Positions 1 to 64,000 of a DNA stretch of 64,000 nucleotides are shown one piece after another. The translations under genes and the position numbers were made by a program. The first letter of the stretch is position 1; each line of letters starts with the position of its first letter. Below the pieces are notes generated by a model. It worked only from the letters and a program-made list of their open reading frames with translations. It was not told where the DNA came from and did not search any database. The DNA is from Vampirovibrionales bacterium (GTDB lineage: Bacteria; Cyanobacteriota; Vampirovibrionia; Vampirovibrionales; Vampirovibrionaceae), in assembly GCA_029866025.1 (NCBI GenBank), contig JARXAD010000013.1:350705-414704 (forward strand). Direction: 5' to 3'.

Positions 1-158
1 ACCCCAGTAATCATAGCGGTTTCCAATAAAGTCATTATAAACCGCTCTTGGGCGGGGGGTCGTCTAAAATCCTTAACCTTTGTGGAAGACTGGCGGATTG
101 TGGCGCACGGGGCGCTATGATACAACCAGTCTAGATAGGTTATAGGGAGCTTTGACAC

Positions 159-2927
159 ATGATTGATCCAGGCAAATGCACCACCTCGGCCCAAAAGGCC
201 CTGAGTAACACCCACGAAATCTTGGCGCGGTTTTCTCAAAACCAGCTGGATAACGAGCATTTGCTGCTGGCGTTGCTGGAAGACGAGCAAGGGACGGTGC
301 ACAAACTTCTGAGCAATTTAAAAGCCGACATTACGGGCATGATGCGTATGATGGACGCCAACTTGGTACGCCGGCCTAGAGCTACTGTGCAAGGGCTGCA
401 ACAAGGCAATATTTTTATTACGCCCCGCTTCAAGTATCTGTTTGATCGTGCAGAAGCCGAAGCCAAGCTAATGGGCGACGATTTTATCGGCCCTGAGCAC
501 TTACTGTTGGCCTTGGCCAAGGGTGATGGGGATGCGGCGGGTGTGTTGGTGTCTCAAGGCTTGTCGCCGGAATCGATTTTATCGGCCCTCAAAGACATTC
601 GGGGTAACCAGCGTATTGATAGTCAGAGCGCCGATGAAAACTACGAAGCGCTGGAAAAATACGGCGTGGATCTCACCGAAAAGGCTCGAAACGGCAAACT
701 AGACCCCGTCATTGGTCGCCAAGAAGAAGTGCGGCGAGTGATTCAGGTGCTGAGCCGCCGTACCAAAAACAACCCTGTATTGATTGGCGAACCGGGCGTG
801 GGTAAAACCGCTATTGTGGAAGGGTTGGCCCAACGTATTATTCATGGCGATGTGCCAGAGACACTTAAGAACCGAAAAATCATTGCACTGGATATGGGAG
901 CCCTGATTAGTGGCGCCAAATTTAGGGGCGAATTTGAAGAACGCCTGAAAGCCGTGCTGAAAGAGGTGCAATCGTCGGAAGGCGAAATTATTCTCTTTAT
1001 TGATGAGTTGCACACGGTGGTGGGGGCAGGTGCTAATGAAGGGGCTATGGACGCCAGCAACCTCCTCAAACCTGCCTTGGCGCGGGGTGAATTGCATTGC
1101 GTGGGAGCCACGACTCTGGCGGAATACCGAAAATATATTGAAAAAGATGCCGCGCTAGAGCGCCGTTTTCAGCCCGTACGGGTGGATGAGCCCAGCGTGG
1201 AAGAAGCCATTAGTATTTTGCGGGGCCTTAAAGAGAAGTACGAAGTGCACCATGGCGTAAAAATTAAAGATGCGGCCCTGGTGGCAGCGGTTAAACTGTC
1301 GGATCGCTATTTGCGCGATCGTTTTTTGCCCGACAAAGCCATTGATCTCATTGATGAAGCGGCCAGCAAAGCTCGCATTGAAATGGATAGTATGCCACAA
1401 GAGCTGGATACGGTGGCTCGGCAAGTCATTCAATTGGGCATTGAGTTGGAAGCGTTAAAAAAAGAGACGGACAAGGCCTCCAAAGACCGCCTGGCTCAGG
1501 TAGAGACAGAAATGGTGAAATTGCAGGCAGAAAAAGACAAGCTGCAAAATGCCTGGAATGCAGAAAAAACAGCAGTGGATAAACTGCGCTACATTAAAGA
1601 AGAAATTGAACAGGTGCGCTTGCAAGTAGAACAAGCGGAGCGCGATGCCAATTTGGCCCGTGCGGCCGAGCTAAAGTATGGAACACTGCCGGATTTAAAC
1701 AAGGCTTTGGAAACCGAAGAAGCGTCTTTAAAGGCGGCGGGTACGGCGTCTAATGGAGGAAAATCTCAACGCCTCATTCAAGAAGTGATTGATGAAGACG
1801 CCATTGCCGATATCATTAGTCGCTGGACGGGCATTCCCATTAATCGCCTGCAAGAAGCGGAAGCCCAAAAGTTGCTGAGTATGGAAGACTACTTGCGTGC
1901 CCGCGTGGTGGGACAAGACAAAGCCGTTAAAGCCGTATGCGATGCGGTGCGTCTCTCTCGCGCTGGGCTGGGGGATGAGCAGCGACCTGTGGGGTCATTT
2001 ATCTTTTTAGGGCCTACGGGCGTTGGTAAAACCGAGTTGGTTAAGGCTCTGGCCGAATTTTTATTCCACGACGATACTGCCGTGGTGCGCATTGACATGA
2101 GTGAATACATGGAAAAGCACTCAGTGGCGCGTATGGTGGGAGCGCCACCTGGCTATATTGGCCATGATGAAGGCGGACAGTTAACAGAAGCCGTAAGACG
2201 CAAGCCTTACAGTGTGGTGTTGTTTGATGAAATTGAAAAAGCCCACCCCGATGTGTTTAACCTGTTGTTGCAAGTGTTGGATGACGGCAGGCTAACGGAT
2301 AGCAAGGGGCGCACGGTAGATTTTAGAAACACCGTGATTATTATGACGAGTAATTTGGGCAGCCACCTAATTTTGCAGCACCAAATGAATGGCACCCTCA
2401 ATTCTCTCAAAGGGTTAATGGGCAAAGACTCGTCGTTGGATTTGGGCGGCTCGCTGAATCCCTTTACGCCGTCGGACCGCGATGAGACGGGTTTGCCAGC
2501 GTCCAGTGATTTGGACGATCAGCGCCCCTTAGCCGATAAACTAATGACCGAACTTCGGAACCATTTCCGCCCTGAGTTCCTTAATCGCATTGATGACATC
2601 ATTTTCTTTGAATCGCTAACACCGCAACACCTCACCACCATTGTGGATATTCAGTTGGCTCGACTCCATAAGCGTTTGGCCGAGCGTTCCATAAGCCTAA
2701 ACCTTACGCCCGAGGCTAAAGAGCAACTGGCACGGCAAGGCTTTGATCCGCTGTATGGGGCGCGGCCTCTCAAGCGGGTGATTCGTCGCATGATTGAAAC
2801 GCCTCTCTCTGCCCACCTGATTGCGGGCGACTTTATCGATGGCGACACCATTACTGTGGATGTCCACCCCACCGATACTGAAGCCCTCAGCTTTATACGG
2901 TCAGTAAAAGCTGTGGTGCCTTCTTAA
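159..2927 (+). CDS. clpB: ATP-dependent chaperone ClpB
   Basis: Two AAA+ modules ([37 protein letters not shown]), Clp N domain, ClpB middle domain. Confidence 0.97.
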
Positions 2928-2950
2928 GCCAGCACACTCAACTTTCGTGA

Positions 2951-4222
2951 TTAGTCTTTATACGTCTCAAAGATCAGGCTGGCGTTATGGCCCCCAAAGC
3001 CAAAGCTGTTACTCATCACTTTGTCTAAGGATGCGACGGGTCGAGCCTTGTTGGCCACGTAATCTAGGTCGCACGCCTCATCCGGGTTGTCCAGATTAAT
3101 GGTGGGGGGCAAAGTGTTGTTCTGCATAGCCAGCAGGCACACAATGGCTTCCAATGCGCCCGCAGCCCCCAGCAAGTGGCCGTGCATGCTTTTGGTGCTA
3201 CTTACTGTTAAGCCGTTGTAAGCATAATCTCCAAACACGCGCTTGACTGCGCAGGTTTCGGCAATATCGCCCAAGGGGGTACTGGTACCGTGGGCATTGA
3301 TGTATTGAATATCGGTGGGCTGTAATTCGGCGTCTTGCAAGGCTTTGGCCATGGCCCGACCGGCACCATCGCCATCGCTGCAAGGCGCAACAATATCAAA
3401 GGCATCAGAAGAACAACCATAGCCTGTGAGCTCGCCATAAATTTTGGCGCCTCGGCCTTTGGCGTGTTCCAGTTCTTCTAAAATTAAAATGGCAGAGCCT
3501 TCCGCAATCACAAAGCCATCGCGGTCTTTGTCAAAAGGGCGACTGGCCTTTTGAGGGTCACCACTGCAGGAAGATAACGCTCGGCAAGCCACGAAACCAG
3601 AGGTAGCAATGGCGTTAATTGGGGCTTCGGCGCCCCCTGTAATCATGGCATCGGTTTCGCCCCGCTCAATCACACGAAAAGCTTCGCCAATAGAATCTGC
3701 ACCACTAGAGCAAGCTGTAACTACGGCCTTGTTGGGGCCTTTGGCGTTAAAGGCAATGGAGACTCGACCCGCCGCAGAATCGGCGAGCATCATGTGGACA
3801 AAAAATGGACCTACCTTGTTCCAGCCCACATTCACTGCTTTTTTCATGTTGTCTTCAATGGCTTGCATGCCACCGGCACCGCTACCTATCACTACCCCCA
3901 ATCGCTCAGGGTCTACGGTGCCTAAAATACCCGAATCCTCCACCGCTTGCTTGGCGGCTACCATGGCAAACTGCATGTAGCGGTCCATGCGGCGAATGTC
4001 TTTTCTATCTAAGTGGTCTTCGGGTACAAAGTCTTTAATTTCGGCGCCAATATGAACGGTTTGCTCTTCGGGCAAAATACCTTCAATGGTACTCACGCCG
4101 CTGTTGCCAGCCACCAAGTTCGTCCATAAATCGGTGGTATTTTGACCCAGTGGGCTAACAACGCCCATACCTGTGATAACTACGCGACGACGAGTGAAGG
4201 TTTTAAGAGGCTTGGCAGACAT
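2951..4222 (-). CDS. fabF: beta-ketoacyl-ACP synthase II
   Basis: VVITGMGVVSPLG, TACSSG active site, NAHGTSTPLGD, GHLLGAAG; fab operon context. Confidence 0.96.
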   Translation of the reverse strand: MSAKPLKTFTRRRVVITGMGVVSPLGQNTTDLWTNLVAGNSGVSTIEGILPEEQTVHIGAEIKDFVPEDHLDRKDIRRMDRYMQFAMVAAKQAVEDSGILGTVDPERLGVVIGSGAGGMQAIEDNMKKAVNVGWNKVGPFFVHMMLADSAAGRVSIAFNAKGPNKAVVTACSSGADSIGEAFRVIERGETDAMITGGAEAPINAIATSGFVACRALSSCSGDPQKASRPFDKDRDGFVIAEGSAILILEELEHAKGRGAKIYGELTGYGCSSDAFDIVAPCSDGDGAGRAMAKALQDAELQPTDIQYINAHGTSTPLGDIAETCAVKRVFGDYAYNGLTVSSTKSMHGHLLGAAGALEAIVCLLAMQNNTLPPTINLDNPDEACDLDYVANKARPVASLDKVMSNSFGFGGHNASLIFETYKD

Positions 4223-4413
4223 AAGGAGTAACCTTTATTGAAGTTAAAATTGATAGAATGGGCAACAATAGCCCTGGAGAAAGGGAAAAATAAAACCCAC
4301 TGGAGGCAAGATATCAGCAATCACCCCAAAAGGCTTTTCTGAAGTATCGCAACCACCCAATGGGTTTTATAAAAAGGCTTGTTTGCATGCAACAAGTCCA
4401 AAAAGAGAGGCAA

Positions 4414-4659
4414 TTACTTGGCTACTTTTTCCAGTAATGTCACGGCATCTTGGACGGTTTGAATTTTTTCGGCATCTTCATCGGGGATTTCAATGCTGAA
4501 TTCATCTTCAAATGCCATCACCAATTCCACTTTATCCAAAGAATCGGCACCTAAATCGGTGGTGAAGTTGGCGGATGAGGTGACTTCGTCTTCGGCACAG
4601 TTGAGTTGATCCACGATGATTTTTTTGACACGGTCCATGGCGCTGGTCGTAGTGGTCAT
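4414..4659 (-). CDS. acpP: acyl carrier protein (ORF track start at 4755 is probably too far upstream)
   Basis: [34 protein letters not shown] with DSL phosphopantetheine site. Confidence 0.95.
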
Positions 4660-4788
4660 TGTCTGAGAGTCCTTATGAATGATGTACGAAACGAAAATAG
4701 AAAACGGGAAGGGTTTGTTCGTAAGTTTATTAGAAATCCACCGAAGAGGGCCCAATAATCTTCTTTACACAGCCCCCCCTCTGGGGGC

Positions 4789-5529
4789 CTAAATAACGAG
4801 GCCGCCATCCACTTGAAGAACTTGGCCCGTCACATAATCCCCACACGTTATCAAAAACGTAACGGCCTTGGCAACATCTTGGGCTTCCCCCAAGCGCTTT
4901 AAAGGGATTCGCTCCGCAATAGTATCGAGGGGTAAATCGTGGGTCATATCGGTGGCAATAAAGCCTGGAGCCACGGCATTAACGCGAATATTGCGGGCGG
5001 CCAGTTCTTTACTGGCGGACTTGGTAAGACCGATAACACCCGCTTTGCTGGCGCTGTAGTTGGCTTGCCCAGCGTTTCCGTACACGCCGCTAATGCTGGT
5101 AATGTTCACAATGCTGCCACTGCGTTGCTTCATCATCACTTTGGCAGCAGCGCGCAGGGTGTAAAACACGCCAGATAGGTTGGTATCCATCACCGATTGC
5201 CAGTCGTCGTTGCTCATGCGCATCAGTAGGCCATCTTTGGTAATGCCAGCGTTGTTCACCAAGCCATCCAGGCGTCCTAGATCGGCCACAGTGCGATCCA
5301 CTAAGGCTTGGGCTGCGTTGCCGTCGGCAGCATCGGCTTGCACGGCCAAAGCTTTACGACCCAAGGCTTCCACGGCTTTCACCACTTCTTGCGCGGCTTC
5401 CGCATTGCGGGCGTAGCTAAAGGCCACGTTGTAGCCAGCAGCAGCTAAATCCAACACGCAGGCTTTGCCAATCCCACGAGATCCACCCGTAACCAAGGCT
5501 ACTTTTTGGACGGCGTCCGTCATCATCAA
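4789..5529 (-). CDS. fabG: 3-oxoacyl-ACP reductase
   Basis: SDR fold TGGSRGIGKA, NNAGITKDGLLMRM, YSASKAGVIGLTK. Confidence 0.95.
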   Translation of the reverse strand: MMMTDAVQKVALVTGGSRGIGKACVLDLAAAGYNVAFSYARNAEAAQEVVKAVEALGRKALAVQADAADGNAAQALVDRTVADLGRLDGLVNNAGITKDGLLMRMSNDDWQSVMDTNLSGVFYTLRAAAKVMMKQRSGSIVNITSISGVYGNAGQANYSASKAGVIGLTKSASKELAARNIRVNAVAPGFIATDMTHDLPLDTIAERIPLKRLGEAQDVAKAVTFLITCGDYVTGQVLQVDGGLVI

Positions 5530-5561
5530 TTTCCTTTATCCAATAACTAACGTAATAGGGG

Positions 5562-6548
5562 TTAAACCAAGGCGGGTTCTGCTTGCAATGCCGACATTGT
5601 CGTTTCCAGTGTGGCGGTATCGCTCACATTCAAGCACGTGAGGCTGCGATTGAATTTTTTAAAGAGGCCACTCAGTACCGTACCGGGGCCAAATTCAATA
5701 ATGGTATCCACTTGGTGGGTTTCAATCATGGCTTGCATGGTAGCTGTCCACTGCACCGAATGATCAATTTGTTGGCTAAGTTGGGCACGGAAGGTATCAG
5801 CATCCCGTTGGCCTTGTGGCGCTTGAGAAGCACTCACATTGGTAATCACAGGAACGGTGGCATTGGCAAAGGGTTTATCCGCCAAAAATCCTTGGAATGA
5901 CTGAGCCGCAGGGGTCATCAAGGGCGAATGGAAGGCCCCACCCACAGTGAGGGGAATTACGCGCTTGGCCCCAGCCTCTTTAAGCAAAGGTTCTACAGCG
6001 GCCACAGCCTCAGGCTGGCCGGTAATCACCTGCTGCTCGGGGCTGTTATCGTTGGCAATGGCCACCACAGCATTGGGGTTAGCTAAGCGGTAGGATGCAA
6101 GGACGGTTTCTACAGAAACGGCGTTGAGGCCTAATACGGCACTCATGGCACCGGCGCTGGCCTGGCTCATCAAACATGCTCGTTCTACTACCAGCAGAGA
6201 CGCTTGTTCTACCGTAAGAACGTTAGCCGCCACCAAGGCACCGTATTCACCCAAGCTGTGACCGGCTGTAACCACGGGACGAATGTTAGGATTGTTGGTT
6301 TGAAACACGGCCAAGGCTGCGAGAGATGTGGCCAAGATACCTGGCTGAGTGAACTGTGTTTGGGTCAAGGTTTCGGCAGGGCCGTTAAACACAATGTTGG
6401 AAAGGCAAGGATTGTCTCTTTGGTCCATCACTGAATCAAAGGTATTGAACACCGCTTGAGCTTCGGGATACGTGTTGGAGAGTTCTAGTCCCATGCCCAC
6501 CTTTTGGGCCCCTTGGCCGGGAAATACAAAAGCAATGCGACGCGACAT
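5562..6548 (-). CDS. fabD: malonyl-CoA:ACP transacylase
   Basis: FVFPGQGAQKVGMG, GHSLGEYGAL. Confidence 0.95.
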   Translation of the reverse strand: MSRRIAFVFPGQGAQKVGMGLELSNTYPEAQAVFNTFDSVMDQRDNPCLSNIVFNGPAETLTQTQFTQPGILATSLAALAVFQTNNPNIRPVVTAGHSLGEYGALVAANVLTVEQASLLVVERACLMSQASAGAMSAVLGLNAVSVETVLASYRLANPNAVVAIANDNSPEQQVITGQPEAVAAVEPLLKEAGAKRVIPLTVGGAFHSPLMTPAAQSFQGFLADKPFANATVPVITNVSASQAPQGQRDADTFRAQLSQQIDHSVQWTATMQAMIETHQVDTIIEFGPGTVLSGLFKKFNRSLTCLNVSDTATLETTMSALQAEPALV

Positions 6549-6577
6549 CGTTGTTTACTCCTAAATAATTAGTAAGG

Positions 6578-7669
6578 TTAAACGGCGGCTAATTCAGCGG
6601 CGTGTTCGCGCAAATAAGCAGCGGATTTTTGAGCGGTGGCAGGCCATGGCGTCCGTTGATCCACCATTGTCCACTCCAGCACGGTACTGCCCCAGGCCAA
6701 GCCTGCACCAAAGCCACACAATACTAATTTATGCCCTTTTTGTATGGTGCCTGTTCGCACGGCATGGTTTAGAGCAATGGGAATGGATGCCGCCGACGTA
6801 TTGCCAATGCCTTCCAGGTGGGTGAGGAGCTTGGATTCGGGGATGTTCATGCGCTCTGCCATGGCGGTCATCAGGCGGGTATTGGCTTGGTGCAGCACTA
6901 CAAAGTCCATATCATGCAGGGTTAAACCGGCCTTGGCCAAGCTGGCAGCAATAGACGTGGGTACCACGTTCACCACAAATTTAAAAATTTCTCGCCCATT
7001 CATCTTCACGTGGGGCAAATGCTCGGTACGAGGCGCTACCAAAGGGCAATTGGGCGTATTGGTGTTTAAAGTGAGTTCAAAGCCTTTGGCGCCATCGGTT
7101 TGGATGGTGTTGGCCAATAAGGCATTGGCTTCGGGTTGAGTAGCTTCCAAAATAGCGGCCCCGGCACCATCGCCAAACAGTACACAGGTATTGCGATCGG
7201 CCCAATCCACCACGCGGGTGTGAATATCGGACCCAATAATGAGGGCTTTTTTAAACATACCCGTGCGCAAAAACTGCTCAGCCGTTACGGAAGCAAACAC
7301 AAACCCGCTACAGGCCAAGGCCATATCAAAGCCAGCGGCTTTTTTGGCACCAATGGCTTCTTGCACTTGGCAGGCAACGGCTGGATAAATGGTATCGGCG
7401 GTGCTTGTGGCCACCAAAATCAGGTCAATGTCATGGCCGTCTTCCATCCCCGCACTGGCCAAAGCATCTTTGGCTGCGGCAATGGCCATATCGGCCACGC
7501 TTTCATCGCCACTCACCACACGGCGCTCCCGAATACCCGTGCGGGACGCAATCCACTCATCGGAAGTCTCTACTAGCTGGGACATATCGTCGTTGGTTAA
7601 AATAGTTTCAGGAATAAATGCACCGATTCCTGTAAGCTGTACGCCGTAAAGAGTGCTTTCAATTGTCAT
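6578..7669 (-). CDS. fabH: beta-ketoacyl-ACP synthase III
   Basis: SDEWIASRTGIRERR, ACSGFVFA, HQANTRLM, GIGNTSAASIPIAL. Confidence 0.95.
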   Translation of the reverse strand: MTIESTLYGVQLTGIGAFIPETILTNDDMSQLVETSDEWIASRTGIRERRVVSGDESVADMAIAAAKDALASAGMEDGHDIDLILVATSTADTIYPAVACQVQEAIGAKKAAGFDMALACSGFVFASVTAEQFLRTGMFKKALIIGSDIHTRVVDWADRNTCVLFGDGAGAAILEATQPEANALLANTIQTDGAKGFELTLNTNTPNCPLVAPRTEHLPHVKMNGREIFKFVVNVVPTSIAASLAKAGLTLHDMDFVVLHQANTRLMTAMAERMNIPESKLLTHLEGIGNTSAASIPIALNHAVRTGTIQKGHKLVLCGFGAGLAWGSTVLEWTMVDQRTPWPATAQKSAAYLREHAAELAAV

Positions 7670-7727
7670 ACATTAAGTCCTAGTAACAATAGGGAAGAGA
7701 AACCAATGCCTAGCTTGAATTATAGCG

Positions 7728-8831
7728 CTACTGCACGATGGATTCTCCCACAATAGGAGTGGATTCAACAACACCCACAGGCAAAAGGTGAGGTGGGGTG
7801 TGTGGCGTAAACTCTCCTTGGTGGCCCGCGAACAAGGTCATCTTGTGTAACACATTGGAATCGACGGCCTGTCGGGCCACGCGAATGGCGTTTTCCACAG
7901 CATAGGCATCACTGCTGCCATGGCCAATCACACAAATCCCATTGATACCCAACAATAAGGCGCCCCCATGCTCACTTGGGTCCACCTTGGCTTTGGAACG
8001 ACGCAAGGCCCCTTTGGCCAATAAAGCACCGGCCTGACTTTTTAAATTACTAGTGAATTCTTTCTTGAGGGTATGTAGGAGCATTTTGCCCAGCCCCTCG
8101 GCACTTTTTAGGGCCACGTTGCCCACAAAGCCATCACACACCGCCACATCGCAGGTGCCTTTAAAGAGGTCGTTGCCTTCCACATTGCCAATAAAATTTA
8201 GGTGGGGCTCATGTTTTAGCAGCTCAAAGGCGGCATTCACCATGGAATTGCCTTTGCCCAGCTCCTCGCCAATGTTCAGGATGCCCACGCGAGGATGCGA
8301 AACGCCGTAGACGTTTTGCATAAACACGCTGCCCATCTGGCTAAATTGCAGCAACATTTCTGGGATGCAGTCGGCGTTGGCGCCGGCATCCAGCAGAAGT
8401 GTGGGGGCACTGGAGGATGGCAAGACGACACCAATAGCGGGGCGGTCAATACCGGGGATTCGGCCAATGTACAGCAAGGCAGCCGCCATGGCAGCACCCG
8501 TGCTGCCAGCAGCCGTCATAGCATCGGCTTTTCCGTCTTTGACTAGGCGAGCCGCTACCACAATGGAGGCATTTTTTTTGCGTCGGATGGCTGTGGCAGG
8601 CGATTCGCCCATGCCAATCACATCGGGCGCATCAACAATCTCATACACAGCGCCACGGGTATTGGCCGAGGCCAGCTCGTGTTCGATGGTTTCAGTAGGG
8701 CCAACCAGTAGTACTTTCACGCCATAGCAGCGCGACCCATCCAATGCTCCTCGAATAATTTCTTTGGGGGCAAAGTCGCCACCCATGGCATCCACTGCAA
8801 TGGTAATGGGACGAGAGGGTGTAGACGGCAT
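7728..8831 (-). CDS. plsX: phosphate acyltransferase
   Basis: IAVDAMGGDFAPKEII, DAGANADC, VGNVALKSAEG. Confidence 0.95.
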   Translation of the reverse strand: MPSTPSRPITIAVDAMGGDFAPKEIIRGALDGSRCYGVKVLLVGPTETIEHELASANTRGAVYEIVDAPDVIGMGESPATAIRRKKNASIVVAARLVKDGKADAMTAAGSTGAAMAAALLYIGRIPGIDRPAIGVVLPSSSAPTLLLDAGANADCIPEMLLQFSQMGSVFMQNVYGVSHPRVGILNIGEELGKGNSMVNAAFELLKHEPHLNFIGNVEGNDLFKGTCDVAVCDGFVGNVALKSAEGLGKMLLHTLKKEFTSNLKSQAGALLAKGALRRSKAKVDPSEHGGALLLGINGICVIGHGSSDAYAVENAIRVARQAVDSNVLHKMTLFAGHQGEFTPHTPPHLLPVGVVESTPIVGESIVQ

Positions 8832-8875
8832 AAAAAAGCCTCAATCCAAAGGAACGCTCTGGCAGTTAACCGAGA

Positions 8876-9262
8876 TTAAGCCTCGGGTTCCTTTTCCACG
8901 GATTTCGCGTCGGCAGCAACGTCTTCTGCTACCACATCCACAGTTACAGCTTCGTCGTCATGGGTGTGATCGTGATCACAATGTTCGTCGTGGACGTGGC
9001 CTTCAAGGTTGCTGTGGTCATGATCGTGGCCACAGTTTTCGTCATGCACATGCCCGGTTGCCGAAGCGGCACCAAAGTCTAGGCCTTGAAGGGCTTTGGG
9101 AATGACACGGTTTTTATAAAAGCCACACACGCCACACATGGTGTGTGGGTGACGAGGAGCGCCACAGTTGGTGCAGCTTGCCACGGTGGGCAAAATGGCT
9201 TTCCAGTTGGAACGACGGTGCCCTTGGTCTGAATGGCCAACTCGCTGCTTAGGTACTGGCAT
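8876..9262 (-). CDS. rpmF: 50S ribosomal protein bL32 with long His/Asp-rich C-terminal extension
   Basis: MPVPKQRVGHSDQGHRRSNWK, Zn ribbon CTNCG...CGVCGFYKNR; tail GHVHDENCGHDHDHSNLEGHVHDEHCDHDHTHDDE. Confidence 0.93.
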   Translation of the reverse strand: MPVPKQRVGHSDQGHRRSNWKAILPTVASCTNCGAPRHPHTMCGVCGFYKNRVIPKALQGLDFGAASATGHVHDENCGHDHDHSNLEGHVHDEHCDHDHTHDDEAVTVDVVAEDVAADAKSVEKEPEA

Positions 9263-9399
9263 GATTGAAATCCTTAAATAGAGTGTTGATTAAAAACTGG
9301 GAATGCAACTGGGGTGATACGTGGGCCGAGTTGACACACAAGAATGACTTATTAAGAGTAATAGGGCACATCATTCAACGAAAAAAGCATCCCCCTGTC

Positions 9400-9418
9400 A
9401 AACGGCCGAAGGCCGTTT
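9400..9418. other. perfect inverted repeat AAACGGCC-GAA-GGCCGTTT (hairpin, no T-tract)
   Basis: Read directly. Confidence 0.7.
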
Positions 9419-9512
9419 AATAACTTGGATCAAGATGGATGTCCGAATGTTGGAGGATTGAAGACCGCTATCACGATTTTAATTTTTAAACGCCGCGTAA
9501 TGATTGGGTTGA

Positions 9513-9776
9513 TTAAGGCTGCTTTGCCGCCCCTCGCTGGACCCATAGCCTAAGAAAATGACCCTCTACTACTTCGGTATGGATCACCGCATGGCCTTCT
9601 TTCGCCAAACTGTTGGGAATATTGAGGGCCGAGGGGCCGTCGTTACGAATCAAAACCGTCATCACCTCGCCATCGGCTAATTTATCAAGCGCCAAGCAGG
9701 TTTGCACAAAATTGAGGGGGCACTTGGTGGTGCGCAAATCCAAAGTAGTAATTGGCGTGGGTAGGGAAGGGTTCAT
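9513..9776 (-). CDS. TusA/SirA-family sulfurtransferase
   Basis: LDLRTTKCPLNFVQTCLALDKLADGEVMTVLI, CPxxxxxT-type motif. Confidence 0.85.
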   Translation of the reverse strand: MNPSLPTPITTLDLRTTKCPLNFVQTCLALDKLADGEVMTVLIRNDGPSALNIPNSLAKEGHAVIHTEVVEGHFLRLWVQRGAAKQP

Positions 9777-9785
9777 CCCCTTAAT

Positions 9786-10076
9786 TTACACCGAATGCTG
9801 ACAAAAGCAGCTCTGGCTAAAAAGCTTTGGACATTCTGAGGCGTCCACTTTTTGCCACGGATCGAGAAAACAGTCGCGGGCTTTCACATAATCCCAGCAA
9901 AAGGCCGCCATGGCCTCGGGGGTGCGGCCGTATTCGGTAGATAAGCATGCCAAGCAAAAGCCTTGCTCCGTCAGCCCTAACGACAAATTCATTAAGCTAA
10001 CGCGCTCGCAAAAGCCCTCGCCGCAAGCATCGCAGGCGTAGGGTAACAATAGTAACTCTGTGGTGTGAGTGGACAT
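9786..10076 (-). CDS. Cys-rich hypothetical protein adjacent to TusA-like gene
   Basis: CDACGEGFC, CLAC, CWDYVKARDC, CFCQ motifs; compact spacing with the TusA-like gene. Confidence 0.6.
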   Translation of the reverse strand: MSTHTTELLLLPYACDACGEGFCERVSLMNLSLGLTEQGFCLACLSTEYGRTPEAMAAFCWDYVKARDCFLDPWQKVDASECPKLFSQSCFCQHSV

Positions 10077-10203
10077 GGCAGCAGGGGCCCGTTGATAAGC
10101 GGTCGTTCGACCGTGTTCATTCTACAATAGAGGGGCAGGAAGCCGTCCTTAATCCTTAATAAAGTGCTTCATTCAATGACTCTCGTGGCATAATCCCGTC
10201 TTT

Positions 10204-11844
10204 GTGAGGAAAAACCCCGTGACCCAATCTGCGACACAAGCTGTAACAATTGATCCTAAAAAGCCAGTGGCTTTGATTAGCTGCTACGACAAAGCGGGTT
10301 TGGATGCCTTGGCCCCGGTGTTGGTCAACACCTATGGCTATCAGTTGCTTTCTACAGGGGGCACGGCCGATTATCTTCGCTCGTTGGGGTTGGCCGTGGT
10401 AGAAACCACGGAGTTGACGGGTTTTAGAGACTTAGCCGGTGGGCGGGTAAAAAGTTTGCACCCCACCTTGTTTGCTGGCATTCTCGATCCGCGCGATGGC
10501 AGCGCGGCACCCGAAACGCGCCCCGATTTTTGGATTGACTTGGTGATTTCCAACCTGTACCCATTTGAAGCCATGAAAAATCAAGGGGCTCAACTACAAG
10601 GCAAGCAAAACCTGATTGAATACATTGATGTGGGCGGACCCAGCCTGTTGCGGGCCGGGGCTAAAAATCATGCTTATGTGACGGTGCTTTGCCAGCCCAG
10701 CCAGTACACCGCCTTTTTACAGGAGCTAAAACTGGGCGAAGGAAAAACAAGCTTGTCCTATCGAAAGCACTTGGCGGGAAAGGTGTTTGCGTTAACCGCT
10801 GCCTACGATGCCGCCATAGCCAACGTGTTTAACGTGCCATCGCCAGAAATATCAACAGAAGAAAACACCTCGGCTCTTCCCGCCACCTTGCCGCTAACCC
10901 TGCACCAGTGCCAACCCTTGCGTTATGGGGAAAACCCTCAGCAGCCTGCCGGATTGTACACCTTGAACAGTACCAACACGACGGATACGGGCTTTGAGCT
11001 GCTGCAAGGCAAGGCGCTTTCTTACAACAATTTGCTGGATGCCTTTGCGGCGTGGAACCTAATTAAAGAGTTTGACCCGGAAACCCCTGCCTGCGCCATT
11101 ATTAAGCATAATAATCCGTGTGGTGTGTCGGTGGCAAATACCTTGGCCGATGCGTGGGAGCGGGCCCTGAGTGTGGATAGCTTAAGTGCCTTTGGCGGCA
11201 TTGTGGCCTTTAACCAACCCATTACTGCCGATGTGGCCAAGGGCTTAACCGCCTTGTTTTTGGAGGTGATTATTGCCCCCAGCGTGACCGAAGAAGCCTT
11301 AGCCATTTTTAACACCAAGCCCAATCTGCGTGTGGTGTCTCGCGAGTGGGAAGCCCCTTTGGCCCAGTGGGATATTCGGGTACTGGATGCGGAGCGGGTG
11401 TTGGTGCAGCGCTCTACCTTAGAGACGGGTGAGATGGAAGCAGGGGATGATGAGTCGCTCCATTGGCAGGTGGTAACCACGGCAGAGCCCACCCCCCAGC
11501 AGTGGGAAGATTTGGACTTGGCGTGGAAAGTGGCCAAACATGTAAAAAGCAATGCCATGGTGTTGGCCAAAAATGGTAAAACTGTGGGGTTGGGCGTGGG
11601 CCAAACCAGCCGCATTGGCGCCTTAGAGATTGCCCTACGCCAAGCCTGCGATGAAGCCAAAGGAGCGGTACTGGCAAGCGATGGGTTTATACCGGCGTTG
11701 GATAACGTGCATGCCGCCATACAGGGCTGTGTGGCGGCCATTGTGCAGCCAGGGGGGAGTGTGAAAGATCCCGACGTGATTGCGTTGGCCAACACCCACG
11801 ATTTGGCCATGGTGACCACAGGCGTGCGCGTCTTCCGCCACTAA
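10204..11844 (+). CDS. purH: AICAR transformylase/IMP cyclohydrolase
   Basis: MGS-like domain (LISCYDKAGLDALA, STGGTADYLR), KHNNPCGVSVA, RYGENPQQPAGLY. Confidence 0.96.
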   Translation: MRKNPVTQSATQAVTIDPKKPVALISCYDKAGLDALAPVLVNTYGYQLLSTGGTADYLRSLGLAVVETTELTGFRDLAGGRVKSLHPTLFAGILDPRDGSAAPETRPDFWIDLVISNLYPFEAMKNQGAQLQGKQNLIEYIDVGGPSLLRAGAKNHAYVTVLCQPSQYTAFLQELKLGEGKTSLSYRKHLAGKVFALTAAYDAAIANVFNVPSPEISTEENTSALPATLPLTLHQCQPLRYGENPQQPAGLYTLNSTNTTDTGFELLQGKALSYNNLLDAFAAWNLIKEFDPETPACAIIKHNNPCGVSVANTLADAWERALSVDSLSAFGGIVAFNQPITADVAKGLTALFLEVIIAPSVTEEALAIFNTKPNLRVVSREWEAPLAQWDIRVLDAERVLVQRSTLETGEMEAGDDESLHWQVVTTAEPTPQQWEDLDLAWKVAKHVKSNAMVLAKNGKTVGLGVGQTSRIGALEIALRQACDEAKGAVLASDGFIPALDNVHAAIQGCVAAIVQPGGSVKDPDVIALANTHDLAMVTTGVRVFRH

Positions 11845-11859
11845 CCTAGCAAGCGAGGG

Positions 11860-12096
11860 CTATTGCTGGGGCGGTATCTTCGGTGCTTTAGGCTTTTTTA
11901 GATTATCTTTTAAAAACCGCCTAAAACCCTCAACAGAAGGTGGGCTTTCGCGTCTTTTTTTTGGTTTTTTATTAAAAACATCTTTTTTAAGTGGTTCTGG
12001 GTTTGATTGGTCGGGGGGTGGATTATCTCCACTGGCAAAGCGGGCGCGGGTGGCCACGGTGGTGTGGTAGGAGGGTCCAATAATGCCAAAGTACAT
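11860..12096 (-). CDS. small basic, Lys/Pro-rich hypothetical protein
   Basis: ORF 78 aa; ARFASGD N-terminal motif, K/P-rich C-terminus. Confidence 0.45.
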   Translation of the reverse strand: MYFGIIGPSYHTTVATRARFASGDNPPPDQSNPEPLKKDVFNKKPKKRRESPPSVEGFRRFLKDNLKKPKAPKIPPQQ

Positions 12097-12189
12097 GGGT
12101 CAACTCCTGAATGATTAAAGAGGGCTACAAAACAACGGTGTTATAACATACCCAAACCCCGAATGTTTTTTAAATTGCCCTGTATTACG

Positions 12190-12372
12190 TTATGGCTTTT
12201 TTATAGGTTTGTTTGTACCGGGAGGCTTCTTGATTTCACGCTGTCCAGGTTTTTTTACACCAGTGCTTGAGAATAGAACTGTATCCGAGGCCAAATCTGT
12301 AGAGCCGAATTGTAGTAATTTTGGTTGGGCATTAGGCTGAGGGGGTAACTTGGAGCCAAATTGAATACGCAT
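12190..12372 (-). CDS. small basic hypothetical protein with FGS motifs
   Basis: ORF 60 aa; MRIQFGSK...LLQFGSTD, KKP-rich C-terminus. Confidence 0.45.
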   Translation of the reverse strand: MRIQFGSKLPPQPNAQPKLLQFGSTDLASDTVLFSSTGVKKPGQREIKKPPGTNKPIKKP

Positions 12373-12741
12373 AAAAAAGCCCTATAATGTGATGGGTAAC
12401 CCTGAGATACCCATGTATGCCATAAATCATATGACGTTATTATGATTTTTTTGGTGGGCTTTTAAATTTTTGGCAAGAAAAAACCCCTGGGTGTGAGGAT
12501 AGGGAGAATAATTAAAATCCAGGGGCAGAAGAGGTATTTGATAAATGATTGGGAGAGGAAAAGGGTTTGGCGAGGTACTACCAACCATAGTGGGTACTAC
12601 CAACAAAGGGTAGTATGACGATTGGGTGATAATCGGTCAAGTTCATGTCTCTTACTTGTTACAAAAGCCTTCTAAAGGCCCTCTATGCGAGTAAGAAAAG
12701 CCCTAGATCTTTAGAGAGACCCCCATTAACTTCCTATAAAA

Positions 12742-12849
12742 AGCCCCGTTCGGGGCTAAGAAAAAATCAAGAACGTAACATGCCTTCGGCAAGGCAAGTA
12801 ATAAAGCCCCGTTCGGGGCTAAGAAAAAAGCCCCTCTTAGGAGGAGCTT
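12742..12849. repeat. cluster of short hairpins, including two identical AGCCCCGTTCGGGGCT palindromes
   Basis: AGCCCCGTTCGGGGCT at 12742-12757 and 12805-12820; TGCCTTCGGCAAGGCA at 12781-12796; AAGCCCCTCTTAGGAGGAGCTT at 12828-12849. Confidence 0.8.
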
Positions 12850-13024
12850 GAAAAAAGGGAGAATAATTTAGGTTGGGAGTGTGGAAAATTAAAAAAAGTG
12901 AAAGGGTTGGGAGTTATAGAAGAAAGGGGCGGTAAGCAATGGATAAATGTGTTACTTACCGTTGTTAGTACTATACGCGCAAAGTAATGGAGGTCAATGA
13001 GTTCGTGTGTGCTTCACGCTAATC

Positions 13025-13042
13025 TTTACAAAATGTTACAAA
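13025..13042 (+). promoter_or_regulatory. HLR1-like direct repeat TTTACAAA-AT-GTTACAAA
   Basis: 16/16 match to published cyanobacterial HLR1 consensus (G/T)TTACA(T/A)(T/A)NN(G/T)TTACA(T/A)(T/A). Confidence 0.5.
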
Positions 13043-13110
13043 TGGCGGTTTTTTTCTGTGTCCGTGGGATTTTAGTGGCTAACACAGGTGACATACAGGG
13101 TGGTTTTGGC

Positions 13111-14406
13111 ATGGATTTTTTAGGCAAACACATTGTTTTGGGCGTGTGCGGTGGCGTGGCCGCATACAAGGCGTGTGAGCTTATTCGTGAATTGCAACGG
13201 TTGGGCGCTACGGTTACCGCCGTTATGACCCCCGATGCCGAGGCGTTTATCAAGCCACTCACACTGGAAGCCCTGACCCACCGCCTTGTGGTGCGGGGCA
13301 GCCTAACGGTGGATGCGCATGGCACGCCGTGGCATATTGCCTTGGCCCAGCAAGGGGATGCGCTCGTCATACTGCCGGCCACCGCCAATACCTTGGCAAA
13401 ATTAGCCCACGGACTGGCGGATGATGCCTTAACCACCACGGCTATTAGCTGGACGGGCAAGCCCATGGTCATTATTCCAGCCATGAACACCCGCATGTGG
13501 GAAAACCCCCTGACGTTGCGTAACGTGGCGATTTTACAAGAATTGGATAATGTTACTGTTGTACCACCCACCAGTGGTGAGCTGGCCTGTGGTGAAAGCG
13601 GTAGTGGCCATTTGGCGGCGCTAACTAACCAGCTGCACAGCATCCATCGGGCGATGACATTGGCAACTCAGCCAAAAGAGGCCTTGTATTTAGGCATTCG
13701 GGTGGTGATTACGGCTGGGGGCACGGTGGAGCCTTTGGATCCGGTGCGGGTGCTGACCAACCGAAGCAGCGGCAAAATGGGCGTGGCCTTGGCCGATGCC
13801 TTTTTTGCGCTGGGGGCTAGTGTGACCTTAATTGCCACGGATACGGTAACGATTGCTGACCTTAATGACCGGCCCTATTCGTTGGTGCGCGTGGCGCGCA
13901 GTGCCGAGCTACAATTGGCCTTGGAGACCTTACTGCCTCATGCCGATGTACTGGTGATGGCGGCGGCGGTGAGTGATTTTATTCCTGCTGATGTGGCGGC
14001 CCAAAAAATTAAGCGAGGCAAAGAGGCCTTTGAACTTTCGCTGACTCCCAATGTGGATATTTTAGCGGCGATGGTGGCGCAGTTTCCCAGTGTGTATATG
14101 GTGGGCTTTGCAGCAGAAACCCACGATGTGGAGCACCATGCCCAAGAAAAGTTGGCTCGCAAAGGGGTTCAGGTCTTGTGCGTTAATGATGTGTCGCGAA
14201 GCGACATTGGCTTTAACGCCGATAACAACGAGCTCACCGTGTTTACCGCCCAAGGGCGGATTATTGCTGTGGAGAAAACCTCGAAAGCTTTGGCTGCTCA
14301 AAAAATTGCTAGCGCATTGAGTACCGATATCCACCATTATTTAAGTAATAAAATTGTCTTTGACGGCCAAACACCGCTGGCCGAGGTGGCCAACGGTGTA
14401 AGGTAG
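13111..14406 (+). CDS. coaBC: bifunctional phosphopantothenoylcysteine decarboxylase/phosphopantothenate-cysteine ligase (start probably 13111 rather than 12997)
   Basis: HIVLGVCGGVAAYKACELIRELQRLGATV, PAMNTRMWENP, ITAGGTVEPLDPVRVLTNRSSGKMG. Confidence 0.94.
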   Translation: MDFLGKHIVLGVCGGVAAYKACELIRELQRLGATVTAVMTPDAEAFIKPLTLEALTHRLVVRGSLTVDAHGTPWHIALAQQGDALVILPATANTLAKLAHGLADDALTTTAISWTGKPMVIIPAMNTRMWENPLTLRNVAILQELDNVTVVPPTSGELACGESGSGHLAALTNQLHSIHRAMTLATQPKEALYLGIRVVITAGGTVEPLDPVRVLTNRSSGKMGVALADAFFALGASVTLIATDTVTIADLNDRPYSLVRVARSAELQLALETLLPHADVLVMAAAVSDFIPADVAAQKIKRGKEAFELSLTPNVDILAAMVAQFPSVYMVGFAAETHDVEHHAQEKLARKGVQVLCVNDVSRSDIGFNADNNELTVFTAQGRIIAVEKTSKALAAQKIASALSTDIHHYLSNKIVFDGQTPLAEVANGVR

Positions 14407-14425
14407 ATTGTTATAATGATAGGGA

Positions 14426-15841
14426 TTATTGGAGTAAGGCGACGAGTTCTTGAATGGTTTTGGCTAAGCTGCCAAACTTGAAGTTCTCAAAGCCTGAAAA
14501 CACGTTGTTATTGGTGTTGTCTTTGAACTGACCGGTGTTGTTGTCGTAGGAAAAGCGGGACTTGATAGCAGCGTCATCAGCAAAAGTGCCTGCCACGTTT
14601 GCGGCATCGGCGCCAGCGCCACCCGCAAAGCTGTAGTTTTTCGCTGTATCGGCAACGTTCAAAATATCAGCACCGCCCAACAAGTTGATGTTTTTATTCA
14701 CCGCGTTGGATTCATTTGCGGCGTTGTAGGTGTTGATGTCATCGTTAAACACAGGAGCCACATAGTTCATTAGGTCGGCAGCTAAAATAGATTGAGTTCC
14801 ACCGAAGTTGTAGCGTTCAAAGTCAGACAGGTTGACAATTTTTCCGCTGTCATTATGAGTAAACTTATAGCTACCGTCGGTGTTTTTCTCAATTTTGTAT
14901 TTGTTTAACTGTTCAGCCAAATTCACTTTGTCAGTGCCTTCGCCACCAGTGGCTGTTCCTGTCGTGTCTTTGTCCACGTTAAGAACATCGTCTTCTAATC
15001 CGAGGTTAATATCGTTTAGCTTTTTCTTTTTGCCGTCAATGTTGTTAATGTCACCGGCATTAAAGTCAGACTGGTTGATTTCACCTGTGGCGGGGGGGGT
15101 AACGGTTGTACCGCCTAACCAATCGGCCAAGGTTTTTTTGGTACCATTTTTAAATTCAAGTATGGCATCTGCATTGGAACCCAGGTTTACATCAATATCG
15201 CCAAACTTTAACTGGTAAGAACCATTGGCGTTCTTCTTCAGTGCGTCGGCAATGGTGGTGGGGGCGTCGTTGTCTCCGACGTAGATGTTTTCAAAACCCT
15301 TGATTTTGCCTGTAGAACCTTTACCTATAAAGGCAAAATCACTACCGTCAGCACCATTGGCATCTACGTAACCGTTGCGAACATTGAGGCGGTCATCACC
15401 GTCACCCAAGGTGCCGGTAAATTTGTTGCTTTTACCCACAACGGTTGCGGTGTCGTTGCCGGCACCAGTATCAATGTCTTTGGCGGTAATGTTACTACCA
15501 CGGAGTCTTATGGTGTCGCTGCCATCGCTTCCGTCAAAATTGTTAATGCTGGTATACTTGCCGGCAAAAATAGACTGGCTGCTGTCTGCTAACGTGTGAT
15601 CAAGCTTATTAAAAACGTTGTCATTACCGCCGTCGTAAGTACGCCCTTTTCCTTCTTTGGTTGTTTGTTTAATACTGCCACCGTCGGCATAGGTAATAAA
15701 ATCTTGGTTTTCGCTACCACGCTGGGTAATGTTCACTTTAGCGTCATCAGCGCCTTTTTTTAAAAGCACTGTATTATTGGCGTCTTTGGTTTGGGAGCCG
15801 GTAATACTTTTGTTTGCGGCAGATGTACTGTAAATAGCCAT
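14426..15841 (-). CDS. RTX/beta-roll-like acidic protein
   Basis: Gly/Asn/Asp-rich repeats (GSDTIRLRGSN, GAGNDTATVVG, LGDGDDRLNV). Confidence 0.7.
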   Translation of the reverse strand: MAIYSTSAANKSITGSQTKDANNTVLLKKGADDAKVNITQRGSENQDFITYADGGSIKQTTKEGKGRTYDGGNDNVFNKLDHTLADSSQSIFAGKYTSINNFDGSDGSDTIRLRGSNITAKDIDTGAGNDTATVVGKSNKFTGTLGDGDDRLNVRNGYVDANGADGSDFAFIGKGSTGKIKGFENIYVGDNDAPTTIADALKKNANGSYQLKFGDIDVNLGSNADAILEFKNGTKKTLADWLGGTTVTPPATGEINQSDFNAGDINNIDGKKKKLNDINLGLEDDVLNVDKDTTGTATGGEGTDKVNLAEQLNKYKIEKNTDGSYKFTHNDSGKIVNLSDFERYNFGGTQSILAADLMNYVAPVFNDDINTYNAANESNAVNKNINLLGGADILNVADTAKNYSFAGGAGADAANVAGTFADDAAIKSRFSYDNNTGQFKDNTNNNVFSGFENFKFGSLAKTIQELVALLQ

Positions 15842-16041
15842 GATTCAGTTTTCCTCTCTTCGTGGGGGTTTCTCTCAATATTATGTAAACTGTGCGCTTA
15901 ACTCCCCTGCGTTTTTAAATAACAGGGGCTTTTTTAGTTGTACGACGTTTCAGGGAAGTGAACGCCTAGTTACTCTCTCTGAATTAATAAAAACATTTAT
16001 ATCTGTTTGATTGCCTTTATTTTGATTTTTTTTATAATTAT

Positions 16042-16059
16042 GTTACATCCCGTTACAAA
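16042..16059 (+). promoter_or_regulatory. HLR1-like direct repeat GTTACATC-CC-GTTACAAA
   Basis: 15/16 match to HLR1 consensus; intergenic, upstream of the 14426-15841 gene. Confidence 0.45.
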
Positions 16060-16079
16060 AGTCTTATCGTCATTTCCTT

Positions 16080-17129
16080 TTACAGAGGGGCTAAAGCACT
16101 TGTCGCCAGTACTTTTAGAGCGTTCCCTGTTTGGTAGGCCTTCAGCCCTTCTGGTAATTTTTTAAGGGGAAGCGAATGGGTAATGAGTTTTTCGGCATTG
16201 ATGGTGCCATCAAACAGCCAGTGGGCAGCCTGTTGTAAATCGTGCAAGCCTGGAGAATAACTAGGCACCACGGTGATTTGCCGAAAATAAAGATCGCTGC
16301 AGGGCAAGGTGGGTTCAGGGGTGCCAAACCCTCGGCTAAACAGCACCAACGTGCCACCATCTCGTACGTGGTGTAGGCTGCTTTCTATAGTGGTTTGGGT
16401 CACCATGCTGGCAAACACACCGTCCACCTGTAATGATGTGTTGGGGAGTGCTTCGGGGGTGTAGCCTTCTGCCACCCAACCCCAATCCAAGGCTTGCTTT
16501 ACGCGGCCCGAACGAACGTCCACCCCCACTACATGGACCCCTTGGTGGGTATAGACCTGTGCTGCCAATAATCCAATGTAGCCTAAGCCAATAATCAGCA
16601 CTCGGTTACCGGGCAATGCCCCCCGGCGAATCCCTTTGAGCACACAGGCCAAGGGCTCTAACCCACTGGCTTGGGCGTCGCTAACGGACTTTGGAACTTT
16701 AAAGGCGGTGTGGGCCAAGTGGCCTCCCGTTACGGCAATTACTTCGGCAAAGCCACCGGGGGTAAGGTTTGTGGCTTTAAACTGGGCGCACATAGATTCG
16801 GCATCGTGGCGGCAGTACACGCAGTGGCCACAAGGCACATGGTGGGCCAGTGCCAGCCGATCGCCGATTTGAAAGTGGCCTTGGTATTGGGGTCCAATCT
16901 CCACCAGGGTGGCCACCACTTCGTGGCCTAAAATACTGCCTGCAGAGGCCTTTTGAAATCGCAATTTTTCCACGTCCGACCCGCACAGGCCACAGGCATT
17001 GAGGCGTAACAAGGCGCCATCCGTAGGGCAAGACGGGATGGCTACGCTTACTGGGGCCATGCCAAAGTCAGAGGTCACAGCCATGGCCGTCATGGGGGTG
17101 TTTGCAGGGGCAGTGGGTTGGGGTGGCAT
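16080..17129 (-). CDS. zinc-dependent medium-chain alcohol dehydrogenase (start likely at 17129)
   Basis: ACGLCGSDVEKL, GHEVVATLVEIG, GDRLALAHHVPCGHCVYCRHDAESMC. Confidence 0.9.
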   Translation of the reverse strand: MPPQPTAPANTPMTAMAVTSDFGMAPVSVAIPSCPTDGALLRLNACGLCGSDVEKLRFQKASAGSILGHEVVATLVEIGPQYQGHFQIGDRLALAHHVPCGHCVYCRHDAESMCAQFKATNLTPGGFAEVIAVTGGHLAHTAFKVPKSVSDAQASGLEPLACVLKGIRRGALPGNRVLIIGLGYIGLLAAQVYTHQGVHVVGVDVRSGRVKQALDWGWVAEGYTPEALPNTSLQVDGVFASMVTQTTIESSLHHVRDGGTLVLFSRGFGTPEPTLPCSDLYFRQITVVPSYSPGLHDLQQAAHWLFDGTINAEKLITHSLPLKKLPEGLKAYQTGNALKVLATSALAPL

Positions 17130-17169
17130 TCGGTGGGGGTATTCCGTGTAAATCCGTGTAAAATAGGGC

Positions 17170-17769
17170 TTGGTTTGTTTAAGTGGCGTGTCTGTAAAGG
17201 AGCCGAATCCATTGTACGACGATATCTCGGCCTTTGTGGACGAACCCGACAAAGCCCCTTTACCTTGGACTGTGATGATTGAAGACTGGTTGCAAGCCCT
17301 GGAAGGGCTTAAGCGGGAGCAACTTCGTCTCGATCGCACTCAAAAAGACAGGCCCACACCAGCCTTGCCGCTAAACGGTATTTATACGTATGAGGCGACG
17401 GACATTATGGGGCCTAGCCTGCCTGCGGGTGCCGGTGAGGTGGCTGCTTTAGTGACTGTGATTGTGGCCTTATTGTTGCACCATCAAGGCATGCAGTTGC
17501 GCCTGCACGGTACCCTAGAAGCCACATTGCCCTTTGTGTGCGATCGCTGCTTGGCCCCCTTTGAGACCACCGTGGCGGCTCATCCGGATGAGCTGTTTTT
17601 GTTGCTCACTCAGTTGCCTAAATCTTACCAACAGGAAGAATGGGTCGCCCAATACTCAGACGAAAGTGATGCCTTTGGTCCTGATGATACCTTTGATTTG
17701 CGAGATTGGGTTCGGCAGTGGATTGTGCTGGAGTCGGCCGGCCAGCATTGGTGCTCGGACTGCGGGTAA
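17170..17769 (+). CDS. DUF177 (YceD-like) protein
   Basis: LEATLPFVCDRCLAPFETTVAAHPDELF ... CSDCG. Confidence 0.75.
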   Translation: MVCLSGVSVKEPNPLYDDISAFVDEPDKAPLPWTVMIEDWLQALEGLKREQLRLDRTQKDRPTPALPLNGIYTYEATDIMGPSLPAGAGEVAALVTVIVALLLHHQGMQLRLHGTLEATLPFVCDRCLAPFETTVAAHPDELFLLLTQLPKSYQQEEWVAQYSDESDAFGPDDTFDLRDWVRQWIVLESAGQHWCSDCG

Positions 17770-17773
17770 AAGG

Positions 17774-20128
17774 TTACCCTGCGGGAGGGACGGGGGCTGC
17801 TGGCGCAGGCTGTGATATGGGGGCCGAAGGCGACTGAGGGCTGGACGAGCGGCGAGGCTGCCACTGCAAAGGCGGAGCCACAGGCCGTGCCGGTGAGGAG
17901 GGAGGGCTGCCGCTTCCGCGAGAAGCACCGGATCGAGCTTCCGACCAGACAATATCCTGAACGACGTTGGCGCTAGATCCATTACGACCAGGTGCGGCGG
18001 TAACCGATGGGTCGGCTTCCAACCCTTCAACAGAGGGCTTGGCAGCCCCGTGAGGCACGGGATCTCCATTGGGTAGAGTTTCTACAGCGTTGTCGTCAAT
18101 GATTTCCTCTTCGCTGGGAACGCTGGCATTGGGTGCAGGCGCCCCATTGCTTTCCGTGGGGCTTAAATTGGTCAGATCCATTTTCCGCAAGGTCTCGGCA
18201 GTGTAGGCTGTTACTCCTTCTGTAACAGCAAAGGCTTGGGGAGGCGTATTGACCAAGTAAGGGCGCATCATGGTGGCCCACGTTTGGGCCGGGGCCACGC
18301 CTCCGATTAAACCAGGCACGGGTTGGTTATCATCGCGTCCCATCCACACGCCTGTAATAACGGTAGGGGTAAAGCCCACAAACCAGCCATCGCGGTTTTC
18401 ATCGCTGGTACCGGTTTTGCCTGCTAGGGGCCTCCCAATGTTGGCAGCACGACCGGTACCGAGCTGAACCGCTGCTTGCATTAAGGCCACCATACTATCC
18501 ACGGTGGTACGATCCAGCACGGGGTTTTCCATAGCGTAATGCTGATACAACAACCGTCCGTGGCGGTCGGTAATTTTTTCGATGGCATAAGGTTCCACGC
18601 GAACCCCACGATTGGCGAGTACACCCACCGCAGGCACCACATCCAGCATGGTCACACCAGAGCCCCCCAAGGTGAGGGCGAGATCGTTATTCAGTTTGGC
18701 CACCAACCCCATGCGCCTCGCCAGGCCAATGACGGCATCGGGTCCCACATCTTGCAGTAACTTAACCGCCACCACGTTGTTGGATTGCACCAGCGCTTGA
18801 GCCAACGTCATATAGCCCTTGTGCTTGCCATCGTAGTTTTTGGGTTGCCAGTCGCCCACTTGCAGGGGGGCATCCACGTAAACGCGATCGGCAGGAATGC
18901 CGCGCTCTAAGGCGGCAGTATAAGTAAACACCTTAAAGAGAGAACCTGGGGAGCGCAGTGCCGAGCTCACACGGTCAAACTGGCTTTGGTGGTAGTCTTT
19001 ACCTCCCACGTAGGCTAATATTTTTCCGGTACGCGGATCGAGACTAAGCAAGGCGCCTTCCACGCTACTACCTTTAAGCAATGGGGCTTCCATCAAAGCT
19101 TGGGTGGCCAACCGTTGGGCTTGCAAATCCAAGGTGGTGACGACCCGCAATCCGCTTTGCCAAAAGGCTTGTTCATCCAATCCCAACAAGTTGCGCACCT
19201 GCTGCACCACGTACTGGTTAAAAAACGGAGCGCGGTTGGCGGCGGCCAGCTGACGTCCCGCCCGATTGAGACGGAGCGGTTCACCTTTGAGTGGCTCTGC
19301 TTCAGCCGCACTCAGAGCACCGGCCTCTACCAAGTTGTCCAGTACTTCGTTGCGCCGCTTTAAGGCACCTTCGCTGTTCATGTAGGGGTTAAAGCGGGTA
19401 GGGGCCTGAGGCATACCGGCCAATAAGGCGGCTTCGGTGACACTGAGTTGCGACGGTAGCTTGTTAAAGTACACTTCACTGGCGGCCTGAATGCCGTAAG
19501 CACCTTCTCCAAAAAAAATGCTATTAAGGTAGAGCTCTAAAATTTCATCTTTCCCCAACGACCGCTCCAGTTGGAAGGCCAAAGCCATTTCCTGAATTTT
19601 ACGCTTGAGAGAGCGTTCGTTGGTAAGGTACAGGTTGCGCGCCAACTGCTGAGTAATGGTACTGGCCCCTTCCGAGTACCGCTTGTGGGTAATGTTCACC
19701 ACCACCGCTCTTACCAAGCCAATGGGATCCACGCCGGGATGCTGATAGAAGCGACGATCTTCCGTTGCTAACAGGGCTTGAATGACGTGGGGCGAAATTT
19801 CATTCAGAGCCACGGGCTTGTGGTGATATTTCTCATACGAGAGGATGGGCTCGCCGTTTTGGGCCAGCACTTGCGTGTAACGAGATGGGTTGTTGCCCTC
19901 GGCAATGGCGGTTTGGAGATCCGGCATGTCGCGGAGGGCCCAGTACAGCACCAGTACGGTGGCAAACAGCCCTAGCGTCACGACGGTCCAGAAAAGCGAT
20001 TTAAGCATTCGATGAAATACCCACGATTGTCCAACAGTTTTGATGGTGTCTATTCTACCGAAGAGACGCCCCAAAGACGCCAAATAGCAAAACACAAATA
20101 GTAAAGGCAAAAAATTGCTGCACCCCAA
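17774..20128 (-). CDS. class A penicillin-binding protein (PBP1A-like) with Pro/Ser-rich C-terminal tail
   Basis: ATEDRRFYQHPGVDPIGLVRA, EGASTITQQLARNLYL, SxxK-type active site region RSPGSLFKVFTY, KTGTSDENRDGWFVGFTP. Confidence 0.95.
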   Translation of the reverse strand: MGCSNFLPLLFVFCYLASLGRLFGRIDTIKTVGQSWVFHRMLKSLFWTVVTLGLFATVLVLYWALRDMPDLQTAIAEGNNPSRYTQVLAQNGEPILSYEKYHHKPVALNEISPHVIQALLATEDRRFYQHPGVDPIGLVRAVVVNITHKRYSEGASTITQQLARNLYLTNERSLKRKIQEMALAFQLERSLGKDEILELYLNSIFFGEGAYGIQAASEVYFNKLPSQLSVTEAALLAGMPQAPTRFNPYMNSEGALKRRNEVLDNLVEAGALSAAEAEPLKGEPLRLNRAGRQLAAANRAPFFNQYVVQQVRNLLGLDEQAFWQSGLRVVTTLDLQAQRLATQALMEAPLLKGSSVEGALLSLDPRTGKILAYVGGKDYHQSQFDRVSSALRSPGSLFKVFTYTAALERGIPADRVYVDAPLQVGDWQPKNYDGKHKGYMTLAQALVQSNNVVAVKLLQDVGPDAVIGLARRMGLVAKLNNDLALTLGGSGVTMLDVVPAVGVLANRGVRVEPYAIEKITDRHGRLLYQHYAMENPVLDRTTVDSMVALMQAAVQLGTGRAANIGRPLAGKTGTSDENRDGWFVGFTPTVITGVWMGRDDNQPVPGLIGGVAPAQTWATMMRPYLVNTPPQAFAVTEGVTAYTAETLRKMDLTNLSPTESNGAPAPNASVPSEEEIIDDNAVETLPNGDPVPHGAAKPSVEGLEADPSVTAAPGRNGSSANVVQDIVWSEARSGASRGSGSPPSSPARPVAPPLQWQPRRSSSPQSPSAPISQPAPAAPVPPAG

Positions 20129-20240
20129 GGGGTGTTTGGTTATTTAAGCCATGCGTCAACCAAGCCGCTTGCTGGTAACCCTGTGTTTAATGGATGGGAT
20201 GGAATGTCACTTCGTCGATACATTGCCCAAGGAGCGTTGA

Positions 20241-20987
20241 ATGCGAATGTTGCTTTTAGCTGCACACAATCGGTCTTGGTTAACCCAGTTAGTTATTGGG
20301 GCTGTATTCGTAGTGTCGTGTTGGTTAGGAGAGGGACTGTTATCGGTTCCTGCGCAAGTAGCGACCAAAGGTTCTCAGTCTAGCGTAGCTTTTGACTGGA
20401 CGCCCTTGCTGCGACTCTCTCGGGATCGTCCCATTTTGGATGCCTTGGCTTGGCTAAACGAAACCCCCTATGCAGGGGTCGTTACTCACTTAAAGCGCCA
20501 AAACGCCCGCGTGATTTTTAAAGACTTGCGAACTTTGGATAAAGCCGTGGCCAACTTTGATGCCGTGAGCTGGCTGAGTGGCAGGGGGGAATGGATTATC
20601 TTTATCAATGTGAGCCACCAAAACGCTCCACCGATGGCTTTGGCGGCCTTGATTGCCCATGAAAGTATGCATGACGATGTAGAAAATTCGCTCACCGAAG
20701 AAGTGGCGGGCTGGCGACAAGAAGCCACCGTTTGGCAATACGCCCGCCGAGTGTGCCCGGCAATGGCGTCGTTGCCAGTACCTGTGGCCCAAGCGGCTAC
20801 GGCTCAAACGCCAGTGCGATCTAAAAAAGGCGTGGTCACTACATTGGAATCCGCTGGTGGCTCCATGTTGGTGGCCCGCCTTGAGCGCATTCGCCAATCG
20901 TTGGAATCCAATACGCTGGAATCGTTGGTACGCGGAAATCCAGGCTACACGGGGCTGAAAGAGACGTCTGCTGGATTCTCCGACTAG
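20241..20987 (+). CDS. membrane-anchored hypothetical protein with HExxH motif (possible zincin)
   Basis: N-terminal hydrophobic segment; ALIAHESMHDDVENSLTEEVAGWRQEA. Confidence 0.6.
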   Translation: MRMLLLAAHNRSWLTQLVIGAVFVVSCWLGEGLLSVPAQVATKGSQSSVAFDWTPLLRLSRDRPILDALAWLNETPYAGVVTHLKRQNARVIFKDLRTLDKAVANFDAVSWLSGRGEWIIFINVSHQNAPPMALAALIAHESMHDDVENSLTEEVAGWRQEATVWQYARRVCPAMASLPVPVAQAATAQTPVRSKKGVVTTLESAGGSMLVARLERIRQSLESNTLESLVRGNPGYTGLKETSAGFSD

Positions 20988-21076
20988 TATTCAAATTCTT
21001 TTGTTGAGGGGTCAGCCCTCAACACTCCCCCTACAATCCGCCTTCACCTACAAGATCCATTTGAGGTTATCTAATA

Positions 21077-21108
21077 AAAACGCCCCCACATTGCTGCGAG
21101 GGCGTTTG
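21077..21108 (-). terminator. intrinsic terminator after HU gene
   Basis: AAACGCCCTCGCAGCAATGTGGGGGCGTTTTTA on - strand. Confidence 0.75.
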
Positions 21109-21128
21109 ATTCCGAAGAATCGCAACGA

Positions 21129-21407
21129 CTATTTGCCGCTGACGAGTTCTTTGAATTTTTTGCCGGCGGAGAAGGCGGGCACTTTTTTGGCAGGAATTTT
21201 CAATTCTTTGCCGGTTTGAGGGTTGCGGCCAATACGGGCAGCACGTTTACGGCTTTCGAAAGTACCGAAACCAACCAAGGTGACTTTTTTGCCTTTGGAG
21301 ACTGACTTGGTGACGGCTTCCAGAGCGGCATCCAAAATCTCTTTCACGATTTTGTTGGTTTGTTTGGTTTTCTTGGCAACGTCTTGTACGAGTTCTTCTT
21401 TGTTCAT
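21129..21407 (-). CDS. HU-family DNA-binding protein
   Basis: MNKEELVQDVAKKTKQT, VTLVGFGTFESRKRAARIGRNPQTGKELKIPAKKVPAFSAGKKFK. Confidence 0.97.
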   Translation of the reverse strand: MNKEELVQDVAKKTKQTNKIVKEILDAALEAVTKSVSKGKKVTLVGFGTFESRKRAARIGRNPQTGKELKIPAKKVPAFSAGKKFKELVSGK

Positions 21408-21817
21408 GGTGTTTTATCCTTTCCACAACAGGGACAGTGACAGTATACAGAGATTTGATTGTTTGGCAAGTCTTTTTTTGCTGTCTCTTCAACCATTACA
21501 ACGGTAGCCGTTGAAGGGGTTAAATGGATATAAGGGATACCTCATACGTCTGACTAAAAACAGCCTTCCACTCACAACTCTTTATCGGTTGGGTCTGTCC
21601 CACCCAACAACCGTAGTTATTATACCCATATTTTTCAAAATGCAACCCCCCAATTCAGCGTCTCCCCTTAATGGCCGATCCAAACAGCCGGGCACCAAGC
21701 CTTTAAAAAAGGGTGGACGCCCCAGTGTGGACCATACTATAAGTAAGGTAAGTCTTACTGTTTTGTGGGCCGTAAATCCTTTGTTTATGGCCATAATAGC
21801 ACCCAAAGGTTCTCCGT

Positions 21818-22843
21818 ATGTCTCACTGCCCGCCCCTTGTTTTACCCAGTGCCTCTCCAGCCTCATCCGGCATGTTGGCCAGTGCCAACGAGCGCAAGCA
21901 AGCCTTGATTGAAGAAATTCACACCCTAAAGCGTGAGAAAAACGCTCTGATTTTGGCCCACCTTTACGAGCGCGTGGACGTGCAAGACGTGGCCGATGTG
22001 TGGGGCGATTCCTTAGGATTGTCGCAGCGCGCGGCAGAAACCGATGCGGATCTCATCATTTTCTGTGGGGTTCACTTTATGGCGGAAACGGCTAAATTGT
22101 TGAACCCAGCCAAAACCGTTTATTTGGCCAATCCCAATGCGGGCTGCCCCATGGCGGATATGATTACGGCGAAAGACTTGGAAGCCTTCAAAGCAAAGCA
22201 TCCGGGGTTGCCTGTATTGGCATACGTCAACACCAGTGCGGAGGTTAAAGCCCTCAGCGATTACTGCTGCACTAGTGCCAATGCCAGCGATGTGGCCCGC
22301 TTTGCTGCGCAGGAATGCGGGGTGGGTGAAATCCTCTTTGTGCCGGATCGCAACCTGGCCCGCTATGTGCAAACCCAGGTGCCGGAAGTCAAAATTACCT
22401 ATTACGAAGGCTTTTGCCCCACCCACATGCGCATGGAAGTCGCGGATGTGATTAAACTTCAGCAGCAGTACCCAGAGGCGGCGCTGCTAGTACACCCCGA
22501 GTGTGATGACCCCATTAAGGATTTGGCCGATTTTATTGGCAGCACCACCGCCATTGTGCAAGCCGCCAAAGCCAGTGATAAGCCCGTGTTTATTGTGGCC
22601 ACGGAAGACGGCGTGAGCCAGCGCTTGGCAGCCGATTGCCCGGAAAAACTATTTATTACCCCCACGCGGGCCAGTGCCATTTGCCCCAATATGAAGCTGA
22701 CGCGCCTAGAGAACATACGCAACAGTTTGCTGGGCAACAACACCCCCATTGAAATTGCCCCCCACCTTGTTGAGCCTGCCACGCGCTGCATTGAAAGCAT
22801 GATGCGGGTGCCACGAGGCGAGAAGGTTCGGTTGAACCCGTAA
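21818..22843 (+). CDS. nadA: quinolinate synthase
   Basis: ILAHLYERVDVQDVADVWGDSL, GVHFMAETAKLLNP, PNAGCPMADM, VHPECDDPI. Confidence 0.95.
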   Translation: MSHCPPLVLPSASPASSGMLASANERKQALIEEIHTLKREKNALILAHLYERVDVQDVADVWGDSLGLSQRAAETDADLIIFCGVHFMAETAKLLNPAKTVYLANPNAGCPMADMITAKDLEAFKAKHPGLPVLAYVNTSAEVKALSDYCCTSANASDVARFAAQECGVGEILFVPDRNLARYVQTQVPEVKITYYEGFCPTHMRMEVADVIKLQQQYPEAALLVHPECDDPIKDLADFIGSTTAIVQAAKASDKPVFIVATEDGVSQRLAADCPEKLFITPTRASAICPNMKLTRLENIRNSLLGNNTPIEIAPHLVEPATRCIESMMRVPRGEKVRLNP

Positions 22844-22950
22844 ATATAGGGTTGAGGCAATTTTGATTTTGGAGGGGCGTTGTAATAAAAAAGCTTTGTG
22901 TTGCTTAAACACCATAATGATTATCTAGTACGGATGAATTAGGAACCTAT

Positions 22951-23226
22951 ATGATGCGCCTCTCTTTATTTAATACTTTTGCAACCCCGGTGGCGTTTGG
23001 TGCCCAGCGTCCCGTGGCTCGGGCCGTTCGTTTTGGCGAGACTGACACTACTAAAGTTCAAGAAGAACCGAAATATCTCGGGCATAGGGACATCTTCAAC
23101 GAAGCCTGGGTAAGACGTGAAACCGCAGAGGTGACAAACCAGGTTAATGCTAATTTCCAAAGGGCTGCCGACTTACAGGCCGAAAGGGCACTTAAAACCA
23201 AAGGTGATCCCGATGAAGGTGATTAA
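22951..23226 (+). CDS. small hypothetical protein with N-terminal FG motifs
   Basis: ORF 91 aa, MMRLSLFNTFATPVAFGAQRPVARAVRFGETD. Confidence 0.55.
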   Translation: MMRLSLFNTFATPVAFGAQRPVARAVRFGETDTTKVQEEPKYLGHRDIFNEAWVRRETAEVTNQVNANFQRAADLQAERALKTKGDPDEGD

Positions 23227-23337
23227 AGGGCCCTTGGGCCCATTTGACGCCCAACATCCTTGCGGTATGATAAGTAACCCTTTGTGGGAGCTGTGTGCTT
23301 TTTTAGTTTAAACCCCCTAGTTTTAAGGATTTAACTT

Positions 23338-23700
23338 ATGTCTACGCCCTTGATTCGTGACATTGAAGCGATGTACCTAAAGACCGACCTGCCTCATGTC
23401 GTCCCCGGCGATAGCGTTCGAGTGACCGTTCGCATTGTGGAAGGTGCCAAAGAACGTCTCCAAGCCTTTGAAGGCGTGGTTCTCGGGTTGTCGGGTGCCA
23501 GCACCAGCCGCACCGTTACCGTTCGCAAAGTGTTCCAAGGCGTGGGTGTGGAGCGTATCTTCTTACTGCATTCCCCCCGTGTGGAAAGCATTAAAGTGCT
23601 GCGTCACGGGTACGTGCGTCGTGCCAAGTTGTACTACATGCGCGATCGCTCCGGCAAAGCCGCTCGCTTACGCGAAAAATTTGTCACCAAAGCCCAGTAG
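23338..23700 (+). CDS. rplS: 50S ribosomal protein bL19
   Basis: PHVVPGDSVRVTVRIVEGAKERLQAFEGVVLG, RRAKLYYMRDRSGKAARLRE. Confidence 0.97.
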   Translation: MSTPLIRDIEAMYLKTDLPHVVPGDSVRVTVRIVEGAKERLQAFEGVVLGLSGASTSRTVTVRKVFQGVGVERIFLLHSPRVESIKVLRHGYVRRAKLYYMRDRSGKAARLREKFVTKAQ

Positions 23701-23728
23701 GCTTTTCAGTTTCTACCCTTTGCAAAGG

Positions 23729-23765
23729 CGGCCCGTTATTTATTTTAATAGTGGGCCGTTTTTGT
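23729..23765 (+). terminator. terminator after rplS
   Basis: CGGCCCGTTATTT...AGTGGGCCGTTTTTG. Confidence 0.7.
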
Positions 23766-23914
23766 ATATTCCCTCATTACTGACCCCAATAACTTACCTC
23801 TGACGTGTTAGGGTTTTTAAAGGCCAAAGCCTTTACTCTTAAGGTAGGGGAGCTTGTGGCCAAAGGCGCACAACGGTTGAACGGACCCACAAACAACGAA
23901 AAAGATCGATCATT

Positions 23915-24832
23915 ATGGCCATCATTCAATGGTATCCGGGGCACATTGCCAAGCTAGAGCGCGAACTAGACCATTGGCTGGGTTTGGTGGATGTGGTGCT
24001 GGAAGTTCGAGATGCCCGCATGCCCTTGGCCACTACCAACCCGCGGTTACGGGCACGCTATGGCAACAAGCCGTCGGTGATTCTACTCAATAAATCCGAT
24101 TTGGCCGACACCAAGCAAACCGCTGCGTGGGTAGACCATTTAAAAGAGGTTGAAAATTTGGGGGTGCTGGGGGTTAATGCCCACGCCATTCACCAGTGGA
24201 AAAAACCCTTGGAAGGGTTGTTAAAGCGCATTGCCGCACCACTGCAAGCCAAACGCAAGCAACAAGGCCTTAAGCCTCGCCCCGTGAGGGTGTTGGTGGC
24301 AGGGATGCCCAACGTGGGGAAGTCGTCGTTGATTAATGCCCTGTCAGGGCGGCACAAAGCAGCCACGGGCCACAAAGCGGGCGTGACACGCCAGCCCCAA
24401 TGGGTACGCCTCCACGAGACCCTAGAACTTCTCGACACGCCGGGGATTATCCCGCCAATACTGGAAACCGAGATGGATAATCATGAGCTGTGGCAAACGT
24501 CCTTTGAACAAGGCAAGGTTCAGCCCCTTTCTATTGGTGAAAAACTGGCTACTGTGAGTAGTGTGGGGGATGCCGCCTTTGACGAAGCAACCGTTTCTAC
24601 TCGGTTACTGAGTTGGGTGGATGAAGCGTATAACGGTTTAATGCACACCTTGTACGAGGTGCCGGAAGACGTACCCATTTCCATTGAATCGGTAGGGCAG
24701 GCGCGCCGTTGGCTCACCTCGGGCGGCGGGGTGGATGAATCGCGCACGGCAAGGCAGGTGCTGACGGATTTTAGACAGGGTCGCTGGGTTAAAGGAGGTT
24801 TTGGCGTCAGCTTGGAGTGGGTTCCCGAATGA
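23915..24832 (+). CDS. rbgA: ribosome biogenesis GTPase YlqF/RbgA
   Basis: IIQWYPGHIAKLEREL, NKSDL, GMPNVGKSSLINAL, DTPGIIPP (circularly permuted GTPase). Confidence 0.93.
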   Translation: MAIIQWYPGHIAKLERELDHWLGLVDVVLEVRDARMPLATTNPRLRARYGNKPSVILLNKSDLADTKQTAAWVDHLKEVENLGVLGVNAHAIHQWKKPLEGLLKRIAAPLQAKRKQQGLKPRPVRVLVAGMPNVGKSSLINALSGRHKAATGHKAGVTRQPQWVRLHETLELLDTPGIIPPILETEMDNHELWQTSFEQGKVQPLSIGEKLATVSSVGDAAFDEATVSTRLLSWVDEAYNGLMHTLYEVPEDVPISIESVGQARRWLTSGGGVDESRTARQVLTDFRQGRWVKGGFGVSLEWVPE

Positions 24833-25590
24833 TCGCTCAAGCATTGGGGGTACTACAAAAACCAGCGTCGAAAGCCGAAGAGCGCTTGGCTGCTTTGTTA
24901 GCCTTTGATACTTCTTATTTAGAAAATTATTTGGAATGCACATCGAATCCTTGCTGGCTGGTGGGAGTGGATGAAGTGGGGCGTGGTAGTGCCATTGGCC
25001 CGGTTACGGCTTGTGCGGTGGCTTTCCAGTATCCTTTGTCGGAAATCACGAAAGCCGCTCTTGTAGGGCTGGATGATTCCAAAAAACTTCGGCCCAACCT
25101 TCGCCAAACCTTGCAAACCGTTATTCAAGCCAATGCCTACTGGGCATTGGGAGAAGCCACTCGCGAAGAAGTGGATGAACTCAACGTGTATCAGGCGTCT
25201 CGGCTGGCATCCAGCCGTGCTGTAAGTGCTTTGTGGAAACGATTGCAAGGAAAAGATTCGAATCGAGCCGTGATTCTTCTTGTGGATGGCAATGCGCGAT
25301 TGCCAGAGGCGTGGTTGACAACTGTTGAGAACGGTCTAACCCAATACACGGTGGTGAAGGGGGACAGTCAAAGTTTGGCCATTGCTGCCGCCAGTGTGGT
25401 GGCCAAAGAAACGCGAGATGCATGGGTGCGAAAAATCGCAATGGAGTATCCTAATTACCGTTGGGAAACCAATATGGGGTATCTCACGGCTGCTCATCGC
25501 CAAGCTTTGGTGGACCATGGCCCGACGCTTTGGCACCGGTTGAATTACAAAGGGGTACGCCCCCAAACGCCTTCGGATGATTACTTGTAA
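24829..25590 (+). CDS. rnhB: ribonuclease HII
   Basis: VGVDEVGRGSAIGPVTACAV, DDSKKL, VKGDSQSLAIAAASVVAKETRD. Confidence 0.95.
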   Translation: MIAQALGVLQKPASKAEERLAALLAFDTSYLENYLECTSNPCWLVGVDEVGRGSAIGPVTACAVAFQYPLSEITKAALVGLDDSKKLRPNLRQTLQTVIQANAYWALGEATREEVDELNVYQASRLASSRAVSALWKRLQGKDSNRAVILLVDGNARLPEAWLTTVENGLTQYTVVKGDSQSLAIAAASVVAKETRDAWVRKIAMEYPNYRWETNMGYLTAAHRQALVDHGPTLWHRLNYKGVRPQTPSDDYL

Positions 25591-25601
25591 CGGTTTGTAA
25601 C
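25584..25601 (-). promoter_or_regulatory. HLR1-like direct repeat GTTACAAA-CC-GTTACAAG (overlaps rnhB stop)
   Basis: 15/16 match to HLR1 consensus on - strand; a further degenerate half-site follows at the same 10-bp period. Confidence 0.45.
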
Positions 25602-25691
25602 GGTTTGTCTTGTTTAGATGGGTGGTCTAGCATCACCCTGTATTGAGGAACTTTTAAGCCAGTGTTCACCATAGTCTTTGTTTAGGTTTGT

Positions 25692-26474
25692 ATGACCCTT
25701 TCGGTCACATCGTCCAACATTTTTCCGTTACCTGATGCCAAGCTATCAGGAACCATTTCACCTGTGCATTTTAGCGGTCGTTCCTCAGATTCCTTCCAAT
25801 CCACAGCATCCGTAAGCCCCAAGTTCGGGGGAGCTTGGACTGATTTAAAAGGAGCTTGGGGGGCTATTACCAAGGCGGCCACCAACCCGGCCGATCATAG
25901 AGTACTGACGGCGTGGTCTCAAAAATATGTATTTCCTAACGTGGTGCGTGCCGCTTGCTTGGTAGTGCCGGTGGTGGGTTGGATTTTACTGCCCATTTTG
26001 AACTGGACCTGGCTCAATAAAATGGAAAAAAAGGCGGATGGCATTATCCAGACAGCTGCGGAAAACGGTGGTGAAAAGGCTTTGGGGGTGAATATTAACC
26101 GAGTGATGGACGGCGTGTTAGACCCGAGTAAGCCAGAAACTTTTAAAAATGTTCAAACGGGCGTAAACAATATTATGGATGAGTTGGGCAAGTCCAATGT
26201 CGATAAAAAATCGGTGTTTGAGCACTTTAAACTGGAAGAAGGAAAACCCTTTTTTAAGACAGCCCAATCCTTCTTTGGGCTATTCCATTATTTACAGGGC
26301 AGTTGGTTTGGCCGTGCTATCAGCTGGGCGATTAAGGGCAGTTTTAAGATGGCACGGGGCTTTAAGCCGTTATTACCCTTGGTGGTAGGCTTTAATGCGC
26401 TACTGGCTCTTGCGTTGCGCAAGCCCATTTTGCGATCCATTGAGAAAGTGGCCCAAGCGGCCATTAAGGCTTAA
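25692..26474 (+). CDS. hypothetical membrane protein with N-terminal SPKFGG motif
   Basis: Long ORF; hydrophobic segments VVRAACLVVPVVGWILLPIL and PLLPLVVGFNALLALAL. Confidence 0.7.
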   Translation: MTLSVTSSNIFPLPDAKLSGTISPVHFSGRSSDSFQSTASVSPKFGGAWTDLKGAWGAITKAATNPADHRVLTAWSQKYVFPNVVRAACLVVPVVGWILLPILNWTWLNKMEKKADGIIQTAAENGGEKALGVNINRVMDGVLDPSKPETFKNVQTGVNNIMDELGKSNVDKKSVFEHFKLEEGKPFFKTAQSFFGLFHYLQGSWFGRAISWAIKGSFKMARGFKPLLPLVVGFNALLALALRKPILRSIEKVAQAAIKA

Positions 26475-26595
26475 AACTCAAAGCTCCCTCAGATAGAGAG
26501 GGCTTTGAGTCGTATTACTTTAAAAAACGGCTGGCCTTGCTGGGGATGATGCTTAAAGCTATCGCGATCTTTTTATAAAAAGGGTGCTTTGTACC

Positions 26596-27693
26596 CTAAT
26601 CGCCCAAGCACATGCCAATACCACGGGCGGTTTTAACCAAATCCGAGTCTACCGAAACGTAGTTGTACTGATTGATGGCATCTTTAATGGGCACCGAAAC
26701 CACATGGGGGGTGCGGTAGGCTACCATTTTGCCGTAATCGCCAGCCAGGGCCAATTCTACGGCTTTTACGCCAAACTGGGTGGCTAAAATACGGTCGTAG
26801 GCTACAGGAGAGCCGCCCCGTTGCAAGTGGCCTAAAATCACCACGCGGGCTTCCACATCCACATGATCTTTGAGTTCGCTGAGTAATCGGTGACCCACGC
26901 CACCTAAAATGGCATTTCCATAGCCAATTTGGTCACTTTTCCGAGCGGTTTGGTCCCCACCCACAGGCATAGCGCCTTCGGCAATTACCACAATGGCGTA
27001 TCCACGGCCATTGGCCATACGGTGCTTAATTTTTTCAGCTACTTTTTCAATGTCATAAGGTATTTCAGGAATTAAGGCTACGTCGGCACCGCCTGCTAAG
27101 GCGGAGCTAAGGCCAATCCAACCCGCATGGCGCCCCATCACTTCCAAAATCATCAAGCGATTGTGGCTAGCAGCGGTGGTAATTAGTTTGTCCACGGCAT
27201 CGGTGGCAATTTCTACTGCCGTATGAAAACCAAAGGTCACATCGGTGCTGGTGAGGTCGTTATCAATCGTTTTGGGAATACCGATGACGTTCATGCCTTG
27301 CTCATAAAGCTTTTGAGCAATGTCCATGCTGCCTTCACCACCAATGCTAATCACACCATCCACATGGAGAGGATCCACCAGGCGCTCCAACATTTCGGTC
27401 GAACGATCTTCCAACGTCCAGCTGCCATCAGGGTGCTGGGTGGGCCAGGCAAAAGGGCCCCCTTTACTGGTGGTTTTTAAAATGGTACCACCTCGGTTTT
27501 GAATACCGGAGACATCACGGTTGGTGAGACGCACCACTTGAGGGGGATCCGTAAGGATGCCGTTGAAAGCTTCAATACTGCCCACCACTTCCCAATCCGT
27601 CTCTTGATCGGCCCTTTTTACAATGGCACGAATCACAGCGTTTAGGCCGGGGCAATCGCCACCACCGGTGGCCACCAATAAGCGTTTTTTCAT
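26596..27693 (-). CDS. pfkA: 6-phosphofructokinase (start likely 27693)
   Basis: LLVATGGGDCPGLNAVIRA, SIGGEGSMDIAQ, GIPKTIDNDLTSTDVTFGF, EVMGRHAGWI. Confidence 0.93.
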   Translation of the reverse strand: MKKRLLVATGGGDCPGLNAVIRAIVKRADQETDWEVVGSIEAFNGILTDPPQVVRLTNRDVSGIQNRGGTILKTTSKGGPFAWPTQHPDGSWTLEDRSTEMLERLVDPLHVDGVISIGGEGSMDIAQKLYEQGMNVIGIPKTIDNDLTSTDVTFGFHTAVEIATDAVDKLITTAASHNRLMILEVMGRHAGWIGLSSALAGGADVALIPEIPYDIEKVAEKIKHRMANGRGYAIVVIAEGAMPVGGDQTARKSDQIGYGNAILGGVGHRLLSELKDHVDVEARVVILGHLQRGGSPVAYDRILATQFGVKAVELALAGDYGKMVAYRTPHVVSVPIKDAINQYNYVSVDSDLVKTARGIGMCLGD

Positions 27694-27797
27694 CACAAGC
27701 ATATTCCTTACCAACAGTGGGGCTTTAAAACGAGTAGGCACATTGCCTAGTTATGGTGAGCACCACACTAAATTGGCCTTATTGTCGTTCACCCTCT

Positions 27798-27836
27798 TAG
27801 AGGAATCAAGAGGGTTAGCCAGGATTTTTTTTTATT
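27798..27836 (+). terminator. hairpin plus T9 tract upstream of crcB
   Basis: ACCCTCTT-AGAGGAATC-AAGAGGGT followed by TTTTTTTTT. Confidence 0.5.
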
Positions 27837-27927
27837 GTGGGGGCTAGGGGGCTGTTATAAGGTATTGAGGACTCTTCAATGTGTGAAACAATGGTATGAG
27901 GAGTTCTGTTTAGAGGAACAGGGATTT

Positions 27928-28314
27928 ATGTATTCTTGGCTATTGGTAATGGTGGGGGGCGCTTTGGGTGCTGTCAGCCGTTGGGCATTCAGTGGCTGGC
28001 TAGCAGCACTATTGGGGGGCTTGTGGTGGGGAACCTTAGTTGTGAACTTGCTAGGATGTTTAGGGTTGGGTATGGCCTGGGCTTCTGTAGACCGTTGGGG
28101 GACAACGAATCCCGCTTTTGGCTGGGTAACGCCCTTGGTAATGGCAGGATTTTTTGGGGGCTTTACGACGTTAAGCGGCTTGCACAAAGATGTGTGGCAA
28201 CTCATACAAGGGCAGGCGTGGGGATCTTTGGCTTGGTACTCCGGGTTGTCTTGGCTGGGTGGCCTATTGTGTTTAATATTGGGGCGGGCCTTAATAGTGG
28301 GGATAAAGGTTTAG
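27928..28314 (+). CDS. crcB: CrcB/Fluc fluoride channel-like protein (start likely 27928)
   Basis: GGALGAVSRWAFSGWL, GTLVVNLLGCLGLG, GFFGGFTTLSGLHKDVWQL. Confidence 0.92.
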   Translation: MYSWLLVMVGGALGAVSRWAFSGWLAALLGGLWWGTLVVNLLGCLGLGMAWASVDRWGTTNPAFGWVTPLVMAGFFGGFTTLSGLHKDVWQLIQGQAWGSLAWYSGLSWLGGLLCLILGRALIVGIKV

Positions 28315-28383
28315 ATTTGTTATTTTGCAAAAATGCCCGCTACCAAAAAAGATAACGGGCATTAAACACGAATTAACGATGCA

Positions 28384-28800
28384 TTAACCGACCAAATTTA
28401 TGGAGCGGTAAATAATATGGTTTTTATCATCGTATGTGGCATTTGTGCCTTTTGTGAAGAGTTTGAGATTTCTGTAAAAAACGCTTCCTAGTGCTATGCC
28501 GGACTCTAGACCATTCTGTCTTGGATCTACCTTTGGGGACTGAAAGACAATATACCCAGTTGTTTTGTTCTGACCTTCAGTCGTTTTGGGTAGTTGCCCC
28601 ATACTTTTATATTGTCGGACAAGTTTTAAATCTTTTTGAAGCTCTGGTATGGAGGTTGCAAAATATACGACATCGGTGTCGGGGTTTAAGTTGGGTATGA
28701 TGTTGGCCAACTTTGCTAAGTCGGCTTTATCTTTTTCTACTCTTTCGCCCCCACCTTTTTTGTTGGTTTTTAGTAATCGGCTAAATTGAATGGTTTGCAT
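28384..28800 (-). CDS. hypothetical protein
   Basis: Intact 138-aa ORF, lower GC than flanks. Confidence 0.5.
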   Translation of the reverse strand: MQTIQFSRLLKTNKKGGGERVEKDKADLAKLANIIPNLNPDTDVVYFATSIPELQKDLKLVRQYKSMGQLPKTTEGQNKTTGYIVFQSPKVDPRQNGLESGIALGSVFYRNLKLFTKGTNATYDDKNHIIYRSINLVG

Positions 28801-28900
28801 GAATCCATACTCCTATAGTATGTAAGTAGGTAAAAATGAGTGCTTTTAAGACGATTTATGATGTCACAATTATCAATATAATTGAAATGCAAAGCAGATT

Positions 28901-28918
28901 TAAGTAACGATATGTAAC
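28901..28918 (-). promoter_or_regulatory. HLR1-like direct repeat GTTACATA-TC-GTTACTTA in divergent intergenic region
   Basis: 15/16 match to HLR1 consensus. Confidence 0.4.
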
Positions 28919-29064
28919 AACATTTATCAATAAAATTGTATATATAACAATTAAGGTTTCCTGTAGGGTTTTATTAAAATAAGAGACATGCCAACGGTGC
29001 AAGATGCCAATTCGTTGAGCTGTACTTCGGTTGAGAGAATTACAGAGAGAAGAGAGTTGAGATT

Positions 29065-29481
29065 ATGAGTACAAACATCGCACAGGCGGTGGCTACTGGC
29101 ATTATGCTTGCCAGAGCCGACCAGTACAAAGCCAAATCTGCTGTATTGGCGCCAGCCCTTCCGGCAGCCCCAGCCACAAAAGAAGCCCCAACAAATACAA
29201 ACAAGTTGTTGGGCGGCTTAGATGCATTAAACTTTCAGAACCAAATGAACCTTAAAGTTCAATTGCTGCAGGCGCGGTCCCCCTTGGCTCAGCCTAAAGA
29301 GCCTCAACTGGCTCAGGCAAAAGCTTTAGTGGCTCCCACTCTCCTTAAAAAAGAGGAGCGTTCTTCTTTCCATGCGCCTTCTTCGGACAAATCGAAAGCA
29401 GAAAATGGATTATTTGCTGGTCTCGTGTTCCATCCAATAGAGAGCGTGAACGATGAAGAAGAAGAAAACACTGGCGCATAA
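29065..29481 (+). CDS. hypothetical Ala/Leu-rich protein
   Basis: Intact 138-aa ORF with AGAGAG-rich RBS region upstream. Confidence 0.5.
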   Translation: MSTNIAQAVATGIMLARADQYKAKSAVLAPALPAAPATKEAPTNTNKLLGGLDALNFQNQMNLKVQLLQARSPLAQPKEPQLAQAKALVAPTLLKKEERSSFHAPSSDKSKAENGLFAGLVFHPIESVNDEEEENTGA

Positions 29482-29805
29482 TCGTTAGTTTGTAACAAAG
29501 TTGTTTTTTAATGGCAACAAAACCTGACGCATTGTTTTTATACAAACAGGTCGTCAGGTTTTTTATTTGGCACCGTTCTGGGTATTTAAGGGGAATTAAA
29601 ACACACGTATATAGATTGCGCTGACTCACAGGTTTTTTGTTAAAAGTGGATGACTCTTAAACATTTGCTGAAAAGCGAATGAATTGAACTTCTCATGCAT
29701 TCTGGTCATGCATTCTCGCAATGCCTGACGGGTAGGGTACTCGTTGGTTTTGGCTGGGTTTCAATGTTGAATCATTATTTTAGGTTTGGGATTTACGGAT
29801 AAATC

Positions 29806-36877: not shown

Positions 36878-39772
36878 ATGGCTTTTTCAACATCCGCTTC
36901 ATTACCGTGTAATACATCAGGGTCTCCGTCGTGGCGCTGGTATCAGCAGGTGGTTCAGCATTTACCTGGAATGTCGGCCCGCCATCCTTCGGAACCTGGA
37001 ACGATGGTTTACGATGATATTCGACTGCTAGGAGCCTTGTTGGGCACTGTGATTAGTAAGCCCCGTGGTTTGCATAGCATTGAAGGGCCTGAGCTTTTTT
37101 TACTGATTGAAAATTTGCGTCGAGCTGCTAAATATTCACGCATTGAGGCCATAAACGTATCGGATAAAATTACTTCTTCGGTTATTGAGGCTGCTCTAAA
37201 GCAAGGCTTATCCACCTTCCCCGTTTCACAGCAGGACGAATGTATTCGTAAAACGGTGGGTGGGTTTCGCCTGTTTTTAGAATTGGCCGCCATTGCCGAA
37301 AATTATCATGTTAAACACCGCACTAGCAGAAACCCACGCTTTATTGATGACTGGGCTCAAGCCAGAGGCGTTTCATCGGAGACTGCGTATGATGCCTTAC
37401 GTGGGCTTCAGCTTCGTTTTGTATCCACAGCTCATCCCACCCAAGTGTATCGAGAAACCTACCTTCGGCATGAACAAAGAGTTTTAGCCCTCTTGGGTAA
37501 GCTCCATGAAGCTTCTACTGAGCAGGAAGAAGCCGTTGCGGTAGCAGCCTTGGAAGATGCCGTTGAAAAATTGTGGTTAACCCGCTTTGAACGCTGGGAA
37601 AGGCCTACGGTTAGTGATGAAGCACGAGGGTTAATACCCTATTTAACTGTGATGGTAGACGCCTTACCTGCCATGCTCGCTACCCTTCAAAATTCTGAAC
37701 TCCCTACTCTTGCCAAAAAAAATGCTCCGGTGATTGAATTGGGCAGTTGGATTGGAGGGGATATGGATGGGAATCCCTATACCAATGCCGAAACCTTAAC
37801 AACCGTTTTGGAAGAACGTCGCCAATGGCTCATCAAACGATATGAATCGACGTTGTTAACGTTGGCGCATGAGTATAGTTACTCTCATCATACGGCGTTT
37901 CGCTTATCTCCAAAATTTCAGCATCAACTCCAACAAGCCAATGTAGCGTTGGATGGGTTGCCCGCCCAGGAACAGCCCGAGTACATTCAAAATATTCGCC
38001 ACTTTTATCAGCGAGAGCCTATTCGGCAATATTTATTGTTGATGGCAGCACGTTTGCGGGGGGCATTGCAAGCCCCTTGGCACATTGTCCCCCTTCAAGT
38101 TCACCCTTTGTTTGGCTACACCCACCCGGATCAATTGCTGCAAGATTTGGATACGGTCATGGCAGAGCTTCGCTATAACGTGGTAAGCCCAGTGGCCATT
38201 ACACCCTTGGCTGATTTGCGCCAGCAGGTGGCTTTGTTTGGGTTTCATTGGGTGGGGATGGACTTGCGCGAAGAAGCCAGTGTGATTCAACAGGCCGTTA
38301 CGGATTGGGTGGGAGGAAAAGCTCCAGGTAATGAAGAGCCTCATCGTTTGGAGTGGCTTCTGGCACAATTGTCTCAAGAGGATGACGCACCGCCGTGCCA
38401 GGTAACAACGGACCAAAAATCATCCACGCGTTTGGTGGCCATGTTAAAAACCATTGCAGTCGCTCGGCAGGTATTTTCCTCAGCCTTGGGTGGGCACTTA
38501 TTACTAAGCATGACGCACCATGCCCATGATGTACTGGCTGCTTGGTTATTATGCCGTTGGTGTGGATTAGAACAGCTTGAGAATGAAGCGCCAGTTGCGT
38601 TAGTGCCCTTGTTTGAAACCATCGACGATTTGGAGAAAGCGCCTGCTATGATGGCAGAGTTATTTTCAAACCCTCGTTACGCTGCCCACTGTAATGGCAA
38701 GCACATTGTATTAATGGCTTATTCTGATAGTAATAAAGATGGTGGCTTTTTAACCAGCCAATGGCATTTGTACCAAGCCCAACAAGCTATTACCATTGTT
38801 GCTAAACAGTACAATATATCGATTCAGTTTTACCATGGCCGGGGAGGCAGTATTGGCAGAGGAGGGGGACCTACCCAGCGATTTATGGAATCGTTACCAG
38901 TAGGTGCCACAGACCATGGATTACAAATTACGGAGCAAGGCGAGGTGCTCACCCATCATTATCTTTCTGAGGAAAACACGTTTTTTCATTGGCAACAATA
39001 CATTACTGCGTATTTAGATCGGACCTTGGTTACACCGCCATATGCCCCGGACGCCACAACTGTAGCCATAATGGATCGTCTTTCTAGCCATGCTTTTCTG
39101 GCCTACAAAGCCTTAAAAACTCTGCCTGGGTTTATTCATTATTTTGAAACGGCCACCCCTCGAGAGATTGATTCTATCCATATGGGGTCGCGGCCTTCTC
39201 ATCGTCGTGCGATTGAAAGTATTTCGGATTTACGAGCCATCCCATGGGTGTTTCGTTGGTACCAGGCGCGCACCTTGTTACCGGGTTGGTATGGTTTCGG
39301 GTCAGCCCTATCTGCTGTTATTGAGGAATCTCCTGAGATGTTAGCAGCGTTACAAGAGTTGTACAGGACGTGGCCCTTTTTTACAGCCCTTATCGATAAC
39401 AGTGCGACGACAGTATTGCAAGCAGATATTCATTTAATGTCTAGCTATGCAGCGTTAGGCAATGTGAATGGGCCTCCCAGTGAGGAGACGCATTTGATTT
39501 TAAACACCTTGATTGAAGAACATGCCTTAACTACGCGCATGATATTGGCTGTAACACAATGCAGTGAGTTGTTATCAAGCCCTATTTCGCAGCCCATGAA
39601 ACGATCGTTTGAGATGAAACGCCCCTATCTCGACCCGCTGAATTACCTGCAGGTGTATTTGCTTACCCAATACCGGCAGCAGGATTTACCAGAAGATCGC
39701 CGTCGGGTGATTCATCGTAGTCTTATTTCATCGGTAGGAGGGGTTGTGGCAGGGTTAGGCGTTGCTGGTTAA
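36878..39772 (+). CDS. ppc: phosphoenolpyruvate carboxylase
   Basis: FVSTAHPTQVYRETY, GGDMDGNPYT, GYSDSNKDGG-like MAYSDSNKDGGF, FHGRGGS-like FYHGRGGSIGRGGGP. Confidence 0.95.
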   Translation: MAFSTSASLPCNTSGSPSWRWYQQVVQHLPGMSARHPSEPGTMVYDDIRLLGALLGTVISKPRGLHSIEGPELFLLIENLRRAAKYSRIEAINVSDKITSSVIEAALKQGLSTFPVSQQDECIRKTVGGFRLFLELAAIAENYHVKHRTSRNPRFIDDWAQARGVSSETAYDALRGLQLRFVSTAHPTQVYRETYLRHEQRVLALLGKLHEASTEQEEAVAVAALEDAVEKLWLTRFERWERPTVSDEARGLIPYLTVMVDALPAMLATLQNSELPTLAKKNAPVIELGSWIGGDMDGNPYTNAETLTTVLEERRQWLIKRYESTLLTLAHEYSYSHHTAFRLSPKFQHQLQQANVALDGLPAQEQPEYIQNIRHFYQREPIRQYLLLMAARLRGALQAPWHIVPLQVHPLFGYTHPDQLLQDLDTVMAELRYNVVSPVAITPLADLRQQVALFGFHWVGMDLREEASVIQQAVTDWVGGKAPGNEEPHRLEWLLAQLSQEDDAPPCQVTTDQKSSTRLVAMLKTIAVARQVFSSALGGHLLLSMTHHAHDVLAAWLLCRWCGLEQLENEAPVALVPLFETIDDLEKAPAMMAELFSNPRYAAHCNGKHIVLMAYSDSNKDGGFLTSQWHLYQAQQAITIVAKQYNISIQFYHGRGGSIGRGGGPTQRFMESLPVGATDHGLQITEQGEVLTHHYLSEENTFFHWQQYITAYLDRTLVTPPYAPDATTVAIMDRLSSHAFLAYKALKTLPGFIHYFETATPREIDSIHMGSRPSHRRAIESISDLRAIPWVFRWYQARTLLPGWYGFGSALSAVIEESPEMLAALQELYRTWPFFTALIDNSATTVLQADIHLMSSYAALGNVNGPPSEETHLILNTLIEEHALTTRMILAVTQCSELLSSPISQPMKRSFEMKRPYLDPLNYLQVYLLTQYRQQDLPEDRRRVIHRSLISSVGGVVAGLGVAG

Positions 39773-40260
39773 GAATGTTGGCTAGGAGTGTGATAATTAA
39801 TGACACTAATACTTCCGTCCCGTTCTAGCACGGCTAGTCGAACATCTTTAATGTTGGCTGCGCCATGAGCCCGCAACGCCTGCATCAATTCGTCGTCGTT
39901 AATGTTTTCTCTCCGTAAGTGGTCTTTTAAAAGTAACCCTTGGTTAATAAGTATAGTGGGAGTGCCTTCCAGCCACGAACGAAAAAAGCGAGAACGGTCC
40001 ATGGTGCGAGGCAGAACCACATTGACCAAAAGTAGGGTTCCAGCGGCCACCACTCCCCCTATTAACGATGTGTCGGGCCCCGTCATAGCATTTTGTACAG
40101 CGTTGCTAATAAGTAATAGCAGCACCAAATCGAGGGGAGTCATTTGGCCAATTTGCCGCTTGCCGCCCACGCGAAGCAACACCAAAATAAAGCAGTAAAT
40201 GATGGCCGTTCGTAGGGCAATATCAAGCAATACAGGTTTCATAAGCACATCGTGTATCAA
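39769..40260 (-). CDS. DUF421 (YetF-like) membrane protein
   Basis: RVGGKRQIGQMTPLDLVLLLLISNAVQNAM. Confidence 0.88.
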   Translation of the reverse strand: MIHDVLMKPVLLDIALRTAIIYCFILVLLRVGGKRQIGQMTPLDLVLLLLISNAVQNAMTGPDTSLIGGVVAAGTLLLVNVVLPRTMDRSRFFRSWLEGTPTILINQGLLLKDHLRRENINDDELMQALRAHGAANIKDVRLAVLERDGSISVINYHTPSQHS

Positions 40261-40425
40261 TCAAAACCGTTAAACCTTATAATTTTCTTACTATAGCGTA
40301 GATTGATTTGTGTGATTAGGGAGCTTTAATGCTGTTCAGGATGGGCTGAATCGCCTTGCCAAAGGATTTGGAGATGAAATGGGCCTGATATACTGAAGTA
40401 AATTGGTTGGTAAGGAGACTTTTTT

Positions 40426-43170
40426 GTGACGACATCTACCCCCTTGGCAGAAGCATCGGTTAACGTAACGGAATTGCATCTGAAAGATTATCAGCCTCCG
40501 AGTCATTGGATTGATAAGACCCACCTGACTTTTACCCTGAATGCTGAAGATGACGTGGTTGTGACGAGTCGATTGTTGATGCGCCTCAACCTTACCTCAG
40601 CGCTACCACCTTATACATTAGTGCTAAGTGGGGCTCCTGCCCATGCTCCTGAAGGTGCCGAGACCCCTTGTATGGAACTACTTTCTATCACGGTGGACGG
40701 TCAACCTTGGGTGGACAATGCTTACAGTCGTCATGGTTCGGAACTTACCTTAAACCAACTGCCCAATAAGCCCTTTGTTCTGGAAATTCAAACGCGTATT
40801 AGCCCCCAAGCCAACCGCTCCCTCAACGGGCTATACACGTCGGGTGGAAAATTTACTACCCAGTGCGAGTCTCAAGGCTTTCGTAACATCACCTTTTATC
40901 TGGATCGTCCTGATGTGATGAGTGAATTTACTACCGTCATCCGTGCTCATCAGGGAAAATATGCCCAGCTATTGTCTAATGGTAATCCTTCTGAGCGCGT
41001 TACCACCGCCGATGGCTGGGATGAAATCACCTGGCATGACCCACACAAAAAGCCTTGTTACTTGTTTGCGTTGGTGGCGGGAAACCTCCATCTGACGGAA
41101 GATACCTTCGTGACCCAATCGGGTCGAACGGTAGCCTTACATATTTATGTAGACCCCGGTGATGAAGGCAAAGTAACCCACGCCATGGCGTCTCTTAAAA
41201 AAGCCATGAAATGGGACGAAGAGCGGTTTGGCCGTGAATATGATTTGGATTTGTTCCAGATTGTGGCGGTGAATGACTTTAATTTTGGGGCGATGGAGAA
41301 CAAAGGCCTTAATATTTTCAACTCGTCTGCTATTTTGGCCGATCCAAAAACGGCTACGGATGCCCGCTACGAATACGTGGAAGCAGTGGTGGCACACGAG
41401 TATTTCCACAATTGGTCGGGCAACCGTGTGACATGCCGTGACTGGTTTCAGTTGTCGTTAAAAGAAGGCTTTACGGTTTTTCGTGATTCGGAATTTACCG
41501 CGGATCTGAATTCTCGTGCTGTAAAACGTATTGAAGACGTGACGGGCATGCGCACCGCCCAATTTCCGGAAGATGCGGGAGCCATGGCTCATCCCATTCG
41601 TCCAGCGTCGGTGGGCTCTATTGAGAATTTTTACACCGCCACCGTGTACGAAAAAGGCGCTGAAGTGATTCGTATGATCCATACCCTGCTGGGTGAAACG
41701 GATTTTAGGCGTGGTAGCGATTTGTATTTTGAACGTCACGATGGTTGTGCTGTGACCACCGAAGATTTTGTCAGTGCTATGAAAGATGTGAGTGGGGTGG
41801 ATCTAGGCCAATTTGAAAGTACTTGGTATAACCAAGCGGGTACTCCGACGTTAATGGTGACAGATGCCTACGATGTTACCACCCGCAAATATAGCTTGAC
41901 CCTTGAGCAACAGACACCCGCTACACCTGGGCAGCCCAACAAACAACCGTTTCATATCCCGGTTCGAGTGGGGCTGTTAGACACCCAAGGCAAGGATATT
42001 CTTCTGGAATTGGGAGAAGACCAAGCTCACTGTCTGACTCAAGGCAATGTGTTGAATGTTACTAAAAAGGCGGAAACATTTGTCTTTCACAACCTGCCCG
42101 AAAAGCCTGTACCGTCTTTGCTGCGTAGCTGGTCAGCACCGGTCAAGCTTCAGTACCCCTACACGCGCGACGACCTAACGTTTTTAATGGCCCATGATAC
42201 CGATGGGTTTAACCGATGGGAAGCGGGGCAGCAATTGGGTGTGGCCGTGCTGCAAGAATTAGTGGCTGCCCATCAAACCGGTAGTGTTATGACAGTGGAT
42301 GTACGCCTGATCGAGGCCTTTAAGGCTGTGTTGCAAGATGACACATTGGATCCAGCATTGGCAGCCCTAACTTTAACCTTGCCCAGTTTGGCGTACTTGG
42401 CAGAATTGTACCCAGATGGTTTGGTGGATGTGGATGCTATGGATGCCGCCCGAAAACAGGCACGAAAAGCTATTGGTATTGCCTTAGAAGATCTCTTCTT
42501 AGAGCGCTTTAATGCCAGTCGCTCTACCGAAGGGGTTCCTTATGTGTGGAATATAAAGGATGTGGGTCAACGTGCGATTAAAAATACGGTGCTTGGCTAC
42601 TTAATGGCGGCCAACCCGCAACAATATTTGCCACTCGCCATCGCTCAATATGAGCACAACCATAACATGACGGATGTGCGTGCGGCTTTGGGCCACATTC
42701 TCAATCATGGTTCGGCGGAGCAACGCAAAAAAGCGCTGGATATTTTTTACGAACAGCATCAGCAAAACCCATTGGCCATGACCCAATGGTTTTCGGATCA
42801 AGCCTTGGCCGATCGTGCTGATGTCTTGAATGATGTACAATTGTTGCTTCACCATTCTGCCTACGATGCCAAAAACCCTAATAGTGTGCGTGGGTTAGTA
42901 GGGGCATTTGCTTCCAATACGGTGCGTTTTCATAATATCAACGGGTTAGGTTACCAATTTTTGGCGGATCAAATTATCGCTATTGATGCCTTTAATCCCA
43001 TGCTGGCAGCAGGATTAAGTAAACGGTTAGCTGCTCCTCATAAATACAATGCTCAACGCCAGGGGTTGATGAAGGCCCAGCTGATCCGTATTACTGAGTC
43101 GGTGAAATCCAACAATGTGCGTGAAATTGTTGGCAAAAGTCTGGCCTTGTTAACAGAAAAACAATCTTAA
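40426..43170 (+). CDS. pepN: aminopeptidase N
   Basis: GAMENKGLNIFN, VVAHEYFHNWSGNRVTCRDWFQLSLKEGFTVFRD. Confidence 0.96.
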   Translation: MTTSTPLAEASVNVTELHLKDYQPPSHWIDKTHLTFTLNAEDDVVVTSRLLMRLNLTSALPPYTLVLSGAPAHAPEGAETPCMELLSITVDGQPWVDNAYSRHGSELTLNQLPNKPFVLEIQTRISPQANRSLNGLYTSGGKFTTQCESQGFRNITFYLDRPDVMSEFTTVIRAHQGKYAQLLSNGNPSERVTTADGWDEITWHDPHKKPCYLFALVAGNLHLTEDTFVTQSGRTVALHIYVDPGDEGKVTHAMASLKKAMKWDEERFGREYDLDLFQIVAVNDFNFGAMENKGLNIFNSSAILADPKTATDARYEYVEAVVAHEYFHNWSGNRVTCRDWFQLSLKEGFTVFRDSEFTADLNSRAVKRIEDVTGMRTAQFPEDAGAMAHPIRPASVGSIENFYTATVYEKGAEVIRMIHTLLGETDFRRGSDLYFERHDGCAVTTEDFVSAMKDVSGVDLGQFESTWYNQAGTPTLMVTDAYDVTTRKYSLTLEQQTPATPGQPNKQPFHIPVRVGLLDTQGKDILLELGEDQAHCLTQGNVLNVTKKAETFVFHNLPEKPVPSLLRSWSAPVKLQYPYTRDDLTFLMAHDTDGFNRWEAGQQLGVAVLQELVAAHQTGSVMTVDVRLIEAFKAVLQDDTLDPALAALTLTLPSLAYLAELYPDGLVDVDAMDAARKQARKAIGIALEDLFLERFNASRSTEGVPYVWNIKDVGQRAIKNTVLGYLMAANPQQYLPLAIAQYEHNHNMTDVRAALGHILNHGSAEQRKKALDIFYEQHQQNPLAMTQWFSDQALADRADVLNDVQLLLHHSAYDAKNPNSVRGLVGAFASNTVRFHNINGLGYQFLADQIIAIDAFNPMLAAGLSKRLAAPHKYNAQRQGLMKAQLIRITESVKSNNVREIVGKSLALLTEKQS

Positions 43171-43248
43171 TAGGTATCTATTGGTTTTTGTAAAAAATAA
43201 GTTGTTACTGAAAAACCTGTAAACCCAGAACGCAGAATTGGGTGACCT

Positions 43249-44079
43249 ATGGTCAAGCAAAAAAAACTCATTCCAGAAAATGGCCCGTATTATGTGGTAG
43301 GTTACGGTGAAAAACGGGATCATCTCTGTTTGATGCTGCATGGTTTGGGGGGTGATTGTTATGAACTGTCACCCTTGGCTAAGCATCTGCACCAGCAAGG
43401 GTATAGTGTTTTAGGGGTTCGCTACCCAGGCCATGGGGGCTCTGCCAAACATTTGCCCCATACCACATGGCAGCAGTGGGCTAGCCACACACTGGAAGCA
43501 TATCAGCAGGTAGCTGACGCACACACCAAAGTGTCGCTGGTAGGGTTTTCAACAGGTGGTACGTTGGCTGTGTATTTAAGCCAGCATATGCCAGTTCACC
43601 GTTTAATATTGTTGGCTCCTTTTTTTGGGTTTCGGCATTTTAAATCCTCACGGCTTTCTCCAAAAACCTGGTTGGGCATTGCCCGTTTATGGGTAAAGTA
43701 CATACCGGCTGGCCCTTTGCCCATTGCTTGCCCTGTTGGTAAAAAGCAAACAACCCCCTTCCGCCAATACCGATGGTTTAGCGTACCTATTATTCACAGT
43801 GCGCTGGAACTCATTGAGGTGATTCAGCCGTTACTTTCCAAAATAGACGTACCGGTGTTGGCTGTCTTTTCTCCAAAAGATGCGGTGGTATGCTCTCGCG
43901 CCATGGAGAGTTCATTGCTTCAGATGACCAATACGACGGCCCAGCGTCATAAATTATCGGGGGGTAATCACATTGTGTGCCGAGATGTGAGCTCGGATGC
44001 CGTGAATACAGCAGTCCTGGATTTTTTAACAAATACGCCTCATCTTTCTTCGGCGCAAGTGTCTGTACTTTCAATTTAA
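43249..44079 (+). CDS. alpha/beta hydrolase (carboxylesterase/lipase-like)
   Basis: LMLHGLGGDCYELSPLA, LVGFSTGGTLAVYL. Confidence 0.88.
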   Translation: MVKQKKLIPENGPYYVVGYGEKRDHLCLMLHGLGGDCYELSPLAKHLHQQGYSVLGVRYPGHGGSAKHLPHTTWQQWASHTLEAYQQVADAHTKVSLVGFSTGGTLAVYLSQHMPVHRLILLAPFFGFRHFKSSRLSPKTWLGIARLWVKYIPAGPLPIACPVGKKQTTPFRQYRWFSVPIIHSALELIEVIQPLLSKIDVPVLAVFSPKDAVVCSRAMESSLLQMTNTTAQRHKLSGGNHIVCRDVSSDAVNTAVLDFLTNTPHLSSAQVSVLSI

Positions 44080-44222
44080 GATGAACCATTTAAAATGGTG
44101 CTGAGAATATTTGACGAGGGTGCTTCTCTTATAGAATATGAAAGGCGCCGCTGCTGACACTCATCTTAAACGCTTTGAGTGTAGGAGCTAATCTTGCGTT
44201 TAAATACCTTTTAAAACAAAAG

Positions 44223-44249
44223 AGGCCTGAAATCATCAGGCCTTTTTTT
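44223..44249 (+). terminator. intrinsic terminator
   Basis: AGGCCTGA-AATCA-TCAGGCCT followed by T-tract. Confidence 0.85.
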
Positions 44250-44258
44250 GAGGATGGC

Positions 44259-47200
44259 CTAAATAAGTTCTGCAAAAGTATAGATTCTATCTGTAAAGGT
44301 AAAGTTTTCATTCGTATTGTTGTACGTATTGCTAACGCCGCCTCGGGTAATTACCAGGTTGCCTACTGAACTGCTAAAGGTATAGCCTGCTTTAGCCACA
44401 CCTAGTCCACTATAGTCTATGGTATCGGTTCCATGGCCACCCCTAAAGAAATTGCCATTGGCGGAAGCGTCTATAAAAATCAAATCGTTGCCGTTACCAG
44501 CGTTAATGGTGCTATTGGTGGTCGCTGCAATTACGGTATCGCTGCCACTGCTTAATGTAAGGCTTTGGGCATTACCGGTTAATGTACCGCTATAGGTTGC
44601 ATTGCCAAGTAGCGCGTCAAAGCCTACTCCACCATCACTAAACTGAACGCTTTCTACGGTATTGTCTAAGGTAACATCGTTACCCGACGAGTTGGTCAGT
44701 GTTATTTGAGACCCGCTTTGATTGCGGGTAGTGGTGTAGTTGCCAGCCACCCGGTTTAACAAAAGCATATCGGTTCCTGCGCCACCACTAACGTTTGTTC
44801 CTGCGTAACCTGCGCCCACTGTAAAGAGATCATTACCATCACCACCCGTAAAGGTTTGGTCATCGGCAGTGGCTGTATAACTTTGGCTAGCCACATTTTT
44901 AAGTTCGCTAAAGCTTAATGTCGTGCCATTAAAGTTAATATTTTCAATGGTATTGTCTATAGTAATAGCCTTGTCACTCTCACCCTCTCTAATGACCAAT
45001 TGGTTTGGAGCCGAATCGTAGTACTCAAAAGAAAAACTTGAGTTTCCTAGATAAATGGTATCGGTTCCAGCCCCGCCGCTAATAAGGTTGTCAAATGTAG
45101 TATTAAAATCACCGATGGTAATGGAGTCATTGCCGCTGCCGGTTACAACCGCAGCACCATTCGTAATATCTCCAGTGGTAATGGTTTGGTTGGCACCGGC
45201 TTTAATGGTTTCAAAATCCACAGCGGGGCCGCCATTAAAACTAAAATTTTCAAGACCGGTTACTTCTGTGTAGGCTCCAGTAATGTTATTGGTCAATTGT
45301 AGTCCAGTTGGACTGTTGGAGTTGTAAGTAACGCTGTAATCTCCAATATTGCCAGTTAGTGTAGCAAAATCGCTGCCTGAACCTCCATCAATGGTGTTTG
45401 CGGCGCCAATGGTGTCTGTTACATTAATGGTGTCATTGCCGTTGCCTAAATTAATTTGGTTATCGTTAGAGCCAGCTCCCAAATTAACGATGTCGTTGCC
45501 ATCACCGGCATTCACCACGTTATCTGCTGTGGAACCGCCGGCTGCAATGTTGATGGTGTCGTTGCCTGCTTGAGCATTAACGGTATTACTATTGCCCGTA
45601 AGGGTGACGTTGTCGGTATTAGTGGTGGAGTTGGACAGCGTAAAAGTTTGGTTGTTCCCCGTTAGGTTGCCGCTATACCCTGCACTGCTAACCAACGAGG
45701 CAAAGCTGACGGTGCCGTCAGAAAACTGAACATTTTCTACATTACTAGAGAGGATAACGTCGTTACCTGAAGAATTAACCAGCGTAATCTGCGAGCCATC
45801 GGGGTTTCGGGTGAGGGTGTAATCGCTGGCTACACGATTTAAACTGAGAGTATCGGTTCCGGCGCCACCACTGACGGTAGTGCCTATGTAGCCACCACCG
45901 ACCACAAACGTATCGTTGCCTGTGCCACCCGTTAAGGTTTGGTCATCGCCTGTGGCCCTAATAGTTTGGTTGGCCGCGTCTTTTAGTTGGGCATAGCTAA
46001 GTGTGCTGCCATTAAAGCTAAAGGTTTCTATGCTATCATTTACATTTATGGCATTACCAGTAATTGGATCTCGAACGCTTATTTGATTGGGTTCTACATC
46101 ATCGTAAGAAATTTCATACTGGTTTGCATTTCCTGAAAATATAATTTCATCTGTACCAGCACCGCCGCTAATCAGGTTATCATTCACGGTGTTAAAGTCG
46201 GTAACGTTAATCACGTCATTACCAGTGCCCGTTGTTACCGCCGCACCGTTAGAAATATCTCCGGTAGCGATGGTTTGGTTGGCACCGGCTTTAATGGTTT
46301 CAAAATCTACAGCAGGGCCGCCATTAAAACTAAAATTTTCAATACCGGTTACTTCTGTGTAGGCTCCAGTAATGTTATTAGTCAATTGTAATCCAGTTGG
46401 ACTGTTGGAGTTGTAAGCAACGCTGTAATCACCAATATTGCCAGTTAGTGTAGCAAAATCGCTGCCTGAACCTCCATCAATGGTGTTTGCGGCGCCAATG
46501 GTGTCTGTTACATTAATGGTGTCATTGCCGTTGCCTAAATTAATTTGGTTATCGTTAGATCCCGCGCCCAAATTAACCGTGTCGTTACCATCACCGGCGT
46601 TAATTACAGTGTCTCCAGCCAAGGCGGCTACAGTAATGGTGTCGTTGCCTGCTTGAGCATTAACGGTGTTACTATTGCCTGTAAGGGTCACGTAGTCGGT
46701 ATTAGTGGTGGAGTTGGACAAGGTAAAGGTTTGGTTGTTTCCCGTTAGGTTGCCGCTATACCCTGCACTGCCAAGTAGCGAGGCAAAACTGACGGTGCCG
46801 TCAGAAAACTGAACGTTCTCTACCGTATTGTCTAAGGTTACATCGTTACCCGACGAGTTGGTGAGTCTAATCTGCGAGCCATCTTGGTTGCGTGTTAGGG
46901 TGTAATCGCTGGCCGCCCGATTTAAGCTTAACGTATCGGTTCCACCACCACCACTAACAGTAGTTCCTGCGTAACCAGCGCCGACAATAATGGTGTCGTT
47001 GCCGGTGCCCGTCGTTAAGGTTTGGTCATCGCCTGTGGCCGTAATGGTTTGGTTGGCACCGGCTTTAATGGTTGCAAAATCTATGGTGCCACCGCCTGCA
47101 AAGCTAAAGATTTCGCCATCATTTACGGTGGTTCTCCCTCCACCTAAGATGTTTTCAAAAACAAGTTGGTTAGGGTTATTAGAGTTATAGGTAACATTGT

Positions 47201-48134
47201 ATTGACCTAAACTTCCTGAGAAATTTATGGTATCACTTCCGCCATCGCCATTAATGGTATTGTCTTCCGAAACATTGTTAACCGTTATCGTATCGTTTCC
47301 GAGCCCTAAATTTACGGTGTTCCCTCCGGCCCCATCGGCAAGGGTGCCGGTATCGTTACCATCCAAGGCATTAACAATGTTGTTTGTGGCGGTGCCGGCA
47401 ATGGTAAAGGCGTCCGTAGCTGCTGTTAGGTTTACCGTGGCTCCGTTGCCAGAAATACTGGTAGGGCCCGTGGATCCTGTACTACCCGTCGATCCTGTGC
47501 TGCCACTGGCTCCGGTACTACCACCACCGCCCTCTTCCGTAAATACGTTCGGATTAATCACGCCACTAGCACTGCGCAATGTGGTTTTACTGCTGTAGTT
47601 ATTAATGGTGCTGATATCGCCCGTAAGATTGTTGGTAACGGTAACAGTGCTACCACTTTTTGTTAACGTTAGGTTGCTGGTAGACACGCCTGCAAAGCTA
47701 ATAGTAGAACTTTTAGAGCTTGCGGTAATGCTTGTGCCCGTAGCGCCCTTAAAAATAGTCGCTTTTGAATTACTACCGCCTAAATAGACTGAGTTATCAT
47801 CACCTTTAACGGTTACGGTGCCCGATTTTGTGCCACGCAAGTCAATGGCTCCGCCTGATTTATCGGCCTTAACCACCGCCTTACCTGAAGACTGCTTATA
47901 GCTTGCCCCATCCTGAAACAAGGTGGCATAGGTTATTGGGCCTGTGGTGCGAATTTTTACGCCTACTTGTGCTGCGCTTGCGGGTGCTGCTGCTCCGGCG
48001 CCCCCACTGCCACCCGCGCCGGCCAACTGATTTTGATATTGGCTGAGTAACCCTTGAGAACGTCGGCTTGTAAACGACGTGATTAGGCTAGAGAGGCTGG
48101 ATGATGTTGAGTTAAATAAGGCGTTGGAAGTCAT
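44259..48134 (-). CDS. large RTX/beta-roll-like repetitive protein
   Basis: Many GNDT/GSGSD repeats, ENVQFSDGTVSF units, 1291 aa. Confidence 0.85.
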   Translation of the reverse strand: MTSNALFNSTSSSLSSLITSFTSRRSQGLLSQYQNQLAGAGGSGGAGAAAPASAAQVGVKIRTTGPITYATLFQDGASYKQSSGKAVVKADKSGGAIDLRGTKSGTVTVKGDDNSVYLGGSNSKATIFKGATGTSITASSKSSTISFAGVSTSNLTLTKSGSTVTVTNNLTGDISTINNYSSKTTLRSASGVINPNVFTEEGGGGSTGASGSTGSTGSTGSTGPTSISGNGATVNLTAATDAFTIAGTATNNIVNALDGNDTGTLADGAGGNTVNLGLGNDTITVNNVSEDNTINGDGGSDTINFSGSLGQYNVTYNSNNPNQLVFENILGGGRTTVNDGEIFSFAGGGTIDFATIKAGANQTITATGDDQTLTTGTGNDTIIVGAGYAGTTVSGGGGTDTLSLNRAASDYTLTRNQDGSQIRLTNSSGNDVTLDNTVENVQFSDGTVSFASLLGSAGYSGNLTGNNQTFTLSNSTTNTDYVTLTGNSNTVNAQAGNDTITVAALAGDTVINAGDGNDTVNLGAGSNDNQINLGNGNDTINVTDTIGAANTIDGGSGSDFATLTGNIGDYSVAYNSNSPTGLQLTNNITGAYTEVTGIENFSFNGGPAVDFETIKAGANQTIATGDISNGAAVTTGTGNDVINVTDFNTVNDNLISGGAGTDEIIFSGNANQYEISYDDVEPNQISVRDPITGNAINVNDSIETFSFNGSTLSYAQLKDAANQTIRATGDDQTLTGGTGNDTFVVGGGYIGTTVSGGAGTDTLSLNRVASDYTLTRNPDGSQITLVNSSGNDVILSSNVENVQFSDGTVSFASLVSSAGYSGNLTGNNQTFTLSNSTTNTDNVTLTGNSNTVNAQAGNDTINIAAGGSTADNVVNAGDGNDIVNLGAGSNDNQINLGNGNDTINVTDTIGAANTIDGGSGSDFATLTGNIGDYSVTYNSNSPTGLQLTNNITGAYTEVTGLENFSFNGGPAVDFETIKAGANQTITTGDITNGAAVVTGSGNDSITIGDFNTTFDNLISGGAGTDTIYLGNSSFSFEYYDSAPNQLVIREGESDKAITIDNTIENINFNGTTLSFSELKNVASQSYTATADDQTFTGGDGNDLFTVGAGYAGTNVSGGAGTDMLLLNRVAGNYTTTRNQSGSQITLTNSSGNDVTLDNTVESVQFSDGGVGFDALLGNATYSGTLTGNAQSLTLSSGSDTVIAATTNSTINAGNGNDLIFIDASANGNFFRGGHGTDTIDYSGLGVAKAGYTFSSSVGNLVITRGGVSNTYNNTNENFTFTDRIYTFAELI
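44585..46760 (-). repeat. internal repeat units of about 1083 bp in RTX-like gene
   Basis: Matching anchors (YSGNLTG-type, T(A/G)CCGCTATA) at 44585, 45668 and 46751; near-identical DNA in 45279-45470 vs 46362-46559. Confidence 0.9.
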
Positions 48135-48258
48135 GAGGGGGATCTCTCGTAATCCATAACGGATGGGGGTAGTTATGGATTGTATCGCCCTGATGATTGT
48201 TTTTATTAATGATTTATTGCAGCACTGTTACAACCTATTTTTCTAAAAAGTGGGTGTT

Positions 48259-48990
48259 CTAAGGATATGTCATGGCCTGTTTCATGCGCCCAATGGCGCC
48301 ACCCAACCCCACAAATAAGGCATCCGAAATAAGGCTGTGGCCAATGTTCAACTCATTTAGACCTGGGAGTGTTAAAATAGGGCCAATATTTTCACAAGTT
48401 AGACCATGCCCCGCATTAACAACTAATCCGAGTGCACAAGCCTGGTGAGCAGCCAAAAATAAACGATCCAATTCTGCTTGGGTGTTTTCTCCGGCCATGT
48501 GTTGATCGCAATACCGTCCCGTATGAAACTCCACAATTTTTGCCCCTAAGCTTGCTGTGGCAGCTACTTGGGCAGGGTTACTCTCAATAAACAGGCTCAC
48601 AGGAATGCCCGCTGCCTGTAGAGCGGTAACGGATGGTTGTAGCGCTGTTTGATAGCGAACTACGTCCAAACCACCTTCGGTGGTTAGTTCTTCACGTCGT
48701 TCAGGTACCAATGTTACGTAATCCGGCTTAACCTTAAGGGCAAAGGCCACCATTTCGGGTGTGTTGGCCATTTCTAAATTGAGATGGGTGGTAATGCTTT
48801 GGCGCAGGGCAATCACATCCTCATCACGTATGTGTCGGCGGTCTTCGCGTAAGTGAACTGTAATCCCATCCGCACCAGAGTCTTCGGCTAGCTGGGCTGC
48901 CTTTAAAGGGCTGGGGTATAGTGTTCCACGCACGTTGCGCAAGGTGGCCACATGGTCAATATTTACGCCGAGTAATAGGGGAGGAGTCAT
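48259..48990 (-). CDS. pdxJ: pyridoxine 5'-phosphate synthase
   Basis: [46 protein letters not shown]-like [16 protein letters not shown]. Confidence 0.96.
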
Positions 48991-49029
48991 ATAGGTACGC
49001 CATTCATGGTTGCAGGGATAAGAATCGCT

Positions 49030-49431
49030 TTAAAGCTGTCGGCCGCTGGTATCGGGTGTTCGTTCCATATAGGCTTCATCCAGTGGGGCGTTGCGGTAGT
49101 AAGCAACACTTAATAGGGTTTCATCGGTTACAGCGGTTTGATAATAGATGTTAAAAAAGGCTTTAATAGCCTCGATGGTTTGTAATGAGGGCTTCTGATA
49201 CTTCAATACGTCGTGGGTGAGCTGCCCTATGGCTATAATACTCATGGAGCCTACGATTTGGCCTCGCCTTACCTTTAGGTGATTGCAGCGAATGTCGACC
49301 AAATCCTCGTCTTGCCAATAGGCACCCTCCGAATACAAGGTACCCAGCCTAAAAGCCACACACAGTTGTTCTGGCGTCTCGGCCAAAATGGCTTCTCTAA
49401 ATGCTTCGGGCCAGTTGATGGCTTTGGCCAT
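49030..49431 (-). CDS. conserved hypothetical protein (resembles, from memory, a cyanobacterial MAKAINWP... family)
   Basis: MAKAINWPEAFREAILAE, VDIRCNHLKVRRGQIVG. Confidence 0.6.
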   Translation of the reverse strand: MAKAINWPEAFREAILAETPEQLCVAFRLGTLYSEGAYWQDEDLVDIRCNHLKVRRGQIVGSMSIIAIGQLTHDVLKYQKPSLQTIEAIKAFFNIYYQTAVTDETLLSVAYYRNAPLDEAYMERTPDTSGRQL

Positions 49432-49531
49432 GGGTCACAAATCCTTCATTTGTCTAGGGTGTCTTGCTTAGCTATGACTCAGCTATGATAGTGGCAAATC
49501 TCCTTGAATCCAACGGTAAAGGAAAATCCAC

Positions 49532-50575
49532 GTGTTCTCTCCGACGTTGCCTCCCAAATCTACTCGTATTGGCGTGTTGTGTGGTGGTCGCTCTACCGAG
49601 CGAGATGTGTCCCTGCGATCCGGCTCTAATTGTTTGGCCGCCCTAAAACGTTTGGGCTATAGCAATAGTGTGCTGATTGATGTGGATACCCATATTTCTC
49701 AAACGTTAAGTTCCGAAGGCATTGAGGTGGCTTTTTTGGCTCTTCATGGCAAATATGGCGAAGATGGGTGTATTCAAGGTCTGCTAGAGTGTTTTGGTAT
49801 TCCGTACACGGGTAACGGGGTATTGGCTAGCGCTGTGGGTATGGATAAAACCCGGACCAAGGCCTTGCTTGCTCAAGCAGGCTTGCCCATTATTCAAGGC
49901 GTTACCCTTAAAGACTCGGATTCACTGGCTCAGCGGGCTTTATTGCTGGCCAGTGTTACGGCGCCAGTTATGGTAAAACCCGCTACGGGTGGGTCTAGCG
50001 TGGGCATGAGTAAGGTGACCGATTTGGCCGACCTTTCGTCTGCTATTGATGCTGCTTTCGCCGTGGATACAGCCGTTTTGTTAGAGCCTTTTATTCAAGG
50101 CATCGATGTGACAGTGGGTGTGGTGGATAAGTTATCCGAAGTAGGTATTACTCCAACGGTGCTGCCGCTCCTTGAGCTATCGTCCAAAACCGAGTCTGGT
50201 TGGTACGACTTGGAGGCCAAATACACTCGCGGTCTTACCGAGTTTATTCTGCCGGCGCGCGTGTCTTCTTCGCTTGCCCAAGCCATTGAAGAGGCGACCC
50301 TTAAGGCTCACCAGGCCTTGGGGTGTCATGGTCTAAGTCGTACAGATTTTGTGGTGTGCCCTGAACAAGAGACGTTTTATATTCTCGAAATTAATACGAT
50401 GCCTGGGATGACGGACTTAAGTGATTTGCCGTTTCAGGCCGATGCCATGGGCTTGCAATACGATGCTCTAGTGGCTCTCATTTTACAAAGTGCTCTGACC
50501 CGAGAGGGCGGCATGAAGTCTGGTACTGCTGTATATGGCGAATTGCTACCAAAGCCCCTGATTGTTAGTGCTTAA
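49532..50575 (+). CDS. ddl: D-alanine--D-alanine ligase
   Basis: IGVLCGGRSTERDVSLRSG, ALHGKYGEDGCIQGLLE, VKPATGGSSVGMSKV, EINTMPGMT. Confidence 0.96.
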   Translation: MFSPTLPPKSTRIGVLCGGRSTERDVSLRSGSNCLAALKRLGYSNSVLIDVDTHISQTLSSEGIEVAFLALHGKYGEDGCIQGLLECFGIPYTGNGVLASAVGMDKTRTKALLAQAGLPIIQGVTLKDSDSLAQRALLLASVTAPVMVKPATGGSSVGMSKVTDLADLSSAIDAAFAVDTAVLLEPFIQGIDVTVGVVDKLSEVGITPTVLPLLELSSKTESGWYDLEAKYTRGLTEFILPARVSSSLAQAIEEATLKAHQALGCHGLSRTDFVVCPEQETFYILEINTMPGMTDLSDLPFQADAMGLQYDALVALILQSALTREGGMKSGTAVYGELLPKPLIVSA

Positions 50576-50596
50576 CCTGGACCGGATGGCTGCATT

Positions 50597-51760
50597 GTGA
50601 ACCCTCCTTTTGATAGTGCAACTGACTCTAAAAAATCTGCCTCACCTGAGGGAGTCGGTGTTTTGCTGCCGTCGTTTCGGCGTACAGGTCAGGCCACACC
50701 GGTCTTGGACCGTCTGCGCCCTTTAAAAACCGCCTTGCAGGATGGTGGTAGCCAAAGACCGGCAAGCTCCCCCTTTTCCTCCAAAAAGGTAAAGAAAACC
50801 AAGCCGGTGTTTGAGCCTGCTTTAGCCGCTATTGTGCCTAAAGATCAACTGCAGGAACGCCGCAAGCAAAAGCAATGGCTAATGCAGGTGCGTCGTATGC
50901 GGTTGTCTATTCGCCTGTTGTTTAGTTTGTGTTTAATAGCGGCCGTGGTAGCCGTGGTGGGCTGGTTATGGCAACCCGTTCAGGGGTCTATCCAGTGGGC
51001 TACTCCGCCAAGGCTTGTTAGCCAGGCCTTGTTAGAAAAAGTACTGACCCAGCAGTCTTTGGGAACATCGGTATGGCTGGTCAATCCCCATGAGTTGGAA
51101 GCAGCGTTGGTGAAGCAGTCACCCTTAATTGCTTCTGCTGCCGTGCGACGTCACGGTTTTCCTCCTCGTCTCATGGTGTCTGTGGTGGAACATACCCCTT
51201 GGGCGGCTTGGTATGAAATGGAGGGTGTGGGTCCGTCTAACAGCATGAAAGTTAAGAAGCCTATTCCCAAGAAAGCTCAAACTACAGTTGTTCGGCCGGT
51301 GCTGAATGGCTTAGTATTACCTTCATACCAGTGGGTGCCGGTGTCGTCATCGCAACCCTCTGTGGTGCAGTATATTCAACACCCCAGTTATCCTTTAATG
51401 CCTGTTATTGGGTTGGCTCACCAGAAACCTTCTGCGGAACAGTGGCAAGCTTTACAGCTGTTGACCGAAACCTTGACGGCTCTTTCTGAGCTGCATGTAC
51501 AAGCCTTGGATGTTCGTCAGCCTGGCAATGTCCGGGTGATCTGCGAAGGACCTGATATTTATGTTGGACCTTTAAATGGTACTTGGCAACAGCGTTTTCA
51601 ACGAATTTCGGGGGTGCTGCCTCATTTAGCTCAGTGGGCAAGTCTTATTGAGGCTGTGGACTTGCGTTGGGAGCAACAGGTAACCCTGCATAAAAAAACC
51701 AAAGCCCGTCTGCTTACCGTTGTACCCGAAAAAAACACCAGCCAGTTTCAGCGCCCTTAG
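50597..51760 (+). CDS. FtsQ/DivIB-like cell division protein
   Basis: Single TM plus POTRA-like region (ESSAAVRRHGFPPRLMVSVVEHTPWA-type); follows ddl; GTG start. Confidence 0.75.
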   Translation: MNPPFDSATDSKKSASPEGVGVLLPSFRRTGQATPVLDRLRPLKTALQDGGSQRPASSPFSSKKVKKTKPVFEPALAAIVPKDQLQERRKQKQWLMQVRRMRLSIRLLFSLCLIAAVVAVVGWLWQPVQGSIQWATPPRLVSQALLEKVLTQQSLGTSVWLVNPHELEAALVKQSPLIASAAVRRHGFPPRLMVSVVEHTPWAAWYEMEGVGPSNSMKVKKPIPKKAQTTVVRPVLNGLVLPSYQWVPVSSSQPSVVQYIQHPSYPLMPVIGLAHQKPSAEQWQALQLLTETLTALSELHVQALDVRQPGNVRVICEGPDIYVGPLNGTWQQRFQRISGVLPHLAQWASLIEAVDLRWEQQVTLHKKTKARLLTVVPEKNTSQFQRP

Positions 51761-51787
51761 GGCTGTTCATTAGCCTTTAATACCACT

Positions 51788-52687
51788 ATGATTGGGAATT
51801 GTGTCATGTCATCGAATTTGCTCCCGCCGGAATCCTGTATAAATGGCTCTATTGGCGTGGTGATTGTGGGCGCTACAGGCAACATGGGAAAAGAGGCCGT
51901 CAAAGCCGTGTTGGCTCAGCCAGATATGACCTTACTAGGGGCGGTGGGTCGTCGTTACGCTGGAGAAGACGCCGCCCTTATTGCGGGGGAAGACACACCG
52001 TGTGGAGTGACTCTTGTTTCGTCACTTGTCGAGCTGCTCTCTTCGTTAAAAACTAGCGGCGCTCTAGAGCCGTATGAACATTGGGTGGGTATTGAACTGA
52101 CGAACCCCACCACCGTAATGGAACATACCAACTCTTTGGTCCAAGCAGGGTTTCGCCCCGTCATTGGCACCAGTGGCGTGGAAGAAGCTCAGCAGAAAAC
52201 ATTGAACCGTGTGTTAACGAGTGCCAGTTTGGGAGGGGCAGTGATCCCCAATTTTGCCATTGGCGCGGTGTTGATGATGCGCTTTGCCAAAGAAGCGGCC
52301 CAATACTTTGATAATGTGGAGATTGTAGAACTACATCACAATAAAAAATTGGATGCCCCCAGTGGTACCGCCCACCATACGGCATTGTCCCTTAGTGAGC
52401 ACCACCCACACCCTTTTAATGCCGCTTTGGTGAAAGAAGCTGAAACCATAACAGGGGCTAGGGGGGCTGAATTCCCGAATGGGGTCAGGGTTCATAGTGT
52501 CCGCTTACCCGGTTTGGTGGCACACCAAGAGGTGCTACTGGCATCAGAAGGCCAATTGCTCACCATTCGCCATGATAGCTTTAACCGCCAATGCTTTATG
52601 CCGGGCGTCTTGCGCGCGATTCGCGGTGTAACCACCCATTCTGGCCTCAAAGTGGGTCTTGAGCATTATTTGCAGGGTAAGGAATAG
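51788..52687 (+). CDS. dapB: 4-hydroxy-tetrahydrodipicolinate reductase
   Basis: VVIVGATGNMGKEAVKAV, ELHHNKKLDAPSGTA, GVRVHSVRLPGLVAHQEV. Confidence 0.95.
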   Translation: MIGNCVMSSNLLPPESCINGSIGVVIVGATGNMGKEAVKAVLAQPDMTLLGAVGRRYAGEDAALIAGEDTPCGVTLVSSLVELLSSLKTSGALEPYEHWVGIELTNPTTVMEHTNSLVQAGFRPVIGTSGVEEAQQKTLNRVLTSASLGGAVIPNFAIGAVLMMRFAKEAAQYFDNVEIVELHHNKKLDAPSGTAHHTALSLSEHHPHPFNAALVKEAETITGARGAEFPNGVRVHSVRLPGLVAHQEVLLASEGQLLTIRHDSFNRQCFMPGVLRAIRGVTTHSGLKVGLEHYLQGKE

Positions 52688-53690
52688 TAGTTTGAGTCAT
52701 GAGAACCCCATTATTGAACTGGTTCGCTACGGTGCCTTTGGCGATTTACTCATGGCGACGGCTACTTTTGCTGGATTAAAGCAGCAGGGGTATCGCGTTC
52801 GCTTTATTTGCAATCGTTATTTTGCCCCCATTCTTCGTAATAATCCGTATTTGGATGAATTAATTGAGCTGGAAGAGAGTACTCACGAGGCAGTTGAAGC
52901 TTCATTGGCTGGTAAACTACCGGCTGAACGGAGAGTGCTGCTTAATTTCCCTACCTCTCCCTTTGGGTTGTTTCACCCCCTTGGTTTTCCTGATCATCCC
53001 ATTGCCTTACCCATCACCGAACACTATTGCCGGGAAGTGCGGGTACCCAGCACCGATGAACTCAGCCTTCATTTGGACTCGGATGTGGAGGAGTGGGGAA
53101 AATCTTACACTCATACGGTGTTGATTCATTCCCAAACCGCTTTTTCCTTGTATAAAAACTGGGCACCGGATCGTTGGTTTTATTTGGCTAACCACCTGCG
53201 TGAACAATTTCGGGTGGATGTTAAGGTCGTCGGTTCTCCGGAGGATCCTCCCATTCAGGGAGTTGAGCGACTGGAGAGCCCTAGCCTACTGCATGCCATT
53301 GCGGCATTAAAGCATTGCAAGCTGTTTATTGGCCTAGACAGTGTGTTTAACCATGCGTCGCGGGCTGTTAAAAAGCCCTCCATTATTTTGTGGGGCAGCA
53401 CCAACCCCTTAGCCTTTGGGTACGAGCAAAACATTAATTTGGTGAATGGCGTGGTGTGGCAACGAGCCATGGGTAATGATGGGCCCCACTTAAAGTGCCA
53501 ACCATGTTACCGAGAAAATAAACACATGAAAGAATCATTAAAGCCCGTGTGTCCTAATACCCGCTCTTATCCCTATCATGCTTTGACAGAGGATGTTCAC
53601 CCCGCTCCATCATTGCATGCGTGTATGGCTGCCAACACAGTAGACGTGGTTTTTACCCATGCGGCGGCTCTGCTAACAGCGACCCCTTAA
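52659..53690 (+). CDS. glycosyltransferase family 9-like (heptosyltransferase-type) protein
   Basis: VRYGAFGDLLMATATFAGLKQQGYRVRFI, FIGLDSVFNHASRAVKKPSIILWGSTNPLAFGY. Confidence 0.8.
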   Translation: MSIICRVRNSSLSHENPIIELVRYGAFGDLLMATATFAGLKQQGYRVRFICNRYFAPILRNNPYLDELIELEESTHEAVEASLAGKLPAERRVLLNFPTSPFGLFHPLGFPDHPIALPITEHYCREVRVPSTDELSLHLDSDVEEWGKSYTHTVLIHSQTAFSLYKNWAPDRWFYLANHLREQFRVDVKVVGSPEDPPIQGVERLESPSLLHAIAALKHCKLFIGLDSVFNHASRAVKKPSIILWGSTNPLAFGYEQNINLVNGVVWQRAMGNDGPHLKCQPCYRENKHMKESLKPVCPNTRSYPYHALTEDVHPAPSLHACMAANTVDVVFTHAAALLTATP

Positions 53691-54802
53691 AGCTGATCGA
53701 TCAGCCAGTGAAGATTTTTCTTTAGTCGCGGGGCTTCGGGACTGAGAGGGAGGGTTTGTAACGATAGCTCAATGGCTTTGGTGTAGTTTTTAAGGCGATC
53801 GTAGCAAATGCTGAGGTAATCGCCTGGTACCCAGGTGTAATCTGAGTTGTTGACAAAACCGTCGCTGGGACGCGGGCAACTACTGGCGGCGGTAAAAAAG
53901 GGTATCGCGCGTTCCCATTCTTCGCGCTTGTAATGCACCATGCCCACTAAGTTCCAGGCTTCAGCTCGGGTCGAATCGTGGCGAATGGCTCGATGTGCCC
54001 ATTCTAGAGCCTGTTTTTCATCGTTTAATCCTATGGCGCAGTGATAGGCCTGAACCATGGCTTGGTATTGCTCCCAGCCGCAGCCAGGGTTCGCCAAATA
54101 CTCCGTATACATGGCAATGGCATCTGCAAAGCGGTGGTGATCTTTGAGTTCGTTGCCATAGTAAAACGTGGTTCTAGGACTTCGATCGCCTTGATTGTAG
54201 GCTTTTTCGAGAATTTTAATATTTCGGTCTACTTTGCGGGCTTGCAGCTCAGGTAAAGGTCTATGCTCAATACAAATATCCAGTGCGTTAACGGTTTCCC
54301 CTTCATCTGTTTCTACGTATTCATGGATAACGCCCTTCCAGCGAGCTTTGCCGTTATTGCAAATAATGCGTTCGCGGGCGTAACTAAAGTCACAATCCCC
54401 TTTGGCATTAAACGACACCTCATAGGTGCACATGACTTGAATAATACCGGACTGGTTAAGCAGGGTTTCTTTCAATTGTCGAAATCGGGCCTGGTTGTCG
54501 GGTGTGACAATATCATCGGCGTCTAGCCAGACGATCCAATCGCCGGTGCAGGCATTAAAGGCGGCATTGCGGGCAGCGGAAAAATCATCGATCCAAGTAA
54601 AATCAATGACTTTGGCACCCATGCGTTTGGCGATGGCCACGGTATTGTCGGTGCTACCCGTATCTGCCACAATCAGTTCATCGCAAAAACCCTGAGCGCA
54701 AGCAAGCACTCGCTCCAGAGTTTTTTCTTCGTTTTTAACAATCATGGCTAGCGATAACGTGGCCACAAGGGCAGCCTCCATTGCTTTACAGATAGGGAGC
54801 AT
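53687..54802 (-). CDS. family 2 glycosyltransferase with TPR-like repeats
   Basis: LSLAMIVKNEEKTLERVLA, DELIVADTGSTDNTVAIAKRMGAKV, DADDIV. Confidence 0.9.
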   Translation of the reverse strand: MLPICKAMEAALVATLSLAMIVKNEEKTLERVLACAQGFCDELIVADTGSTDNTVAIAKRMGAKVIDFTWIDDFSAARNAAFNACTGDWIVWLDADDIVTPDNQARFRQLKETLLNQSGIIQVMCTYEVSFNAKGDCDFSYARERIICNNGKARWKGVIHEYVETDEGETVNALDICIEHRPLPELQARKVDRNIKILEKAYNQGDRSPRTTFYYGNELKDHHRFADAIAMYTEYLANPGCGWEQYQAMVQAYHCAIGLNDEKQALEWAHRAIRHDSTRAEAWNLVGMVHYKREEWERAIPFFTAASSCPRPSDGFVNNSDYTWVPGDYLSICYDRLKNYTKAIELSLQTLPLSPEAPRLKKNLHWLIDQL

Positions 54803-54803
54803 T

Positions 54804-55169
54804 CTACATCATGCGGGCTACCACCAGCGCCTGAGTGGTATGCCGTAACTGATCCACCAGTGTAAGCACCATGGTGCGAACCAGCGGGGGGCTTTCGAGT
54901 AACAATTGGCGTAATTCATGCTCTGGGTACACACGTACCTCGCAGCGGCTTAAGGCCAAAGCAGAGGCTGAACGGATCTTACCCTCGGCTAATAAAAAGG
55001 ATTCGCCAAAAATGCCACCAGGCTGTATTTTCCGAAGGGGTACCCGTGTTTTTTCATCCCCTTGCTTAAAAATTAGCACTTCGCCAGAGACCACCTCAAA
55101 GGCACGATCGCCCACTTCGCCTTCGGCAATAAGCAGCTGTCCAGCATCGTAAAATTGTTGGATAGGCAT
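54804..55169 (-). CDS. cyclic nucleotide-binding domain protein
   Basis: LLIAEGEVGDRAFEVVSGEVLIF, PGGIFGESFLLAEGKIRSASALAL. Confidence 0.85.
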   Translation of the reverse strand: MPIQQFYDAGQLLIAEGEVGDRAFEVVSGEVLIFKQGDEKTRVPLRKIQPGGIFGESFLLAEGKIRSASALALSRCEVRVYPEHELRQLLLESPPLVRTMVLTLVDQLRHTTQALVVARMM

Positions 55170-55255
55170 TGTTTACCCGTATCCCACTCTAAAAAATTAT
55201 CACATTGGTATTCTACCAACCTTCCCATCCGCATCAGCCCCCTAAACAATGGACT

Positions 55256-55753
55256 TTAATGGGTTTGGGTAGGTTGTGGGTCAAAAGATTGCTGAGTAAC
55301 GGCGTGTCGGTAAGCAAACATACGATTTAGTTTTTGGCGCACATACCATCCTCCAAACCATTGCCCCAAAAACCCCAGTGGCACTTGGTAGGTTATGTCA
55401 TCTTCTAGCCAGCAAGTGTTGTTATTGTTAGGAATGACCCGATGGGTATGGCACCAGTAAGCAAAAGGGCCCCTTATTTGACGATCCGTAAACTCAAAGG
55501 TAGGTGGGTTTTCCACATAGCCTTCGTGACGGGCTAGCCAATCCAGATAAACCCAAGGCAAAAAGGGGCTTAAAGGCCGCAATCGAAGCACCACTTCGCT
55601 ACCTTCTTCTTCTATGCTCCCTGTTCGGCGCTGCAGTGTCACAGGCTCCCACGGTGGGGTTAGGTCAGCCACGGCTTCAGGACGTTTGTGCCAGTTAAAC
55701 ACGGCTTGGGCAGGGGCGTTAATCAGCGACCGTTTTTTGAAGCGTTGCATCAA
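55256..55753 (-). CDS. SRPBCC-superfamily protein
   Basis: INAPAQAVFNWHKRPEAVADLTPPWEPV, TCWLEDDITYQVPLGFLGQWFGG. Confidence 0.8.
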   Translation of the reverse strand: MMQRFKKRSLINAPAQAVFNWHKRPEAVADLTPPWEPVTLQRRTGSIEEEGSEVVLRLRPLSPFLPWVYLDWLARHEGYVENPPTFEFTDRQIRGPFAYWCHTHRVIPNNNNTCWLEDDITYQVPLGFLGQWFGGWYVRQKLNRMFAYRHAVTQQSFDPQPTQTH

Positions 55754-55889
55754 TAGGTGTCCATTTCAGTGCGGTTAATAAACCTATGTGGGTGAGTGGC
55801 TCCCCCACGGGCTTTATGTCACAATAACTTCAGATGTTTGTATAGGCAACGTTGTGTTGCTTAACCTGTCCCCTTGGAGCCTTTTCGTT

Positions 55890-56837
55890 ATGTTTCAAAA
55901 GCCCCACTATGCCACCCCCGACCGTCTCAACTGGTCCGTCATTGGCGTGTTTGCCGCCATGCATTTTTTGGCCCTTGGGGCCATTTGGACCTTTAGTTGG
56001 CAAGGCTTAGTGGCCTTTGTGCTGGCGGGCTTTATTACCGGCAGCATGGGGATTTCCTTTGCCTACCACCGGTTGCATACCCACAGTGGCTTTAAATGCC
56101 CCAAGTGGCTCACGTATTTGGCCACCTTTGTGGCGTGCTTGGCTTTTGAAGGCGGCCCCATTTTTTGGGTCTCTACTCATCGGTATCACCATAAAATGTC
56201 GGATAAGCCCTTGGATCCCCACTCGCCTCGCGATGGGTTTTGGTGGTCTCATATGGGGTGGCTCATGTACGAACACCCGGTGCTAAGTGAGCCCGGTGCC
56301 CGCGAAAAAATTACCGCCGATTTGCACGCAGACCCCGTGATTGTGTGGATGGAACAAAATAACGTATTGATTGCCTTGGGTGGCTTTGTGGCCCTGTATA
56401 CCTTGGGCTACTGGATGCAAGGACCTGCCATGGCGCTGTCTCTGTTGTTTTGGGGCGGATTTTTACGCGTGGTGTCGGCATGGCATCAAACGTGGCTGGT
56501 TAATTCGATGACTCACATGGTGGGGTACCGCAACTACAACACGGCAGAAGACAGCAGTAATTTTTGGCTGGTGGCGTTGCTCTCCTTTGGAGAAGGCTGG
56601 CACAACAACCACCACGGAGACCCCCGCACGGCGCGCTTTAACCACCGCTGGTTTGAGTTTGACATTACTTATGCGTGGATGCAGCCTTTGTTGTGGCTGG
56701 GCATTATTACGGATTTTGTGCACCCCCGCGCTATTGTAAAGGGTTTAAAGCTTCCTCAAGATTCGCCCGAAGATGACACCATCCCGGCCAACATCCTTTC
56801 AGGGCTTCGCATGCCCGCCCAAGCTATGGCCCAGTAG
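55890..56837 (+). CDS. fatty acid desaturase (acyl-CoA/acyl-lipid delta-9 type)
   Basis: Three His boxes: HRLHTH, HRYHH, HNNHH. Confidence 0.93.
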   Translation: MFQKPHYATPDRLNWSVIGVFAAMHFLALGAIWTFSWQGLVAFVLAGFITGSMGISFAYHRLHTHSGFKCPKWLTYLATFVACLAFEGGPIFWVSTHRYHHKMSDKPLDPHSPRDGFWWSHMGWLMYEHPVLSEPGAREKITADLHADPVIVWMEQNNVLIALGGFVALYTLGYWMQGPAMALSLLFWGGFLRVVSAWHQTWLVNSMTHMVGYRNYNTAEDSSNFWLVALLSFGEGWHNNHHGDPRTARFNHRWFEFDITYAWMQPLLWLGIITDFVHPRAIVKGLKLPQDSPEDDTIPANILSGLRMPAQAMAQ

Positions 56838-56857
56838 CAACAAAAGTTGCCTTTTAT

Positions 56858-56875
56858 TGTGTAACTAAATGTAAC
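56858..56875 (-). promoter_or_regulatory. HLR1-like direct repeat GTTACATT-TA-GTTACACA
   Basis: 15/16 match to HLR1 consensus. Confidence 0.45.
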
Positions 56876-56891
56876 GCCGTTGCAGTGTTTT

Positions 56892-56921
56892 TAGGCACCA
56901 AATTAGGGTGCCTGGTTTTTA
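56892..56921 (+). terminator. terminator after desaturase gene
   Basis: AGGCACC-AAATTA-GGGTGCCTGGTTTTT. Confidence 0.8.
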
Positions 56922-56989
56922 TGCAGATAACAGATACCGTGAATGAACGTTAGCTGTATTTACTGTACGAGACGAATGAGGAGAGACCC

Positions 56990-57568
56990 ATGAGTAAAGT
57001 AAAGCAAATTTTAACTGCTTTGGAACCTGCCATTAAGGCCGTAAAAGCTGAAGGGGGGGGGGGGGAGCTTACCCATAAAGTAGTAAACGGTTTTTTTAAA
57101 CAAAAACAGGCGGAATGCAAGGCCTTGGAAACGGAGTTAATAAATACGCCAGGTGCTATCGTTGAAAAAAAAATAATAAAGGATGATACAAAAAATATTA
57201 CTGCTAAAAGTATTAAAGGTACCCACCCCGAATACGGTGACTTTGACATTACGATCACTAAAGCTGGTGATGTTTTGGAAAAAGGTAAAATTTCTACTGA
57301 GAAGACAACACAAGTAGTTGTTAAAGGCGAAGATGTTTTCACATTGAAAAAATCCAAATGGGGTGATGTAAATAGCCCTACTACAGAAAAACAGATTGTT
57401 GTGGGGGACCGCAATGGCTATATTGATTGTGTTGAGGTTCTCAATAAGAAGCATATTCCTGATAGTTTTAAAGTAGCCAGCTATACTGGTCCCCATAAAA
57501 TGGTCGACAAGAGATTGACTTGCGATCAAGAGATCGCCGTTAAAACGCTTGCTAAAGAAGAGACCTAA
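56990..57568 (+). CDS. hypothetical protein containing a G13 homopolymer tract
   Basis: Intact 192-aa ORF; GAA-G12-GAG codons (EGGGGE). Confidence 0.65.
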   Translation: MSKVKQILTALEPAIKAVKAEGGGGELTHKVVNGFFKQKQAECKALETELINTPGAIVEKKIIKDDTKNITAKSIKGTHPEYGDFDITITKAGDVLEKGKISTEKTTQVVVKGEDVFTLKKSKWGDVNSPTTEKQIVVGDRNGYIDCVEVLNKKHIPDSFKVASYTGPHKMVDKRLTCDQEIAVKTLAKEET

Positions 57569-57586
57569 GTCCAGAAAGTAAAAAAT

Positions 57587-57613
57587 AGCCCCCTTATCCA
57601 ATGGTGAGGGGGC
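57587..57613. terminator. hairpin AGCCCCCTTA...TGAGGGGGCT
   Basis: Stem-loop immediately after 56990-57568 ORF. Confidence 0.7.
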
Positions 57614-57644
57614 TATTTGCATGAATGATAAATATTTACGCCAA

Positions 57645-57674
57645 GTGCCCGTATAAAAGGTGCCTGTATAAAAG
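57645..57674. repeat. 15-bp tandem repeat GTGCC(C/T)GTATAAAAG x2
   Basis: Read directly. Confidence 0.9.
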
Positions 57675-57688
57675 CTTTGCTTGCAAGG

Positions 57689-58063
57689 CTAACCGGCGAG
57701 GTATTGTTTGATGGGGCTGTTGAGCATACTGGTGGCAATGTTGCCGCTGTCAAACTGGGCCAGCAGGGCGCTAGGGCCACCCGCCTCTAAAATGGCTTTA
57801 AACTGGGTCACTTTGTCGCTTTGGGCAGTGTCTTCCGCACCCATCTGCTTGGCAAACATCACGGCCTGAGACAGCAACCGCGCTTTGTCTGAAATTTGAG
57901 GAGCAACGCCAGAAAACTCTTGTAGGGCGTAGCCTTTTTTTGCGGCTTCCGCTGCAGGAGACTTGCCAACCACGGCGGCCTCTTGGGTTTCGTCGGTATT
58001 GTTGGCTTTTAAGCTTAAGGCATTCAGTTGGGCGGCGCTGGTGGCGTTCTTAATGGCGTCCAT
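57689..58063 (-). CDS. hypothetical protein
   Basis: Intact 124-aa Ala-rich ORF. Confidence 0.55.
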   Translation of the reverse strand: MDAIKNATSAAQLNALSLKANNTDETQEAAVVGKSPAAEAAKKGYALQEFSGVAPQISDKARLLSQAVMFAKQMGAEDTAQSDKVTQFKAILEAGGPSALLAQFDSGNIATSMLNSPIKQYLAG

Positions 58064-58330
58064 GGGTGGGTCTCTCTGTATCGGTAATTGGGTGGAAACG
58101 TCCGAAAAGGGGGAGGAGAGTCTCTCGTATTATGAAGGGTGGTTTCCTTCAAGGGGAGAGGTTGGGTCTCAACATCCTTAGAATAGAGGAGAACCGATGG
58201 CTTGGCATTCATCCGCAGGTGTATCTTGCCGAAGGGGCAAAGTTCCTCATGAGGGCTACCCAAACATTAACCCATGGAACGATACAGAAAGCCGGCCACG
58301 AGCCGAAAGAGCCTCTGGATGCCTTGCGTC

Positions 58331-64000: not shown

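Follow-up and report, generated by a model that had tools for sequence, protein, structure and literature searches.

Ribosomal protein bL32 of a Vampirovibrionales bacterium ends in a tail with two tandem histidine-rich units, and comparison across the order suggests that this tail is a genuine, translated extension retained by selection, a disordered arm on the large ribosomal subunit that would bind metal. The best overall explanation that we can offer, to which we give slightly less than an even chance, is a selectively kept metal-binding arm that serves as a local buffer at the site where nascent proteins leave the ribosome.

A single intact rpmF gene encodes a bL32 with a histidine-rich tail

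The window (the whole 64,000-nucleotide stretch of DNA that was analyzed) contains rpmF and its neighbor plsX with the following features:

7728 to 8831, minus strand: plsX, the next gene downstream of rpmF (PF02504)
8876 to 9262, minus strand: rpmF, encoding bL32 (128 aa), an open reading frame with an ATG start
8879 to 8950, minus strand: acidic end of the bL32 tail, residues 105 to 128 (from the translation)
8960 to 9001, minus strand: His unit 2, GHVHDEHCDHDHTH, residues 88 to 101, containing HxHxHxH (x = 0 to 4 residues)
9014 to 9055, minus strand: His unit 1, GHVHDENCGHDHDH, residues 70 to 83 (from the translation)
9101 to 9262, minus strand: bL32 core, residues 1 to 54, matching Pfam PF01783 and TIGR01031 and aligning with bL32 chains in the PDB
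9125 to 9175, minus strand: zinc ribbon CTNCGAPRHPHTMCGVC, residues 30 to 46, with four cysteines
9271 to 9275, minus strand: likely Shine-Dalgarno sequence AAGGA, identified by eye 8 bases upstream of the rpmF ATG

Residues 3 to 54 match Pfam PF01783 (3.1e-15) and TIGR01031 (1.8e-16), and the scores exceed the curated cutoffs for bL32 family membership (60.1 versus 22.6 bits for TIGR01031 and 56.5 versus 21.3 bits for PF01783). The four zinc ribbon residues C30, C33, C43, and C46 are invariant in an alignment of 14 members of the order. One rpmF is present per genome in the order genomes searched, this genome included, and because this single gene retains the invariant core residues, its product likely assembles into the 50S subunit. 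In all order members for which the locus was read (tblastn on loci), plsX adjoins rpmF; fatty acid genes also lie downstream with plsX. Elsewhere in the window, a TusA-family gene (9513 to 9776) adjoins a gene for a 96-residue Cys-rich protein (CDACGEGFC...; 9786 to 10076, minus strand), and positions 14426 to 15841 (minus strand) encode a 471-residue protein with repeats rich in Asp, Gly, and Asn; neither the 96-residue nor the 471-residue protein has a Pfam match.

The tail, predicted to be disordered, comprises 74 residues. An AlphaFold model gives a good zinc ribbon (pLDDT, ∼92) and an unstructured, low-confidence tail (pLDDT, ∼50), and no PDB structures matching the tail were found. The histidine-rich string spans residues 70 to 104 (9055 to 8951) and consists of two 14-residue units joined by the linker SNLE. 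It holds 11 histidines in 35 residues (binomial P, ∼6e-11 at the local histidine frequency of 2.0%, calculated from nine confidently called genes in the window); elsewhere in these nine genes, four histidines is the most that any 35 consecutive residues contain. The preliminary description of a histidine-rich tandem repeat on an otherwise normal bL32 is thus borne out: the protein is single copy, its four-Cys ribbon is intact, and there are two units. The start of the string was correctly placed at residue 70; its end, given as 8954, falls one residue short of 8951, and the 24 mostly acidic residues that follow up to the stop codon had not been included.

A protein search found no tail-like proteins elsewhere in this genome. 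A DNA pattern search of the same genome found two other HDHDH-like stretches, in an Mrp-type protein and a CDF-type exporter (identities assigned by eye). An Mrp/ApbC-like P-loop protein (L139, G000:C2 near 49852) ends in HTHDHGHDHAGHKEHAGCC, a metal-binding-like tail.

Distribution of the tail across the order, class, and phylum

The order genome set comprised 19 genomes in three families, and tail counts cover 18 genomes from 11 genera. When "tailed" was defined as four or more histidines in the bL32 tail, 11 of the 18 Vampirovibrionales genomes and 5 of the 11 genera carried a histidine-rich tail. Besides the genome described here (G000), these have the following tails:

G005: AGHDHHDHDHDHEGHDHD
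G002: HTHDHGDDHDHDHDHG
Genus g5, six species: EK[FL]HAHHEH
G016: EEHVHDENRGHDHAHGHSHD
G018: EEHVHDENYGHDHAHD

No histidine-rich tail was found in G001, G003, G012, G014, or family f2. Comparison of rpmF across the lineage, as the preliminary description had proposed, revealed an intact reading frame and comparable tails in ten other assemblies, which rules out a frameshift or single-assembly artifact. The specific string HVHDEN.GHDH occurs in two families whose bL32 proteins are only about half identical.

In the rest of the class, none of ∼63 tails read had more than one histidine (0 or 1 each). When a sample of 158 genomes from the phylum was surveyed with a profile of the tailed bL32, no full bL32 match extended through the end of the histidine positions except that of this genome; matches in G405 and G407 reach profile position 74 only by crossing a stop codon, as judged by coordinates. 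The bL32 proteins of other phyla, sampled by one genome-contig scan alone, all lacked a histidine tail.

The preliminary figure of about 55 to 60 aa for a standard bL32 does not extend to relatives with tails, which are longer: the proteins measure 61 to 128 aa in the order and up to ∼136 aa in the class. Lengthening of bL32 is a class-wide habit, as seen in family f6, where most members read (e.g., L084, L089, and L094) have long Lys/Glu-rich tails of up to ∼80 residues without histidine. The bL32 tails of G001 and G003 are Ala/Asp or Glu rich, and the bL31 proteins of G011 and G003 (L164 and L167) have long Ala/Lys/Glu-rich tails. The untailed G013 has a separate histidine-rich open frame, HPHYHVHADGTPCTHDHGHDHG, a candidate gene (L134, G013:C137).

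Evolutionary history and conservation of the histidines

A tree of PlsX places every tailed genome in one clade (support, 97/93) together with four untailed genomes, and family f2 lies outside it. The tail label needs 4 changes on this tree, and 4 of 500 label shuffles were as clustered. This pattern is most simply read as one gain and three losses, and independent gains may also account for it. The absence of the tail from three lineages of the clade marks it as dispensable and counts against a role as metal buffer, as does the replacement of the unit's cysteine by Arg or Tyr in two species.

At the cysteine position of the His unit, G016 has CGC (Arg) and G018 has TAC (Tyr). Since each codon is one step from TGC, the ancestor of these two species probably carried the full HVHDENCGHDHAH; the presence of Arg and Tyr at this position therefore indicates that the cysteine is less needed than the histidines. 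Within this genome, units 1 and 2 are identical at 11 of 14 amino acids; six of those 11 codons differ silently and three codons change meaning, a count given here as 6:3 and not as a ratio test, the unit-to-unit synonymous distance being saturated by a simple estimate. Across the six species of genus g5, the HAHHEH ending is invariant and most tail codons vary silently, with invariant residues making up 8 of 9 in the tail versus 40 of 55 in the core. These comparisons, which involve small numbers and are not a formal test, suggest that selection keeps the tail at the amino acid level.

The tail resembles the histidine stretches of metal chaperones

The short motif of the His unit also occurs in UreE, COG0523-type GTPases, SlyD, trigger factor, HtpG, and a SEC-C protein of unrelated bacteria (identities assigned by eye). 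Work on COG0523 proteins defined HxHxHxH, with 0 to 4 residues between histidines, as a minimal His stretch (PMC2770081). Five of the six tail types (G000, G002, G005, G016, and the HAHHEH genus) contain this pattern; the G018 tail does not. Taken together, recurrence in the clade, conservation of the histidines despite silent codon changes, and a motif shared with metal chaperones make it probable that the tail binds metal. Its composition and the chaperone motif suggest loose binding of more than one ion at once, with Zn(II) or Ni(II) as the metal. The same evidence upholds the preliminary reading of the tail as metal-binding-like, though not its extension to a zinc reservoir in the established sense. 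Membership of bL32 among UreE/SlyD-type metallochaperones was ruled out: no homologous chaperone domain is present, and the tail alone matches UreE at 14.8 bits, against a cutoff of 221 bits.

Zinc handling and alternative explanations

Searches of this genome, which is 94% complete, gave no strong match to COG0523 and found neither ZnuA nor ZIP; the cell may therefore handle zinc in an unusual way. Across the order, ZnuA showed no association with the tail, being present in 2 of the 11 genomes that have it and 2 of the 7 that lack it, strong COG0523 matches were confined to family f3, where tailed and untailed members both have them, and ZIP scored above the cutoff in G013 only. FUR-family regulators are present, two of them in this genome. 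Each genome has one bL31 (in this genome at about window positions 61692 to 61883); the 13 bL31 sequences that were read are all of the Cys type, and none of those read has a histidine-rich tail. Peptide deformylase (PDF) is encoded in all 19 order genomes, once in this one; being present with or without the tail, it is not discriminating. None of ZnuA, ZIP, COG0523, FUR, bL31, or PDF separates tailed from untailed species.

A zinc reservoir of the classical kind, in which bL32 would be swapped for a Cys-free form during zinc starvation and its metal released, has precedents in bL31 and bL36 (PMC7873864), and the FUR-family regulators would fit it. However, with one rpmF and one bL31 per genome, the latter of the Cys type where read, the reservoir of the preliminary description does not hold as a paralogue swap: no Cys-free paralogue was found in a search that covered bL32 and bL31, and such a swap is therefore not supported and appears highly improbable. 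The tail could instead act as a loading aid that catches zinc and passes it to the four cysteines of the same bL32 while the 50S subunit is being assembled, in a cell with few zinc uptake systems, and has no later role. The invariance of those cysteines and the missing ZnuA, ZIP, and strong COG0523 match are in keeping with this idea, but untailed relatives retain the same four cysteines and bL31, also a zinc ribosomal protein, has no such tail in the sequences read; we consider it unlikely.

Drift would dispense with metal altogether, the class habit of adding charged, disordered tails having happened to yield His and Asp in this clade. The histidine-free Lys/Glu tails of family f6, the Ala/Asp or Glu-rich tails of G001 and G003, and the long bL31 tails of G003 and G011 all lend it some weight. 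Against it, two separate comparisons (between the units and within genus g5) show histidines retained while codons change silently, and the HVHDEN.GHDH string is found in two families with bL32 proteins only about half identical. Drift thus seems to us a rather unlikely account.

Proposed role at the tunnel exit

L32 figures among the proteins that line the tunnel and vestibule (PMC8556260). PDF carries Fe(II) (PMC9099147), and in E. coli it is reported to dock in a groove formed by L22 and L32 (PMC3130931, PMC5452302). Judging from structures of E. coli, in which bL32 lacks a tail of this kind, the protein described here would lie at the rim of the exit tunnel with uL22. At 74 residues, a disordered tail could be long enough to extend to the tunnel exit. 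There, the arm would take up metal when it is free, hold it as a local buffer, and release it to nascent zinc proteins (including the zinc ribbon of bL32 itself) or to metalloenzymes at the exit site. Given the likely metal binding and the position of bL32 near the exit and the PDF groove, our best guess is that the tail buffers metal locally where the tunnel opens, a reading offered tentatively as a possibility that falls short of probable. The narrower proposal that a built-in arm delivers metal cotranslationally to nascent proteins, or to PDF docked beside bL32, is distinctly doubtful.

The tail bears on how metalloproteins acquire the correct metal, be it cotranslationally or later. Because one clade has retained it while sister species lack it, it provides a natural comparison for metal buffering or delivery by ribosomes. 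Our comparisons suggest that ribosomes of the tailed Vampirovibrionales may have a metal store of their own near the nascent-protein exit, which would take the concept of ribosomal zinc storage past the known paralogue swaps. We found no earlier report, among open papers, of a histidine-rich bL32 tail or of histidine-rich Vampirovibrio proteins.

Comparison with known systems

The protein shares its core, its four-Cys zinc ribbon, and the rpmF-plsX gene order with canonical bL32 (RpmF; TIGR01031, PF01783), whereas solved bL32 chains in the PDB are 47 to 67 aa long and align only to residues 1 to 55. Family f6 bL32 proteins are extended at the same position and by a similar length, but their tails are composed of Lys, Glu, and Ala and have no histidine. 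G3E GTPases (COG0523, UreG, and HypB), UreE, and SlyD likewise have a short, disordered stretch of His and Asp, terminal or nearly so, that fits the HxHxHxH definition, and some histidine stretches of this type carry the same HVHDExCxHDH string as the bL32 tail; the host proteins, however, are not homologous, and here a ribosomal protein bears the tail. As in the bL31 and bL36 zinc reservoirs, a ribosomal zinc ribbon protein may act as a metal store, but unlike in those systems, no paralogue swap was found, and the extra sites are histidine rich and lie outside the ribbon.
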